From assembly GCA_021730285.1 (NCBI GenBank), contig CP082962.1, positions 4,225,501 through 4,289,500 on the forward strand: DNA of 64,000 nucleotides, read 5' to 3'. The translations under genes and the position numbers were made by a program. The notes under the pieces are model-generated. The model did not search any database. It was not told the DNA's origin and worked only from the letters and a program-made list of their open reading frames with translations. This document shows positions 1-64,000 of the stretch, in pieces. Within the stretch, counting starts at the first letter, position 1; each line of letters begins with the position of its first letter. This DNA is from Desulfovibrio sp. JY. GTDB lineage: Bacteria; Desulfobacterota; Desulfovibrionia; Desulfovibrionales; Desulfovibrionaceae.

Positions 1-18
1 TGCCCCTCTCGTCTACCA

Positions 19-49
19 GCCGGCCGTCCACAAGACGGCCGGCTTTTTT
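19..49 (+). terminator. Rho-independent terminator of the upstream gene
   Basis: A perfect 10-bp stem (19-28 paired with 34-43, GCCGGCCGTC/GACGGCCGGC) closes a 5-nt loop and runs straight into six T residues (44-49). It must end a plus-strand gene lying outside the window, and it insulates fliM from it. Confidence 0.9.
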
Positions 50-59
50 CCATCCCCCC

Positions 60-88
60 TTTTCATTTCGCGCCGACATCTCTATAGT
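60..88 (+). promoter_or_regulatory. Possible sigma-70 promoter of fliM
   Basis: A good -10 hexamer TATAGT lies at 83-88, 29 bases before the fliM start. The corresponding -35 window (60-65, TTTTCA) is a weak match to TTGACA. No flagellar sigma-28 signature was recognised. This is a tentative call. Confidence 0.3.
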
Positions 89-117
89 TTCCACACGGCA
101 GGCCGAAAGGTAGGGAC

Positions 118-1098
118 ATGAGCAAGATTCTGGATCAGGACGAGGTCGATGCGCTGCTGCGGGGACTCTCCGGCGGCGAAATCGAGGCGGAAAACGACAT
201 CCTCGAGGACGACTCCGGGGTCGTGGTCTTCGACCTGTCCAACCAGGACCGCATCATCCGGGGCCGCATGCCGGTTCTGGAAATCATCAACGACCGCTTC
301 GCCCGGCTCGCCTCCAACGCCATGGCCAACGCCATGCGCAAGCGCGCCGACGTCAACCCCATTTCCATCGACATGTCGAAATTCGGGGACTTCATGCGGT
401 CGCTGCCCGTGCCCACCTCCATCAACATCTTCAAGCTCGATCCCCTGCGCGGCAACGCCATCCTCGTCGTCGACTCGCGACTGGTATTTGCCATGGTGGA
501 GAGCTTTTTCGGCGGAGCCGGCTCCCAGCCCAAGATCGAGGGCCGCGACTTCACCCCCATTGAGCAGGCCATCATCAACCGTGTGGTGCGCATTGCCTTG
601 GAAAACATGGAGGAATCCTGGCAACCGGTGCACGAGGTCCACATCGAACTCGTGCGCAGCGAGGTCAACCCCCAGTTCGCCGCCATCGTGCCGCCAAGCG
701 ACGTGGTCATTGTGGTCACCTTCGAGGTGGAACTCGAAAACGCCATCGGCTCACTGATCGTCTGCCTGCCCTACGCCACCATCGAGCCCATCCGCACCAA
801 GCTCTACGCCTCCTTTCAGACCGAGCGCCTGGAAGTGGACCATGCCTGGATCGCCCGGTTCAAGGAGCGGCTCATGGAAACGCCGGTGGAGATGCTGGTG
901 CGCTTCGGCCGGTCCCAGATCACCGGCCGTCAGCTCCTTTCGCTCAAACCCGGCGACATCATCATGCTCGACAACGACGTGGACGCCCTGCTCGAGGCCG
1001 AGGTCCAGGGTGTGCGCAAGTTCCGGGGCATCCCGGGGCTCGTCAAGTCCAACAAGGCCTTCCAGATCGTCAAGGAAGAGGAAATCCACGTCGAATAG
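118..1098 (+). CDS. fliM: Flagellar motor switch protein FliM
   Basis: FliM forms the middle layer of the flagellar C-ring and binds phospho-CheY to reverse the motor. The 326-residue length is normal for the family. The N-terminus carries the conserved CheY-P binding helix (residues about 4-14, ILDQDEVDALL), followed by the CheC-like middle domain (about 40-230) and a C-terminal SpoA/FliN-like domain (about 245-320). It stands alone here: no other flagellar basal-body gene follows, and an unrelated block begins 200 bases downstream. The start follows a purine-rich stretch at 106-115 (GAAAGGTAGG). Confidence 0.95.
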   Translation: MSKILDQDEVDALLRGLSGGEIEAENDILEDDSGVVVFDLSNQDRIIRGRMPVLEIINDRFARLASNAMANAMRKRADVNPISIDMSKFGDFMRSLPVPTSINIFKLDPLRGNAILVVDSRLVFAMVESFFGGAGSQPKIEGRDFTPIEQAIINRVVRIALENMEESWQPVHEVHIELVRSEVNPQFAAIVPPSDVVIVVTFEVELENAIGSLIVCLPYATIEPIRTKLYASFQTERLEVDHAWIARFKERLMETPVEMLVRFGRSQITGRQLLSLKPGDIIMLDNDVDALLEAEVQGVRKFRGIPGLVKSNKAFQIVKEEEIHVE

Positions 1099-1299
1099 CC
1101 CTCGGTCCCGGACACGTCCCGGCGCGCGCCGCAGTGGGAGCCCCCCACGCTTTTCCGGCCGCTCTTGTCTCACCGCCGCATTCGTCCCGGCATCCCCTCC
1201 ACTTTTTTCCCATAACACACCGCAATACCTTCTTTAAACGAGATTTTCCGTCCTCAGGCCCATGGCCAAGCGTTTTGGGCCGTGATAGGGGGCTAAGCC

Positions 1300-2025
1300 G
1301 TGGAATCCACACTCGCCATTCCCATCGCCGCCCAACCCGACGACACCACCTGCGGGCCCACCTGCCTGGAGGCCATCTACCGCTACTACGGCGACGCCAT
1401 GCCGCTCGATACCGTCATCCGCGAAGTGAAAACCCTGCCCGGCGGCGGTACCCTGGCCGCCTACCTCGGCTGCCATGCCCTGGCCCGCGGCTATGCGGCA
1501 AAGCTTTACACCTTCGATCTGACCGTCTTCGACAGCACTTGGTTTAACGGCGCGCACGTGGACCTGCCGGCCAAGCTCAAACGGCAGCGCAAATTCAAAA
1601 AAGGCCGGCGGCTGACCGCCACAACCGACGCCTGCCTCGAATTTCTGGAACTGGGCGGCGTCATCCGTTTCGAGGACCTGACGGCGGGACTTATCCGCGC
1701 CATCCTCAAGCGCGACCGGCCGATTCTGGCCGGGCTTTCCGCCACCTACCTCTACCGCACCGCGCGCGAGCGCGACGAAAGCGGGACCCTGATCTACGAC
1801 GACGTGCGCGGCGAACCGGCCGGCCATTTCGTGGTGATAAACGGCTACGACGTCAAGCAGCGCTCGACCCACATCGCCGACCCGCTGTTGCCCAATCCCA
1901 TAAGCCAGAGCCAGTATTACGAAGTGACGCTCAACCACCTCGTTTGCGCCGTCATGCTCGGCATCATCACCTGCGACGCCAACCTGCTCGTGCTTTCCCC
2001 CAAAAAACGCGGCCGTCCCAAGTGA
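1300..2025 (+). CDS. Papain/C39-like cysteine peptidase of an ATP-grasp peptide cluster
   Basis: This 241-residue protein has a papain-like C39 core. Gln12 and Cys18 lie in the motif QPDDTTCGPTC, His176 in GHFVVINGYD and Asp194 in HIADP, giving a full oxyanion/catalytic set. There is no signal peptide and no ABC-transporter domain, so it is a free-standing cytoplasmic enzyme rather than a bacteriocin exporter. The GTG start is chosen because an AGGGGG Shine-Dalgarno lies at 1287-1292, 7 bases upstream. The RLAN-ATP-grasp gene follows after 20 bases. Related papain-like proteins next to RLAN ligases are often fused to a GNAT acetyltransferase; that domain is absent here. It may process or hydrolyse the peptide product, which is inference. 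Confidence 0.8.
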   Translation: MESTLAIPIAAQPDDTTCGPTCLEAIYRYYGDAMPLDTVIREVKTLPGGGTLAAYLGCHALARGYAAKLYTFDLTVFDSTWFNGAHVDLPAKLKRQRKFKKGRRLTATTDACLEFLELGGVIRFEDLTAGLIRAILKRDRPILAGLSATYLYRTARERDESGTLIYDDVRGEPAGHFVVINGYDVKQRSTHIADPLLPNPISQSQYYEVTLNHLVCAVMLGIITCDANLLVLSPKKRGRPK

Positions 2026-2044
2026 CGGCAAAGGAGCACCCCCC

Positions 2045-3514
2045 GTGTCCGTTCTGGTGGTCATCGAGAACCCCGAAGACTGTTCCCTGGTTTTTTCCGG
2101 CGTGGAGCCGGTGGCGGCCAGGGCCTACCTGACCGACGAAACTTTCACCGGCCTGCGCGGTGTCAAGATCATCAATATCTGCCGTTCCTACCGTTACCAG
2201 TCCATGGGCTATTACGTGTCGCTTCTGGCCGAGGCGCGCGGTCACAAGCCCATTCCTTCCATCACCGCCATCCAGGACATGAAGTCCGTGGGCATCATCC
2301 GGGTGGCCTCGGGCGAGCTGGAAGACGTGCTGACCAAGGCGCTGGCCGATCGCGGACCCGGCAAGGTCAGCTTCTCCGCCTACTTCGGCAAGACGCCGAC
2401 AAAGGGCCTGGAGCAACTCGCTTCCAGGCTCTTCAAACTCTTTCCCTCCCCCCTGCTGCGGGCCGACGTGAACTTCCAAAACGGCTGGCAACTCCAAAAC
2501 GTCTCGCCGCTGTCGGTCAAGGACATTCCCCCCGAGGAGCGCGATTTCGCCGAATCCGTGTCCACGGAGTACTTCGCCGGCAAAAAGCTCATCATCCCCA
2601 AGCGTCCGGTCTCCCGCTACGACCTGGCCATCCTGCAGGATCCCGAGGAGACCCGCCCGCCCTCGAACGCCCGCGCCCTCAAGCGCTTCGTCAAGGCGGC
2701 CGAGACGCTTGGCGTCGGGGTGGAACTCATCACCAAGGACGACTCCAACCGCCTGTCGGAATTCGACGCGCTTTTCATCCGCGAGACGACCAACGTCGAC
2801 CACCACACCTACCGCATGGCGAGAAAGGCCGTGGCCGAGGGGCTTGTGGTCATCGACGACCCGGAATCCATCCTGCGCTGCTCCAACAAGGTCTACCTGG
2901 CCGAGGTGCTGACCCGGCATAAAATCCCGGCCCCACGCACGGTCATCGCCCATTGCAAGAACCTGGATCACATCCTGGAGGAACTGTCCCTGCCCTGCGT
3001 GCTCAAGCAGCCGGACAGCGCCTTTTCCCAGGGCGTGGTCCTGGCCCGGGAATCCGACGTCATGATGGCCGAGGCCAGGCGTTTTCTGGCCAAATCCGAC
3101 CTGGTCATCGCCCAGGAATACCTGCCCTCGGATTTCGACTGGCGCATCGGCATCCTTGACAGGCGCCCCCTTTTCGCCTGCAAGTACTACATGGCCTCCG
3201 GGCATTGGCAGATTTTAAGCAAGGATAAAAGCGGCAGGGACATTTACGGCCGGGTGGAAACCCTGCCCGTGGGCAAGGTCCCCAGGAAGGTCATCTCCGC
3301 CGCGCTCAAGGCCGCCGACGCCATCGGCGACGGGCTCTACGGCGTGGACCTCAAACAGGTCGGGGACAAGGTGTACGTCATCGAAGTCAACGACAACCCC
3401 AATATCGACGCGGGGTACGAGGACGAAGTGCTCCAGGACGAACTGTACCTGCGTGTGGTGGAAGTCTTTCTCAAGCGTATCGAACTGCGCAAAACCGGGA
3501 GCCTCAACATATGA
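2045..3514 (+). CDS. RimK-type ATP-grasp ligase with N-terminal RLAN domain
   Basis: A 489-residue amide-bond-forming ligase. The first ~150 residues look like the RLAN domain that precedes RimK-like ATP-grasp modules. The C-terminal half is ATP-grasp: the substrate/ATP lid region around residues 280-350 (VLKQPDSAFSQG) and the metal-binding EVNDNPN motif beginning at Glu447. RimK-type enzymes join an amino acid to a carboxylate through an acyl phosphate. The GTG start has AAGGAG at 2031-2036, 8 bases upstream. Its TGA stop overlaps the ATG of the next gene (ATGA, 3511-3514), so translation is coupled to the GCS2-type ligase. The substrates are unknown; neighbouring genes imply a small peptide or modified amino acid. 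Confidence 0.85.
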   Translation: MSVLVVIENPEDCSLVFSGVEPVAARAYLTDETFTGLRGVKIINICRSYRYQSMGYYVSLLAEARGHKPIPSITAIQDMKSVGIIRVASGELEDVLTKALADRGPGKVSFSAYFGKTPTKGLEQLASRLFKLFPSPLLRADVNFQNGWQLQNVSPLSVKDIPPEERDFAESVSTEYFAGKKLIIPKRPVSRYDLAILQDPEETRPPSNARALKRFVKAAETLGVGVELITKDDSNRLSEFDALFIRETTNVDHHTYRMARKAVAEGLVVIDDPESILRCSNKVYLAEVLTRHKIPAPRTVIAHCKNLDHILEELSLPCVLKQPDSAFSQGVVLARESDVMMAEARRFLAKSDLVIAQEYLPSDFDWRIGILDRRPLFACKYYMASGHWQILSKDKSGRDIYGRVETLPVGKVPRKVISAALKAADAIGDGLYGVDLKQVGDKVYVIEVNDNPNIDAGYEDEVLQDELYLRVVEVFLKRIELRKTGSLNI

Positions 3515-4776
3515 GCCGGGCCAAACCCCTTTTTTCCGCCTACGGGATCGAAATCGAATACATGATCGTGGACCGGGAGACCCTTGCCGTGCTGCCCGTG
3601 GCCGACAAGCTGCTGGCCGCCGCCGCCAAGGAGGAAAATGCCTCCGACGTGGACATGGGCGAAATCACCTGGTCCAACGAACTGGTCAACCACGTGCTCG
3701 AGATGAAGGTGTCAAAGCCCGCCAAGAGCCTTTCCGGGCTGGCCGCCGCCTTTGCCGAAAACATCGCCGTAGCCGACGCCCTACTTGCGCCCATGGGCGG
3801 CCGTCTCATGCCTACGGGCGCGCATCCCTTCATGGACCCGCTGACGGAAACGCAGCTGTGGCCCCATGCCTACAGCGATGTCTACCAGGCCTTCGACGCC
3901 GCCTTCAACTGCAAGGGGCATGGCTGGTCGAACCTGCAAAGCATGCACATCAACCTGCCCTTTCGCGGCGACGCGGAATTCGGCCGGCTCCACGCCGCCA
4001 TCCGCGCGCTCCTGCCCATCATGCCGGCCCTGGCCGCTTCCACGCCCATCCTGGACGGACATTTCACCGGCTTTCTCGACGCCCGCATGGAGCAGTACTC
4101 CAAAAACGCCGCCCGCGTGCCCTCGGTCATGGGCGTGGTCATTCCCGAGCCAGTCTTTTCCGAACAGGAATACCGCGACAGGATCCTGGCCCCCATGTAT
4201 CGCGACATCGCGCCGCTCGACCCCAAGGGCGTGCTGCGCGACGAATTCTTAAACGCCCGGGGAGCCATCGCCCGCTTCGACCGCTCGGCCATCGAAATCC
4301 GGGTCCTCGACACCCAGGAATGTCCGGCCGCCGATCTGGCCCTGGCCGGCGTGGTGACTGCGGCGCTCAAGGGGCTGGTGGAGGAACGCTGGTCCAGCTA
4401 CGAGGAGCAAAAGGCCCTTTCCACCCGGGAGTTGGCGGCGATTTTCAACCAGACCATCGCCAATGCCGGCCGCACCGTGGTGCCCGAGGAGTACTCCCGG
4501 TTGTTCGGGGTCTACGCCCCGTCGAGCATCCCGGCCCGCGTCATCTGGCGGCGGCTGGCGTTCAGTTCGCTTCCGGCCATGGATTTCGACCCGGATTGGG
4601 AAAAGCCGCTGGCCGTGCTCGTCGACCAGTCGAGCCTGGCCCGACGCATCCTGGCCGCCGTGGACGGCGATTACCGGCACGCGGCCGTGAAGCGGACGTA
4701 CGGGGAGTTGTGCGACTGTCTGGCCGCAAACGAGCCCTTCAATGCCGGTATCCTGGGCGCTCCTTATTTCCTGTGA
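3511..4776 (+). CDS. GCS2-family carboxylate-amine ligase (glutamate-cysteine ligase-like)
   Basis: A 421-residue member of the glutamine-synthetase-fold GCS2 ligases, which make gamma-glutamyl or similar amide bonds with ATP. The N-terminus (SAYGIEIEYMIVD) and the internal histidine-rich segment near residue 130-150 (SMHINLP) are characteristic, as is the TGAHPFMDP motif near residue 108. True glutathione synthesis is not implied: no canonical GshB partner is nearby, and the partner is the upstream RLAN-ATP-grasp enzyme. The start overlaps the previous stop by four bases, and the 3' end overlaps the next gene by 35 bases, so the three genes form one translational unit. Confidence 0.85.
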   Translation: MSRAKPLFSAYGIEIEYMIVDRETLAVLPVADKLLAAAAKEENASDVDMGEITWSNELVNHVLEMKVSKPAKSLSGLAAAFAENIAVADALLAPMGGRLMPTGAHPFMDPLTETQLWPHAYSDVYQAFDAAFNCKGHGWSNLQSMHINLPFRGDAEFGRLHAAIRALLPIMPALAASTPILDGHFTGFLDARMEQYSKNAARVPSVMGVVIPEPVFSEQEYRDRILAPMYRDIAPLDPKGVLRDEFLNARGAIARFDRSAIEIRVLDTQECPAADLALAGVVTAALKGLVEERWSSYEEQKALSTRELAAIFNQTIANAGRTVVPEEYSRLFGVYAPSSIPARVIWRRLAFSSLPAMDFDPDWEKPLAVLVDQSSLARRILAAVDGDYRHAAVKRTYGELCDCLAANEPFNAGILGAPYFL

Positions 4777-5452
4777 GCACGGCGGCAACGCCGTGCCGCC
4801 GGAGTATGCGCCGCTTTTCGCGCATTGGCGGGACCTGCTCGACTCCCACCGGGGCTTCGACGCCGGGGCGCTGGTCACGGCGGGCTCCCTGGCCGCTGCT
4901 TTCGGTGCGCCGCTTTTCGCGGCCACGACCAGCCGGCTGGTGGTGGACCTCAACCGCTCGGTCGGCCACCCCGGGCTTTTTTCCGAGATCACCAAGCCCC
5001 TCCCCGCCGCGGTCAAACAAAAAATCCTGGCGGAGCACTACCAGCCCCACCGGCAGGCGGTGACGGCGGCCGTGGCCGGGCTGCGCGAGCAAGGCAAGAC
5101 CGTGCTCCACATCGCCAGCCACAGCTTCACCCCGCGCCTGGCCGGCGTGACCCGGCGCGGCGACGTGGCCTTTCTCTACGATCCCAAGCGGGTGGCCGAA
5201 AAAGCCTTTTGCCAAAGCTGGCTGCGCGAACTGGCCCTTCTTGAGCCAGACCTCCTTCTGCGGCGAAACTACCCGTATCGGGGCGCGGCGGACGGCCTGA
5301 CCACGGCGCTTCGCCGCCGTTTCGGCGAAGGCTACCTGGGCATCGAGTTGGAAGTGAACCAGCGCTTCATCCAGACCGGCGAGGCCGATCTGGCCGCGCG
5401 CAATGAGCGCCTCGTCGCAGCGCTGGGGCAGGCTCTGGGCCAGGCGCCCTGA
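4742..5452 (+). CDS. N-formylglutamate amidohydrolase-like enzyme
   Basis: A 236-residue protein of the N-formylglutamate amidohydrolase family, zinc enzymes that remove acyl groups from acyl-amino acids. The family signature near the N-terminus is visible (ISCEHGGN, His13), with a second histidine motif HIASHSF around residue 121 and a glutamate-bearing ELEVNQR near residue 201. The start lies inside the 3' end of the GCS2 gene (35-base overlap); starting later would remove the first metal ligand. In this block it probably deacylates a precursor or side product of the peptide pathway rather than serving histidine degradation, since no hut genes are present. Confidence 0.8.
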   Translation: MPVSWALLISCEHGGNAVPPEYAPLFAHWRDLLDSHRGFDAGALVTAGSLAAAFGAPLFAATTSRLVVDLNRSVGHPGLFSEITKPLPAAVKQKILAEHYQPHRQAVTAAVAGLREQGKTVLHIASHSFTPRLAGVTRRGDVAFLYDPKRVAEKAFCQSWLRELALLEPDLLLRRNYPYRGAADGLTTALRRRFGEGYLGIELEVNQRFIQTGEADLAARNERLVAALGQALGQAP

Positions 5453-5503
5453 CGGCCGGTCGGCCGGCTTGTTGCGAGCGCGCCAGCCTGCTATCCCTCT
5501 CCC

Positions 5504-6424
5504 ATGCCCTATCCCCTATCCCGGTCCTCTCGCCATGCGGCCCCGCTCTTGCTGCTCCTGGGCGCGCTCTTGTTTTTTGCCGCGTCGCCCCTTGCCGCGC
5601 CCCTGCCCGCCAAGCCCCGGCTGGGTTTCGCCGTGGCCGACCTGCCGACCCGGCTGGCCCGGGTCGGCAATGGCGTCATCGCCTACAAGACCATAGGCAG
5701 CGGGCCGCCGCTGCTCCTTTTGACCGGCTACGGCTGTTCCATGGACAGCTGGGACGGGACCCTCGTGCGCGATCTGGCCGCCGGGCGACGGCTGATCCTG
5801 TGCGATTACCCGGGCGTGGGGCGCTCCACCGCCTTAAACACGCCGCTGACCATACGCCGTCTGGCCGACGATGCCGCCGGACTCCTCACCACCCTGTCCG
5901 TCCCCAGGGCGGATGTCCTCGGCTGGTCCATGGGGGCGGTCGCCGCCTTGGAGCTGGCCCTGGCCCATCCGGAACGCGTGGGCAGGGTGGCCTGCATCGG
6001 CGCGGCCTTTTCCCCGGAGACGGTGGTAAAATCGGTTGCGCGCTTAAGCGCCGTGACGCCCGAGGCGTTGCGAAACAGCCTTTTTCCCAAGCCCTGGCGG
6101 GCCGCCCATCCCGAGGCGTTTTCCCGCCTGCCCCGCCAAACGGTCCCCATTGCGGCCACGACACTGGCCCGGCAGCGCGAGGCCCTGGCGTCCTGGCCCG
6201 GCTTCGACGGCCGGATATCCGCCCTCAAGACACCCGTATTGCTGGTGGTCGGCGACGAAGACTGGGTCACGCCGCTCGGCGAAAGCGCCGCCCTAGCCCG
6301 GCAGTTGCCCCACGCCCGCCTCGTTGACCTCAAAAACGCCGGGCACTGGCTCCAATACCAGGACCCGGCGGAACTGGCCCGGCTCATCGGCTGGTTCCTC
6401 AAAGGACGCCGCTACGCCCCTTGA
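5504..6424 (+). CDS. Exported alpha/beta-hydrolase
   Basis: A 306-residue alpha/beta-hydrolase fold protein. Residues 1-32 form a signal peptide (positive n-region, leucine-rich core, ALA-type cleavage near PLAAP). The nucleophile elbow GWSMGA places Ser142, the acid is Asp253 (or Asp251) in GDEDWVTP, and His281 lies in NAGHW, so the triad is complete. The architecture matches esterases/peptidases or haloperoxidase-like hydrolases; the substrate cannot be read from the sequence. It begins 51 bases after the amidohydrolase and could be co-transcribed with that block. The TTGA at its stop also offers an overlapping TTG for the next gene, but a later ATG is preferred there. Confidence 0.8.
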   Translation: MPYPLSRSSRHAAPLLLLLGALLFFAASPLAAPLPAKPRLGFAVADLPTRLARVGNGVIAYKTIGSGPPLLLLTGYGCSMDSWDGTLVRDLAAGRRLILCDYPGVGRSTALNTPLTIRRLADDAAGLLTTLSVPRADVLGWSMGAVAALELALAHPERVGRVACIGAAFSPETVVKSVARLSAVTPEALRNSLFPKPWRAAHPEAFSRLPRQTVPIAATTLARQREALASWPGFDGRISALKTPVLLVVGDEDWVTPLGESAALARQLPHARLVDLKNAGHWLQYQDPAELARLIGWFLKGRRYAP

Positions 6425-6456
6425 CGCATCCAAGCTTCCCAGGCCATTTTCAGGCC

Positions 6457-6789
6457 ATGTCCCCCAGTCCACCGCCATCCCCGACGCCGCTCCCCGTCGT
6501 CAAGCTCAACAGTGTGCGGCTGCGCACCTGGCAGGCGCTTTTCACCGCTCCGCCGCGAAGCGACATCGCCTGGAACGAGGTCATCGCGCTGATACGGGCC
6601 CTCGGCGGCCGGGAACTCCCCCGACGCCAGAAAACCGCCGGCTCGCGCGTCCGTTTCCTGCTCGGCGGGGTCAAGGGCTTTTTCCACCGCCCCCATCCCG
6701 AAAACGTGCTCGGCAAGGGCTGCGCCGCCGATGTCCGGGAATTTCTCATCCGGGCCGGCATGGCCGGGCAAGATCAGGAGACCGCATGA
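6457..6789 (+). CDS. hicA: HicA-type toxin
   Basis: A HicA-family mRNA interferase-like protein of about 110 residues. The core matches the subfamily with TWQALFTAPP, WNEVIALIRALGG, GSRVRF and HRPHP motifs, in which the usual catalytic GSH histidine is replaced by GSR. The ATG at 6457 is chosen; a TTG at 6421 overlapping the previous stop is an alternative, and even from 6457 the N-terminus carries a Pro/Ser-rich extension not typical of HicA. Its stop overlaps the hicB start (ATGA, 6786-6789), the normal hicAB coupling. Whether it is active is uncertain. Confidence 0.75.
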   Translation: MSPSPPPSPTPLPVVKLNSVRLRTWQALFTAPPRSDIAWNEVIALIRALGGRELPRRQKTAGSRVRFLLGGVKGFFHRPHPENVLGKGCAADVREFLIRAGMAGQDQETA

Positions 6790-7025
6790 TGGGCGACGAT
6801 GCCTGCTATACGACCTACAAGGGCTACTGTCTGGAATGCGCCGAGGAAGACGGCGAGCTGCACGGCCGCATCGCCGGCATCCGCGACGTGGTGACCTTTC
6901 ATGGCGAAACCCCGGAAGCGCTCATGGATGCCTTCAGGGAAGCCGTGGACGATTATCTGGACGTCTGCGGCGAAGCCTGCCTGGCGCCCGATGATGCGAA
7001 AGGCACTGGGGGAAAACTTTTCTGA
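6786..7025 (+). CDS. hicB: HicB-type antitoxin, short form
   Basis: A 79-residue HicB-like antitoxin. The partial RNase-H-fold domain is clear (YKGY, HGRIAGIRDVVTFHGETPE, FREAVDDYLDVC). Full-length HicB proteins continue past this point into a C-terminal ribbon-helix-helix or HTH domain that binds the promoter; here the protein stops at GTGGKLF, and its TGA (7023-7025) sits in the loop of a large terminator hairpin. The DNA-binding part is therefore missing. It could still bind HicA, but autoregulation is probably lost. The frame starts at the coupled ATG 6786. Confidence 0.75.
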   Translation: MMGDDACYTTYKGYCLECAEEDGELHGRIAGIRDVVTFHGETPEALMDAFREAVDDYLDVCGEACLAPDDAKGTGGKLF

Positions 7026-7043
7026 AGAAAAGTTTTCCCCCAG
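7006..7043 (+). terminator. Class A terminator hairpin after hicB
   Basis: A perfect 17-bp stem (7006-7022 with 7027-7043; G5-A4-C-T4 arm) closed by TGAA, followed by a C-run. The hicB stop codon overlaps the loop. The same sequence type recurs after other genes in this window (17151-17188, 20673-20700, 31596-31634). Confidence 0.85.
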
Positions 7044-7138
7044 CCCCCCTTTCAAATACCATGTTGGCCTCGACCCTCAAACTGGCTGATAGTGCCAGTA
7101 AATGTGCTCGTAGACACAAACGAGGCGAGGAGACCAAC

Positions 7139-8222
7139 ATGGCAGGACAAGCGATATCCCAACTTCAGGCGTTTGTAGAGGCTTCTCAAGGTCGATCTTT
7201 TTTTGTCGGATTGGATATCCATAAGAACAGTTATTCTGTGGCATTGCGCCGTGTTGATGGGGCTGCCCACACCTTGGTTATATCCGGCGAGCCCGCAGGG
7301 CCTGATCGACAAATTGGCCGCGTTGGGCGTCACCGTGGCCATGGCGGCCAGTGAATCCGGGCCGACCGGATTCACCCTGTCCAGAGCGCTCACGAAGGCG
7401 GGGATTCCCAATCTCGTGGCGGCGCCAAGCCGCATTCCCCGACCTGTGGTCTGGGGCGCGAAAACAGATCGGCTCGATTGCGTCAAATTGGCTGATTATG
7501 CAGCCAAGGGGATGCTGCGTCCCATTGCCGTACCGACGGAAGAACAAGAAGCCCAGAGGAGTCTGGAACGCCGGCGGCACGACCTAGCCGACGACCTGCG
7601 TCGTGTGAAGCTCCGCATCCATTCCCATCTGCTTTTTCTGGGCCTCACCGAACCCCCCAATCTGAAATACTGGGGCAAGGCCGCCGTAGCGTCTCTGCTT
7701 GAACTGCCCATGCATCAGGCCGCCCGGTACACGCTGGAAAGTTTTGTACGTGAGATGCGCGCCATCACGAGGGAATTGACCGTCGTCAAACAGCAACTTG
7801 AGACCATTTGCCGTCAACCTGAGCATGACACGGTCATCAAGTGCCTGCGTAGCGTGCCCGGTGTGGGACCGACCATCGCCGCGACCTTCCGTCTGGAGTT
7901 GTTTCAGCCGGAACGTTTCAGCCGGGCCGAAGAGGTGACAAGCTATCTGGGACTTGCCCCCATGGTGCGCCAGAGCGGTGAGAGCAAGGGCCGGGCCAGG
8001 TTACGGCCCGTGGGGCAGACCAAACTGCGAAGTCTTTTAGTGGAGGCGGCCTGGAAATGGCGCGCACACGATCCGAAGGCCCAGGCGTGGTATCACAAAC
8101 TGCTGGGGAAAAGCGGCTTGGCCCAAAAGGCCATCACAGCCTTGGCCCGAAAACTGGCCATCATTTTGTGGCGGCTGAGCCTGGAGAAAAGAGAGTACCG
8201 CTTTGAGGCCGTTGTAGCGTGA
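7139..8222 (+). pseudogene. IS110-family transposase, frameshifted
   Basis: The N-terminus begins at ATG 7139 behind GAGGAG (7131-7136) and encodes the DEDD domain start (VGLDIHKNSYSVAL). Around 7283-7300 the homology jumps by +1 into the frame that reads GLIDKLAALGVTVAMAASESGPTGF in two parts and on through KTDRLDCVKLAD, the transposase-20 region (SVPGVGPTIAATF) and the catalytic-serine motif RQSGES, ending at 8222. A single-base indel near the C3/G3 runs at 7291-7300 explains this. Programmed +1 shifting is possible but not usual for this family, so I treat it as a pseudogene. Confidence 0.75.
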
Positions 8223-8545
8223 AACGGCGGGGGGCGAGGATCACGCCGGCCCTGTAAGCCCCGCGCTCCTCACCTGCCAAGAGGGTATTGCAGCGCCAAT
8301 AAGGACCTGTGGCAACGAGCGGGGAAGACGAAAGCCTAACAGCCAACGAATTTTCGGATTGGTCGCGGAAGAGTCTGGCCGTATGGCGGCGTTTTTCAAA
8401 TGGCGAAAATCCGAAAACTACCGAATCGGTACTTGGCGCTTCGGGCGCGAATAGGAAACGGGCGGTTAGACTTCGTCAGTCAGCTTGACTTCGGGCCACA
8501 TAGGAAAGACTCTAAAGGTGACGGCATGTCATACGTCACCCATTC
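8223..8545 (+). other. Structured noncoding 3' end of the IS element; candidate bridge RNA region
   Basis: No convincing ORF occupies this stretch. It contains a 10-bp stem TTTTCGGATT (8351-8360) / AATCCGAAAA (8408-8417) enclosing about 47 bases, a palindrome TACCGAATCGGTA (8419-8431), and a 7-bp hairpin GGTGACG (8517-8523) / CGTCACC (8534-8540). IS110-family elements encode a bridge RNA in a noncoding end, on the 3' side in the IS1111 subgroup. The location and folding fit; the assignment is inference. Confidence 0.45.
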
Positions 8546-8576
8546 ATCTAGCTATAAAGTTTAGGAAAGGGAGAGC

Positions 8577-8617
8577 GCGAGAGGGGAGAACCCTTTTCAA
8601 AGGGTTTCCCCTCTCGC
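8577..8617 (-). terminator. Class B terminator hairpin after pgi
   Basis: A long stem (GCGAGAGGGG at 8577-8586 pairs with CCCCTCTCGC at 8608-8617, continuing through CCCTTT/AAAGGG) lies 15 bases past the pgi stop. The same element, with the same flanking TTTAGGAA sequence, occurs at 17003-17084 and 31719-31760. Confidence 0.75.
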
Positions 8618-8631
8618 ACCCTTCCCTCTCC

Positions 8632-10275
8632 TCAACTTCTTAACTGCTTGTAGTAATTAACAAGCGCATTCGTGGAGCAGTCGTGGGAGGCGACCGGGGC
8701 GTTGTTCTCGAGTTCCTTGAGGATGGTTCCGGCCAGCACCTTGCCCAGTTCCACGCCCATCTGGTCGTAGGAGTTGATGTCCCAGATGGTGCCCTGGGTG
8801 AAGATCTTGTGCTCGTAGAGCGCGATGAGCGTGCCGAGGGTCTTGGGATCGAGGGTCTTGTAGAGAAACGAGTTGGTCGGCCGGTTGCCGGAGAAGGACT
8901 TGGCCCGGGAGAGCAGTTCGAGGCGGGCGGCGTCGTAACCTTTGCCGGCCAACTCCGCCTTGGCTTCCTCCTCGGTCTTGCCGCGCATGAGCGCCTCGGT
9001 CTGGGCGAAGAAGTTCGACAGCAGCATGTCCTGGTGCCGGCCGAGCGGATTGTGGCTTATGGCGGCGGCCAGGAAATCGCAGGGAATAAGCTTCGTGCCC
9101 TGGTGGATGAGCTGGTAAAAGGCGTGCTGGCCGTTGGTGCCGGGCTCGCCCCAGATGATCGGGCCGGTGGAGTACGGCACGTAGCGGCCGTCGGTGGCCA
9201 CGGACTTGCCGTCGCTTTCCATGTCGCCCTGCTGAAAATAGGCGGCAAATCGCGTCAGGTACTGGTCATAGGGCAGGATGGCCTGGGTCTGGGCGCCAAA
9301 GAAGTTGTTGTACCAGATCCCGACGAGCCCCATGACGACCGGAATGTTTTTTTCGAGCGGCGTGTTGCGGAAATGCTCGTCCGCGACGAACGCCCCTTCC
9401 AGCATGGCTTCGTAGTTGTCGAACCCGACAGCCAGAGCGATGGACAGGCCGATGGCCGACCACAGCGAATAGCGCCCGCCGACCCAGTCCCAGAAAGCGA
9501 ACATGTTGGCCGTGTCGATGCCGAATTTGGCCACGGCCCCGGCATTGGTGGAAAGGGCCACGAAGTGCTTGGCCACGGCCGCCTCGTCCCCCGCTGTCGC
9601 CAGGAACCAGTCCCGGGCCGTGTGGGCGTTGGCCATGGTTTCGAGGGTGGTGAAGGTCTTGGAGGCGATGATGAACAGCGTGGTCTCGGGCGAGACGCGC
9701 TTGAAGGTCTCGGCCAGATGCGTGCCGTCCACGTTGGACACGAAATGGGCGGTGATGCCGGGCACGGCGTAATGGGCCAGGGCCAGCATCGCCATCTGCG
9801 GCCCCAGGTCCGAGCCGCCGATGCCGATATTGACCACGTCGGTGATCTTTTTCCCGGTGTAGCCCGTCCAGGCCCCGGAGTGCACCTTGGCGCAGAAATC
9901 GCGCATCTGACCGAGGACCCGGTTCACCTCGGGCATGACGTCCGCGCCGTCGACCAGGATCGGCCGATTGGCCCGGTTGCGCAGGGCCACGTGCAGCACG
10001 GCCCGGTCCTCGGTGCGGTTGATCTTCTCCCCGGAAAACATGGCGTCGCGCCGTGCCTCGACCCCGGCCTGCCGGGCCAGGTCGAAAAGCAGGGCCATGG
10101 TTTCCGCCGTGATCCTGTTTTTGGAATAGTCGAACAGGATATCCCCCAGACGCAACGAAAACCTGGCGAACCGGTCGGGATCGGCGGCAAAGAGGTCCCG
10201 CATGTGCAGGTCCTTGACCGTGGCGTGGTGTCTGACCAGGGCCGCATGGGCGGGCAATTCGGTCATAAGCGGCAT
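8632..10275 (-). CDS. pgi: Glucose-6-phosphate isomerase
   Basis: Interconverts glucose-6-phosphate and fructose-6-phosphate. The 547-residue length matches bacterial Pgi. Family signatures are visible: [12 protein letters not shown] near residue 155, [10 protein letters not shown] near 210, and a C-terminal signature in the region [13 protein letters not shown]. The ATG is preceded by AAGGAG on the minus strand (complement of 10284-10289). The H+-ATPase gene ends 30 bases upstream of the start, so the two are probably co-transcribed. With glgA/glgB further along, it fits storage and use of glycogen. Confidence 0.95.
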
Positions 10276-10305
10276 GGCGAAAGCTCCTTGGGACGAATAC
10301 GTCGG

Positions 10306-12810
10306 TTAACGGGACGCCATCCTGGCCGCATGCGGATGCAGCAGCCGGTTGACGCGCCCCAGAAAACGCTTGTGATGCGGTCGCTCCAGAGCCAGATGCT
10401 CGTACACCACGAGTTTGGCCCAATCCTCGATGAAAAGCCAGATGATGCAGTATCCCCAGATGAGGCCCACGTACTGCCAGGGCACGGCGGCCACGAACCA
10501 GCCGAGGCCCACGCAGGCCGTGGCCAACGCCTTGGTGGCCACGGCCGACCAGATCATGGCCGGCGCGGGATAGGGCGCGGCCCAGAAAGGCTTTCGCGTG
10601 CGGGCGACGAAAAGCGTCAGGTGCCCGGCCACGGCGAGCTTTAAAAAGACGAAGGACTGTATCTGGGCCAGGTCGAGTTTGAGGTAGGTCTTGGCCAGGA
10701 TGAGCAGACCGAAGGTCTCGATGACGCCGATGGTGCCGAGCACCGTGGAAAGCGTCAGCACCCGGCGCATGTCCCAGCGCACCGGATTGGGGTCGAGATA
10801 GGTGTTGTCGTAGGCGATGGTCATGATCGGCACGTCGTTTAAAAGCGCCAGCAGGATGATCATGACCGCGGTGATGGGATAGAAGTTGTAGACCAGGATG
10901 GCCAGCACCACGAAGAACATGATGCGGATGGTCTCGGTGATGCGGTAGATGGCGTAGGAATTCATGCGCTCGAAGATGCGGCGGGCGTATTCCACGGCCG
11001 AGACGATGACGGAAAGCCCTGGGGCGGTCAGCACCAGGTCGGCGGCGGCCCGGGCTGCGTCGGTGGCCCCGGACACGGCGATGCCGACGTCGGCCTGCTT
11101 GAGGGCCGGGGCGTCGTTGACGCCGTCGCCGGTCATGCCGACCAGATGCCCCCGGTCCTGCAAGGCGCGCACGATGCCGTACTTGTGCTCGGGAAAGACC
11201 TGGGCAAAGCCGTCGGCCTCTTCGATGCGCCGTTCGACATCGCCCGGCAGGCGCGAGACGTCGGCATCGGCGGCGAAGAATTCCCCGGCCGAAACCATGT
11301 GGACGCCAAGGCCGAGCTGACGGGAAATTTCCCGGCCGATGGCCGTGTTGTCGCCGGTGACCATCTTGACGGCGATGCCGTGCTCCTTGGCCTTGGCGAT
11401 GGTGGTCGCCGAATCCTCGCGCGGCGGATCGGACAGCGGCAGGATGCCGGAAAAGGCCCAGGCCCCCTCCCCGTCCTTGCGGGCGACGCCCAGGGTCCGC
11501 GAACCCTTGGCGGCAAGGGCCTCTATGGCGGCGTCGGCCTTGGCCGCGTCCTCCTTGGACAGGGCGCAAAGCCCCATGATCACCTGGGGCGCGCCCTTGG
11601 TCACGGTGAACGTCGCGCCCGAGGCGTCGGCAACGGTGGCCTCGGTGCGCTTGCCGACCGGATCGAAGGGTGTAAACGCCGTCTGCTTGTAGGGCTCAAG
11701 CGACTTGGGATCGGCCAGGGAGCCGATGATGGCCAGGTCGATGACGTCGTTGTCCTCGGCCTTGGAAGCCAGCGCGCCGGTCAGGATCAGGTCGTCCGGG
11801 TCCTTGGCGGCGAACACCAGCGGCTCGCCGAGGGTCAGCTTGTTCTGGGTGAGCGTCCCGGTCTTGTCCGAACACAGGATGTCCATGCCGGCCATTTCCT
11901 CAATGGCCTCCAGGCGCGAGACAATGGCCTTGAGCCGGGAAAGCGCCAGCGCGCCCACAGCCATGGTCACGGAGAGCACCGCCGGCATGGCCACCGGGAT
12001 GGCGGCCACGGTCAAGATGAGCGCGAACTGGACCAGATCCAGGACCTTCTCGCCCCGGTCCAGGCCGACCAGAATAAGGACCGCGACCAGGGCCAGGGTC
12101 AGGTAGATCAGATAGTCGCCGATGGTCATGACGGCTTTCTGGAAATGGGACACCGAACCGGCGCTGGAGACGAGCTTGGCCGTCTTGCCGAAAAAGGTGT
12201 TGGCCCCGGTGCCCGTAACCACGGCCGTCATCTCGCCCTGCTTGGCCACGGACCCGGAATAGACCGTATCCCCCACCTTCTTGGTCACGGGCAGGGATTC
12301 GCCGGTCAGGGCCGCTTGGTCGACGCTCAAATAGTCGCCGGCCAGGCAGCAGGCGTCGGCCGGCACCACGTCGCCCAGGCGCAGGCGGATGACGTCGCCC
12401 GGCACGAGCGTGTCGGCCGCGATCTGGACGAGCTTGCCGTCGCGGTAGGCCCGGGCCATAAGCGCCAGCTGATTTTTCAGCGCCGCCAGGGCATTGGCCG
12501 CCTTGTGCTCCTCGAAAAAGCCGATGGCCGCGTTGAAGATGAGCAGCACCAAAATGATGGTCAGGTCGGCCCAGTGTTTGACCACGGCCGAAAGCACGGC
12601 CGCCGCCTCGATCATCCAGGGGATGGGGCCCCAGAAATAGCCGAACAGGCGCAAAAGCGGGTTGACCTTTTTTTCCGGCAGGGCGTTGGGGCCGAACTTG
12701 GCCAGCCGTTTGGACGCCTCGTCGGCGCTCAGGCCGGCCGGAGTGGTTTCCACTTCCTTGAGGATGTCGTCGACGCTTTTTTTCGGGGACGCGGCAGCGG
12801 TATCGGCCAT
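10306..12810 (-). CDS. Plasma-membrane-type proton-exporting P-type ATPase
   Basis: A type IIIA P-type ATPase of 834 residues, related to fungal/plant Pma1 and to archaeal and bacterial homologues. It shows the actuator TGES motif, the phosphorylated Asp315 in DKTGTLTQNK, the nucleotide-binding KGAPQ region and the hinge GDGVNDAPALKQADVG, with helices M1-M4 before and M5-M10 after. The start at 12810 is chosen over one 20 codons upstream because AGGAGG lies just ahead of it on the minus strand. The C-terminus is short, without a long plant-like autoinhibitory tail. It would pump H+ out at the expense of ATP, for pH homeostasis. Confidence 0.9.
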   Translation of the reverse strand: MADTAAASPKKSVDDILKEVETTPAGLSADEASKRLAKFGPNALPEKKVNPLLRLFGYFWGPIPWMIEAAAVLSAVVKHWADLTIILVLLIFNAAIGFFEEHKAANALAALKNQLALMARAYRDGKLVQIAADTLVPGDVIRLRLGDVVPADACCLAGDYLSVDQAALTGESLPVTKKVGDTVYSGSVAKQGEMTAVVTGTGANTFFGKTAKLVSSAGSVSHFQKAVMTIGDYLIYLTLALVAVLILVGLDRGEKVLDLVQFALILTVAAIPVAMPAVLSVTMAVGALALSRLKAIVSRLEAIEEMAGMDILCSDKTGTLTQNKLTLGEPLVFAAKDPDDLILTGALASKAEDNDVIDLAIIGSLADPKSLEPYKQTAFTPFDPVGKRTEATVADASGATFTVTKGAPQVIMGLCALSKEDAAKADAAIEALAAKGSRTLGVARKDGEGAWAFSGILPLSDPPREDSATTIAKAKEHGIAVKMVTGDNTAIGREISRQLGLGVHMVSAGEFFAADADVSRLPGDVERRIEEADGFAQVFPEHKYGIVRALQDRGHLVGMTGDGVNDAPALKQADVGIAVSGATDAARAAADLVLTAPGLSVIVSAVEYARRIFERMNSYAIYRITETIRIMFFVVLAILVYNFYPITAVMIILLALLNDVPIMTIAYDNTYLDPNPVRWDMRRVLTLSTVLGTIGVIETFGLLILAKTYLKLDLAQIQSFVFLKLAVAGHLTLFVARTRKPFWAAPYPAPAMIWSAVATKALATACVGLGWFVAAVPWQYVGLIWGYCIIWLFIEDWAKLVVYEHLALERPHHKRFLGRVNRLLHPHAARMASR

Positions 12811-12856
12811 GGAGGACCTCCTGAGGCGAAGTGACGGGGGAATAACGCGACGGTAC

Positions 12857-12874
12857 CGATGCGCTAGCACATCG
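12857..12874. promoter_or_regulatory. Operator-like palindrome upstream of the H+-ATPase gene
   Basis: CGATGCGCTAGCACATCG is an 18-bp palindrome with a single mismatched pair, located 47 bases upstream of the ATPase start on the minus strand. It could be a repressor or activator site. Nothing identifies the protein. Confidence 0.3.
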
Positions 12875-12927
12875 GCGGGGAAAATGCACGACTTCGCGCG
12901 CGTTTTGTCGGGATCGCAATGGTATTG

Positions 12928-14697
12928 TTACGCGTCCGGCGCGGGAGCGGCCAATTGCAGCACCGCTTTGGCGTAGCCCTGGCGCAGGGCTTCCATATAG
13001 GCGGCGTCCACGGGACCTTTCCAAGTGGTGATTTCGGAAAACCGCTTGGGAATGTGCGTGTTGATCGGATCGTAGCCGGTTTCCATCTTGCGCCGCCAAC
13101 GTTCGCACCTGGCATGTTCGCTGGCCGCATCGATGTTGGCGGCCAGCTCCCCATGGCCCAGACAGGAAAGCACTTCGGCCACGACCTCGGGCTTGTAGAC
13201 TTCCCGGGCAAACAGGCAGGCCACAAGACAGGTAAGCAGCACGCGTTCGCGTTCGTCGTCCACAAGGAATTTGACCACCGCGTCCACGTCCTTTTCCTTG
13301 TGCTTCTGGTCGTAGGAATAGGCCCCGGTATCGAGGTGGGAGTGGCGGAAGGCCACGGTCTGGGAAGCGAAGTAGGTCTCGCCCGTGGCATAACCGGCCA
13401 TCTCCTGGCCCAGCACGCAGGCGAAGTCCTCGCCGCCGTACTGGGAAGCCGCGACCAGCGCCCCCTGGCCAAGGGCGGCGTAGAAATCGTTGGCCTTGTG
13501 CCCGAGCAGCCACATGGCCCGCTTGAAGGCGTCCGCGTCGCCGAACGTAAGCCTGACCTCGGTTTCCTTTTCGGTAATAAGTCCCTTGGTCGTGGCCTCC
13601 ACGGCCCAGGCCAGGGCCACGCCGGCCGAGATGATGTCCAGGCCCTGCCGGTCGGCCACGTCGTTTATGGCCAGCACCTCGGTCGGGTCGGTGACGCCGA
13701 GCATGGGGCCGGCGGCGAAATTGGGCTCATGGTCGTAGGCCACCTGATGGATGGCGAAACGGTGGGAGGCGGAAAACATCTCCCGCACCATGCCCACATG
13801 GATGCAGCCCACCGGGCAGCCGGAACAGGCGGCGTTGTGCATGAGGAGCTTTTCGGCAAAGGCCTCGCCCGAGATTTTATCCGCCTCGGGGTCGCTTGTC
13901 GCGGCCAGGTTGCGCCAGGGCAGGGACTTGAGTTCGTTTAAGGGCAGCACGTTGGCCGGGGTGCCGAGGTTGTGGTACTTTTCCATCATCCCCGAGGCCG
14001 TGACCTTCTCGTGGATGTCCTTGAAAAGCTTGGGATAGCTTTTGTCCTCGGGCAGCGGCAGGTCGCCGTCGCCCATGACCACCACGGCCTTGCAGTTCTT
14101 GGCGCCCATGACCGCCCCGGCCCCCAACCGGCCGAAATGGCGGTAGGTGTCGACGTTGATGCAGGCGTAGGCGCTGCCGTTTTCCCCGGCCGGACCGATA
14201 CGCATGATGGAGCGGTGGCCGGAGGCGCCGGCAGCGATCTTGCGCAGGAGCTTGCCCGTTGTAAAGACGTCGGCCCCGCGCAGGAAATGGACGTCGATCA
14301 GTTCGATGCGCCGCGAGCCGACCACCAGCACCGACAGGCGCGGCGCCCGGCCCGTCACGACCAGCGCGTCGAGGCCGGCGAATCGCAGGGCCAGGGCCGA
14401 GCGACCGCCGGCGTGGGACTCGGCGTAATTGTTATTGTAGGGCGATTTGAAGCCGCAAACGGTCTTGCTCATGAGCGGAAAATAGCCTGTTGCCGGGCCG
14501 ATGGCGAAAATGAGCGGCTGGCGCGGGTCGAACGGGGCCTCCCCGGGCAGGCCGTATTTGGAATAGAGCAGCGCCGCCAGCCCCGAACCGCCGATCCACG
14601 AGCCGCGCCCGGGCACCATGACCAGATCGCCCCGCCCCTGGGACAGGTCGTAGACGAGTACGCGGAAGAGGTCCTTGTCGTTGTCATTTGGCGACAT
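12928..14697 (-). CDS. Tungsten-containing aldehyde:ferredoxin oxidoreductase
   Basis: A 589-residue AOR-family enzyme that oxidises aldehydes to acids (or reduces acids) with ferredoxin, using a bis-pterin tungsten cofactor. N-terminal pterin-binding domain: GRGSWIGGSGLAALL near residue 27 and the GPATGYFP and MRIGPAGENG motifs. The [4Fe-4S] site is CSGCPVGCIHVG near residue 290, with a further Cys pair near 505-509. The start at 14697 (MSPND) is chosen; a longer frame upstream lies inside the ferredoxin gene. It overlaps that gene by 14 bases, indicating coupled translation. The precise aldehyde substrate is not evident. Confidence 0.9.
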   Translation of the reverse strand: MSPNDNDKDLFRVLVYDLSQGRGDLVMVPGRGSWIGGSGLAALLYSKYGLPGEAPFDPRQPLIFAIGPATGYFPLMSKTVCGFKSPYNNNYAESHAGGRSALALRFAGLDALVVTGRAPRLSVLVVGSRRIELIDVHFLRGADVFTTGKLLRKIAAGASGHRSIMRIGPAGENGSAYACINVDTYRHFGRLGAGAVMGAKNCKAVVVMGDGDLPLPEDKSYPKLFKDIHEKVTASGMMEKYHNLGTPANVLPLNELKSLPWRNLAATSDPEADKISGEAFAEKLLMHNAACSGCPVGCIHVGMVREMFSASHRFAIHQVAYDHEPNFAAGPMLGVTDPTEVLAINDVADRQGLDIISAGVALAWAVEATTKGLITEKETEVRLTFGDADAFKRAMWLLGHKANDFYAALGQGALVAASQYGGEDFACVLGQEMAGYATGETYFASQTVAFRHSHLDTGAYSYDQKHKEKDVDAVVKFLVDDERERVLLTCLVACLFAREVYKPEVVAEVLSCLGHGELAANIDAASEHARCERWRRKMETGYDPINTHIPKRFSEITTWKGPVDAAYMEALRQGYAKAVLQLAAPAPDA

Positions 14698-15130
14698 CGC
14701 AGCTCTCCATACAGGGCGCGGCGGACGCCTCGGCGTCGACGAGCTCCAGGCAGCCATGGGGACAGTACGGGATGCACTGGCCGCAGTGGATGCACACGCT
14801 GGGGTTGCCGGCGGCGTCGATATTAATGGCATCGACCGGGCAGGCCTTGGCGCACTCGCCGCAGCGGATGCACAGATTTTTTTTGAGCAGCACCCCGCCG
14901 CCGGATTTGCGCTGGACCATGGCTCCGGTGGGACAGGCGGCGGCGCAAGGGGCGGGATCGCAGGCCAGGCACAGGATGGCCTGGAAGCCGCTGGACACGC
15001 CGCCCGTGGAACGGATGCGGATGCCGGCGGTGTTCCAGGACAGGTTCTTGTAGACCAAGCGGGCGCAGGCCAGCGAACAGGAATGGCAACCGATACAGCG
15101 TTCCATGCGCACGGCGCGATGGATCTTCAT
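14684..15130 (-). CDS. Polyferredoxin electron-transfer subunit for AOR
   Basis: A 148-residue 4Fe-4S protein of the DmsB/HycB type. Cysteine clusters are visible in order: CIGCHSCSLAC, CLACDPAPCAAAC with CP, CIRCGECAKACP, and CIHCGQCIPYCP, consistent with four [4Fe-4S] centres. It should carry electrons between the aldehyde oxidoreductase and the cellular ferredoxin pool. The start at 15130 has GGAG 7 bases upstream on the minus strand; ATG 15163 (11 codons longer) is the alternative. It precedes and overlaps the AOR catalytic gene. Confidence 0.85.
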   Translation of the reverse strand: MKIHRAVRMERCIGCHSCSLACARLVYKNLSWNTAGIRIRSTGGVSSGFQAILCLACDPAPCAAACPTGAMVQRKSGGGVLLKKNLCIRCGECAKACPVDAINIDAAGNPSVCIHCGQCIPYCPHGCLELVDAEASAAPCMESCDVAK

Positions 15131-15269
15131 GTGAAACTCCGGCCCGTTGGCCAAAAAAGGCATAGTAGTTCCGAGGGATTCCAGATAGCCATAGTGGCAA
15201 ACCCGTCAAAACAGGTCAACAGTCGCGGCGTGACGGTTTGAATTTTTACAGAGGCCCCGGAAGGATTTC

Positions 15270-15298
15270 TTGACCAGCCGCCCGATTGCGCCTATAGA
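15270..15298 (+). promoter_or_regulatory. Sigma-70 promoter of tRNA-Ala
   Basis: TTGACC at 15270-15275 and TATAGA at 15293-15298 are separated by exactly 17 bases and lie 13 bases before the mature tRNA 5' end. Confidence 0.8.
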
Positions 15299-15311
15299 CC
15301 TTTTTCCCAAT

Positions 15312-15387
15312 GGGGGCGTAGCTCATCTGGGAGAGCGACGCGTTCGCAACGCGTAGGTAGTGGGTTCAAGTCCCATCGCCTCCACCA
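15312..15387 (+). tRNA. tRNA-Ala (anticodon CGC)
   Basis: A 76-nt cloverleaf: acceptor stem GGGGGCG / CGCCTCC with a G-T pair, D arm GTAGCTCATCTGGGAGAGC, anticodon stem ACGCG/CGCGT around the loop TTCGCAA (anticodon CGC, read as alanine GCG), and a T arm with GTTCAAG. The CCA end is encoded (15385-15387). Confidence 0.95.
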
Positions 15388-15390
15388 AAA

Positions 15391-15435
15391 GAAAATGAGG
15401 GCCTTGCGGCTAACGTCGCAGGGCCCATTTTCTTT
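15391..15435 (+). terminator. Terminator after tRNA-Ala
   Basis: GAAAATG-AGGGCC at the left pairs with GGGCCC-ATTTTC at the right around a GC-rich inner stem (TTGCG/CGCAG region), ending in TTT. It begins four bases after the CCA. Confidence 0.75.
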
Positions 15436-15513
15436 GCCCATTCCTCCAACCATTGCCCCCCACCCGAAATTGTTGCATATTACCATGAACTCCGACACCC
15501 ATGGGAGGTCGCC

Positions 15514-16461
15514 TTGCCCCCATCCGCCCGAGAGCTCCTGGCCAGGCTGGCTCCGGATTTCCCCGCCCGCCACGTCGGCGAAATCTATACCGACACCACC
15601 GAATTCATGAGCATCAGCGCCGGCGACGTGATCAAGCTCGGCGAACGCCATTTCCTGGTCCTGCGCGACGAGGCCGAACGCCGCTTCGGCCTGGAAGACC
15701 CCAAATTCTGGGTCAAGCGCTGCCGCAACCTGGAAACCGGCGGCCGCAATCTGCTCAAGCTCGTGTTCCACGAAAGCTTTCCCATGACCATCGGCTCCAT
15801 GGTCGTCACCTGCACCAGAAGCCCCCGCAAGGAATCGCGCATACTCGACCTCGTGCGCGGCGATCCCCGCTTCATGCAGGGCGAAACGGTCCTGGACACG
15901 GCCGGCAACCCGGTGCGCATCCTGGAGGTCGTGGCCGGCAAACGCCTGGACGAAAAGATCGAAGCCCTGGAAATGCCCCACCAGGACTATTTCCACACCC
16001 TCTTCCCCGACGTGCTGGCCCGGTTCATCGAGGCCTGCGAGGCCATAGCCTGGCTCCACGAGCGCAACGAAAAACACGGCGACGTGCGCCGCGACCACCT
16101 CTACGTCAGCTACGACACGGGCCGCTATGTCTGGATCGACTTCGACTACACCTTCGATTTCCAGGAAAGCCCTTTCGGCCTGGACCTGTTCGGCCTCGGC
16201 AACATCATCCAGTTCCTGGTGGGCATGGGCCAGCACACCACCCAGTCCATCACCCCGGCCCAGCGCGAACTGATCGAACCCGAGGACTGCTCCATCATGT
16301 TCGCCAACCGCATCGTGAACCTCAAAAAACTCTTTCCGTACATACCGGATGCGCTCAATAACGTGCTGCTGCGGTTTTCGCTCGGAGCGAACGTCTTTTA
16401 CGACGCGACCAGGGACCTCATCCGCGACCTGACCAAGGCGCACGACGCCCTCGACGCGTAA
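15514..16461 (+). CDS. Protein-kinase-like protein next to a universal stress protein
   Basis: A 315-residue protein with a kinase-fold signature: a catalytic-loop-like HGDVRRDH at residues 188-195 and a DFG-like IDFDY at 208-212. The N-lobe contains a plausible phosphate-loop/lysine region (LGERHFLVLRDE, VKRC). It resembles the WaaP/RIO-like small-molecule or protein kinases more than classical Hanks kinases, and the substrate is unknown. The TTG start is supported by GGGAGG at 15503-15508, and no in-frame ATG fits. The UspA gene starts 51 bases downstream, so the two probably act together. Confidence 0.65.
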   Translation: MPPSARELLARLAPDFPARHVGEIYTDTTEFMSISAGDVIKLGERHFLVLRDEAERRFGLEDPKFWVKRCRNLETGGRNLLKLVFHESFPMTIGSMVVTCTRSPRKESRILDLVRGDPRFMQGETVLDTAGNPVRILEVVAGKRLDEKIEALEMPHQDYFHTLFPDVLARFIEACEAIAWLHERNEKHGDVRRDHLYVSYDTGRYVWIDFDYTFDFQESPFGLDLFGLGNIIQFLVGMGQHTTQSITPAQRELIEPEDCSIMFANRIVNLKKLFPYIPDALNNVLLRFSLGANVFYDATRDLIRDLTKAHDALDA

Positions 16462-16512
16462 GTCCAACTCCACCCCGCCAAGATACGGCCGGAAACACCT
16501 CCCGGAGGCACC

Positions 16513-17001
16513 ATGCGCGACACGAAAATCCTGATCGCCTTCGACGGCTCGGACAATTCGCTCCGGGCCGTTTCCTACACCGCCGCCATGATCGGCGGCG
16601 GCCAGAAACGTCTGGTCACCGTGGCCGCCATCGAACGGCCGCCGGACCGCGACCTGTTCCCGGACGACCTTTCCTGGAAGGCGGAATGCGCCCGCCGTGT
16701 GGACGCCATGCGCGCCTCGCTGCTCGACGCCAAGGCCATGCTGGTGGCGGTCGGTATCCCCGACGACTGGGTGGAGACGCGATTCGTGGAAAGCTGCCGC
16801 TCGCCGCTGCGGGAGTCCATGGAATGCAGCATCGGCACGAGCATCGCCCTCGAAATCCTGCGCCTGGCCGAGGAAGGCGGCTTCGGTACGGTGGTGGTCG
16901 GCCGGCGCGGCGTGTCCAAACAGGAAGAATTCCTCTTCGGCTCCGTTTCGACCAAGATCATCCACGCGGCCAAAGGCCTGGCCGTGTGGGTGGTAGCTTA
17001 A
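16513..17001 (+). CDS. UspA-type universal stress protein
   Basis: A 162-residue Usp domain protein. The ATP-binding signature G-2X-G-9X-G(S/T) is intact (GRRG...GS, residues about 134-148), and the N-terminal ILIAFDGSDNS strand/loop is typical, so it belongs to the nucleotide-binding UspA branch. SD GGAGG lies 6 bases before the ATG. The upstream kinase-like gene could phosphorylate or be regulated by it (inference). A class B hairpin follows the stop. Confidence 0.9.
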   Translation: MRDTKILIAFDGSDNSLRAVSYTAAMIGGGQKRLVTVAAIERPPDRDLFPDDLSWKAECARRVDAMRASLLDAKAMLVAVGIPDDWVETRFVESCRSPLRESMECSIGTSIALEILRLAEEGGFGTVVVGRRGVSKQEEFLFGSVSTKIIHAAKGLAVWVVA

Positions 17002-17002
17002 G

Positions 17003-17084
17003 CTTAGGAAAAGGGAAGAAGATGCGAGAGGGGAAACCCTTTCAAGAAAGGGTTCTCCCCTCTCGCGCTCTCCCCTTCCTAAAG
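17003..17084 (+). terminator. Class B terminator hairpin after the stress protein
   Basis: The core stem is GCGAGAGGGGAAACCCTTT (17024-17042) with its complement at 17047-17066, and an outer pairing TTAGGAA / TTCCTAA flanks it. It begins right after the UspA stop and faces the class A hairpin of pdxA. Confidence 0.75.
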
Positions 17085-17150
17085 TTTATAATGATACGAA
17101 TGGCTGACGAATAACGCACCGTCACCGTGAAAAGTTTTTGGTGAGGGGGT

Positions 17151-17188
17151 CTGGGGGAGAACCTTTTTTCAAAAAGGTTCTCCCCCAG
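17151..17188 (-). terminator. Class A terminator hairpin after pdxA
   Basis: A perfect 18-bp stem (17151-17168 with 17171-17188), arm CTGGGGGAGAACCTTTTT, seven bases past the pdxA stop. Read on the minus strand it is followed by the C-run tail and CAAAAAC seen at the other class A copies. Confidence 0.8.
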
Positions 17189-17194
17189 CTCTTC

Positions 17195-18193
17195 TCAAAC
17201 CAAACGCATCGCCAGGTCGAGGGCGGCTTCCAGGCTGCCGGTGTCGGCCCGGCCGGTGCCGACGAGATCGAAGGCCGTGCCGTGCCCGACCGAGGTGCGC
17301 ACAAAGGGAAGCCCGAGCGTCACGTTCACCGTCTCGTTAAAGTGGAGCATCTTGAGCGGCGGCAGCCCCTGGTCATGGTACATGGCCAGAATGGCGGAAA
17401 ATTCCCCGCCGACCGCCCGGTGAAAGACCGTGTCCGCCGGCAGCGGCCCGACCGCGCCCACGCCCTTGGCCACGGCCGCCATGACGGCCGGGCGCACCAC
17501 ATCCTCGTCCTCGCGGCCGAGAAGCCCCCCCTCCCCGGCATGCGGATTGAGCCCGCAGACCGCGATGGGTTTGTCCGCCACGCCAAGGCGCCGCACATAG
17601 TCCCAGGTCAGTTCCAGACAGCGCGCCACCCGGTCATAGGTGACGAGGGACGGCACTCTGGCCAGGGGCGGATGGGTGGTGACGAGGCTGACCCGCAGCA
17701 CCGGGCCGCACAGGTGCATGCACACGCCCTCGCGCCCCACGCCCGAACGCTCGGCCAGAAATTCCGTGTGCCCCGGAAAGGCGAATCCGGCTTCGTTGAG
17801 CGCCGCCTTGGACAGCGGCCCGGTAACGAGTCCCCAGTCGGGATGCCGGGCCAATATGGCTACCGCGTATTCCAGGGATTCGCCCGCGGCCAGCCCGCCG
17901 GCCGGGGTTTCCTTGCCCGGTGTGGCCGGAAGCCCGTCCAGGCGCGGCGGCGTCAGGAGGTAGATGCCGGGCGCGCGGTCGGCCAGAGCGTCCGGAGTGG
18001 ACGGGGGCAAGGGCGTCCAGAACGGTGTGATGGAGAAATGCCGGCAATGGTGCGCAAGCGCCGCTTCCGGGCCGATCAGGGCCAGCCGGAGATCGGGATA
18101 GGCCTTGGCGGCGAGAAGCCGGCAAATCAGTTCCGGCCCGATGCCGTTTACGTCGCCCAGAGTCATGAGGATGGGGGGGAGTGTTTTGTACAT
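17195..18193 (-). CDS. pdxA: 4-hydroxythreonine-4-phosphate dehydrogenase PdxA
   Basis: Catalyses the NAD-dependent oxidation of 4-phosphohydroxy-L-threonine in the DXP-dependent pyridoxal-phosphate pathway. 332 residues, normal length. Signatures: MTLGDVNGIGPE at the N-terminus, the metal-binding region GHTEFLAER, CGLNPHAGE and the C-terminal MYHDQGLPPLK with RTSVGHGTAFD. Metal-ligand histidines are present in those motifs. It stands between two hairpin-rich intergenic regions, so it is probably a single-gene transcript. Confidence 0.95.
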   Translation of the reverse strand: MYKTLPPILMTLGDVNGIGPELICRLLAAKAYPDLRLALIGPEAALAHHCRHFSITPFWTPLPPSTPDALADRAPGIYLLTPPRLDGLPATPGKETPAGGLAAGESLEYAVAILARHPDWGLVTGPLSKAALNEAGFAFPGHTEFLAERSGVGREGVCMHLCGPVLRVSLVTTHPPLARVPSLVTYDRVARCLELTWDYVRRLGVADKPIAVCGLNPHAGEGGLLGREDEDVVRPAVMAAVAKGVGAVGPLPADTVFHRAVGGEFSAILAMYHDQGLPPLKMLHFNETVNVTLGLPFVRTSVGHGTAFDLVGTGRADTGSLEAALDLAMRLV

Positions 18194-18502
18194 GGTATAT
18201 ATACCCTAAGATTTTTCTTTTGAACGACGGGAGGATGCCGGAATGGATGGTTGGTGATGGAGATGCAGATGGGGATAGGGATGGAGGCCTGGGAGGGGTG
18301 TGACCGAGGCGGGCGGCGCATATTTGAAGAATACGCCTTCGCCTCGGCCACACCCCTCCCAGGCCCAGTCCACGCGACCCATCATCGCAAAAAGAAAACG
18401 CCCCGTTGTCCTGACGGAAACGTAAGGAAATAGCGAAGGGACGACAAGATGAAGGATGCAGGAATAAGGAAGCGGCGAAAACCTGTTGCCCATTAAAGGG
18501 GG
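18194..18502. other. Intergenic region upstream of pdxA with a giant hairpin
   Basis: No gene is supported here. It holds a purine-rich GGAT/GGGAT tract (about 18241-18285) and one long inverted repeat (18286-18365), listed separately. Any promoter for pdxA must lie in this stretch, but no clear hexamers were found. Confidence 0.5.
18286..18365. repeat. 80-base near-perfect hairpin
   Basis: Arms 18286-18311 and 18340-18365 are 26 bases each and pair at 25 of 26 positions (GGCCTGGGAGGGGTGTG...). The 28-base interior can pair further (GGCG...TATT with AATA...CGCC). It lies in the 5' region of pdxA and is not followed by a T-run, so it is not an ordinary terminator. Confidence 0.85.
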
Positions 18503-18559
18503 CCGGGGGGAATTATTCCCCCCGGCGGGGAGGTCCAGGAGGGGCAGAGCCCCTCCTGG
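18503..18559 (-). terminator. Class C double hairpin after glgB
   Basis: Two adjacent perfect stems, CCGGGGGGAA/TTCCCCCCGG (18503-18525) and CCAGGAGGGGC/GCCCCTCCTGG (18535-18559), lie just past the glgB stop. Confidence 0.75.
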
Positions 18560-18564
18560 GAATC

Positions 18565-20493
18565 CTACTCCGGCGTGAAGGCGACGGCGGCCAGGGGGGG
18601 GAGTCTGAGGGACAGGAAGTAGGGCCAGCCGCCGTAGGTGGCGGGCCGGGCCGAGACGCCGCCGTCGTTGCCGGCGTCGGTGCCCCCGAAGTAGGTGGAA
18701 TCGGAGTTGTAGATTTCGCGCCAGAAGCCCGGCACGCGGCAGCCCACGGTGTAGGCCTCGCGCACGATGGGAGTGAAGTTGAAGGCCCACAGGATTTGCG
18801 AGCCGTCCGGGGCCTTGCGCAGGAAGGTGATGACCGAGGAGGCATAATCGGACAGGTCCACCCATTCGAAGCCGGTCCAGTCGTTATCCTGACTGTACAT
18901 GGCCGGATAGGCCTTATGCAGGGTATTGAGCGCCCGCACGAGGTTCATGGCCCCCTGGTGCGGGGGAAACCGGGTCAGCACCCAGTCGAGCTCCTCGCGG
19001 GAACTCCACTCTTTCCACTGTCCGAACTCGCAGCCCATGAAAAGGAGCTTCTTGCCGGGATGCGCCCACATATACGAGAGAAAAAGGCGCAGGTTGGCCA
19101 TCTGCTGCCATTGATCCCCGGGCATCTTGCCGATGAGCGACCCTTTCCCGTGGGTCACCTCGTCGTGGGACAGCGGCAGGATGAAATTCTCGTGGAAGGC
19201 GTAGAGCATGGAAAAGGTGAGCTGGTTCTGGTGGTAGGAGCGATAGACCGGGTCCTTGGTGAAATAATCGAGCGTGTCGTTCATCCAGCCCATGTTCCAC
19301 TTGAAGGTGAAGCCCAGGCCCCCGGTGTAGACCGGCCGTGACACGCCGGCCCAGGAGGTGGACTCCTCGGCGATCATGGCCGCGCCGGGAAAATGATCGT
19401 GGACCACGACATTGAGGTCACGCAGGAAATCGATGGCGTCGATGTTCTCCTTGCCGCCGAACTTGTTGGGAACCCACTGCCCTTCCTTCCGGGAGTAATC
19501 GAGGTAGAGCATGCTGGCCACGGCGTCGATGCGCAGGCCGTCGATGTGGAATTCCTTGAACCAGTAAAGCGCGTTGGAGAAAAGAAAATTGCGCACCTCG
19601 TGGCGGCCGTAATTGAAGACGTAGGTGCCCCAGTCCGGGTGCTCGCCCTGGCGCGGGTCCTCGTGCTCGTAGAGCCCGGTGCCGTCGAAGCGGCCCAGGC
19701 ACCATGCATCCTTGGGAAAATGGCCAGGCACCCAATCGAGGATGACGCCGATGCCGGCCTGATGGCAGGCGTCGATCAAAAAACGCAGGTCCTCGGGCGT
19801 GCCGAAGCGCGAGGTCGGGGCGAAATAATGCCCGGTCTGGTAGCCCCAGGATTCGTCCAGAGGATGTTCGGCCAGGGGCATGAACTCGATATGGGTAAAT
19901 CCCAGGTCGCGCACGTAGGGCACGAGGGTTTCGGCCAGCTCGCGGTAGGAGTAAAACGAACCGTATTCCTTGGTGTTCCAGCGCCAGGAGCCGGGGTGGA
20001 CTTCATAGACGGAAATGGCGTCGTTTATGGGCAGTCCCTTGGCCCGCCGGGCGTCCATCCAGGCTGCGTCGTTCCAGGCATACTCGTCCAGGCCCCAGGC
20101 CCTGGCGGCCACGCCGGGGCGCACCTCGGCAAAAAAGGCGAAGGGATCGGTCTTGAAGACGGTGTCGCCGTATTTCCGGGTTACCGCGAACTTGTAGAGT
20201 TCCCCGTGGGAAAAGCCAGGGATAAAGCCAGCCCAGACGCCCGAGGCCGCAACCGGAAAGAGCTTATGCACGCCGGCCTGCCAGCCGTTGAAATCCCCGA
20301 CCACGGACACGGCCTTGGCGTTGGGCGCCCAGACGGCGAAACGGTAGCCCGGCCCCTTTGGCCCGTCCTGGGCATGGGCGCCGAGCACGCGGTAAAGGTC
20401 CCAGTGCTTGCCCTGGCCGAAGAGGTAGATATCGAGTTCGCCGATATCCACGGGCAGGCACGGCGTTTCGGTTTTCTTGGCGGAAGCTTTCAT
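18565..20493 (-). CDS. glgB: 1,4-alpha-glucan branching enzyme GlgB
   Basis: Introduces alpha-1,6 branches into glycogen. 642 residues: an N-terminal CBM48 domain (about 40-130, FAVWAPNAKAVSVVGDFNGW), the GH13 catalytic barrel (about 160-520) and a C-terminal beta domain. GH13 motifs are visible: DWVPGHF, the nucleophile region GLRIDAVASMLY, the acid AEESTSW and LPLSHDEVTHGK. The start at 20493 (MKASAKK) is preferred to an upstream in-frame ATG because AAGGAG lies 7 bases ahead on the minus strand. It lies downstream of glgA on the same strand, separated by a class A terminator. Confidence 0.95.
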   Translation of the reverse strand: MKASAKKTETPCLPVDIGELDIYLFGQGKHWDLYRVLGAHAQDGPKGPGYRFAVWAPNAKAVSVVGDFNGWQAGVHKLFPVAASGVWAGFIPGFSHGELYKFAVTRKYGDTVFKTDPFAFFAEVRPGVAARAWGLDEYAWNDAAWMDARRAKGLPINDAISVYEVHPGSWRWNTKEYGSFYSYRELAETLVPYVRDLGFTHIEFMPLAEHPLDESWGYQTGHYFAPTSRFGTPEDLRFLIDACHQAGIGVILDWVPGHFPKDAWCLGRFDGTGLYEHEDPRQGEHPDWGTYVFNYGRHEVRNFLFSNALYWFKEFHIDGLRIDAVASMLYLDYSRKEGQWVPNKFGGKENIDAIDFLRDLNVVVHDHFPGAAMIAEESTSWAGVSRPVYTGGLGFTFKWNMGWMNDTLDYFTKDPVYRSYHQNQLTFSMLYAFHENFILPLSHDEVTHGKGSLIGKMPGDQWQQMANLRLFLSYMWAHPGKKLLFMGCEFGQWKEWSSREELDWVLTRFPPHQGAMNLVRALNTLHKAYPAMYSQDNDWTGFEWVDLSDYASSVITFLRKAPDGSQILWAFNFTPIVREAYTVGCRVPGFWREIYNSDSTYFGGTDAGNDGGVSARPATYGGWPYFLSLRLPPLAAVAFTPE

Positions 20494-20672
20494 GCAAGGG
20501 CTCCTTTTTTCTCCCGCCTGGGGCGGCCGGCAAGGCGTACAGGCGGGGCCGACGGCGACGAACCGGGAGCGATCCGGTGAAATATGGCGCATGGACTTCG
20601 CGGAGGCACCACCTTCGCCGAGGCCCAGGCAGGAGGACGACCGATTCCCCTTTATACGTTTTTAAGGGGTCC

Positions 20673-20700
20673 GGGGGGAACTTTTTTCAAAAAGTTCCCC
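20673..20700 (-). terminator. Class A terminator hairpin after glgA
   Basis: A 13-bp stem GGGGGAACTTTTT (20673-20685) / AAAAAGTTCCCCC (20688-20700), about 30 bases past the glgA stop, with the class A C-rich tail on the minus strand (GGACCCCTTAAAAA). Confidence 0.8.
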
Positions 20701-20731
20701 CTGGCCGCCGAAGGCGCTCTCCCAACGCCTC

Positions 20732-22189
20732 TTAAATATCCGCGCCGAGTTCCCGGTACAGGCTGATGTAGTTCTTGGCCGCCTTTTCCCAGGAATAGTC
20801 CGACCGCATGGCCCGCACCACCATGCCCCGCCAAGCCTCGGGCTGATCCCACAGCTCCAGGGCGTCGCGCACGGCCTGGAAAAAGAGCTCCGGGTCGGGC
20901 TCGCGGAAGGTGAATCCCGTGGCCTCGGGATCGGGCCAGGGCACGATGGTGTCGCGCAGCCCGCCCACGGCCGTGGCCACGGGCGGCGTGCCGAAACGCA
21001 GGGCGTACATCTGGGTCAGGCCGCAGGGCTCGTAGCGCGAGGGCATAAGGAAGATATCCGATCCGGCCTGGATGCGGTGGGCCAAATCCTCGGTGTAGCC
21101 GATGCGCACCACCAGTTTCCCGGGATAGCTCTCCATCATGTCGAGAAGCACGGCCTCGTAGTCCAGGCTTCCCTCTCCAAGGACCACCACGGCCACGTCC
21201 TGCTCCATGAGCCGGCCCATGATGTCGATCAGGAGATCGACGCCCTTCTGGTCGCGGATGCGGCCGATAAAGCCGAGGATGGGCCGCTTGAGGAACCGGC
21301 GGTCGATGCCGAGCTCGGCCACGAGGTTGCGCTTACAGGTTTTTTTCCCGGCCAGGTCGTCGGGATTGTAGGCGCTTGGCAGATAGCGGTCGTTTATGGG
21401 GTCCCAGACGGTGTAGTCCGCGCCGTTTAGGATGCCGCGCAGGTCCGAGGAACGGCGGGACAGGATGCCCTCCAGGCCGCAGCCGAACTGGGGATAGAGG
21501 ATTTCCAGGGCGTAGGTGGGGCTGACCGTGGTCACGATATCCGAATAGGCGATACCGGCTTTGAGCAGGTTGAAATCGCCCCAGAATTCCGCTCCGTCCA
21601 TGTTCCAGGCCTCGCGCGGCAGGCCCGAGTTCCAGAACAGCCGCGAGGCGAACCGGCCCTGGAAAGCCAGGTTGTGGATGGTCATGATGGTTTTGGTGTT
21701 GCGCCAAAACGGCGCTTCCGGGCGCAAATAGCGCAAATAGGCCGGGACCAGGGCGGTCTGCCAGTCGTGGGCGTGGACAATGGCCGGCGCGCCGTCGAGG
21801 CGGCTGGCCCAGGCCATGGTGGCCCGGCAGAAAAAGATGAAGCGCTCGCAGTTGTCGAAATAATCGCCGTCATGGGTGTTGTAGTAGAAGCGGCGGTCGA
21901 AGTATTCGCCCCGCGAGACGAAATAGACCGGAACATCGTCGCAGGTGGCGGTGTAGATGTCGGCGGTGATGGGAGCCCAGGGATAGCCGACGCGGCATTG
22001 GGAATAGATCAGCCGCAACTGGTGGTCGGCGGTATTGAGCCGGCCGTAATACGGCGTGATCAGGGCGACGTTGACCCCCTGGCGCTTGAGTTCCTTGGGC
22101 AGCGCGCCCATGACGTCCCCAAGCCCGCCGGTTTTGGAAAAGGGGTACATCTCCGAAGCGACAAAGAGGACCTTGTGATGAAACTTCAT
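20732..22189 (-). CDS. glgA: Glycogen synthase GlgA
   Basis: Transfers glucose from ADP-glucose (bacterial type, GT5) to the growing alpha-1,4 glucan. 485 residues. The N-terminal KTGGLGDV motif (residues about 19-26) binds the sugar nucleotide. The C-terminal Rossmann domain carries [11 protein letters not shown] and the family E-x7-E region [25 protein letters not shown] precedes the start. Downstream glgB is on the same strand beyond a strong terminator, so the two may be separate transcripts. No glgC is visible in the window. Confidence 0.95.
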
Positions 22190-22368
22190 CGCACTCCTCG
22201 GCCTGGCCGGTTGCGTTCACGGACGAAAGCCGCCGCGTCTGCCGCGTGCATGGCTTCCCTCCTTCCGCCGCCGTATTCCGGCTTGGCGGCTGTCAAATCG
22301 TGGCTGACCCGGCGGAGTTCCGTACCAGAACGGTGCGCCCCGCCGAGAATTCCCCAGAATGCTCCAGT

Positions 22369-22830
22369 CTAACGCGGATTGACCCTTTTGAACAGGGCGA
22401 CGTAATCACTTAGAATCCGCGCGTGGTCGAAGCACAAGGGACTTGGCCACTGGCCGACGGGAAACACCCCGACCTCCTTGGCGTCGTCGCCGGCGGCCAG
22501 TTCGTCCGGGTCGAGGGCCTGGGCCGTGTAGACAACGCTCATGGTATGTTGTCTTGGATCCCTGGACGGATCGGAGTAGACGCCGAGCAGCCCGGTCAGC
22601 TCGACGGTGAGTCCGGTTTCCTCCTTGGCCTCGCGCACGCAGGCGACTTCCGCCGGCTCGCCGTAATCGATGAATCCGCCGGGCAGCGCCCAGCCGAAGG
22701 GTTCGTTCAAGCGTTTGACGAGCACGATTCCGCGCCCCGGAAGATGAATGAGGGCGTCCACGGTGGGGACGGGATTGCGGTAATGCACCACGGGCTGACC
22801 GCAATGGGGGCAAGGCTTGGTAAGGGCCAT
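22369..22830 (-). CDS. NUDIX hydrolase
   Basis: A 153-residue NUDIX pyrophosphohydrolase. The NUDIX box is complete (GGFIDYGEP...REAKEETGL, residues about 51-74). A zinc-ribbon-like CPHCGQ at residues 7-12 lacks an obvious second knuckle. It is similar to small ADP-ribose/NADH-type pyrophosphatases, but the substrate cannot be assigned. It is divergent from the GT9 gene across 110 bases. Confidence 0.85.
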   Translation of the reverse strand: MALTKPCPHCGQPVVHYRNPVPTVDALIHLPGRGIVLVKRLNEPFGWALPGGFIDYGEPAEVACVREAKEETGLTVELTGLLGVYSDPSRDPRQHTMSVVYTAQALDPDELAAGDDAKEVGVFPVGQWPSPLCFDHARILSDYVALFKRVNPR

Positions 22831-22941
22831 GAGGCAGCGGCTCCTGAAGGGGCCTGGGACGCTTTTTCCCGCCTTTTAAACGAAATACCGCGCAAACGGA
22901 AAAAACGGTCTCAAGCGTTTATAAAAATACGTTTTTCCAAC

Positions 22942-23883
22942 ATGTCCAAAGTACGCGAAATGCACTTCCCTGACAAGGTCGTTCTGGAACATGCCGGAGC
23001 TTTTGGAGATTTCCTTCTGGCCTGGCCCGCGTTCCTGTCCCTGGCCCGGCACTTCGCCGACCGGCCGGTTCATTATGCCGTGCCGTCCGCCCACGCGCCC
23101 TGGCTGGCCCCCTTTGCCACGCCCTGCCCGCCCGAACTGCGCCGGGGGCTCGACGCCCGCTTCGCCGGGGAGACCTGGCCACAGGCACTTGCCGGCACGC
23201 TGGTCGTGCGCCCCGGTCTGGGCAGGCGTCCGAAACTCCCGGACTGGAAGGAATTCCTCTTTCTGCACGGCATGGCCGCCGGCCGGGACGTTTCCCCGAC
23301 GACGCTCTATAGCGAGGCGCTCGCGAAACACGGCATCGCCTTTGCCGCGGACTGGGCCGAAACGTTTCGGACTCATTTCGGCCGCCATGCCCCGACAAGC
23401 GACACGGCGCTGCTTTTTGCCGGAGCCGGCAGCCAGGACAAGGCCTGGCCGCTGCCTCGCCTCAAGTATCTGGCGGAAATGTTACGGGCCCATGGCATGC
23501 GGCCGGTCTTTGTCCTGGGGCCGGTGGAGCGCGAACGCGGCATTGCCCCGGCCGGGGACGAGGTTTTCACGCCGGACACCATGGCCGAACTCTCCCGGGC
23601 GCTTTGCGCGGCCCGGTGCGTGGTCGGGCCGGACTGCGGGCCCATGCATCTGGCCGGGATGCACGGCGTGCCGGGGGTGGCGCTTTTCGGGCCGACGTCG
23701 CCGGCCCAGTGGGGACCTTCGGGGATGGAGATCGTCACGGCGGGGCTGCCCTGCGCGCCCTGCGCGGCCATGACGTCCGGGGATTTCGCGCCGCAGTGTC
23801 CCCGACCGCTGCCGTGTCTGGCCGGCATTGCGGTGGAGACCGTCTGGAACGCGCTGCGGCGTCGCCTGGCGCTGTCGCGTTGA
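22942..23883 (+). CDS. Glycosyltransferase family 9 (heptosyltransferase-like)
   Basis: A 313-residue GT9/GT-B protein. The N-terminal loop LEHAGAFGDFLLAWPAF and the C-terminal nucleotide-sugar region (VVGPDCGPMHLAGMHGVPGVALFGPTSP, in two parts) are the family hallmarks. Such enzymes add heptose or related sugars to LPS core or other surface glycans. The ATG at 22942 is used; 22960 is possible, and neither has a clear Shine-Dalgarno. No other LPS genes adjoin it. Confidence 0.8.
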   Translation: MSKVREMHFPDKVVLEHAGAFGDFLLAWPAFLSLARHFADRPVHYAVPSAHAPWLAPFATPCPPELRRGLDARFAGETWPQALAGTLVVRPGLGRRPKLPDWKEFLFLHGMAAGRDVSPTTLYSEALAKHGIAFAADWAETFRTHFGRHAPTSDTALLFAGAGSQDKAWPLPRLKYLAEMLRAHGMRPVFVLGPVERERGIAPAGDEVFTPDTMAELSRALCAARCVVGPDCGPMHLAGMHGVPGVALFGPTSPAQWGPSGMEIVTAGLPCAPCAAMTSGDFAPQCPRPLPCLAGIAVETVWNALRRRLALSR

Positions 23884-23924
23884 CAAGGCACCACGCTTCG
23901 CACACTATGCAAAGAAGCGGATCG

Positions 23925-23968
23925 TTTGCAACGAAAGGGTCGTGTTCGCACGATCAATTCGCTGCAAA
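23925..23968. promoter_or_regulatory. Imperfect hairpin/operator upstream of the serine protease
   Basis: TTTGCA-CGAA-TCGTG (23925-23944) pairs with CACGA-TTCG-TGCAAA (23949-23968) around the loop TTCG, with small internal loops. No T-run follows, so it is more likely an RNA structure or operator in the leader of the next gene than a terminator. Confidence 0.45.
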
Positions 23969-23993
23969 TCCAGAACATCCGGTTTTATAGAAA

Positions 23994-24848
23994 ATGCCTA
24001 TGAAACAGACCAATATCGTCGTTGCGGCCATACTGGCCTGGATGTTGCCGGCACTGTGTCTGGCGACGGATTTCAGCACGATTTTCAAAAACAACACGGA
24101 CTCCGTCGTCACCATAAAATCCGGCAACAATATCGGGACCGGGTTTTATATCACGCCCAATCTCATCGTCACCAACCTGCACGTCATACGTAGCGCCCCG
24201 GACATCAGCTTCGCCACATCGTACAAGGACGGATTCGCCAGGGTCGATGCCGTCGCCGCCCTGGACAAAACCCACGACCTGGCCCTCCTCTACGCGAAAA
24301 AACCGGGCAAACCCGTCATCCTGGCCCGGTCCGCCGACCTCGTTCCCGGCATGGAACTCGTCTCCATCGGCTCGCCCCAGGGGTTCGAGAAGACATTCGC
24401 CGGCGGCAATTTCAGCCAGATGCGGCAAGGCGGCCTGATGCAGATTTCCATCCCCGTCTCCCCGGGCTCGAGCGGTTCGCCGGTATTCGACGCCAAGGGA
24501 CAGGTGGTCGGCGTGGTCGTTGCGCAGCGCAAGGAAGCCCAGAACCTCAATTTCGCCATCCCGTCCGAATTCGTGCTCGCCCTCCTGCAAAAAGCGGAAG
24601 GCATTCCCGAGCAGGAATACATGACCACGAGCGCGTTCCATCAGGCGAACAAGGACGATCGCCAGAGCGCGGGCACCGGAGCCGTCCTCAAAGATTACGG
24701 CAATATCGATACGGGCCGCGACGGATGCAGGAATTTCAGCTCGACGTTTTTCGAATCACCGGCCGCCGGCCCGATCAAGAAATGCGTCTGCAACGACGCC
24801 GTCATCTATACGAACATCATCTGCCAGTGTCCGGCGTGTCGAAAATGA
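23994..24848 (+). CDS. Exported trypsin-like serine protease
   Basis: A 284-residue S1/S1C-type protease with a signal peptide (residues 1-24, cleavage after CLA). The catalytic triad is complete: His63 in TNLHV, Asp95 in THDLALL and Ser160 in PGSSGSP. There is no PDZ domain, unlike DegP. A C-terminal tail of about 60 residues carries five cysteines (CRN, CVCN, CQCPAC), which suggests disulfides or metal binding outside the cytoplasm. Base composition is visibly less GC-rich than the flanking genes, a hint of transfer. ATG 24000 is an alternative start. Confidence 0.8.
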   Translation: MPMKQTNIVVAAILAWMLPALCLATDFSTIFKNNTDSVVTIKSGNNIGTGFYITPNLIVTNLHVIRSAPDISFATSYKDGFARVDAVAALDKTHDLALLYAKKPGKPVILARSADLVPGMELVSIGSPQGFEKTFAGGNFSQMRQGGLMQISIPVSPGSSGSPVFDAKGQVVGVVVAQRKEAQNLNFAIPSEFVLALLQKAEGIPEQEYMTTSAFHQANKDDRQSAGTGAVLKDYGNIDTGRDGCRNFSSTFFESPAAGPIKKCVCNDAVIYTNIICQCPACRK

Positions 24849-24860
24849 CGCCCGCGCGCA

Positions 24861-25541
24861 TCATTCCCCCACGAGGATAAAACCCGCCGCCCGAAGCGCA
24901 CCAAGCGGCGTCGCGCCTTCCCGAAAAATGCGCAGTCGTCGGCCGCCCAAAAGCCCGGCCACGGTCGAGGCCACCCCGCCCCCGGGAGCCGGCCCTTCGG
25001 TAACGACGCCATCCGCCGCCGCCACCACCGCCGCATCGAGGGCCTCGGGAGAAGCCGCCGGCGGGTTGCCGCTCACGTTGGCGCTGGTGGCGACCACCGC
25101 CCCGCCGGCCAGACGACACAGCGCCGCCGCCGTGGGATGCGGCGTGAACCGCACCGACACCCGGCCCGCGGCGTCCTTGACCAGCGCCGGCAGTTCCTCC
25201 CGGCACGGCACCACCAGCGACAGTGGCCCCGGCCAGAACCGGCGGGCCAGATCGTCGAAATCCGCCGCCAGGGGACCGGATGCGAACCCCGCCGGCAAGA
25301 TGGCCGCGAACTGACCCATCTCCCCCACCAAAAGCGGCAGGGGCTTGGTCGCCGGTCGGGCCTTTATTGCCACGATGCGCGCCAGCGCCGACGCCTCGGT
25401 GGCCAGCGCGCCAAGCGCGAAAAACGTCTCGGTCGGATAGACCAGGCAGCCCCCGGCCATAAGCCCACGCGCCGCCGCCGCAATATCCAGGCGGGGCATG
25501 CCGCCCGCCCCCTTCGTCTCATCCGATGCTGGAATGGACAT
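24861..25541 (-). CDS. tsaC: L-threonylcarbamoyladenylate synthase (TsaC/YrdC)
   Basis: Makes threonylcarbamoyl-AMP from threonine, bicarbonate and ATP for t6A37 modification of tRNAs. 226 residues, a single YrdC domain without the Sua5 C-terminal domain. Signatures: VYPTETFFALG, the KARPATKPLPLLV nucleotide/threonine motif, FWPGPLSLV and SANVSGNPP. The start at 25541 has GGGGGA close upstream; ATG 25499 is possible. It is convergent with the protease gene. Confidence 0.9.
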   Translation of the reverse strand: MSIPASDETKGAGGMPRLDIAAAARGLMAGGCLVYPTETFFALGALATEASALARIVAIKARPATKPLPLLVGEMGQFAAILPAGFASGPLAADFDDLARRFWPGPLSLVVPCREELPALVKDAAGRVSVRFTPHPTAAALCRLAGGAVVATSANVSGNPPAASPEALDAAVVAAADGVVTEGPAPGGGVASTVAGLLGGRRLRIFREGATPLGALRAAGFILVGE

Positions 25542-25607
25542 TTATCCCCCGGTTCCGTACTTCCCTAAAAAAGCTAGCACCATTGCCGCCAGGGGAAAAG
25601 AACCGCC

Positions 25608-27278
25608 ATGTCGACCGATTTTCACGATTGGGACCTGCCGTCGTTGCCGACCCCCAGCCCGGGATTTCCGGCCGGCATCTGCCAGGCCATGCCCGTCTGG
25701 GTTCTCACCTCGCAGCAGCCGGAACTGCGCCTGTCACTGTGCCGCATCCTGGCCGGCCAGCCAAATCCCGATTGCCTGGCCGCCGCCCAGGGCATGCTCG
25801 CCTGGGCCTTTCAGGAAAACCCCTTCGACGCTGCAACCGCCGCCTTTCTGGAATCGCTCCAGGACGCGCACCCCTTTCTGCCGCCAAGGACAGTCGCCCT
25901 GCTGCGCCTGACGCGCGCCGCCACGGCCTCGCCACCGGACGACATCCGCTTCGAGGAACTGCGCGCCGGCGGCGACACGGCGCTTATCATCCGCTACCTG
26001 GAACTGGCGGCCAGGGACAAGGCTCAGGCCCTTTCCCGCCTGGCCCCGGCCTTCGCCACCCTGTGCCGCCTGCCCGACGCCGACGCGGCCACGTCCCTGC
26101 TCGCCGGCTTCGCCCCGAACCTGCCGCCCGCGCTTTTCGCCCGGCTCGCCACCGAGCTGGCCTGCCTGCGCCGGCCGCCCGAGGACGCCTTGCCGCACCT
26201 TTGGGCCCTTGACCGCGAGACCTGGGGGCTTTACGCAGCCGTGGCCGCCTCGCACTGCTTTTCGCGCCTCGGCGAACGCGACAAGGCGCATGGCGCCTGT
26301 CTGGCCGCGCGAAGCCGCCTGCCCCAGCACGTCAACCTGACGCTTCGGGCCTACGAACTCAGCCTTCCCCGCACCACGCCGCCCGCCCCGGAACCGAACG
26401 AAGCGGCCGTGTGCCTTTATTCCATGAACAAGGCGGAACTCTTCCGCGAATGCCTGACGCACCTGGCCACGACCGACCTCGGCGGCAGCCTCGTGGCCGT
26501 GCTGGACAACGGCTCGAACGACCATACCCCCGAGGTCCTGGCCGCCGTGGCCCCCCTTTTCCCCGAAGGCCGCTTCGTCTCCGTGCGCCTGCCGGTCAAT
26601 ATCGGCGCGCCCGGAGCCCGCAACTGGCTGCTCGCCCTGCCCGAAGTCGCCGCCTGCCGCAACGTGGCCTTCCTCGACGACGACGCCTTCCCCGAGCCGG
26701 ACTGGCTGCCACGACTCCTCGAAAAAGCCCGCGAATTCCCCGACGCCGGGGCTATCGGCTGCGCCATCGTGGATACGGACGCGCCAAACGACCACCAGTC
26801 CGCCGACTTCAACCTCTTTCCCCCGGAAATGGGTGCGCAAAGCCTGCCCGAAACCAGGGAACGCCTGTTCGTGTGCGAGCCCTGCCGGGGAGCGCCCGAC
26901 ATAAGCCTCTTCGCCTACACCCGGCCCTGCCTGTCCGTATCCGGCTGCTGCCACCTGCTCCCCCGCCGCGCCCTCGACGCCGTGGGCGGCTTCGATATCC
27001 GCTACAACCCCACCCAGTTCGACGACCTCGACCGCGATATCCGCTGCTTCCTGGCCAACCATCCCGCGCGCTACGCCGGGGCCGTCCGCGTCGGCCACAA
27101 ACAAGGCTCCAGCCTCGCCCTGGCCAAGACGCAGGCCCAGGTCGCCCATATCGTCGGCAACAAGATCAAACTCGAATACACCGTGTCCGACCCCGACGCC
27201 GACCGCCTGTGTCGCGAGAATTTGCAGGGGTTGACGCGGGATCTGGCCGAAAAGGACGCGGCGTTGGCATCAGGCTGA
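25608..27278 (+). CDS. Family 2 glycosyltransferase with long helical N-terminal extension
   Basis: A 556-residue protein. Residues 1-260 are alpha-helical and Ala/Leu-rich without a recognised domain, possibly TPR-like. Residues about 265-540 form a GT-A domain of the GT2 class: nucleotide-binding AVLDNGSNDHTPEV, the LPVNIGAPGARNWL motif, the metal-binding FLDDDAFPEPDW, and GGFDIRYNPTQFDDLDRD near the acceptor site. The protein at 43594-45255 shares this architecture and these motifs, so the two are paralogues. The acceptor is unknown; surface or flagellin glycans are plausible. Confidence 0.75.
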   Translation: MSTDFHDWDLPSLPTPSPGFPAGICQAMPVWVLTSQQPELRLSLCRILAGQPNPDCLAAAQGMLAWAFQENPFDAATAAFLESLQDAHPFLPPRTVALLRLTRAATASPPDDIRFEELRAGGDTALIIRYLELAARDKAQALSRLAPAFATLCRLPDADAATSLLAGFAPNLPPALFARLATELACLRRPPEDALPHLWALDRETWGLYAAVAASHCFSRLGERDKAHGACLAARSRLPQHVNLTLRAYELSLPRTTPPAPEPNEAAVCLYSMNKAELFRECLTHLATTDLGGSLVAVLDNGSNDHTPEVLAAVAPLFPEGRFVSVRLPVNIGAPGARNWLLALPEVAACRNVAFLDDDAFPEPDWLPRLLEKAREFPDAGAIGCAIVDTDAPNDHQSADFNLFPPEMGAQSLPETRERLFVCEPCRGAPDISLFAYTRPCLSVSGCCHLLPRRALDAVGGFDIRYNPTQFDDLDRDIRCFLANHPARYAGAVRVGHKQGSSLALAKTQAQVAHIVGNKIKLEYTVSDPDADRLCRENLQGLTRDLAEKDAALASG

Positions 27279-27310
27279 GCTTGAGCCTAGGCGAGGCGAG
27301 GCTTGAGAGA

Positions 27311-27357
27311 CAGGGGCTCCGCCCCTGGACCCCGCCGGGGGACTTGATGTCCCCCGG
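27311..27357 (+). terminator. Class C double hairpin after the GT2 gene
   Basis: CAGGGGC-TCC-GCCCCTG (27311-27327) and CCGGGGGA-N7-TCCCCCGG (27335-27357) lie about 33 bases past the stop of the glycosyltransferase. The same pair type follows glgB. Confidence 0.7.
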
Positions 27358-27424
27358 ACCCCCTTTTACCGGGTTGGGTTGGTGTTGCTTTGCGTGTCGT
27401 CGGGCGGCGGGAGGTCGTATGTTA

Positions 27425-27490
27425 GTTGCCGCAATCGGCCCGGCGACACGAGGCGCTCCGCGCCTCGACGCCGGACACGATTGCGGCAAC
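27425..27490. repeat. Nested hairpin with 13-bp outer stem
   Basis: GTTGCCGCAATCG (27425-27437) pairs with CGATTGCGGCAAC (27478-27490). Inside it CCGGCG/CGCCGG (27440-27445, 27469-27474) and CGAGGCG/CGCCTCG (27449-27455, 27461-27467) pair as well. Confidence 0.8.
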
Positions 27491-27577
27491 AACCGCGCCA
27501 GCGGCGAAGCGCCGCATTCAAGAAAAAAGAGGAAAGCTTCCTTTAAACTTGTCGCCCCGAAGGGGCGACTGGCGTGG

Positions 27578-27648
27578 TGGAGGCGGAATTTGCTTGGGAC
27601 GAGCTTGTCGCGAAGCGACATGCACCGTCCCGACAAATTCCGCCTCCA
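27578..27648. repeat. 71-base nested hairpin with 15-bp outer stem
   Basis: TGGAGGCGGAATTTG (27578-27592) pairs perfectly with 27634-27648. Inside it GGGACG/CGTCCC (27596-27601, 27626-27631) and TGTCGC-GAA-GCGACA (27606-27620) also pair. Confidence 0.8.
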
Positions 27649-27689
27649 TCTTCTCCACACTCCGCCTTACCGCCAGCGATCCCCTCCCC

Positions 27690-27784
27690 CGCCCAGCCAA
27701 AGCCCCCGAACGGGGGGTCCGGGGGGCCCGTGGCCTCCCGGCGGGTCCGGGCAGCGCCCGGCGGGGCCTGGGGCGGAGCCCCAG
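27690..27784 (-). terminator. Class C hairpins after trmH
   Basis: Several GC stems, the last being CTGGGGC-GGA-GCCCCAG (27768-27784), lie just past the trmH stop and mirror the class C elements at 18503-18559 and 27311-27357. Confidence 0.6.
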
Positions 27785-27798
27785 CCCGTCCATCCGCC

Positions 27799-28389
27799 CT
27801 ACTTCTGTTCCCAGACGGCGGCGAGACGGTCGAATTCGTCGGGCGGCAGACAGGGCGCGTCGTAGCAGCCGGCGGCGTGGCGTTGGCGAAAACCCTCGTA
27901 GAGGATGACGGCGGCGGCCACGGAGACATTGAGGCTTTGCACCATGCCCTGCATGGGGATATAAAGCGCTCCGTCCACGTAGGGGGCGAGTTCTTCGTCC
28001 ACGCCCCGGTGCTCGTTGCCGAGGATGATGGCGACCTTGCCTGTCAGATCCCATTCCTGTAGCGGCCGGGCCGTTTCGGAAAAACTGGTGGCCACCAGGA
28101 CGAATCCTTGGCCTTTGAGGGAGGAGGCCAGGGAGGCTGCGTCGGGATGGCGTATGGTCTCCACCCATTTCTTGGCTGATCCGGACGATTTTTTCCCCAG
28201 CGCCGGGAAGGCCGTATCGGTATAGAGCAGATGCACGCGATGGATGCCGAAGGCGTCGCAGCTTCGTAATATGGCCGACACGTTGTGCGGATCGTGGATG
28301 TTGTTTATGACCAGGGTCAGGTCGGTCTGCCGTCTGGCCAGAACGTCCCTGATGCGTTCGGCCCGGCGTTCGGTGATGCAGGTTCGCAT
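27799..28389 (-). CDS. trmH: TrmH-family tRNA/rRNA 2'-O-methyltransferase
   Basis: A 196-residue SpoU/TrmH enzyme with the SPOUT trefoil-knot motifs: motif 1 NNIHDPHNVSAILRSCDAFG, motif 2 LGNEHRGV and motif 3 IPMQGMVQSLNVSVAAAV. The pattern is closest to tRNA (Gm18) methyltransferase TrmH, which uses S-adenosylmethionine. The start at 28389 (MRTCITERR) gives the normal TrmH length; an upstream in-frame ATG would add 72 residues that overlap panB. It is divergent from panB across 57 bases. Confidence 0.88.
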   Translation of the reverse strand: MRTCITERRAERIRDVLARRQTDLTLVINNIHDPHNVSAILRSCDAFGIHRVHLLYTDTAFPALGKKSSGSAKKWVETIRHPDAASLASSLKGQGFVLVATSFSETARPLQEWDLTGKVAIILGNEHRGVDEELAPYVDGALYIPMQGMVQSLNVSVAAAVILYEGFRQRHAAGCYDAPCLPPDEFDRLAAVWEQK

Positions 28390-28446
28390 GGCCGTGCCAC
28401 TTAGGCTAAAGATCGCCCCGGCGCAAGAACGGAGGCTTTTGCTGCT

Positions 28447-29346
28447 ATGACCAGGATGACTGCTCCGGCTGTTGTCGCCGCCAAGGGCGTGCGCAAGCTG
28501 CCGATGTTGACCGCGTATGACTATGCCGCCGCCCGGCTGGCCGAGGCCGCCGGCATCGATCTTCTTCTGGTCGGCGATTCGCTGGCCATGGTGGTGCTCG
28601 GCCACGAAGACACCTTATCCGTGACCATGGAGGAGATGCTCCACCATGTGCGGGCCGTGTCGCGCGGCGCGCAAAAGGCGCTGGTCATCGCCGACATGCC
28701 CTTTATGTCCTATCAGGCTTCGGTGTCCGAGGCCGTGACCAATGCCGGGCGTTTCCTCAAGGAGGGGCGCGCCGGGGCGGTCAAACTCGAGGGCGGGCGC
28801 GAGGTGACGCCGCAGGTGCGGGCCATGGTGGCCGCCGGCATTCCGGTGCTCGGGCATGTGGGGCTCACGCCGCAGCATGTGGCGGCGCTTGGCGGTTTCA
28901 AGGTGCAGTCGAAGACGGCCAAGGACGCCGCCGAACTGTTTGCCGACGCCATGGCCCTGGCCGAGGCCGGTTGTTTCGGCGTTGTGTTGGAGTGCATTCC
29001 CGCGCCGGTGGCCGCCGCCGTGACCAAGACCCTGCCCGTGCCGACCATCGGCATCGGGGCCGGGCCGGACTGTGACGGCCAGGTGTTGGTCTTTCATGAC
29101 GTCCTGGGCCTCTACGACCGAATACATCCAAAATTCGTCAAGCAATATGCCGAGTTAGGGAAGTCAGCCGTGGGTGCGTTGACGCAGTACGCCCAAGCGG
29201 TTACCAAGGGGACTTTTCCGGGACCGGAGCATGTTTTTTCCATGGCTCCGGAGGCGCATGACGCCTTCCTTTCCATGATTGCCGCCGCTGCGTCCGAGGA
29301 AACCACGGACCAAAGCGATCCAAAGCAACCCGCAAGCAACCCGTGA
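28447..29346 (+). CDS. panB: 3-methyl-2-oxobutanoate hydroxymethyltransferase PanB
   Basis: First committed step of pantothenate/CoA synthesis: transfers a hydroxymethyl group from 5,10-methylene-THF to alpha-ketoisovalerate. 299 residues. Signatures: TAYDYAAARLAEAAGIDLLLVGDSL in two parts with the metal-ligand Asp, VKLEGG, GHVGLTPQ and the catalytic LECIPAPVAA region, then IGIGAGPDCDGQVLV. The C-terminal ~35 residues are low-complexity. The next gene starts 34 bases downstream. Confidence 0.95.
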   Translation: MTRMTAPAVVAAKGVRKLPMLTAYDYAAARLAEAAGIDLLLVGDSLAMVVLGHEDTLSVTMEEMLHHVRAVSRGAQKALVIADMPFMSYQASVSEAVTNAGRFLKEGRAGAVKLEGGREVTPQVRAMVAAGIPVLGHVGLTPQHVAALGGFKVQSKTAKDAAELFADAMALAEAGCFGVVLECIPAPVAAAVTKTLPVPTIGIGAGPDCDGQVLVFHDVLGLYDRIHPKFVKQYAELGKSAVGALTQYAQAVTKGTFPGPEHVFSMAPEAHDAFLSMIAAAASEETTDQSDPKQPASNP

Positions 29347-29380
29347 TCGCCTCGCGCGGACTTTTTTCCATGAGCTGTAC

Positions 29381-30724
29381 ATGAAAAACAATCAGTTCGA
29401 TGATGACGTCAGGGAATTCGTCCTTTTATTCAATGGCGTTTTCCTTATCGTCAGCAACGATGCACTCTTCAATAAAAATCTTCGCGGCACGCTTCTGCGT
29501 CATCTCAGCATTAAGCAGGAATGCGTCTACAACGCCTCGACTGTTGAGGGGCTCCACCGGGAGGTCAAGCTCCTCCGTTCAAAAAGCAACAAGGTTCTGC
29601 TTTTTATCGAGCGGGAACTCAACGGTCGCAACATGGCGGACCTTATCCGCTACATCAAGACGGACTACAACAACGATATTTATGTCGTCGTCCTGACCAC
29701 GGAAGTGGAACGGGACAAGCTGGTCTTGCTCCACGAACTTGGCGCGGACAACATCATCACCAAGCCCATTTCCCCGGACACCCTGGTGGAAAAGATCGCC
29801 TTCACGGTCAAACCGCGCGGCCAGCTCGGCGAGCTCATGGATCAGGGACGACAAAGCCTGGAGATGGGCAATCCCCTGGAAGCGGCCAAGATCGCCAAGC
29901 AGGTCCTGGAAATAAAGGCCAACAGCCCGTCGGGGCTGCTGCTCATGGGCGACGCGTTGCGCGAAATGGGCAAGCGCGACGAGGCGCTTCGGGCCTATAC
30001 CCAGGCGGAAAAAGGCGCCCGCCTGTTCCTGGACCCGCTCAAGAAAATCGCCGCCCTGCACCACGCGGAAGGCAACACGGCCGAGGAACTCAAATTCCTG
30101 GAACGCCTGGACAAGCTCTCGCCGCTCAATGTCGACCGCAAGGTGGACATCGGCGCGGGTTACGTGAAGCTCGGCGACACCGACAAGGCCAAGGCCGCCT
30201 TCGACCAGGCCGTGCGCATCGCCACCAAGGAAGCCCTGGACGGGTTAAGCCGCGTCACGCAGCTCATCGCCGCACGTTGCATGGACGCCGCGCCGGAACT
30301 CTCCGAGCAGTATCTGCGCCAGACGCTCAACACGCGCAAGAACATGCTCGACCGCTCGGACATCGAGACGTTCAACCGCCTCGGGCTCATGCTGCGACGC
30401 CAGGGCAAATGGCAGGAGGCCATCGCCGAGTACCGCCGGGCGCTCAAGATTTCTCCGGAAGATGCCGGCCTTTACTACAACATTTCCATGGCCTTCACCG
30501 AAGGCAAGCAATACATCGAGGCCTACCAGCACCTGGATCGGGCGCTTTCGCTCAATGCCGACCTGTGGCGCACCAACGAAGCGATCTGCTACAATATCGC
30601 CACGGTCTACCGGCGCTACGGCAAGAAGGACCAGGCGGTCGGCTATCTGAAAAAGGCCCTGGGCATCAATCCGAATTACGCCAAGGCCCAAACGCTGCTC
30701 CAGGAAATCGGCTCCGCAATTTGA
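29381..30724 (+). CDS. Receiver-like domain fused to TPR repeats
   Basis: A 447-residue protein. Residues about 8-130 have the fold pattern of a CheY-like receiver (FLIVSND; KP in IITKPIS near residue 126), but the expected phospho-acceptor segment reads [10 protein letters not shown], with Glu where Asp should be. The rest (about 140-440) consists of tetratricopeptide repeats. It is therefore probably a phosphorylation-independent scaffold that binds partner proteins. The ATG at 29381 is chosen; frame extending upstream overlaps panB. Confidence 0.65.
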
Positions 30725-30792
30725 CGCCGCCCCCGGGCAGGCGCTCCATCCCCCGCACCGCAACCGGCTTTCCCGCCAAGGCACCTTTCGCC

Positions 30793-31593
30793 ATGCTCGC
30801 CTATCCCCACTTCGACCCCGTTGCCCTGCAGCTTGGACCCTTAAGCGTCCGCTGGTACGGGCTCATGTATCTCATCGGCTTTTGCGCCGCCTGGCTGCTC
30901 GGCCGCTACCGGGCCAAGCAGCCCGATTCGGGCTGGACGGGGATCATGGTCGACGACCTGATCACCTATTCGGTGCTCGGTGTGGTCATCGGCGGCCGGG
31001 TGGGCTACGAGCTTTTCTACGACCTGCCCGATTTCCTGGCCAACCCCCTGAACCTGTTCAAGGTCTGGGAAGGGGGCATGTCCTTCCACGGCGGCTTTCT
31101 GGGCATGGCCGTGGTCATCTGGTTTCTGGGCAAAAAAAGCGGCAAGGGATTCTGGGGCGTGGCCGATTTCACCGCGCCGCTGATCCCGCTCGGCATCCTG
31201 GCCGGACGCATCGGCAATTTCATCAACGGCGAGCTGTGGGGCAAGGTCACGGACCTGCCCTGGGGCATGGTCTTTCCCGACCCCCGGGCCGGAGACCTGC
31301 CGCGCCATCCCTCGCAACTCTACGAGGCAAGCCTGGAAGGGCTGGCGCTTTTTTGCATCGTGTGGTTCTACTCGGCCAAAAAACGCAAGACCGGCGCTGT
31401 CTCCGGCGCCTTCTGCCTGTGGTACGGCATCTTCCGCTTTGCCGTGGAATTCGTGCGGGTGCCCGACCCGCAGCTCGGCTACCTGGCCTTCGGCTGGATG
31501 ACCATGGGCCAAATCCTCAGCATCCCGGTCATTGCCTGCGGCATCTGGCTGCTCTGGCTGCGCCACGTGCCGCAAAAGAGCGTTGAAAAATGA
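30793..31593 (+). CDS. lgt: Prolipoprotein diacylglyceryl transferase Lgt
   Basis: Membrane enzyme that moves a diacylglyceryl group from phosphatidylglycerol onto the lipobox cysteine of prolipoproteins. 266 residues with about seven transmembrane helices. The Lgt signature [13 protein letters not shown] (residues about 137-149) is intact, with the preceding essential His in MSFHGG and the Arg in HPSQLYEA. A class A terminator follows directly. Confidence 0.95.
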
Positions 31594-31595
31594 AA

Positions 31596-31634
31596 CTGGG
31601 GGGAAACCTTTCTGAAGAAAGGTTCTCCCCCCAG
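31596..31634 (+). terminator. Class A terminator hairpin after lgt
   Basis: CTGGGGGGAAACCTTTC (31596-31612), loop TGAA, GAAAGGTTCTCCCCCCAG (31617-31634), beginning three bases after the lgt stop. It is the closest relative of the copy after hicB. Confidence 0.8.
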
Positions 31635-31718
31635 CCCCCCCTTCCAAAGACTTTTATCAATAACAGCTTGTTATCGATAACGGATCGATACAGTAAAAAA
31701 GTTTAGGAAGGGGAGAGC

Positions 31719-31760
31719 GCGAGAGGGGAGAACCCTTTGCAAAAGGGTTTCCCCTCTCGC
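31719..31760 (-). terminator. Class B terminator hairpin facing lgt
   Basis: GCGAGAGGGGAGAACCCTTT and its complement (31742-31760) with the flank GTTTAGGAAGGGGAGAGC. It ends the minus-strand Cys-rich gene, making a back-to-back class A/class B pair with the lgt terminator. Confidence 0.75.
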
Positions 31761-31781
31761 ACCTTCTTCACTTTCTTATCT

Positions 31782-32021
31782 TCATTCCCTGTTCAACGGG
31801 ATGAGCACGAATTCGCCGCACAGGTCGTCGCCCTGGGTTTCCGGCCAGACGGCCACGTAGGTTTTGCCCCTGGCCTGCTCCACCGGCACGCTGGCCGGCG
31901 CGGGTGCGTGGCGTTTGCAATAGCCCCAGTCTCCGGAAGTCATCTCCTCGGGGGGACAATAACGGTGTTCGGGGGGAATGGGCCCTTTCCAAAACCGGCA
32001 CATCCGGCACTTCTGCTTCAT
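31782..32021 (-). CDS. Small cysteine-rich protein, function unknown
   Basis: A 79-residue protein with cysteines in CRMC, YCPP and GYCKRH, plus one near the C-terminus (DLCGEF). The CxxC/Cys spacing suggests a zinc or iron-sulfur site. I do not recognise the family. Its ATG overlaps the stop of the glutaminyl cyclase gene (ATGA, 32018-32021), so the two are translationally coupled and it is a real gene rather than chance. Confidence 0.65.
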   Translation of the reverse strand: MKQKCRMCRFWKGPIPPEHRYCPPEEMTSGDWGYCKRHAPAPASVPVEQARGKTYVAVWPETQGDDLCGEFVLIPLNRE

Positions 32022-32821
32022 GGTTGTCGCTCGGTCCCGCCGGGTTGTCCGAACGGCAGCCCCGGGACCTTGATTTCAAATATTTTGGGCCAATTCTTGC
32101 CCGTCACCCAAATCCGCCCCGTGGCCGGATCGCAGGCTATGCCATTGAGGACGTCGTCGGAGCTGGTCTTGGTTACGCCGGCGACCAGGGCGGCGCAATC
32201 CACCCAGGCCATCACCCTGCCCGAAGCCGGGTCGATGACCGCGATGCGCGTATCACCCCAGACATTGGCCCACACCATGCCGCCAATGGCTTCCAGCTCG
32301 TTTAAACGCGTCACGGGCTCGCCGTCGTCGGTCACGGACACGGTCCGGCGCAAGGCCATGGTTTCGGGGGCGTAAAAAAAGAGCTTGTCCGACCCGTCGC
32401 TGACAACCAGATCATTGCCAAGCCGACAGGCCCCCCAGCCTTCGGTGGCCAGCGGCAGCTCGCGCACGGGCGCGAGATCGGACAGCCGGGACACGAACAC
32501 CCGCCCCTCCCGCCATGTCAGCTGGTACAGATGGTCGCCGACAAGGGCCAATCCCTCGCCGAAATAGGGCGCGGACAAGGCGCGTCGGGACAGCACCCTG
32601 CCCGTGGCCGGATCCACCCGCCGCAGGGACGACTGGCCGTAGAGCCCGGTGCTTTCGTAAAGCGCGCCGCCGTGAAAGAGCAGCCCCTGGGTAAACGCGC
32701 CCGGGTCGTGGGGCACGGTCGCCACGATCCGGGCGGGGAAAACCGGCGCGCCTGCCAGGGCCGGACCGGCCGACAGCACGGCCCAAAGCAACAGGAGCGC
32801 CACGCGGATCGCGGTCGGCAT
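32018..32821 (-). CDS. Glutaminyl-peptide cyclotransferase (plant-type), exported
   Basis: A beta-propeller-like glutaminyl cyclase that turns N-terminal glutamine into pyroglutamate. Motifs: VPHDPGAFTQGLLFHGG, YESTGLYGQSSLRRVD, EGLALVGD, LNELEAIGGMVWANVW and LNGIACDP. From ATG 32821 (MPTAIRV) the protein opens with a classical signal peptide ending in ALA; an ATG at 32890 would add 23 basic residues before it and is less likely. Its stop overlaps the start of the Cys-rich gene. Confidence 0.85.
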   Translation of the reverse strand: MPTAIRVALLLLWAVLSAGPALAGAPVFPARIVATVPHDPGAFTQGLLFHGGALYESTGLYGQSSLRRVDPATGRVLSRRALSAPYFGEGLALVGDHLYQLTWREGRVFVSRLSDLAPVRELPLATEGWGACRLGNDLVVSDGSDKLFFYAPETMALRRTVSVTDDGEPVTRLNELEAIGGMVWANVWGDTRIAVIDPASGRVMAWVDCAALVAGVTKTSSDDVLNGIACDPATGRIWVTGKNWPKIFEIKVPGLPFGQPGGTERQP

Positions 32822-32986
32822 TTTTGCCGTCCGACGGGATGGGACCGCAACCGGATGACGTTTGCGGTAATTACTGTCTTTTCTTGTCATGCAAGGAAGT
32901 TAGCATCCCCTGTCGGGGCTGGCAAGAATGGCCCGGGCGACACAAAGGGCTTTACATGGCGAAAAATTCCAGACATAGTTCACCCC

Positions 32987-33163
32987 ATGAACGATACCCT
33001 GCTTTTCATCGGCGTCATGGTTGTCTGGTTCCTGATCGTCCGGGTCGTCTTCCCCAAGCTCGGCATACGGGGGTGAGGCATCGACACGGGGTGCGGTTCG
33101 CGCCCCAACCCCCCGCGCAAGCCGGACAATCCGGACAAGGACGCCGGATCGCCTAGAAACTGA
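32987..33163 (+). CDS. Candidate 58-residue membrane selenoprotein (TGA at 33074-33076 read as Sec)
   Basis: ATG 32987 opens a single transmembrane segment (LLFIGVMVVWFLIV) followed by FPKLGIRG. A TGA at 33074 would end the product at 29 residues. Reading through, the frame continues GIDTGCGSRPNPPRKP and on to a TGA at 33161-33163, giving a Cys five residues after the TGA position and a hydrophilic tail. Twelve bases after the TGA a stem GGGGTGCG/CGCGCCCC closes a GTT loop (33088-33106), matching the position and loop G of a bacterial SECIS element. No Shine-Dalgarno is evident. The 3' end overlaps the OMP gene by 11 bases. If not Sec, this is a 29-residue small membrane protein. Confidence 0.45.
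33088..33106 (+). promoter_or_regulatory. Candidate bacterial SECIS hairpin
   Basis: Eight pairs including one T-G (GGGG-T-GCG with CGC-G-CCCC) close a three-base GTT loop whose first base lies 20 bases after the TGA at 33074-33076. Bacterial SECIS elements need a stem-loop at this distance with a G in the first loop positions. Confidence 0.4.
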
Positions 33164-33716
33164 TCTTGAGGCCGACATTGCCTCCCAGGCTGTCGAGCCC
33201 ATTGCCCGAAAACGATCCCATGTGCTGGAAGCGGCCGGCCGCCTTGAGGCTCACATCCTTGCCGAGCGCCACGGAGCCGCCGAGGTCGGCCTGGCCCATG
33301 CCGTTTTGCGTGTCGCCGTTGTAGGGCAGTGGCTTGTCGGAAAAAACACCGCCGCCGCCGGCGCCGACGAACAGCGTTCCCTTGTTCGAGCGCATGAAGT
33401 CCCAGCGGGCCATGGCCGCCACGCTCGTGGCGTTGGTGGTTTCGTTCGTGGTGGCTTCGCCCAGCACGGTCCGGGTCTTCTTCTGCTGGTCCACCGCATA
33501 GCCCAGGCCCTCGGCCTCCAGGGCCACGCCGTCCATGACGTAGTGGCCGGCCGCGCCGCCGTAGGTGCCGACCGTGTTGACGTTGGGATTGGTGGTTCCG
33601 TAGATGCCGCCACGGGGTTCAACATAGGTGGTGCCCTGGGTATATTCCCGGGCCGGGGCGGTCCCGGCCCCAAGCAGCAGGACACAGGCGGCAAGGGTTA
33701 TGACGTGGCGCTTCAT
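33153..33716 (-). CDS. Outer-membrane beta-barrel protein
   Basis: A 187-residue exported protein: signal peptide MKRHVITLAACVLLLGAGTA (cleavage near PARE), then alternating Gly/aromatic amphipathic strands and a C-terminal residue pattern ending in phenylalanine (GLKISF), the hallmark of outer-membrane barrels of the OmpA/OmpW-like size class. Start 33716 is backed by AAGGAGGAG. The YbjQ gene lies 41 bases upstream on the same strand. The ligand or role is unknown. Confidence 0.8.
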   Translation of the reverse strand: MKRHVITLAACVLLLGAGTAPAREYTQGTTYVEPRGGIYGTTNPNVNTVGTYGGAAGHYVMDGVALEAEGLGYAVDQQKKTRTVLGEATTNETTNATSVAAMARWDFMRSNKGTLFVGAGGGGVFSDKPLPYNGDTQNGMGQADLGGSVALGKDVSLKAAGRFQHMGSFSGNGLDSLGGNVGLKISF

Positions 33717-33757
33717 GGCGCTCCTCCTTGTCTTTCCCCGGTCGCCGCGACCGGGAA

Positions 33758-34147
33758 TCAATGCATCAGGGACTTGACGCCGATCGACTTGCGCGCGGAC
33801 GCGACGGGCTGTTCCCGCTCCAGGATGACGGCCGTGCCGTAGCAGGAGAAATAGCGCGAACCGTCGGGATGGAAGGCCACGTTCTCCTGGTAGCCGATGA
33901 TGGCGTCGGCGCCGATGTCGATGGCGCTGGCGGTCAGGCCGTAAAAGGCGCACTCGGAGTCGAAGCCGCGGCCGCTGACGAGCCCGAGCACCTTGCGGAC
34001 CTTGCGGCCTTCCAGGCCCGGCGTGGTCACCACGGGAAACTTGCCGGAGAAAAACATCTCCTTGGCATTCTTGAGCCGCGCGCCCTTCTTGAGTTCCTCG
34101 TGACGCCCCCCACGGCTCTTTTTGTCGCCGCCGAAAAGTGAAAGCAT
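33758..34147 (-). CDS. YbjQ-family (DUF74) protein
   Basis: A 129-residue protein with the YbjQ/UPF0145 pentameric fold: TTPGLEGRKVRKVLGLVSGRG in two parts, GADAIIGYQENVAFHPDGSRYF and the C-terminal GTAVILE strand. The family has been called heavy-metal-binding, but its function is unclear. An AAAGGAGG Shine-Dalgarno fixes the start at 34147. It is probably in one transcript with the outer-membrane protein gene downstream. Confidence 0.8.
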   Translation of the reverse strand: MLSLFGGDKKSRGGRHEELKKGARLKNAKEMFFSGKFPVVTTPGLEGRKVRKVLGLVSGRGFDSECAFYGLTASAIDIGADAIIGYQENVAFHPDGSRYFSCYGTAVILEREQPVASARKSIGVKSLMH

Positions 34148-34300
34148 GCCGTCCTCCTTTGCGCGCGCCCGGCCGAAGTGGCCGGGCATTCCCCGCTTTC
34201 CATTGCTCTAGCAAGGAGCTTGCCAATAATTTTATTAAATTATTCCGGCATATTCAAAAGAAGGACAACTGTTCTGTCAAAGTTCTGACCCCTCACGCGC

Positions 34301-34330
34301 AAAAAAAAAGCCGGACCCGAAGGCCCGGCT
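34301..34330 (-). terminator. Rho-independent terminator of the coiled-coil gene
   Basis: On the minus strand AGCCGGGCC-TTCG-GGTCCGGCT (one mismatch) runs into nine T residues. It lies 25 bases past the stop of the gene at 34355-34705. Confidence 0.9.
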
Positions 34331-34354
34331 CCAAAAGTGCCAGAGGGGGCACGA

Positions 34355-34705
34355 TCAACCAGCCTTGTCCAGATAGCGCCGTACGGCCGGATTGGGACGC
34401 ACGCTGGTGCGGTAGCCGGAAAGGCGCTGATTTTCCTGCTTGGCCCGTTGGAGGTCGGTCTGGAGTTCGGCGTGCAGACGCCTGGCTTCGACGGTCAGCT
34501 GGCCTTGCAGGTTCTTGAGCTTCAGCAGCTTGTCCCGAAGCTGGGCAATTCCATCCGGGTCGGTGGAACGCCAAGCCATTTCCAGCAACTGGCCGCGATC
34601 CTTGGCCAGCACCTCCGCCTCCTCGATCTCGCCGGCAAGAAGGCAATGCAGCTCGCGTTCGCCGGCAACCAATGCCGCTTCGAGATATTCAAGCTTGTCG
34701 GACAT
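34355..34705 (-). CDS. Small coiled-coil protein, possibly a flagellar chaperone
   Basis: A 116-residue, highly charged, almost entirely helical protein (heptad-like leucines from residue 4 to 95: LEYLEAAL, LLAGEIEEAEVL, LRDKLLKLKNLQ). Size and helicity resemble FlgN/FliT export chaperones, but no diagnostic motif can be pointed to, so that assignment is a suggestion. It starts four bases after the end of the acidic protein gene and has its own terminator. Confidence 0.6.
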   Translation of the reverse strand: MSDKLEYLEAALVAGERELHCLLAGEIEEAEVLAKDRGQLLEMAWRSTDPDGIAQLRDKLLKLKNLQGQLTVEARRLHAELQTDLQRAKQENQRLSGYRTSVRPNPAVRRYLDKAG

Positions 34706-34709
34706 GGCG

Positions 34710-35315
34710 TTATTCCTCGCGGAGCCCTCGAAAGTTCTCCTGCAATTCGGCGATGACGGCCTTCCAGCGGGTCATGGCCGGGATGAATTCGTATTCGAGC
34801 AGGTCGGCGAGCAAAATCCAGTCCTCGTTCTCGAGCACTTCCACCATCTCGGAGAACAGGTTGGAAATCTCGTCGGCGGACGCTTCGAACGAACCGGAGC
34901 CCTTGGCCAGGGACTCGCCGCGCAACACCCCGATCATGTTGAGAAAATCGCGGGTGACATCCATCAGGTCCTGATAGACCTCCAGGGCCTCGGCATCCTC
35001 GGCCTGGCGGAACAGGTCGGCCACGCGCCGGGCGCCGCGGTCCATGAGCACCACCACCTTGTCGAGCTCGGTGGCGATATCCAGGGCCATGCTGACAACG
35101 GGCACGCTCTTGACCTCGACCGAGGTGATCTCCTCGGCTTCGATGTCCTCGGCCTGATGGGGATAAATTTCGGAAAAGCTTTCATTGTTGACGATAACGT
35201 CCGTGACGATGCGCCCTTCCAGTTCGCCGCCATCCATGATCTGGAGCAGAATTTCCTCGAGGTTGTGGAACTCTTTGATCTCCATGCTGGTCGTCCGGCC
35301 ATCAACGCTTATCAT
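34710..35315 (-). CDS. Acidic protein of unknown function
   Basis: A 201-residue acidic, mostly helical protein: residues 10-75 carry many Glu/Asp (LEEILLQIMDGGELEG, EDIEAEEITSVEVK), and the C-terminal 100 residues form amphipathic helices (VLENEDWILLADLLEYE). I do not recognise the family. The start at 35315 follows GGGAGG at a spacing of 6. It is paired with the coiled-coil gene, and the arrangement would suit a secretion or flagellar chaperone module upstream of a GT9 gene (inference). Confidence 0.6.
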   Translation of the reverse strand: MISVDGRTTSMEIKEFHNLEEILLQIMDGGELEGRIVTDVIVNNESFSEIYPHQAEDIEAEEITSVEVKSVPVVSMALDIATELDKVVVLMDRGARRVADLFRQAEDAEALEVYQDLMDVTRDFLNMIGVLRGESLAKGSGSFEASADEISNLFSEMVEVLENEDWILLADLLEYEFIPAMTRWKAVIAELQENFRGLREE

Positions 35316-35398
35316 GTCGTGCCTCCCTCTGGAGTTGTTGTCTGAGGGAAAGGATTTCCATTCCCGCCCCATCTCTTACAACAACCATGCCAAAGGGA

Positions 35399-36958
35399 TC
35401 AGGCGCTGCCGAGGCAGGCGGCCATGGCCGCGATACAGTCGCCGTAACGCCGGATGCGGGCCAGAAGCCCGGGCAGGTCCGGCGGGGCCTGCTGGGCCTC
35501 CTGCATCCACAGCCGCCCGAGCACGCCAAGCTCCGGCGATGCCGTCCACAGGCCGCTTAAGCGGTCCCAGCCGGCCAGAAAGCGGGACTTCATGGCCTGG
35601 TTTCTGGCCGACAGCCCGGCCTGTCCTTCCAGCAGCCGCAGCAGGTCGGCGGATTGCCCAAGCAATGGCAGCACCGCCTCGCGCCGGGCCTCGGGCAGGG
35701 AAAAAAACGCCGGCTCCGTTCCCGGCCCGGCAAACGCCTCTTCGTCAAGGAATTGGCGCAGCACCCGCCGCAACAGTCGCAACCACACCGCCCGGGGTTC
35801 GGCGTCATGGCCGGACAGGGAACGCAAGTCCATGAATCCCCGGGCATCGAGGGCCGACAGCCAGGCCCTGGCCCCGGGATAGGCCCCGGCCGGAAAAGTC
35901 CCCTGCTCCAGAAAGGCGGCCGTGGCCTCAAAGACGGTTTGCGGGCCGATGGCCGTCAGGCAGGCGTTGGCGTTCGGGCAGGGCCGGCCGAACGGGCAGG
36001 GATGGCAGGGCATGTCGGGTTCCAGACACAGACAGCCTTCCCGGTAGGGTCCGGTGTCGAAGGGCTGGGCCGTGGCCAGGAAAATGGCCACCGACGGCAC
36101 ATCCAGACCGGCGGCCAGATGCAACGTGCCGGTGTCGTTGGAAACGAGCAGCCGGAGGCGGCAAACGACGGCGGCCAGGGTCGGCAGGTCGGTGCCCCCG
36201 ATCAGGTTCACGAAGGGACTGCCGGCAAGTTCCCCGTAGCGTACCCCGAGTTCGCGTTCCCCGGGCGCGCCGAGCAGGACCGGCACGGCCCGAAAGCGCT
36301 CCCACAAGCGGTCTCCCACCCCGGCGAAAGCGGCCACGGGCCACTGCCGGGCGCTCGCGCTGGCCCCGAGCTGGAAGCCCACGAAAAAAGCCGCTTGCTC
36401 CGGCGCGGCCCCGGCCAGCCGCTGCCCGGCCGCGTCCAGGGCTTCCTGCGGCGGCCGGGCCAGGGCAAACCGGCCCGGACCGATGCCCACTCCGGCGGCC
36501 TTGCGGAACAGGTCCACGACATTGAAAGGACTCACGCCCCGGCTGGCCGAAGATGCTTCCAGAAAGGTGGCCCAGGGCGAGGATTCGTGGCGATAGCCCA
36601 GGGGATCGAGGTCAAATCCCCGCACGGCGTCGCCGCAAAGCCGTCTGGCGAGCAACCGCGCGGCCAGGGCCGGGGTCAGGTTGACGACCACCTCGGGAGC
36701 GAACTCCCGGACCACCCGGTCGGTGAAGTCGGCCACGGCGGCCAGGGACTCGTGCCAGTCCCCACTTAACCCCGCCAGCAGGCGCCCCCCGGGCAGGGGC
36801 AGGATCGCCCGGGCCTCGGGCAACAGCGCCGCCGCCCCGGCAAAATTTTCCAGGCAGGCCACCCCGATCTCGTGGCCCTGGCCAGCCAGCTCGCCCAGGG
36901 CGGGCTGGGATTGAAGCAAATCGCCGAAACGCGTCAGATTCAGCAACAAAATCCTCAT
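35399..36958 (-). CDS. Glycosyltransferase family 9 with C-terminal extension
   Basis: A 519-residue GT9 protein. The first ~355 residues are heptosyltransferase-like (ILLLNLTRFGDLLQSQPAL; VSNDTGTLHLAAGLDVPSVAIF in two parts; MPCHPCPFGRPCPN Cys cluster). A ~165-residue helical C-terminal extension is not part of the common fold and may bind the acceptor or a partner. In related organisms such long GT9 proteins neighbour flagellar genes and are implicated in flagellin glycosylation; the coiled-coil pair downstream supports that weakly. Confidence 0.8.
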   Translation of the reverse strand: MRILLLNLTRFGDLLQSQPALGELAGQGHEIGVACLENFAGAAALLPEARAILPLPGGRLLAGLSGDWHESLAAVADFTDRVVREFAPEVVVNLTPALAARLLARRLCGDAVRGFDLDPLGYRHESSPWATFLEASSASRGVSPFNVVDLFRKAAGVGIGPGRFALARPPQEALDAAGQRLAGAAPEQAAFFVGFQLGASASARQWPVAAFAGVGDRLWERFRAVPVLLGAPGERELGVRYGELAGSPFVNLIGGTDLPTLAAVVCRLRLLVSNDTGTLHLAAGLDVPSVAIFLATAQPFDTGPYREGCLCLEPDMPCHPCPFGRPCPNANACLTAIGPQTVFEATAAFLEQGTFPAGAYPGARAWLSALDARGFMDLRSLSGHDAEPRAVWLRLLRRVLRQFLDEEAFAGPGTEPAFFSLPEARREAVLPLLGQSADLLRLLEGQAGLSARNQAMKSRFLAGWDRLSGLWTASPELGVLGRLWMQEAQQAPPDLPGLLARIRRYGDCIAAMAACLGSA

Positions 36959-37098
36959 AATAGCTCCACGATATGGCAATAGGCTAGCGGTATGCAGAAG
37001 CCATGCACGCAGGGAAATCCCGTAATACCGGTTCCAACCTCTCGCGCGCGCTCCTTCCCAACCTTTTTCCAGGTAAGGATGTGATAGTCATACCTTTC

Positions 37099-37212
37099 AT
37101 GAAAACCGTCTTTGAAAATGGTGATTTCCGGGTCCTCACACGGCTTGTTGGCCCCTCGCGAAGATGGTATTCCGGGCACCATCAAGGTGATTACCGGCCG
37201 CTGCGGCCCTAG
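37099..37212 (+). CDS. Possible 37-residue leader ORF before the diguanylate cyclase
   Basis: ATG 37099 opens a frame (MKTVFENGDFRVLTRLVGPS...) that stops at TAG 37210-37212, three bases before the GGDEF gene. Its third-position GC is clearly lower than in the real genes nearby, and its own ribosome site is poor. The downstream gene also lacks a Shine-Dalgarno, so coupling is conceivable. The call is weak. Confidence 0.25.
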   Translation: MKTVFENGDFRVLTRLVGPSRRWYSGHHQGDYRPLRP

Positions 37213-37215
37213 CCT

Positions 37216-38472
37216 ATGAACAATTCGCTCGCAGACGACGACCCCACCTCCGGCATCCTGGAGTTGCAGCGTTTTCTTCCGGAAGGCAAGCAAGAGGATT
37301 TGCGCTGCCTGATGGAGGCCCTCGCCGCCTCCCGGCTGGCCCTTGATCGGGAAAAAGCCGACCTGGCCGCCGCCCTTGGCCAGGTCGGGCAGGAAAGGGA
37401 CCGGCTGCGGGAACGGCTGCGCCGCATGGAAGCCCATATGGGGCTGCTCCAGGACATCTTCCGCGTCAACGACCAGGCGTTTTCCACTTTCCGCGCCGCC
37501 CTGACCCTGTCCCGGCAGTTGCGCCGGCTGGCCGACCTGCCGGAGGTCGTGGCCGAACTCGGCCGGGTCATGGGTGTGCGGGCGCTTTCCTGCCTGTTGG
37601 TCGGCGAAGACTTCGAGACCTACGTGCCCCCGGGCTATCCCTGCCCGTCCCGGCAGGCCCTTGGCGAGGCGCTGGCCTGCCTGCCCGAGGCTTCCCGGGA
37701 CAGGCGCATCCATGTGGGCGCGGTCAAGGATCTCGTCCGGCCGGACTTTTTCTTCGCCCCGGCCGATTTGGACGCCTGCCCGGAACTGCTTGCCGGCTCG
37801 TGCTTCATCGCGGCGCTCCATGACAAATACCATTGCGGCCGCGTCATCGGCGCGCTCTCCCTGGCCGATGCGGCCCCCGACCGGTACACGCCCGAAAAAG
37901 GCACCGATTTCCTGGAGCATTTCTGCGAAGTTTTGGCCGGCGATCTGTTGCACGTCAAGATCCACGAGGAACTCACGCGCCAGCGCGACATCGACGAACT
38001 GACCGGCATTCCCAACCGGGCCTCCCTGCGCCGCAACGCCCCGGCGCTCCTCAGTCTGGCCGAACGCAAGAGCTCGCCGGCGGCGCTCCTTTTTTGCGAT
38101 CTCGACCGCTTCAAGGCGGTCAACGACCTCCACGGCCACGAAACCGGCGACGCGGTGCTGCGCGACGTGGCCCGGGGCATGGCCGGCCGGGTGCGAGCCT
38201 ACGACCTGCTGGCCAGACTTGGCGGCGACGAATTCGTGGTGCTCATGCCGGACGCCGGACCGCAGGAAGCGGCCATCATGGCCAAACGCCTGCGGGCCTG
38301 CGTGGCCCAGGTGGCCCGGGACCGGGGGCTCTCCGGAGTACCCGGCCTTTCGGTCTCCATCGGCGTGGCCCTTTTCACCCCGGGGCTTACCATCGACGAC
38401 CTCGTGCGCCAGGCAGACGCGGCCATGTACGCGGACAAGCGTGCTGCCACCAACACCAAAAAAACGGAATGA
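37216..38472 (+). CDS. Diguanylate cyclase (DUF484/GAF-like sensor plus GGDEF)
   Basis: A 418-residue cytoplasmic protein. Residues about 20-80 are coiled coil, 85-245 a DUF484/GAF-like sensor, and 255-415 a GGDEF domain. The active site LGGDEFVVL is intact, with an inhibitory RxxD site (RAYD) five residues before it, so it should make c-di-GMP with product feedback. No transmembrane segment, so the signal is cytosolic. No Shine-Dalgarno precedes the ATG. Its stop overlaps the next start (ATGA, 38469-38472). Confidence 0.88.
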   Translation: MNNSLADDDPTSGILELQRFLPEGKQEDLRCLMEALAASRLALDREKADLAAALGQVGQERDRLRERLRRMEAHMGLLQDIFRVNDQAFSTFRAALTLSRQLRRLADLPEVVAELGRVMGVRALSCLLVGEDFETYVPPGYPCPSRQALGEALACLPEASRDRRIHVGAVKDLVRPDFFFAPADLDACPELLAGSCFIAALHDKYHCGRVIGALSLADAAPDRYTPEKGTDFLEHFCEVLAGDLLHVKIHEELTRQRDIDELTGIPNRASLRRNAPALLSLAERKSSPAALLFCDLDRFKAVNDLHGHETGDAVLRDVARGMAGRVRAYDLLARLGGDEFVVLMPDAGPQEAAIMAKRLRACVAQVARDRGLSGVPGLSVSIGVALFTPGLTIDDLVRQADAAMYADKRAATNTKKTE

Positions 38473-40202
38473 TCCACCTCCCCATGTCACTCCTCTCCCG
38501 CCGCTCCATCACCGTTTGTTGCATCCTCCTGGCCCTGACGCTTTCCTGCCGCGAGGCGCGGGCCGCGTCCGAAACGTCCCGGCTCCTGGCCGCCATGAGC
38601 CTGGAGGAAAAGGTCGGCCAGATCTTCATGCTCTGGTTCAAGGGGCCGGTCGCTTCCGGGGACGCCGCCGCGCTCATCCGCGACCACCATGTCGGCGGGC
38701 TGATCCTCTACGCCACGGCGGGCAACATCGAATCCCCGGAGCAGGTGGCGCGCCTGACGGCCGACATGCAGGCGGCGGCCGCCGCCTCGGGCCATGGCGT
38801 GGGAGTGCTTGTGGGCGTGGACCAGGAGGGCGGGCCGGTGGCGCGCCTGCGCCAGGGATTCACCGTCTTTCCGAGCCAGATGGCCCAGGCGGCAACGGGC
38901 CGGGCCGACCTGGCTAGGCGCGCCGCCGCGGCCACGGCCCGGGAGCTTGCCACCGTCGGCATAAACGTCGATTTCGCGCCCGTGGCCGACGTCAACATCA
39001 ATCCCGCCAACCCGGTCATCGGCATCCGCTCCTTCGGCTCCGACCCGGCCACGGCGGCCCGGTTCGCGGCCGCGGCCACCACCGGCTACCGCAACGCCGG
39101 GGTCATCTGCACGCCCAAACACTTTCCCGGCCACGGCGACACGTCCGTGGATTCCCATGTCGGCCTGCCCCGGGTGGATCATGATCTAAGGACGCTCGAC
39201 CGGGTGGATTTCCCGCCGTTTCGGGCGGCGCTGGCCGCCGGGGCCCCGGCCGTGATGACGGCCCATGTCCTGGCGCCGGCCTTGGAGCCTAAGGGACTGC
39301 CCGCCACGCTGTCCCGGCGGGTGCTCGGAGGCTGGCTTCGCGGCCGCATGGGTTTTTCGGGGGTGATCTTCACCGATTCCCTGGGCATGGGAGCGGTGGC
39401 CGACACCTGGGGCACGGCCGAGGCCGCCGTTTTGGCCCTCGAGGCCGGGGCGGACATCCTGCTTGTCGGCGCGGACGCGGGACGCCCGGCCTCCGAGCGC
39501 CTGCTGGCCATGGACGCCGTGATCCAGGCCGTCCGTTCGGGCCGGGTGCCGGCCAAACGCCTGGACGCGGCGGTTGCCCGCGTGCTGCGCCTCAAGGAAC
39601 GCTATGGCCTGCTGGCCGCCTCCCGGCTGGCCGAGCCCGCGCCGGACGCGGCCCGGCGCACGGACACGCCGCAAAACATCGCCCTGGCCAGGCGCATCGC
39701 CGTGCGCGCCCTGACGGCGTTCGGCCCGACCAAACCGGCCCTACCGGCGGCGCGGACCGCCTCGACCCTCGTCGTGCGGCCGCGTCTCGGCCGCGACGCC
39801 ATCGATGCCCTGGCCGAAGCCGGCATCGACGCCTGGAGCGGCCCGCACGCGCTTTTTTTGCCGTCCGACCCGGACGCGACCGCCATCGCCCAGGCCGAAG
39901 CGGCGGCCAGGCAGGCCTCCAAGGTGATCCTGCTCGCCACGAACGCCCGCAAATATCCAGGCCAGCGGCGACTGGCCGAAAGTCTCGCCCAGGCCGCTCC
40001 CGGACGGCTGATCCTCGTCGCCGCCGAGTCGCCCTACGACCTGCCCCTTCTGCCCAACGCAGCGGCACGACTGGCCATTTACGGCGAGACGCCAGCCGGT
40101 ATGGCAGCCCTGGAGGACGCGCTCTTTACAACGCAACTTTTTGGCGGACGGTGTCCGGCAACCATTATGAGCACAACCTCTACAGCATTTGCGACGCAAT
40201 AA
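38469..40202 (+). CDS. Exported glycoside hydrolase family 3 (NagZ-like beta-N-acetylhexosaminidase)
   Basis: A 577-residue GH3 protein with an N-terminal signal peptide (residues 1-33, ending near REARA). The catalytic barrel shows [12 protein letters not shown], the NagZ-type [14 protein letters not shown] loop with its His/Asp acid-base pair, and the nucleophile in [12 protein letters not shown]-terminal GH3 domain of about 200 residues follows, absent from minimal NagZ. Export suggests a periplasmic role in peptidoglycan recycling or chitin-like glycans. It is coupled to the GGDEF gene by a 4-base overlap. ATG 38484 is an alternative start. Confidence 0.85.
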
Positions 40203-40309
40203 GGTCCAACACGCCAGCCACAGGCAATTTCAGTTCTATTGCAGCCATTCCGTTGACCTTTCCCCCCGAATGGTATCTGATCCCCTGCAAACAGATATGG
40301 AGCGACAAT

Positions 40310-42445
40310 ATGGATAATCAGAAAGCCTCTTACACCCCAGGCACCCTCTGCCTTGTGCTGGGAATTCTCTTCGCCATTTGTGTCATCGGTTCCACTCTGT
40401 TGGGCAACATCTTCGTCGCCATCGCCCTGGCCGTCGTCGGCCTGATTGCCGCCTGGTTTGCGACAAACCGCATCAACGGCCCTCTCAGCAAACTTCATGA
40501 CGGCGTGTACCGGATCAACAACGATGCCAAGAAGTTTTATCTCGACGAAGTCCTGTCCTGGGAAGCGCTTGGCCCCCTCGGCGCGGAAATAAGCAAGGCC
40601 CTGTCATTTAACATGCTGCGCCGGGAATACTACCGCGGCGCGGTGCTTAGCGTCGGCACGCCTTTTTTCATCTGCAACAAGGAAGGCCGCATCACCCACG
40701 CCAGCCAATCCCTGACCGATATGCTCCGCAAAAAACACGAGGCCATCATCGGCAAGACCGTGAGCCAGTCCTTTTACAACAAGGACGGCGCGTCGTTGAC
40801 GGAGAAGGCCCTCAAGGTCGGCGGCTCCGAGAACGCCGAGCGCGATCTCACCCTGTGGGACGGCCGCGTGATCGCCTGCCATTTTTCCGTCAACTGTTTT
40901 CACGGCGTGCGCAACGACCTCCTCGGCGCGGTGACCTGCATCACCGACCAGTCCACCCTGCGCACCAAGCAGCAGGAACTCGAACGCTCGCAAGCTGATT
41001 TGCACAACCTCGGCGGCGACATCAACGAGTTGGCCCAGCGCGTGGCCTCGGCCTCGGAAGAGCTTTCCGCCTCCTCCGACGAACAGGCCCGGGGCGCGCA
41101 ACAGCAAAAAGGACAGTCCGACGCCGTGGCCACGGCCATGGAGGAAATGACGGCCACGGTCATGGAAGTGGCCAAGAACGCGTCCAAGACCTCCGAGGCC
41201 GCCGACAGCGCCAACGAAGCGGCGGAAACCGGCGCCGTCCAGGTGCGCGAGGCCGTGACCGGCATCAAGGCCGTGGCCGAGTCCGCCGGCAAGCTCGGCC
41301 AGGTGGTGACGGCCCTGGACGGCCAGGCCGCCGAAATCGGCCGCATCATCGGCGTCATCAACGACATTGCCGACCAGACGAACCTGCTGGCCCTAAACGC
41401 CGCCATCGAGGCCGCCAGGGCCGGCGAGGCCGGACGGGGATTTGCGGTCGTGGCCGACGAGGTCCGAAAGCTGGCCGAAAAGACCATGACCGCCACCAAG
41501 GAAGTGGAAAAGTCCATCCACCAGATTCAGGAAGGCTCCCGCCATGCCGTGGACTCCATGCAGGAGACCGACGAGCGCGTGATCACGAGCACCGACGCCA
41601 CCCACAAGGCCGGCGAGGCCCTGGAACGCATCATGGAGCGCATCCACGAAGTGACAGGACAAGTGAGCCAGATCGCCACGGCGGCCGAACAGCAATCCGC
41701 CGCCGCCGAAGAGATCAACCACAATATCGAAGTCATCGCCCATGTGGCCGCCGAAGCCGACGAGGGCGCGTCCCAGACCGCCCAGGCCACCCGCGAGCTG
41801 GCCGAACTGGCCCAATCCCTCCTGACCCTGGCCGGCACTTTCGCCGACCGCCACGAAGAAGACATGAAGCTGCGGACCTCTGCGGGCAATATGAAAGGCA
41901 TCCTGCCCAAGCTCATGCAGGAATTCATCACCGAGCAGTACGGCGAGGCCGTCTTCAATGCCATGCAGGAGGAAATGGGGCATCCCACCTTCCTGCCGAC
42001 CCAGAACTATCCCGACCAGGTCCTGCGCCAGATGGCGGAATTCGTGTCCACCAAAGCCGGTGTTTCGGTCAAAGACATCTTCCTCACCATGGGCCGCTAC
42101 ACCATAAAGGGCTTCCACCACCTCTACCCCCGGTATTTCAAGGCCCAGAAGCTCAAGGAATTCTACCTGACCATGAACGACACCCATGCCCGGCTGACCA
42201 AGGACATGCCGGGACTGGAGCCGCCGAAGTTCACCTACGAGGAAAAGGGCGCGACCCTGGTCATGACCTACCACTCGCGGCGCGGCTACCCGGAATACTA
42301 CGAGGGCATCCTGCGCGGCGCGGCCGAGTACTTCAAGGAACCGGTCACCATCACCGTTTCGACCGGCGACAAGCATACGGTGCGGGCCGAAATCGTCTTC
42401 CCGTCCCTGCCCGCCGGCGGCGCCCGCAAGGCCCTGGCTTCCTGA
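40310..42445 (+). CDS. Methyl-accepting chemotaxis protein with C-terminal H-NOX domain
   Basis: A 711-residue chemoreceptor. Two adjacent transmembrane helices (about 13-55) with no periplasmic ligand domain, a PAS domain (about 115-225), the signalling coiled coil with its hairpin tip ([21 protein letters not shown] in two parts, about residue 350-375), and an H-NOX domain from residue 528 to the end. The haem-binding YxSxR motif is Tyr654-Arg658 (YHSRR), and His626 in NDTHARL is the likely proximal ligand. It should sense NO or O2 inside the cell and signal to CheA. GGAG at 40299-40302 fixes the start. Confidence 0.9.
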
Positions 42446-42455
42446 ACATCCCAGG

Positions 42456-42487
42456 CGCCGGCGGAGGGGCCTTTGCCTCCGCCGGCG
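42456..42487 (+). terminator. Terminator-like hairpin after the chemoreceptor gene
   Basis: A 12-bp perfect stem CGCCGGCGGAGG (42456-42467) / CCTCCGCCGGCG (42476-42487) with an 8-nt loop, 10 bases past the stop. The T-run is poor. Confidence 0.6.
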
Positions 42488-42553
42488 TCCCGTCCCCGCG
42501 TTTCCCTTCCAAAAGTGGCGTCCATGGCATAGGAATCCTGTCATGTTTTCCAT

Positions 42554-43597
42554 ATGGTCCAAGCCGCCATGTCCCTGACCCTCGCCACATACAGCTTCGA
42601 CGACCCGGCCTCGGCCTGCGCCCGGCTGCGGCTGTATGATCCGGCGGCGGCCCTGGGCCGCGACGTGCGCCTGCTGCCCGGAGCCATCCCCGACGGTCCC
42701 GGCCACCATCTGCGCCTGGACATCCTTTCCCGGGCGGACGTCATCCTGATCCAGCGCTATTTCCCGAGCCCGGACACGGCCGGCATCCTGGATGCCCTTT
42801 TCGCCTCGGGCAAGCCGGTCGTCTACGACACCGACGACGACTGGACCGCGCTCGGGGCCGAGCACCCTTTTGCCCCGGCCATGGCGGAACGCCTGCCCCA
42901 CATCCTGGAAACGGCCCGCCGGGCCCGACTGGTTACGGTCACGACGGCGCGGCTGGCGGAGGTTTTCGCCGCCATAAATCCCCGGGTAACGGTCGTGCCC
43001 AACTTCCTGCCGGACGCCCTGTGGCGGCCGGTCGCCCCGCCGACCCGGCCGGTTGTCGCCGTGGCGCTCGCGGCAACGGCGTCCCACGAACCGGACATCG
43101 CCCCCCTGCTGCCGGTTTTGGTCGCCCTCGCCCGGGAACTGACCGGAAAGCTCCGGTTCGTTTTTTTCGGCTGCGCCCCGGACGCCGCGCGCTTTCGCGG
43201 CGCGACCGCAGTGCCCTTCGATCCCGCCTACGCGACCTACGCGGGACGGTTGGCGCGCCTGGGCTGCGGCGTCGGGCTGGCGCCCCTTGCCGACACGGCG
43301 TTCAACCGGGCCAAAAGCCCAATCAAATGGATGGAATACGCCCTGTGCGGCATAACCGGGATTTTCGCCGATCTGCCGCCGTATCGCGACGTGGTGGAAC
43401 AGGAGCGTACCGGCCTGCTCGTCGGCCCGGACCCGGCCGACTGGGGCGAGGCCGTGCGCCGGCTTGTCCTCGATGCTCCCCTGCGCCGGACCCTGGCCGC
43501 AAACGCCCAGGAAACCGTCATGACCCGGCACATGCTTGCCGGCAATGCCGCCGCCTTCCTGCGCGCCTGGACCCGGGCCGTCACGGAGACGCCATGA
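42554..43597 (+). CDS. GT-B glycosyltransferase (family 1/4-like)
   Basis: A 347-residue glycosyltransferase. The N-terminal half contains the CARLRLYDP start seen in Desulfovibrio surface-glycan enzymes and a VYDTDDDW motif. The C-terminal half has the Rossmann donor domain with FGCAPDAARF and KSPIKWMEYALCGI followed by GLLVGPDPADWGEAV, typical of GT4-like enzymes. ATG 42569 is an alternative start. The stop overlaps the start of the next glycosyltransferase (ATGA, 43594-43597), so the two act as a pair. Confidence 0.75.
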   Translation: MVQAAMSLTLATYSFDDPASACARLRLYDPAAALGRDVRLLPGAIPDGPGHHLRLDILSRADVILIQRYFPSPDTAGILDALFASGKPVVYDTDDDWTALGAEHPFAPAMAERLPHILETARRARLVTVTTARLAEVFAAINPRVTVVPNFLPDALWRPVAPPTRPVVAVALAATASHEPDIAPLLPVLVALARELTGKLRFVFFGCAPDAARFRGATAVPFDPAYATYAGRLARLGCGVGLAPLADTAFNRAKSPIKWMEYALCGITGIFADLPPYRDVVEQERTGLLVGPDPADWGEAVRRLVLDAPLRRTLAANAQETVMTRHMLAGNAAAFLRAWTRAVTETP

Positions 43598-45255
43598 CCC
43601 CCCTGCCCGACTGGCTTGCGGCGCAACTGCCCGCCCCTTTTACGGATATGCTGTTGGCCGGAACCGTCGGCCGCGACCATCTGCTGCGCGCCGCCGCCCT
43701 GGCCGGGGCCGTGGCCGGTCAGGCCCAAGGCCCGGCGCGGGAGGTGTGGACCCGCCGCCGCCTGGGGCTTGTGGCCGCCGCGTTCGAGGAAGACAGCCTG
43801 CATGGCCAAACGGCCGCCACCCTGGCCCAGGCCCTGGCCGAGGCCGACGCCCCGGCCGACCCGGCTTTGGCCGCCGTACTCCAAACCCTGGCGCGCGATT
43901 TCCGGATTCCGGAGAACACGGCCTATTACCAGCGTCTGTTGGCCACCGGCGACGCCCGGCGCATCGAGGCCTACCTGGAAAACGAATGCCGTGGCCGTTT
44001 TGGCCTTTTCTGGCTGCACGTGGCCCTGCGGCGGGACATTTTAGCGCGGGATTTCGACCGGGGACTGGCGCATATCGCCCTGGCCATGCCCGAAGCGCTT
44101 GCGCCGCTGGCCGACAAGCTGCGGGCCGATCTGGCCCTGCTCGCCGGTCGGCCGGGCGAGGCGCTTGGCCTCTACGAACGCTCCCTGGCCCGGGCTCCCC
44201 GGCCGCTTGGGCGCTTTCGGGCCGGGCTGGCCGCCTGGGCGGCCGGCGAGCGGGAGACGGCCAAGGCGCATTTCGCGGTGACGCTTGCGGCCCTGCCCGA
44301 ACACGTCTCCGCCGCCCTGGCCCTTTTTGATCTGGCGACCGGCCGGGACAGGGAAACGGCCCCCATCGCGCCGTCCGTGGCCATCGCGCTGTATACCTTC
44401 AACAAGGCCGCCGACCTGGACGCCACCCTGGCCTCGCTTTTCGCCTCGGCCATCGGGCAGGCCCGGGTGACCGTGCTCGACAACGCCTCGTCCGACAGCA
44501 CCCCTGACGTGCTCGCCGCCTGGGCGGACAGGATCGGAGACGAGCGCTTTGCGACCATCCGGCTGCCGGTCAATATCGGCGCGCCGGCCGCCCGCAACTG
44601 GCTGGCCGCCGATGCGCGCGTCGGGGGAGCGGATTTCGTCGCCTATCTCGACGACGACGTGGACCTGCCGGCGGACTGGCTGCCGCGGCTTTTCGCCGCC
44701 GTGCGGGCCTATCCCGAGGCCGGCGTCTGGGGCTGTCGGGTGGCCGACGCGGGCAATCCGGCCGTGGCCCAGGGCATCGGGGCCATGCTCGTTGCGGGAA
44801 AAACGCAGGCCGGCGAGACGGCCCTGCCCTGGCTTGGCGATCCCCATGCCGAAAGCTTCGATTTCGGGGCCTTTTCCCATCTGCGCCCGTGCCTGTCGGT
44901 CATGGGCTGCTGCCATCTCTTTCGCGGCGAACGGCTGCGCGCCGCCGGCGGCTTCGACATCCGCTATTCCCCTTCCCAGTACGACGACGTGGACCATGAC
45001 CTGCGCCTGGCCCTGTCCGGACGACCGCCGGTCTATCAAGGCCATCTGGTCGTCGGCCACAGGCGCCCGGCTCCGGTTTTCGCCCCGTCCCGGCCGGACC
45101 AGATCGCCGGCGGCGAGGCCAACCTGCACAAGCTTTTGGCCAAGCATCGGGAACAGTTTGCCAGGCTCGCGGACATCATGCGGCAAAGCGCGCGCGAGGA
45201 TCTGATCGCCAAATGGCGGGAGCTGCCCGACGTGGCAGGGACGGCGCGGCCTTAG
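43594..45255 (+). CDS. Family 2 glycosyltransferase with helical N-terminal extension (paralogue)
   Basis: A 553-residue paralogue of the protein at 25608-27278: residues 1-260 helical and Ala/Leu-rich, with TPR-like spacing (GEALGLYERSLARAP), then a GT-A domain with VTVLDNASSDSTPDV, LPVNIGAPAARNWL, YLDDDVDLPADW, MGCCHLF and GGFDIRYSPSQYDDVDHD. The metal-binding DDD is intact. It is coupled to the upstream GT-B gene. Its TAG overlaps the stop of the convergent histidine kinase gene by four bases. Confidence 0.78.
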   Translation: MTPLPDWLAAQLPAPFTDMLLAGTVGRDHLLRAAALAGAVAGQAQGPAREVWTRRRLGLVAAAFEEDSLHGQTAATLAQALAEADAPADPALAAVLQTLARDFRIPENTAYYQRLLATGDARRIEAYLENECRGRFGLFWLHVALRRDILARDFDRGLAHIALAMPEALAPLADKLRADLALLAGRPGEALGLYERSLARAPRPLGRFRAGLAAWAAGERETAKAHFAVTLAALPEHVSAALALFDLATGRDRETAPIAPSVAIALYTFNKAADLDATLASLFASAIGQARVTVLDNASSDSTPDVLAAWADRIGDERFATIRLPVNIGAPAARNWLAADARVGGADFVAYLDDDVDLPADWLPRLFAAVRAYPEAGVWGCRVADAGNPAVAQGIGAMLVAGKTQAGETALPWLGDPHAESFDFGAFSHLRPCLSVMGCCHLFRGERLRAAGGFDIRYSPSQYDDVDHDLRLALSGRPPVYQGHLVVGHRRPAPVFAPSRPDQIAGGEANLHKLLAKHREQFARLADIMRQSAREDLIAKWRELPDVAGTARP

Positions 45256-47288
45256 CCGAGCTTGTCGCCCAGGGAAAATCCCAGTCGGAAGACCGTGCCG
45301 GGGGAGGCGGGACCAAAGGTCAGCACCCCGCGCAGCTGGCGCGTGAGTTGCACGACAAGCTGCATGCCGAGGGATTTGACCGCGTCGGGATGAAAATTGG
45401 GCGGCAGACCCACGCCATCGTCCTCCACCACGGCCTGTACCTGATCGCCCTCCCGGGCCACCGTCAGACGGATGTTCCCCTCCTGCCGGTCGGCAAAGGC
45501 GTGCTTGACGGCGTTGGTCACCAGCTCGTTGATGATGAGCCCGAACGGGATGGCCTTGTCCAGGGTGACACGGCATTCGGCCAGGTTCAGGGCGAAGCCG
45601 ATGCTTTTTTGCCCGCGCAGCGACTGGACGACCTTGGGCACCAGACGCTCCAGATACTCCTTGAGGTCCACCCGGGCCAGATCGCCGGAACGGTAGAGTT
45701 CCTCGTGAATAAGCGCCATGGTGGCGATGCGGTTGCGGCTTTCCTCGAAAATGTCCTGGACGGCCGGATCCTCGATGGCGTCTTTTTGCAGGAAAAGCAG
45801 GCTGGAAATGACTTGCAGATTGTTCTTGACCCGGTGGTGCACTTCCTTGAGCAGCACTTCCTTTTCCAGAAGCGAATCGCGCAACTGCCGCTCCCGGATC
45901 TTGTCCCGGGTCACGTCGCGGATGACGCCGACGATAAAGCGGCCCCCAGCGGCATCGACGAAAAGCCCCTTGCGCGTGACCAGGGTATGCGAATGCCCCT
46001 CCTTGTCGGTGAATTGCTCCTCGAAAAGGTCCTCACGCCCCGTCTCCAAGACCATATTGTCGCGGGCGATAAAGACATCCGCCTCTTCCCGGGCCACGAA
46101 ATCGTAGTCCGTCGCGCCGACGATCGCCTCCGACGGCTGGCCGAGCATGGCGCAAAGCGCTCCGTTGGCCAGCACGAACCGGTGTTCGTTGTCCTTGACG
46201 AAGACAGGGTCGGGAATGGCTTCCACGATCATCCCCAAAAACTCGCGGGAACGGCGCAGCTCGGCTTCCACGGCCCGGCGCTCGGTGAGGTCGCGCAGCA
46301 CCCCCACCAGCCCCAGGAAAACGCCCTCGGCATCGAAATAAGGCCGCACCACCGCTTCCGCCCAGACCGTTCCCCCGTCCTTGCGACGCAGCTCCAGTTC
46401 CAACCGGCTGACGAAGTTCGGATCGACCTTGTTCCCGCTTATGAGTTGCTCCGCCGCCTGGCGGACCCGGGTAGCCGATGCGGGCGTCATCATCTGCTCG
46501 ATGGTTTCGGCCATGGCCTCCTGGACGCTTATTCCCCGAAGCCGCCGAATCGAAGGACTGACGTAGGTCGGACGCTGCTGCGGGTCCAAGGTGAAAATGA
46601 CGTCGTGGCAATTGTCGGCCAGCAGACGGTAGGTGAGGTCGCGCTCCCGCAAGGCGAGCTCCATGCTTTTGCGGCGCGAGATATCGCGCACGAACACCAA
46701 CGCCCCGGCCGTGGCCTCAAGCGCAAACGGCACGGCGGCCACCTCCACCTCGAGGGGGGTGCCGTCCAGCCGCAGATAGCGCTGCTCCCGAAGCCGGGCC
46801 GGCGCCTTACGCAGCACATTTTGCCGCATGCGCCCGGCGGTGGCATCCTGGGAATCCTCGTGCACGAACGCCATGACGTCCCGTCCCACGATCTCCTCGG
46901 GGCTTGCCGCGCCGAAGAGTTTGGCGGCTTCCGGATTGGCGAAAACGAAACGTTCGCCGTCGTGAATGAGAATGGCGTCCGGCGCGCTCTCCACCACCAG
47001 CCGGTACTGTTCCCGGCTTTCGCGCAGTTCGTGTTCCTTGCGCCGGCAGGCGGCTACATGGCGATGCAGGAGGAGAAACAGAAAAGACGAGGTGACAAGG
47101 ACAAAGGCCAGCCCCTTAAACGACGTCACCCGCAGCAGCAGGTCCGGGTCGTCGCGGAAATACATGGAGGTGAGACGATTGGAGAAAACGACCCACAGAA
47201 GACTGATCAGCAAATAGACCAGGGCGATCCTGGCGGGTCTGAGGTTGACCAGCCCTCCCGGGTCGTCCCGATCGTTTCGTCGCGTCAT
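45252..47288 (-). CDS. Membrane-bound PAS sensor histidine kinase (HisKA_2 type)
   Basis: A 678-residue sensor kinase. Two N-terminal transmembrane helices (about 18-37 and 55-75), three PAS domains (about 90-205, 215-335, 345-460), then a HisKA_2 phospho-acceptor domain with EVHHRVKNNLQVISSLL and a HATPase_c domain with INELVTNAVKHAF and DDGVGLP. This class often signals to PAS/LuxR-type or receiver-only outputs. ATG 47288 is preferred, as AGGTGGG lies 9 bases upstream; ATG 47294 is close by. priA ends 58 bases upstream. Confidence 0.9.
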   Translation of the reverse strand: MTRRNDRDDPGGLVNLRPARIALVYLLISLLWVVFSNRLTSMYFRDDPDLLLRVTSFKGLAFVLVTSSFLFLLLHRHVAACRRKEHELRESREQYRLVVESAPDAILIHDGERFVFANPEAAKLFGAASPEEIVGRDVMAFVHEDSQDATAGRMRQNVLRKAPARLREQRYLRLDGTPLEVEVAAVPFALEATAGALVFVRDISRRKSMELALRERDLTYRLLADNCHDVIFTLDPQQRPTYVSPSIRRLRGISVQEAMAETIEQMMTPASATRVRQAAEQLISGNKVDPNFVSRLELELRRKDGGTVWAEAVVRPYFDAEGVFLGLVGVLRDLTERRAVEAELRRSREFLGMIVEAIPDPVFVKDNEHRFVLANGALCAMLGQPSEAIVGATDYDFVAREEADVFIARDNMVLETGREDLFEEQFTDKEGHSHTLVTRKGLFVDAAGGRFIVGVIRDVTRDKIRERQLRDSLLEKEVLLKEVHHRVKNNLQVISSLLFLQKDAIEDPAVQDIFEESRNRIATMALIHEELYRSGDLARVDLKEYLERLVPKVVQSLRGQKSIGFALNLAECRVTLDKAIPFGLIINELVTNAVKHAFADRQEGNIRLTVAREGDQVQAVVEDDGVGLPPNFHPDAVKSLGMQLVVQLTRQLRGVLTFGPASPGTVFRLGFSLGDKLG

Positions 47289-47346
47289 GCCCATCCGCCC
47301 ACCTTGTTGACGAAGGCTCGTTGAAACCGCCCTTCTCCATCGCCGG

Positions 47347-49746
47347 TCACAGCATGTCCACCGGGTCGAGATCCAGGGTGAACCGCATCTTGACCGCGCC
47401 GGCAAGGGCTTTCCGACCGGCGGCGAATACGCGGCGTACACACGGCCAGTCCGGGGATTTGAACAGGCAGTGAAAGCGCCTGCGCCCGGCGACCAGGGCC
47501 AGCGGCGCCGGCGCCGGTCCAAGCACCCGTACCCCGAGCGGCGTGGCGGCCTGGCGCATGGCCTCGCCCACGGCGGCGACGACGGTGAAACCGGCCTCCC
47601 ACTCCCGGGGAAAGCTCAGGCGCGCGAGTCCCAACCGGGTAAATGGAGGATAACACAGGCGCTTGCGCCGGGAAAGCTCCAGCTCGAAAAAACCTTCAAA
47701 ATCGCCGCGAACCACGAACTGGAAAAAGGGGTCGTCGGGCATGCGCGTCTGGATGAGCACGCGTCCCGGCCGGTCTCCCCGGCCCGCCCGGCCGGCCAAC
47801 TGGGTCAGCAGTTGGAAGGTCCGCTCCGAAGCGCGGTAATCGGGCAGGTTGCGCCCGAGATCGGCATCGGCCGCGATGACCAGGGTCACGTCCGGAAAAT
47901 GGTGGCCCTTGGAAAGCATCTGCGTGCCGACCAGCACCTGGGCCCGACCCGAGGCGAAATCGGCCAGAATGGCCTCGGCCCGCTCGGGCCGCCGGGCGAT
48001 GTCCTTGTCGAGCCGGGCCACCTCGGTTCCGGCCGGCAGGACGCCGGCCAGCTGTTCCTCGAGCATCTCCGCGCCGACGCCCATGGGCAGAAAGCTGGCC
48101 CCGCCGCAAACAGGGCACGGCGCGGGATGGGGCCGGCTGTGGCCGCAATAGTGGCACACCAGCCGTTCCCGATCCTTGTGGTAGGTGAGCGACAAATCGC
48201 AGTGGGGACAGCGCACCGGGGCCTCGCAGTCGAGGCAGAATAAAAGCGGCGCATAGCCCCGGCGATTGAGGAGAATCATGGCCTGGTCGCCATCGGCCAC
48301 GGTTTCGGCCAGGGCGGCGGCGGCGCTGTCGGTCAAAACGCCCACCCGGTCGCCGGTTTCGCGCTGCCCGGCCACGGACGTGAGCTTCGACGCCCCGCGC
48401 ATGTCCACCAGCTCGATGGCCGGCATGCCGCCGCCGCCGATACGGGAGGGCAGGCGCACCATGGGCACATGGCCCTCCCGGGCGGCGTGGAAAGTCTTGA
48501 CGTCCGGCGTGGCCGAGCCAAGCACCAAGAGCGCCCCGGCCCGGCCGGCCCGGAAAAAGGCCACTTCCTTGGCCTGGTACGGCAGCCGGTCCTCCTGCTT
48601 GAACGCGCCGTCATGTTCCTCGTCGAGGACGATCAGCCCGATGTCCCGCAGCGGCAGAAAAAGCGCCGAGCGCGTGCCGACGACAAGCAGGGGCGCATCG
48701 TCGCCGCCGCAACGGCGAAAGGCGTGCTCGCGGGCGGCCGGCGGCTGGTAGCCATGGTAGAGCAGGGGCGGACAGCCCGGAAAGGCTCCGGCCGCGGCAC
48801 GGTGCAGCCGGGCGGCCAAGGCCACTTCCGGAGCGAGCAGCAGCACCCGCCGTCCCCGGGCCAGCGCCTTGGCGGCAAGCTCCATGTACAGGCGCGTCTT
48901 GCCGCTGCCGGTTACGCCGAACACCAGCCGCGCCGCCCCGTCCGGGGCATCAAAGACCGGGGCCAAATTTTCGAGGGCGGCCGCCTGGGCGGCGGTCAGC
49001 GGCGGCATGGCGGCCAGGGACGTCTCCCTGCCCCCGGCCTCGGTCGGCCCGACCATGCAATCCGCAGCGGCGGCCCCATCGTCGAGGCGCACCAATTCCA
49101 GGCCCACCAGCCGGCGCAGGACGGTGAGGGTGTCCGGGCCGATCTTTTTCTTGAGGTCGGAAAGCGGCATGGGGCCGGCATCGCAAAGCGCGTCGAGGAC
49201 CGCGATCTGCCTGGCCGCGCCGGGACGCACCGGCCAGGGCGGATCGGCGGCAAGCGCGCACAGCGGATCGGCCGCTTCCTCGGCCAGCCGGCAGCCCATG
49301 GCCCCCCTCCGCCAGGCCGCGACCAGTCCGGCCCGGGCCGCCGGGGCAAGCCGGGCAAGAGCCTTGGCCGCCATGCGCCGGGGCAGGCCGGATTCGGTCA
49401 CCTCGAAGACCACCTGGGCCGTACGCATGCCGCGCGGCAAGAGCGTGCCCAGAATGCGGCCGGGCTCGGCCATGTGCCGGCTGGCCAGGTTTTTCACCAG
49501 CTCCAGATAGTCGGCGTCGCAGGCGGGACGGCGTTCCAGGGGCCACAGCACCGGCCGCAGGCGCACGCCCTCGGGCGGCGTGACCCCGACCTCCCAGACC
49601 ACGCCGGCCCGCAGCATGCCGGCCACCGGCGCAAGCAGGCACAGCCCCACGGGGAAATCCTCCGGGGCGAAGCCGTCCGGCACGGTATAGGTCAGGATGG
49701 CATACGGCGGGGCCGTCAGGGCGACGGCCAAGGTGGCGGCAGTCAT
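47347..49746 (-). CDS. priA: Primosomal protein N' (PriA helicase)
   Basis: Restarts stalled replication forks. 799 residues. N-terminal 3'-DNA-binding domain, Walker A GVTGSGKTRLY, DEEHD box (VLDEEHDGAF), and eight zinc-binding cysteines between helicase motifs (LDCEAPVRCPHC, CHYCGH, CPVCGG), followed by GTQMLSKGHHFPDV and the helicase C domain. The start at 49746 (MTAATLAV) is chosen to suit the family's N-terminus; the ribosome site is weak, and 17 more codons are open upstream. Confidence 0.93.
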   Translation of the reverse strand: MTAATLAVALTAPPYAILTYTVPDGFAPEDFPVGLCLLAPVAGMLRAGVVWEVGVTPPEGVRLRPVLWPLERRPACDADYLELVKNLASRHMAEPGRILGTLLPRGMRTAQVVFEVTESGLPRRMAAKALARLAPAARAGLVAAWRRGAMGCRLAEEAADPLCALAADPPWPVRPGAARQIAVLDALCDAGPMPLSDLKKKIGPDTLTVLRRLVGLELVRLDDGAAAADCMVGPTEAGGRETSLAAMPPLTAAQAAALENLAPVFDAPDGAARLVFGVTGSGKTRLYMELAAKALARGRRVLLLAPEVALAARLHRAAAGAFPGCPPLLYHGYQPPAAREHAFRRCGGDDAPLLVVGTRSALFLPLRDIGLIVLDEEHDGAFKQEDRLPYQAKEVAFFRAGRAGALLVLGSATPDVKTFHAAREGHVPMVRLPSRIGGGGMPAIELVDMRGASKLTSVAGQRETGDRVGVLTDSAAAALAETVADGDQAMILLNRRGYAPLLFCLDCEAPVRCPHCDLSLTYHKDRERLVCHYCGHSRPHPAPCPVCGGASFLPMGVGAEMLEEQLAGVLPAGTEVARLDKDIARRPERAEAILADFASGRAQVLVGTQMLSKGHHFPDVTLVIAADADLGRNLPDYRASERTFQLLTQLAGRAGRGDRPGRVLIQTRMPDDPFFQFVVRGDFEGFFELELSRRKRLCYPPFTRLGLARLSFPREWEAGFTVVAAVGEAMRQAATPLGVRVLGPAPAPLALVAGRRRFHCLFKSPDWPCVRRVFAAGRKALAGAVKMRFTLDLDPVDML

Positions 49747-49756
49747 GGGACACACG

Positions 49757-49787
49757 GAAAACGCCCGGGAGGCACGCCTCCCGGGCG
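49757..49787 (-). terminator. Rho-independent terminator of galU
   Basis: An 11-bp perfect stem CGCCCGGGAGG (49762-49772) / CCTCCCGGGCG (49777-49787), followed on the minus strand by TTTT. It lies past the galU stop and partly in front of priA. Confidence 0.85.
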
Positions 49788-49830
49788 ATACGGACAAGAA
49801 AATTCGGACCCGGCGGCCCGTTCGAACGGA

Positions 49831-50703
49831 CTAATCCGCAAAAGGCAAAAGCTCGCGCAGGCGCGGCACCAGGGATTCACGCAGCGCCTCGTCATGCAGG
49901 GCAAAATAAATATTGGCCGTCAAATAATCCACCCAGTCGCCGGCGTCGAAACGCTGGCCCTGGATCTTGACCGCCAGCAGGCGGTTGTTGCCGGCAAGGC
50001 CTTTGAGGCCGTCGGTGAGCTGGATTTCGCCGCCATGGCCCGGGGTCACCTTCTCCAGATGGTAGAAGATGTCCGGGAACAGCACGTAGCGGCCGACAAT
50101 GGCGAGCCTGGACGGCGCTTCGTTGACCTTGGGCTTTTCCACCAGATTGCGCACCCGGAACATGCCCGGGGCGAATTCCTCGCCGTCGATGATGCCGTAG
50201 CGGGAAACCATGTTCGCCGGCACTTCCATGACGCCGATGACGGGCATGTGCTCGGCCTGGGCCACGGTCAAGAGCTGCTTGATGCCGGGCTCCATGCTGA
50301 ACATCAGGTCATCGCCGACCATGACGCAGAAGGGATCGTTCTTGCAGACCTCGCGGGCGCACAAAACGGCGTGGCCCAGTCCCAGCTGCTTCTTCTGGCG
50401 CACGGAGATGATGTTGGCCATCTCCGCCACCTCGCGCACCATCTTGAGCATATCGGTCTTGCCCGTGCGCGCAAGCAGGTCCTCGAGGGCCAGATTATAG
50501 TCGAAGTGGTCCTCGATAATGGTCTTGTTCCGGTTGGTGACGAAAACGACATCCTGCAGTCCCGAAGCCTGGGCTTCCTCGACGACGTACTGCACGATGG
50601 GTTTGTTATAAACGGGCAGCATCTCCTTGGGGATGTTCTTCGTGGCCGGCAAGGACCGCGTACCCCATCCGGCAACGGGAATGACCACCTTCTTGATTTC
50701 CAT
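49831..50703 (-). CDS. galU: UTP-glucose-1-phosphate uridylyltransferase GalU
   Basis: Makes UDP-glucose for LPS, osmoprotectant and other glycans. 290 residues. Signatures: VVIPVAGWGTRSLPATK and EMLPVYNKPIVQYVVEE at the N-terminus, GLGHAVLCA, VMVGDDLMF and the lysine region LVEKPKVNEAPS. AAGGAG lies 7 bases ahead of the start. It is the last gene of the minus-strand run glmM-galU, 199 bases after glmM. Confidence 0.95.
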   Translation of the reverse strand: MEIKKVVIPVAGWGTRSLPATKNIPKEMLPVYNKPIVQYVVEEAQASGLQDVVFVTNRNKTIIEDHFDYNLALEDLLARTGKTDMLKMVREVAEMANIISVRQKKQLGLGHAVLCAREVCKNDPFCVMVGDDLMFSMEPGIKQLLTVAQAEHMPVIGVMEVPANMVSRYGIIDGEEFAPGMFRVRNLVEKPKVNEAPSRLAIVGRYVLFPDIFYHLEKVTPGHGGEIQLTDGLKGLAGNNRLLAVKIQGQRFDAGDWVDYLTANIYFALHDEALRESLVPRLRELLPFAD

Positions 50704-50902
50704 GCTCTTCTCCTTGAAAGCGCGCACTGCCCGGTATGATTGCGGCTGTGGCGGACCGCGCCCGTGCGTCCAGCCGGCCGATTTTGACCTATCCCGCGAC
50801 GCCGGTCCGCCCTGCCGGACGGTACCACGCATCACCAACCGACGTTAATGGCTTTGCACGAACAAGTCCAGCCCCAAAAGGCATTTCCGACGCCCCCGTC
50901 GC

Positions 50903-52255
<1,353 letters not shown>

Positions 52256-52285
52256 GCATTCTCCCAGGCCGGATGCCTCCGACCT

Positions 52286-53182
52286 TTATTTCACGGTCAG
52301 CGTCACCTTTTCGGGCTTGGCTTCGATCAGTTCACACCCCTGAGGCATCTTGACCCGGTACGAGGCAACATATTTACCCGGTTCGATTCCCGGCTTCAAC
52401 TCCAGCGAAGCCTCGACCAGGCCGGCAAAGGCCTTGTCGGACAAAAGCGCCGCCGGCCCCTTGATGCGCAGCGTCACCGCGGCCGGACTGGCCGTGATCT
52501 CGCGCCCCTTGGGCGGCACGAGGGTCAGCGGCGCCCGCAACGTCACCTCCGACTCCCTGCCGACGAAGCCCATGGACACGTCCACGGCCACGGGCGACGC
52601 GTCCACGTCATCGGGGACGTCCAGGGCCACCCGCTCCTCGAACCGACCCGGCGGCGGGCTCGGCACGGTCACCGGCTGGGTGCGCACCTGGGTCATGCCG
52701 TCGAGCTTCGAGGACGGGCCGGTCAGGCGCACGCTGTCCGGCGTCACCCTGACCCCGGTCATGGAGTAGCCCTCGGGCACGGGCGAACGCAGCACCACTT
52801 TGACCGGCACCTTTTTGACCGTCCGCTTTTCCACCTCGAGCTCCAGGCGCGACGGCCTGATCTCCACCACCTCGTAGACCTTGGGCAGCGGGATGTTCTT
52901 GGCGTCGAAGACGATGAGATTCTTGCCGGGGGCGATCCTGCCGAGGTTCAGGTTGTAGACGAGCTGGCTGTCCTCGATGCGGCGGGCCACGCCCCGCGGG
53001 CCGCGCACCAACACGTCCACCGAGCCGACCATGCCGCTTTTGATGTAAAGCCCCTCGGGCGCGCCGGTCATCTCCACCCGCATGGCCATCCAGGTATCGA
53101 CCTTCTCCCGGCCGGTGACGAGGTACCAGCAGAAAACGGCCATGGCGAAGGCCAAAAGCAGGTATTGCCAGTTCGGTTTCAT
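52286..53182 (-). CDS. cdaR: YbbR-domain regulator of diadenylate cyclase (CdaR)
   Basis: A 298-residue protein with one N-terminal transmembrane helix (about 6-24) and an extracytoplasmic part made of repeated YbbR-like beta domains. CdaR proteins bind CdaA in the membrane and modulate c-di-AMP synthesis. The start overlaps the cdaA stop (53179-53182), and glmM follows directly, an arrangement conserved in many bacteria. Confidence 0.88.
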   Translation of the reverse strand: MKPNWQYLLLAFAMAVFCWYLVTGREKVDTWMAMRVEMTGAPEGLYIKSGMVGSVDVLVRGPRGVARRIEDSQLVYNLNLGRIAPGKNLIVFDAKNIPLPKVYEVVEIRPSRLELEVEKRTVKKVPVKVVLRSPVPEGYSMTGVRVTPDSVRLTGPSSKLDGMTQVRTQPVTVPSPPPGRFEERVALDVPDDVDASPVAVDVSMGFVGRESEVTLRAPLTLVPPKGREITASPAAVTLRIKGPAALLSDKAFAGLVEASLELKPGIEPGKYVASYRVKMPQGCELIEAKPEKVTLTVK

Positions 53183-53949
53183 ACGCGTTTGGTAAAAAGA
53201 TTCCACAACATGTTTTTGAGCGTGCGTTCATCCACCGGGGAAATGAGCCTGCCGCCCTCGGCCACGGACACCACCCCGCGCTCCTCGGACACGACCACGG
53301 CCAGGGAGTCGGTCTCCTCGGTGATGCCAAGGGCCGCCCGGTGCCGCGTGCCGAGCGAGGCGTCAAGCGGCACGCCGGCAATGAGCGGCAGGATGCAGCC
53401 GGCGGCGGCGATGGTCTCGCCCTGGACGATGACCGCACCGTCGTGCAGGGGCGTATCCGGGAAAAAGATGGTGCCGAGCAGTTCCCGGCTCATGCGGGCG
53501 TAGACCTCCACCCCGCGCTCGATCCAGTCGCCAAGGGGCACCCGGCGCTCGAAGACGATCAGCGCCCCGGTCTTGGTGCGGGCCATCTGGAAAACGGCCA
53601 GGACGCAGGCGTCGAGGGCCGCCTCGGTCATGGCCTCGCGCCGTCGGGGACGGAAAAAGCCCCAGGCCCCGACGCTCGAGAGCGCCTTGCGGATGTCGGC
53701 CTGAAACAAAATGATGATGACCAGGAAGATCGAGCCCAGGAAGTTGGTGAGGAGCCAATGCAGGGTGTTGAGCCCGAACTCCCCGGACAGGTAATAGAGA
53801 ATGCAGATGAGCAGGAAACCGTGGAGCACGGACACGGCCCTGGTGCCGTGAATGAGGATGAGCCCACGGTAGAAGATGTAGGTGACGAGCCCGATATCCA
53901 GGACCTCGGTCCAGGACAGGTGCAGATTTTCGAGAAAGGCGAGGGACAT
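53179..53949 (-). CDS. cdaA: Diadenylate cyclase CdaA
   Basis: Membrane enzyme making c-di-AMP from two ATP. 256 residues: three N-terminal transmembrane helices (about 14-100), a linker, and the DAC domain with the catalytic DGA motif (PLHDGAVIV) and RHR motif (LGTRHRAALG) intact. ATG 53949 is used; GTG 53955 is two codons upstream, and neither has a good ribosome site. It is coupled by overlap to cdaR. Confidence 0.95.
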   Translation of the reverse strand: MSLAFLENLHLSWTEVLDIGLVTYIFYRGLILIHGTRAVSVLHGFLLICILYYLSGEFGLNTLHWLLTNFLGSIFLVIIILFQADIRKALSSVGAWGFFRPRRREAMTEAALDACVLAVFQMARTKTGALIVFERRVPLGDWIERGVEVYARMSRELLGTIFFPDTPLHDGAVIVQGETIAAAGCILPLIAGVPLDASLGTRHRAALGITEETDSLAVVVSEERGVVSVAEGGRLISPVDERTLKNMLWNLFTKRV

Positions 53950-53993
53950 GGCCACAGTCCGCGGCTGGAGGGTGATTGCCGGGGGAGGTCGCG

Positions 53994-54828
53994 TCAGGCG
54001 GCCATGGCGGCGGCCAGACGCAGGGCCTGGGCGACCCCGGCCACATCATGAACGCGATGGATACGCGCGCCACGGGCGGCGCACAGGGCGGAAGCCACGG
54101 CCGTGGCCGGCCCGCGGTTCTCCACCGGCAGGCCGAGAAACGCCCCGAAGAAGGCCTTGTTGGACAGGCCCATATAGATCGGACGCCCCAGAACGGCGAA
54201 GCGGTCCAGACCGCGCAGGAGGGCCAGGTTGTGCTCCAGGCGCTTGCCAAAGCCGATGCCCGGATCGAGGACGACATGGTCCTCGGGCAGGCCGGCCCGC
54301 ACGAGCCGGGAAAGATGCGCCTCGAAAAAGGCCAGGATATCCTCGACCACGTCGTCGTAGCGCGGATCGTCCTGCATGCTTCGGGGCCGGCCCTGGCAGT
54401 GCATGAGCACATAGCCGGGCTTACCTACGACCAGCACGTCCGTGAGTTCCGGGTCAAAGGCGCAGGCCGAGATGTCGTTGACGATGACCGCCCCGGCCTC
54501 GATGGCGGCGGCGGCGCAGCCGGCCTTGAAGGTGTCCACGGACACCAGCGCGCCGGGAAGCTCGCGCAGAATTCCGGAAACCACGGGCACCACCCGGCGG
54601 ATTTCCTCTTCCAGTGGCACCTGGGCAGCGCCTGGCCGGGTGGATTCCCCGCCGACGTCGAGGATGTCCGCGCCCTCGGCGGCCAGGGCCAGGCCGTGGG
54701 CCACGGCGGCGGCCGCAGTCTCGTGGCGGCCGCCGTCGGAAAAGGAGTCCGGGGTAACGTTTATGATGCCGGCGATGCGGTTGGCCGCGCAGTCGAGGAC
54801 AAGCCCCCGACCCAGCCGCCAAAGCGTG

Positions 54829-54845
<17 letters not shown>
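53994..54845 (-). CDS. folP: Dihydropteroate synthase FolP
   Basis: Condenses p-aminobenzoate with dihydropterin pyrophosphate in folate synthesis. 283 residues. Signatures: [14 protein letters not shown] near residue 26, the [16 protein letters not shown] loop, VNDIS and the C-terminal [13 protein letters not shown] and RIHRVHDV. The start at 54845 lies inside the ftsH 3' end (17-base overlap), so translation is probably coupled to ftsH. Confidence 0.94.
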
Positions 54846-56916
<2,071 letters not shown>

Positions 56917-57137
56917 ACTGGAGTCCTCCAGGAGTCGGGCAAGGAAGGGTGGGGCCCGCGAGTTGTAAAGGTGATGGCCATAGCACAGCCGCATCCGGGC
57001 TGTCCACGCGGCAAAACCGGTTTTCCTTCGCCGCCGGCCAAGAGTCGGAAATGCCCGGGCAAGGCTTGCCAAGGCCTTCGTAGCTTCATATTGTATTGCA
57101 TAATAAGCGTCCAGGACGCGTCCGGCAAGGAGCGGCG

Positions 57138-57503
57138 ATGCCTTCTAAACGTATTTTGACGGTGGACGACGCAAAAAGCGTGCGCGGACTCGTCTCCAGG
57201 ACCCTGCGCCAGGCCGGCTACGACATTGCCGAAGCCGTGGACGGGGCCGACGCCTTGGAGAAAACCGCCGACGGCGTCGATCTCGTCATTACCGATATCA
57301 ACATGCCGGGAATGGGCGGCCTGGAACTCATCGCCCGGTTGCGGCAGCGCGAGGACACCCGCTTCACCCCGATCCTGGTCCTGAGCACCGAATCCCAGAC
57401 AGACATGCGGCGACAGGCCGTTTCGGCCGGAGCCACGGGCTGGATCGTCAAACCCTTCGCTCCGGAAGTGCTGCTGGCCCTGGTGCGCCGCTTCCTGTGC
57501 TGA
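57138..57503 (+). CDS. CheY-like single-domain response regulator
   Basis: A 121-residue receiver domain with no output domain. Acid pocket ILTVDDAKS, phospho-acceptor Asp in [12 protein letters not shown], Thr/Ser switch in VLSTES and Lys in VKPFAPE are all present. It probably works by protein-protein contact, as CheY does. AAGGAG lies 5 bases before the ATG. The HD-GYP gene begins 22 bases downstream and may be its partner. Confidence 0.9.
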
Positions 57504-57525
57504 GCCCCGCCCGGACACAACGAAC

Positions 57526-58926
57526 ATGGCAGACACCCCGCAGGCAAAATGCTCCGTGCCCGACCTCGACGCCGCCGGCATGGACAGCGGCGCCCTGCTC
57601 TTCCACGACGCCCCGCTGGCGGTGTACCTGCGCGGCACGGACGGCGCCCTGCTCGACGCCAACATGGCCATGGCCGTGCTGTTCGGCTTCGACGGTCCGG
57701 CGCAGTTCCTGGAGGCCATGGCCGCGACCCCGGACCAGTACTACCTGGACCCGGACACCCGCGCCGCGGTGCTTTCCACCCTGGCCCGCGACGGACACCT
57801 GACCGGCCGGCAGCTCCAGGCGCTCGGCCGGGACGGATTCGTCATCTGGGTCGAGGAATCGGCCCGGCGGATCGTGTCCCCGGCCGGCGAGACCTTCTAC
57901 TTCGGCTACCTCCGCGACATCACGGCCGAGAAAAGCTCGCGCTGGGCGCTGACCGAGATCGAGGAGAAATACCGGGGCATTTTCGAAAACGCCGTGGAAG
58001 GGCTTTTCCAGATGACCCCGGGCGGCCGCTTCGTCACGGTCAACATCGCCTTGACCCGCATGCTCGCCTATCCGGCCCCCGAAGACCTGACCGCCATGTC
58101 CAACGCCGCCGCGCACGTTTTCGCATCCCCGGCGGAATGGCGCCAGCTGGAGACCGCCCTCGACGCCGCGGGCATGGTGCGGGGATACGAGGTGGAGCTT
58201 CTCCGGGCCGACGGGGCGCGCATCTTCGCCTCGATTCATGCCAGGGCCGTACGCGACGTCGACGGTGGCATCGTGCTGTTCGAGGGCTCCATGGAAGACG
58301 TGACGGAACGCCGCCAGTCCCAGGAGCAACTGCGCCAGAACCTGGCGCACACCCGGGCGCTTTTTCACCAAACCGTCAAATCCCTGGCCACGACCGTACG
58401 CTTCCGCGATTCCTACACCGCCAGCCACCAGGACAACGTGGCCCGCCTGTCCTCGGCCATAGCCCGGACCCTGGGCCTGCCCGAGGACATGACCGCCGGC
58501 ATCCAGGTGGCCGGACAACTGCACGACATCGGCAAGATCAACGTGCCGTTGCGCTACCTCAGCAAGCCGGGCCGGCTGGTCGGCCTGGAATGGGAATTCA
58601 TGAAGCAACATGCCCAGACCGGGTACGAGATCCTCAAGGACATCGATTTTCCCTGGCCTGTGGCGGAGATCGTCCTGGCCCACCACGAGCGCCTGGACGG
58701 TTCGGGCTACCCGCGGGGGCTTTCGGGCGCGGCCATCGGCATCGAGGCGCGCATCCTGGCCGTGGCCGACGTGCTGGACGCCATGGCCTCCAACCGTCCC
58801 TACCGGCCGGCCCTCGGCGTGGACGCGGCGCTTGCGGAACTGGCCCGGCACCGGGGCACGGCCTTCGACCCGGAGGCCGTGGACGCCGCCCGGGCCGTGA
58901 TCCGCGACGGCGTGGTCCGGTACTGA
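57526..58926 (+). CDS. PAS/HD-GYP cyclic-di-GMP phosphodiesterase
   Basis: A 466-residue cytosolic protein: two PAS-like domains (about 20-140 and 150-265), a linker helix, and an HD-GYP domain (about 285-460). Metal-binding QLHDIGK and the substrate motif HHERLDGSGYPRGL are intact, so it should hydrolyse c-di-GMP. It pairs with the upstream CheY-like gene and opposes the GGDEF enzyme at 37216-38472. Confidence 0.9.
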   Translation: MADTPQAKCSVPDLDAAGMDSGALLFHDAPLAVYLRGTDGALLDANMAMAVLFGFDGPAQFLEAMAATPDQYYLDPDTRAAVLSTLARDGHLTGRQLQALGRDGFVIWVEESARRIVSPAGETFYFGYLRDITAEKSSRWALTEIEEKYRGIFENAVEGLFQMTPGGRFVTVNIALTRMLAYPAPEDLTAMSNAAAHVFASPAEWRQLETALDAAGMVRGYEVELLRADGARIFASIHARAVRDVDGGIVLFEGSMEDVTERRQSQEQLRQNLAHTRALFHQTVKSLATTVRFRDSYTASHQDNVARLSSAIARTLGLPEDMTAGIQVAGQLHDIGKINVPLRYLSKPGRLVGLEWEFMKQHAQTGYEILKDIDFPWPVAEIVLAHHERLDGSGYPRGLSGAAIGIEARILAVADVLDAMASNRPYRPALGVDAALAELARHRGTAFDPEAVDAARAVIRDGVVRY

Positions 58927-58967
58927 CCCTCGCCCGGCCTGCAATCCTGTCGGGCCCTCCAATACCA

Positions 58968-59010
58968 CAACATTTTTGTCGCATTTCTTGCGACATTTTT
59001 GTCTCCGACA
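58968..59010. promoter_or_regulatory. Palindrome cluster in the nif upstream region
   Basis: Three short palindromes lie here: ACAA-CATTT-TTGT (58968-58980), TGTCGCA-TTTCT-TGCGACA (58977-58995) and TGTC-TCC-GACA (59000-59010). The middle one ends about 105 bases before the sigma-54 promoter, the distance expected for activator sites, but its TGT-N13-ACA spacing differs from the classical NifA box (TGT-N10-ACA). Confidence 0.5.
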
Positions 59011-59049
59011 CTCTCCCCGCGGTTTTCGCCCACCTGCCGTATTTCAATA

Positions 59050-59983
<934 letters not shown>

Positions 59984-60038
59984 TCACCGCGCCGCATCCA
60001 GTGAACACTACACCCACACGCACGTAAGGAGCACAGTC

Positions 60039-60368
60039 ATGCAGACCATGGTGAGAGCCATCGTTCGTCCCGAGAAATGCGATGAAGTCCTGGCAGCCCT
60101 GATGGACGCCGGTTTCCCGGCCGTGACCAAGTTCAACGTGGCCGGACGCGGCAAACAGCGCGGCATCAAGATCGGCGAGATCCAGTACGACGAGATCCCC
60201 AAAGTGATGCTGATCTGCGTCGTGGACGACAAGGACAAGGAATTCATGGTCAAGACCATCATGGAAAGCGCCCGCACCGGCGCCAAGGGAGCCTTTGGCG
60301 ACGGTAAAATCTTCGTGAGCCCCGTTGAGGAAATGTACACCATTTCGTCCGGTGTGAAGGAATCCTAA
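60039..60368 (+). CDS. nifI1: PII-like nitrogenase regulator NifI1
   Basis: A 109-residue GlnB-family protein. NifI1 and NifI2 form a hetero-oligomer that binds the MoFe protein when ammonium is present and blocks nitrogenase, relieved by 2-oxoglutarate and ATP. The PII signature region GRGKQRGIKIGEIQYDEIPK (T-loop) and GAFGDGKIFVSPVE (B-loop/C-terminal strand) are visible. It lies between nifH and nifD, the diagnostic place. AAGGAG precedes the start. Confidence 0.95.
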   Translation: MQTMVRAIVRPEKCDEVLAALMDAGFPAVTKFNVAGRGKQRGIKIGEIQYDEIPKVMLICVVDDKDKEFMVKTIMESARTGAKGAFGDGKIFVSPVEEMYTISSGVKES

Positions 60369-60378
60369 GGAGGGCGTC

Positions 60379-60753
60379 ATGAAGGAGATCATGGCGGTTA
60401 TCCGCATGAACAAGATGAACCAGACCAAGAAGTCCCTGGCCGATTCCGGAATCCCGGCTTTCGTGGCCCGCGAGGGCTACGGCCGAGGCAAGGGCCTGGT
60501 CAACCAGGCGGTGCTCGAAGGCGCCGCCGCCGGCAACGAGGAAGCCATCGCGCTCCTCGGCACCAAGGGCCGGCTGTACCCCAAACGCATCCTGTCCGTC
60601 ATCGTTCCCGACGCCGAGGTCAAAAAGGTCGTGGACGCCATCATCTCCGTCAACAAGACCGGACAGGCCGGCGACGGCAAGATTTTCGTGATGCCCGTCT
60701 CCGATTCCATCCGGGTCCGTACCGGCGAGGACGGAGACGCGGCCATCGTCTAG
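60379..60753 (+). CDS. nifI2: PII-like nitrogenase regulator NifI2
   Basis: A 124-residue GlnB-family partner of NifI1. The T-loop is longer than in NifI1 (GYGRGKGLVNQAVLEGAAA and onward), as in other NifI2 proteins, and the C-terminus has GDGKIFVMPVSDSIRVRTGE. It starts 10 bases after nifI1 behind TAAGGAGG. nifD begins 54 bases downstream. Confidence 0.95.
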   Translation: MKEIMAVIRMNKMNQTKKSLADSGIPAFVAREGYGRGKGLVNQAVLEGAAAGNEEAIALLGTKGRLYPKRILSVIVPDAEVKKVVDAIISVNKTGQAGDGKIFVMPVSDSIRVRTGEDGDAAIV

Positions 60754-60807
60754 GCGGCCCCTGCGGACGTCCCCGGACCAATACCGAGCTAACGAGGAAG
60801 CATCCAA

Positions 60808-62433
60808 ATGAGCAGCAAGCCCATAAACGTCGAAGAGATCAAGAAGGAATTGATCGCCAAGATGCCCACCAAGGTCGCGCGCAAGCGGGCCAAGTCCATT
60901 GTTCCGGGCGCGGGTGGCAGCGGCGAGGCGATTCCCGAAATCCAGGCCAACGTCCGCACAGTTCCGGGCATCATCACCCAGCGCGGCTGCACCTATGCCG
61001 GCTGCAAGGGCGTCGTGCTGGGCCCCTCCCGCGACATCGTCAACCTGACCCACGGCCCCATCGGCTGCGGCTTCTACTCCTGGCTGACCCGCCGCAACGA
61101 GACCGACGCCGGCCCCGACGGGGACAACTTCATCCCCTACTGCTTCTCCACGGACTTGACCGAGCATGACATCGTGTTCGGCGGCATGAAGAAGCTGTCC
61201 GCGGCCATCCAGGAAGCCTACGACAACTTCCATCCCAAGGCGATTTCCGTCTTCTCCACCTGCCCGGTGGGACTCATCGGCGACGACATCCACTCCGTGG
61301 CCAGGCAGATGCAGGAAAAGCTCGGCATCACCGTGTTCGCCAACTCCTGCGAGGGCTACCGCGGCGTGTCCCAGTCCGCCGGCCACCACATCGCCAACAA
61401 CCAGATCATGAAGCACATCATCGGCACGGACGACACGCCGGTGGAGGGCAAGTACAAGATCAACATTCTTGGCGAGTACAACATCGGCGGCGACGCTTTC
61501 GAGATCGAGCGCATCCTGGAAAAGTGCGGCATCACCCTGATCGCCACCTTCTCCGGCAACTCCACGGTGGAATCCTTCCGCAAGGCCCACTTCGCCGACC
61601 TCAACACCGTCATGTGCCACCGCTCCCTCAACTACGTGGCCGAGATGATGGAAACCAAGTTCGGGATTCCCTGGATCAAGGTGAACTTCATCGGCGCCCA
61701 TGCCACGGCCAAGTCGTTGCGCCGCATCGCCACCTACTTCGAGGATCAGGAGCTCTTGGATCGGGTCGAGCAGGTCATCGCCGAGGAGATGCCGGCGATC
61801 GAGGCGGCGATCAAGGACATCCGCCCCCGCACGGAAGGCAAGACGGCCATGATGTTCGTCGGCGGTTCCCGGGCGCACCACTACCAGGAGCTGTTCGGGG
61901 AACTGGGCATGAAGGTCCTGTGCGCCGGCTACGAGTTCGCCCACCGCGACGACTACGAAGGTCGCCACGTGCTGCCCAAGATCAAGGTCGACGCCGACTC
62001 GCGCAATATCGAGGAACTGGAAGTCGAGCAGGACGCCACCCGCTACAAGCCCCGCAAGACGCCCGAGCAGCTCGAGGCGCTCAAGGCCAAGGGCGTCGAG
62101 GTCAAGGACTACGACGGCATGATCGGCCAGATGGACAAGAACTCGCTGATCATCGACGACATCAGCCAGTACGAGACCGAAAAGCTCATCGAGATCATGA
62201 AGCCCGACATCTTCTGCGCCGGCATCAAGGAAAAGTACATCATCCAGAAGATGGGCATGCCCATGAAGCAGCTGCACAACTACGACATCGGCGGCCCCTA
62301 TGCCGGGTTTGTCGGGGCCATCAACTGGTACCGGGACATCGACCGCATGGTGAATTCCAAGATCTGGTCGCTGACCAAAGCGCCCTGGCAGTCCGAAGGG
62401 CCTGAACTCGAAGCCAGTTACGTGGCGGAATAA
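60808..62433 (+). CDS. nifD: Nitrogenase molybdenum-iron protein alpha chain NifD
   Basis: Carries FeMo-cofactor with NifK. 541 residues. P-cluster cysteines lie in RGCTYAGC, GPIGCGFYSW and STCPVGLIGDD; cofactor ligands are Cys270 (VMCHRSLNY) and His490 (QLHNYDIGGPYAG). The Cys-to-His distance is 220 residues against 167 in Azotobacter, because of an insertion around residues 405-455 (DATRYKPRKTPEQ...) typical of the nif type found in clostridia, methanogens and Desulfovibrio. The Cys/His set marks it as a genuine nitrogenase rather than NifE. Confidence 0.98.
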   Translation: MSSKPINVEEIKKELIAKMPTKVARKRAKSIVPGAGGSGEAIPEIQANVRTVPGIITQRGCTYAGCKGVVLGPSRDIVNLTHGPIGCGFYSWLTRRNETDAGPDGDNFIPYCFSTDLTEHDIVFGGMKKLSAAIQEAYDNFHPKAISVFSTCPVGLIGDDIHSVARQMQEKLGITVFANSCEGYRGVSQSAGHHIANNQIMKHIIGTDDTPVEGKYKINILGEYNIGGDAFEIERILEKCGITLIATFSGNSTVESFRKAHFADLNTVMCHRSLNYVAEMMETKFGIPWIKVNFIGAHATAKSLRRIATYFEDQELLDRVEQVIAEEMPAIEAAIKDIRPRTEGKTAMMFVGGSRAHHYQELFGELGMKVLCAGYEFAHRDDYEGRHVLPKIKVDADSRNIEELEVEQDATRYKPRKTPEQLEALKAKGVEVKDYDGMIGQMDKNSLIIDDISQYETEKLIEIMKPDIFCAGIKEKYIIQKMGMPMKQLHNYDIGGPYAGFVGAINWYRDIDRMVNSKIWSLTKAPWQSEGPELEASYVAE

Positions 62434-62464
62434 ACAAGCTTTTCGCTAGAGAAGGAACGTATTT

Positions 62465-63850
62465 ATGGCTCTCCTCAGACACACCACCGGCGAGATCAAG
62501 GAACGCAAGGCGCTCACCGTCAACCCGGCCAAGACCTGTCAGCCCATCGGCGCCATGTACGCCGCGCTCGGGGTGCACAACTGCTTCCCCCACAGCCACG
62601 GCTCCCAGGGCTGCTGCGCCTACCACCGCTCCACCCTGACGCGCCATTACAAGGAGCCCATCGTCGCCGGCACCTCGTCGTTCACCGAAGGCTCCTCGGT
62701 CTTCGGCGGCCAGTCGAACCTGATCACGGCCATCGACAACATCTTCACCCTGTACGACCCCGAGATCATCGCGGTCCACACCACCTGCCTGTCCGAGACC
62801 ATCGGCGACGACCTGCGCCAGATCTCCCAGAAGGCCAAGGACGACGGCAAGGTGCCCGAGGGCAAGGTCCTCATCTACGCCAGCACCCCGAGCTATGTCG
62901 GCACCCACATCACGGGCTACTCCAACATGGTCAAGGGCATCCTCAAGGGCTTCGTCGCCAAGACCGGGACCCCCAACGGGAAACTCAACATCATCCCCGG
63001 CTTCTGCGAGCCGTCGGACATGGCCGAACTCCGTCGCCTGTGCGGGATGATGGGCATCGAGATCATCATGGTCCCGGACACCAACGGCGTGGTCAACGGC
63101 CCGATGACCGGCAAGTACGAGATGTTCCCCAAGGGCGGCGCCACCAAGGAAGAGATCGCCACCATGGGCGACTCCATGGCCACCATCGGCCTCGGCCGCT
63201 GGGCCACCACCGACGCCGTCAATTACCTCGACGCCGATTTCAAGGTGCCGGGCACCATCCTCGGCATGCCCATCGGCCTCCAGGCCACGGACCGCTTCAT
63301 CGAGACCCTGCACAAGCTGACCGGCAAGGCGGTTCCCGACGCCATCACCTTCGAACGCGGCCAGCTCGTGGACATCATCTCCGACTACGACCAGTACCTC
63401 TACGGCAAGAAGGTGGCCCTGGCCGGCGATCCGGATCAACTGCTGCCCCTGGTCGAGCTGATCGTCACGCTGGGCATGATTCCGGCCTACGTCGTGTCCG
63501 GCACGGCCGGCAAGTACTTCGAGGACCGCATGGCCGAGCTGACCAAGGACGTTCCCTACGACTGCAAGTACAAGTGCGGCCCCCAGGCCGACATGTACCT
63601 GCTGCACCAGTGGATCAAGAACGATCCGGTCGACCTGCTCATCGGCAACACCTACCTCAAGTACATCGCCCGCGACGAGGACATCCCGCTTTTGCGCCAC
63701 GGCTTCCCGATCCTCGACCGGGTGGGACACCAGTACTTCCCGACCTTCGGCTACTCCGGCGGCATGCGCCTTCTGGAAAAGATCCTGGCCGCCATCATGG
63801 ATCGCCAGGACCGCGACGCCCCCGAGACCCGCTTCGAACTGCAGATGTAA
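62465..63850 (+). CDS. nifK: Nitrogenase molybdenum-iron protein beta chain NifK
   Basis: Pairs with NifD and shares the P-cluster. 461 residues, about 60 shorter than the Azotobacter chain because the N-terminal extension is missing, as is usual in this nif group. P-cluster cysteine motifs: NPAKTCQPIGAMYAALG, HGSQGCCAYHR and TTCLSETIGDD. It starts 31 bases after nifD and is followed by a ferredoxin-like gene. Confidence 0.98.
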   Translation: MALLRHTTGEIKERKALTVNPAKTCQPIGAMYAALGVHNCFPHSHGSQGCCAYHRSTLTRHYKEPIVAGTSSFTEGSSVFGGQSNLITAIDNIFTLYDPEIIAVHTTCLSETIGDDLRQISQKAKDDGKVPEGKVLIYASTPSYVGTHITGYSNMVKGILKGFVAKTGTPNGKLNIIPGFCEPSDMAELRRLCGMMGIEIIMVPDTNGVVNGPMTGKYEMFPKGGATKEEIATMGDSMATIGLGRWATTDAVNYLDADFKVPGTILGMPIGLQATDRFIETLHKLTGKAVPDAITFERGQLVDIISDYDQYLYGKKVALAGDPDQLLPLVELIVTLGMIPAYVVSGTAGKYFEDRMAELTKDVPYDCKYKCGPQADMYLLHQWIKNDPVDLLIGNTYLKYIARDEDIPLLRHGFPILDRVGHQYFPTFGYSGGMRLLEKILAAIMDRQDRDAPETRFELQM

Positions 63851-63886
63851 CGGAACCGCAACTTCAAGGGAGAGGAGACGAGACGC

Positions 63887-64000
63887 ATGGCCATTGAAAA
63901 GCCGCAATACCTCATCAATGTCTGCGCGAGCTTTCGCGTCAAGGGTGAAGCCAAGGGCATCTGCCACAAAAAAGGCTCGCACAACCTGATGGGATACTTT
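63887..64000 (+). CDS. [2Fe-2S] thioredoxin-like ferredoxin, truncated by the window end
   Basis: The first 38 codons of a gene (MAIEKPQYLINVCASFR, then KGICHKKGSHNLMGYF). The pattern INVCASFR...KGICHKKGS matches thioredoxin-fold [2Fe-2S] ferredoxins, whose first two cluster cysteines are these. It follows nifK by 36 bases behind GGGAGAGGAG, so it belongs to the nif operon and probably supplies electrons or works in cofactor assembly. The rest is off the window. Confidence 0.75.
   Translation, partial: MAIEKPQYLINVCASFRVKGEAKGICHKKGSHNLMGYF

Follow-up and report, generated by a model that had tools for sequence, protein, structure and literature searches.

The bacterial selenoproteins known so far are encoded with an in-frame UGA and a downstream SECIS hairpin, in organisms that possess SelA/B/C/D, and carry their selenocysteine (Sec) near a Cys, as set out in the available part of PMC13188914. 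The limits given there for the bacterial SECIS hairpin are a G as first or second loop base, 16-37 nt past the UGA, and an energy of ≤-7.5 kcal/mol. The gene family described here shares the in-frame UGA, the downstream hairpin, the Sec machinery and a Sec near a Cys. In our sample Cys homologues are nearly absent from it, but they are numerous for every new family that deep-Sep (PMC12013277) and the GOS survey (PMC2398784) describe in the available parts of these reports. Among proteins lacking Sec, the FeoB-associated Cys-rich membrane proteins (PF12669) resemble the family in their single N-terminal helix, basic stretch and short Gly/Cys-rich tail, and differ from it by their Cys clusters.

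We have analysed a stretch of 64,000 nucleotides from Desulfovibrio sp. JY (the window), one gene of which very probably encodes a 58-residue single-pass membrane selenoprotein of a Sec-decoded family, a judgement that leaves its function aside. Gene finders would take the Sec codon for a stop and end the gene there. An earlier note on this DNA had described a 29-codon ORF with a membrane helix closing at a TGA, 28 further open codons with U30-x5-C36 and a Pro/Lys/Asp-rich tail, and a stem with a GTT loop starting 12 bases past the TGA. All of these are present: the gene runs from an ATG at 32987 through 29 codons, the TGA (33074-33076) and 28 open codons to a terminal TGA, with a helix predicted at residues 2-24 and the stem at 33088-33106. 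The features are as follows.

32987..33163, + strand: complete CDS with the TGA read as Sec, as supported by homologues (MNDTLLFIGVMVVWFLIVRVVFPKLGIRGUGIDTGCGSRPNPPRKPDNPDKDAGSPRN)
32990..33058, + strand: predicted single transmembrane helix, residues 2-24 (AlphaFold2 and family hydropathy)
33053..33064, + strand: PKLG motif (P23 and G26 the same in all 29 rows of alignment A1)
33074..33076, + strand: in-frame TGA, predicted selenocysteine, residue 30 (TGA in 187/188 distinct CDSs, TGC in 1)
33088..33106, + strand: SECIS-like hairpin of 8 bp with loop GUU (-14.2 kcal/mol; shuffles; covariation)
33092..33094, + strand: conserved Cys36 codon (U-x5-C), within the hairpin 5' arm
33095..33160, + strand: Pro/Lys/Asp-rich tail, predicted disordered (pLDDT and family tail composition)
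33161-33163, + strand: terminal stop TGA

The hairpin pairs GGGGTGCG with CGCGCCCC around the loop; 11 nt intervene between the TGA and the first stem base, the 12th past the TGA. With the loop GUU at 19 nt and an energy of -14.2 kcal/mol, it lies within the published limits, and none of 200 synonymous shuffles was as low in energy. AlphaFold2 places a helix at residues 2-24 and disorder after it, with a mean pLDDT of 65.9 overall, 87 for residues 1-10, 90 for residues 11-20 and at most 53 per block from residue 31. A Foldseek search of the predicted structure against the PDB gave no match, and the family profile against PDB sequences found only EmbB (E 0.4). Upstream of the start (window 32969-32986), no obvious Shine-Dalgarno sequence is seen in the same-genus genes, several of which share GTTCAC directly before the start, unlike many distant members, which have GGAG-like sites there (all by eye). 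The neighbours in the window genome are unrelated. One encodes a glutamine cyclotransferase on the opposite strand; the other, barrel-like by eye, overlaps the end of the tail. A YbjQ-type putative heavy-metal-binding protein is encoded near the locus (window 33758-34189, minus strand).

Relatives were sought in genome searches that read through all three stop codons and therefore did not select for TGA. In a first sample, 51 of 59 genomes (own included) matched at a loose E≤1, and the best 36 rows (E≤0.006), which include all 13 other same-genus genomes, all have TGA. In the class, profile A1 matched 154 of 348 genomes at E≤0.01, some of these being weak chance matches. In the phylum, profile A2 matched 172 of 395 genomes at E≤0.001, spread over 114 of 247 genera, in a sample of genomes at least 70 % complete that includes our own and some class genomes. 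Further relatives occur in Desulfomicrobium and Desulfohalobiaceae. The members have 44-66 residues and a single helix and are typified by PKLGxxGUG or PKLGVxTUMS, and the common form outside the class resembles NRWVLPKLGVPTUMSxSC. Across the sampled phylum the family is widespread, in many sulfate reducers and bacteria related to them, and in this sample it is almost exclusively in a Sec form. Some candidates were set aside: L099, L100, L102, L103, L105 and L107, loci of a DNA pattern search whose records come from other groups, scored 12.6-17.3 bits and were treated as chance; by eye, weak matches without TGA in G133 and G213 are chance-like, and the weak match G015:C4 looks like a Cys-rich protein, in a check of weak rows that passed over others, e.g. 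G180 and G073:C62.

The search of relatives for Cys or TGA at the Sec position, which the earlier note had proposed, yielded 188 distinct CDSs from 184 loci (121 at ≥25 bits and 67 new at ≥22 bits). Of these, 187 have TGA at this codon and one has TGC (Cys); homologues ending here with TAA or TAG, which the note had named as evidence to the contrary, were not seen among the matches listed. The CDS collection read only TGA through, and TAA/TAG forms would be visible only in the genome searches, where the matches listed reach down to about E 1 in the first sample, 0.004 in the class and 6e-6 in the phylum. Nine further loci, in which the profile match stops short of the Sec codon, all have TGA. 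Terminal stops of the 188 CDSs are TGA in 73, TAG in 59 and TAA in 56. The genome of the Cys homologue, L075, has SelB, and its congener G118 keeps TGA; the L075 hairpin has only 4 bp and -3.7 kcal/mol.

At the protein level, none of the 29 rows of alignment A1 departs from P23, G26, U30 or C36, and the same P, G, U and C are again invariant in the 40-row phylum alignment A5. Variable columns, counted by codon position, are 16/29, 8/29 and 27/29 before the TGA and 6/11, 4/11 and 7/11 after it (13 sequences), against 9/11, 11/11 and 10/11 past the terminal stop (15 sequences); the 15 sequences were picked by motif and include L115, of another genus, and two with an extra Gly were left out of the 13. 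Conservation beyond the TGA, which the earlier note had made a touchstone, is therefore found in the codons that follow it, Cys included, and not in those past the terminal stop. The first Cys follows Sec after 4-6 residues in 164 of 187 proteins and after 7-9 in 6, hence after 4-9 in 170. Pro, Gly and Sec, joined by the Cys in those 164, make up the core of the family. A universal Sec-Cys pair across the family is unsupported, since the Cys is distant (after 11-18 residues) in 9 proteins and absent in 8. A tandem pair of different family members occurs in L087-L090, the second member in L087-L089 being UMPxPPDVWETP, without Cys after Sec. A variant tail in L077-L084 (one genus) has Gln after Sec and its only Cys near the C-terminal end.

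Hairpins accompany the TGA across the family. The best one reaches ≤-7.5 kcal/mol in 110 of 187 genes and is weaker in 77; it reaches ≤-5 kcal/mol in 164 and is weaker than -5 in 23, and at least L232 has none in the scan. The mean best hairpin is -8.4 kcal/mol past the Sec TGA versus -2.6 in synonymous recodings with local codon usage, and 107 of the 187 genes singly reach p≤0.05 against synonymous shuffles. Past the 187 terminal stops the mean is -2.7 kcal/mol, and -7.5 is reached by 9 % versus 59 % past the Sec TGA. Pairing was also assessed by anchoring on the Cys codon, with no folding, in the 168 of 187 sequences with Cys after 4-7 residues: five-pair helices fall in three main registers (38, 17 and 16 %), with about 5 % in two more and at most 3 % elsewhere. 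Covariation was measured on 69 distinct related stretches of the first register, aligned on the Cys codon without gaps and drawn from loci with numbers below 176; proteins with Cys-Gly-Trp-Thr/Lys were left out by motif, a choice made after the registers had been seen. In this set, 83.0 % of cells are paired, versus 26-51 % when the register is slid, and 45 cells are changed on both sides versus a shuffled mean of 13.7. The covariation is 0.309, versus at most 0.117 when slid, and is reached by 0 of 500 shuffles, a count that is not a probability, given the kinship of the sequences and the post hoc choice of register. The number of pairs changed on both sides, 5, is not distinctive, being found also at slides +2 and +3 and in 21 of 500 shuffles.

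The genome also has the machinery for Sec: selB and selC, whose absence the earlier note had considered, are both present, as are selA and selD. The tRNA-Sec has anticodon TCA. Another tRNA also scores above the Rfam cut-off for tRNA-Sec; ARAGORN identifies it as a tRNA-Ser. The SelD match contains one in-frame TGA (C1:3713393-3714313), and SelD is therefore likely itself a selenoprotein. Across 348 genomes, family and SelB occur together in 142, the family only in 12, SelB only in 142 and neither in 52 (Fisher p 3e-6, with no correction for kinship). When 8 weak matches are set aside, SelB is below cut-off in 9 of 146 family-bearing genomes, all 9 of them draft; SelB is partial in G087, G091 and G249 and ambiguous with EF-Tu in G009 and G293, and nothing clearly SelB-like was found in the draft genomes G012, G070, G080 and G237.

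These data bear on how the TGA is read. Were it an ordinary stop, the product would be a 29-residue membrane peptide and the hairpin would be regulatory or mRNA-stabilising. Seen within the window only, such a reading has something to recommend it: an equally strong SECIS-like hairpin follows 27 of 1285 TGA trinucleotides on both strands, and 12 sites pass a comparable test for mini-ORF, open read-through and hairpin, the window gene being included in both counts. Taken by itself, the pattern is no rarer in the window than chance would give, and single-window statistics were rejected as proof; the observation stands above chance because relatives conserve the pattern. Indeed, a TGA kept in 187 of 188 genes and never replaced by TAA or TAG among the matches listed, protein-level conservation that extends to the Cys and ceases at the terminal stop, and a Cys-codon homologue that reads through without a comparable hairpin all speak against a stop, which we consider extremely improbable. 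Near-cognate decoding as Trp or Cys would equally give an open frame and conservation, which by themselves do not name the inserted residue. This too we judge very improbable, if marginally less so, given that the same genes use TGA as terminal stop in 73 of 188 cases, that the own genome has the full Sec machinery, that family and SelB are associated, and that the hairpin is of SECIS type, with loop position and G as published in the available part of PMC13188914. The Sec decoding and 58-residue membrane selenoprotein put forward in the earlier note are thus supported by conservation, SECIS hairpins and Sec machinery, and we consider Sec decoding almost certain: SelB and tRNA-Sec would insert selenocysteine at the UGA, guided by the hairpin 11 nt on.

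A 17-residue stretch with a mean hydropathy of at least 1.8 precedes Sec in 178 of 188 proteins, and K+R are more numerous after the helix than before it in 180 and equal in 8. Because of this excess an N-out/C-in topology is expected, the positive-inside rule being a rule of thumb. The distance from the best hydrophobic stretch to Sec is 7-12 residues (5th-95th percentile), and in the predicted topology Sec would be at the cytoplasmic membrane surface. The tails of the family are rich in K, S, P, D and G.

No constant neighbour was found in 126 loci (97 class-level or earlier and 29 phylum-level) or in 67 phylum loci. Upstream on the same strand lie a PurC-like cluster in 39 of the 126 loci (median 36 bp), a HisD-like one in 29 and a FabI-like one in 15, each identified by Pfam for one member and by similarity for the rest; downstream ribosomal-protein and DnaB-like genes were named by eye. 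Thioredoxin-type neighbours occur in few loci only: L101 has the order ArsR, selenoprotein, thioredoxin, thioredoxin-like, pyridine nucleotide-disulphide oxidoreductase, and in L197 a gene that by eye is thioredoxin-like lies 8 bp upstream. In 22 of 188 cases (L078-L082, L084, L140, L143, L145, L189, L205, L206, L208, L214, L226, L232, L233, L236, L246, L251, L258 and L261), 9 of them in one genus, and also in L272 and L276, the selenoprotein gene has an FmdB-type zinc-ribbon start motif next to it on its own strand; the FmdB-type gene comes before in some families and after in others, and Pfam Zn_ribbon_8 was confirmed for both such neighbours tested. The FmdB family zinc-ribbon protein is a recurrent neighbour of the family and not a relative; rare Sec forms of FmdB have been reported (PMC2398784, available part). 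Of the 67 phylum loci, 6 have a DsbD/CcdA-type cluster (one member by Pfam) somewhere in the sequence retrieved around the gene, and in 2 of these it shares the strand of the gene.

As to function, the likeliest reading, though we would stop short of calling it probable, is selenol/thiol redox chemistry by a protein tethered to the membrane and served by the thioredoxin system. The redox neighbours in L101 and L197 favour it, and the small number of such loci counts against it. The N-terminal helix would serve as an anchor, with the N terminus outside, and Sec at the cytoplasmic membrane surface would form a selenenylsulfide pair in proteins with a Cys a few residues further along. This Sec-Cys pair would cycle between reduced and oxidised states, be reduced by the thioredoxin system, and serve to reduce membrane-near peroxides, disulfides or reactive sulfur. 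Sec (and Cys) at this surface might instead be a ligand or carrier of metal, selenide or persulfide working with the FmdB-type protein, and not a redox catalyst, which we find rather doubtful. The adjoining FmdB-type motifs in 22/188, plus L272 and L276, agree with it, as does the similar size and layout of the FeoB-associated Cys-rich membrane protein of the own genome, whose link to iron transport is by name only; however, the motif is not seen beside 166/188 genes, the window gene included (some loci being too short), and to our knowledge FmdB function is poorly known, which we count against this role. Less likely still, the protein might be a small accessory subunit in a membrane complex, respiratory or not, where Sec would aid electron transfer or assembly. 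Such subunits do resemble the family in size and single helix, and the DsbD/CcdA-type clusters also fit, but the lack of a constant neighbour, of a solved-structure match by fold, and of any by profile beyond E 0.4 weighs against it.

The family was also compared with known ones. In NCBIfam release 20.0 the window protein matched 0 families at E≤1, and 51 members of A2 and 40 of A5 gave stray matches only (best E 0.0053). Pfam returned no family for the window protein, with one DUF6479 match at E 0.16, and stray matches only for the same 51 and 40 members. PF12669 did not report the window protein at E≤1, let alone at its gathering cut-off; it matched 2 of the 51 A2 members (best E 0.0055) and is not among the families listed for A5. 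The own genome has a true PF12669 member (L265 1444-1614, minus strand; 38.2 bits, cut-off 27), which is the second own-genome match of the family profile and was rejected as a second family copy. In the available parts of the literature, no such entry appears by name, domain or motif column among the 119 families/subfamilies of PMC13188914 Table 1, none of the new families of deep-Sep (PMC12013277) is described like the window protein, and PMC9312934, PMC2398784, PMC1794560 and PMC1914089 hold no such family. The earlier note's word 'undescribed' holds as far as these NCBIfam, Pfam, PDB and literature searches reach, subscription papers and supplements lying outside them, where a prior description is possible.

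If true, our reading adds a widely distributed selenoprotein, with profile matches in 114 of the 247 genera sampled in the phylum, which the catalogues checked do not contain. A family that is almost only Sec raises the question of which chemistry is beyond Cys there. Moreover, very short selenoprotein genes would be a blind spot, as any method relying on a Cys homologue or on a lower limit of ORF length would presumably drop the family.

Finally, the eukaryotic SELENOK and SELENOS offer a comparison. Their Sec is at the C-terminal end, whereas that of the window family is near the helix, and the eukaryotic SECIS lies in the 3' UTR, whereas the family hairpin is in the coding region. The likeness is in architecture only, that of a membrane protein whose Sec falls within a disordered segment (available part of PMC10298544). 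SELENOS is a disulfide reductase and peroxidase in vitro, its selenenic acid being trapped as an internal selenenylsulfide, according to the same part of that paper. It is conceivable, if on the unlikely side, that the family constitutes phylum-wide, almost Sec-obligate mini membrane selenoproteins, missed because their genes are shorter than 70 codons, split by UGA and nearly without Cys homologues, which would be a bacterial counterpart of SELENOK/SELENOS in architecture and thioredoxin-linked chemistry.
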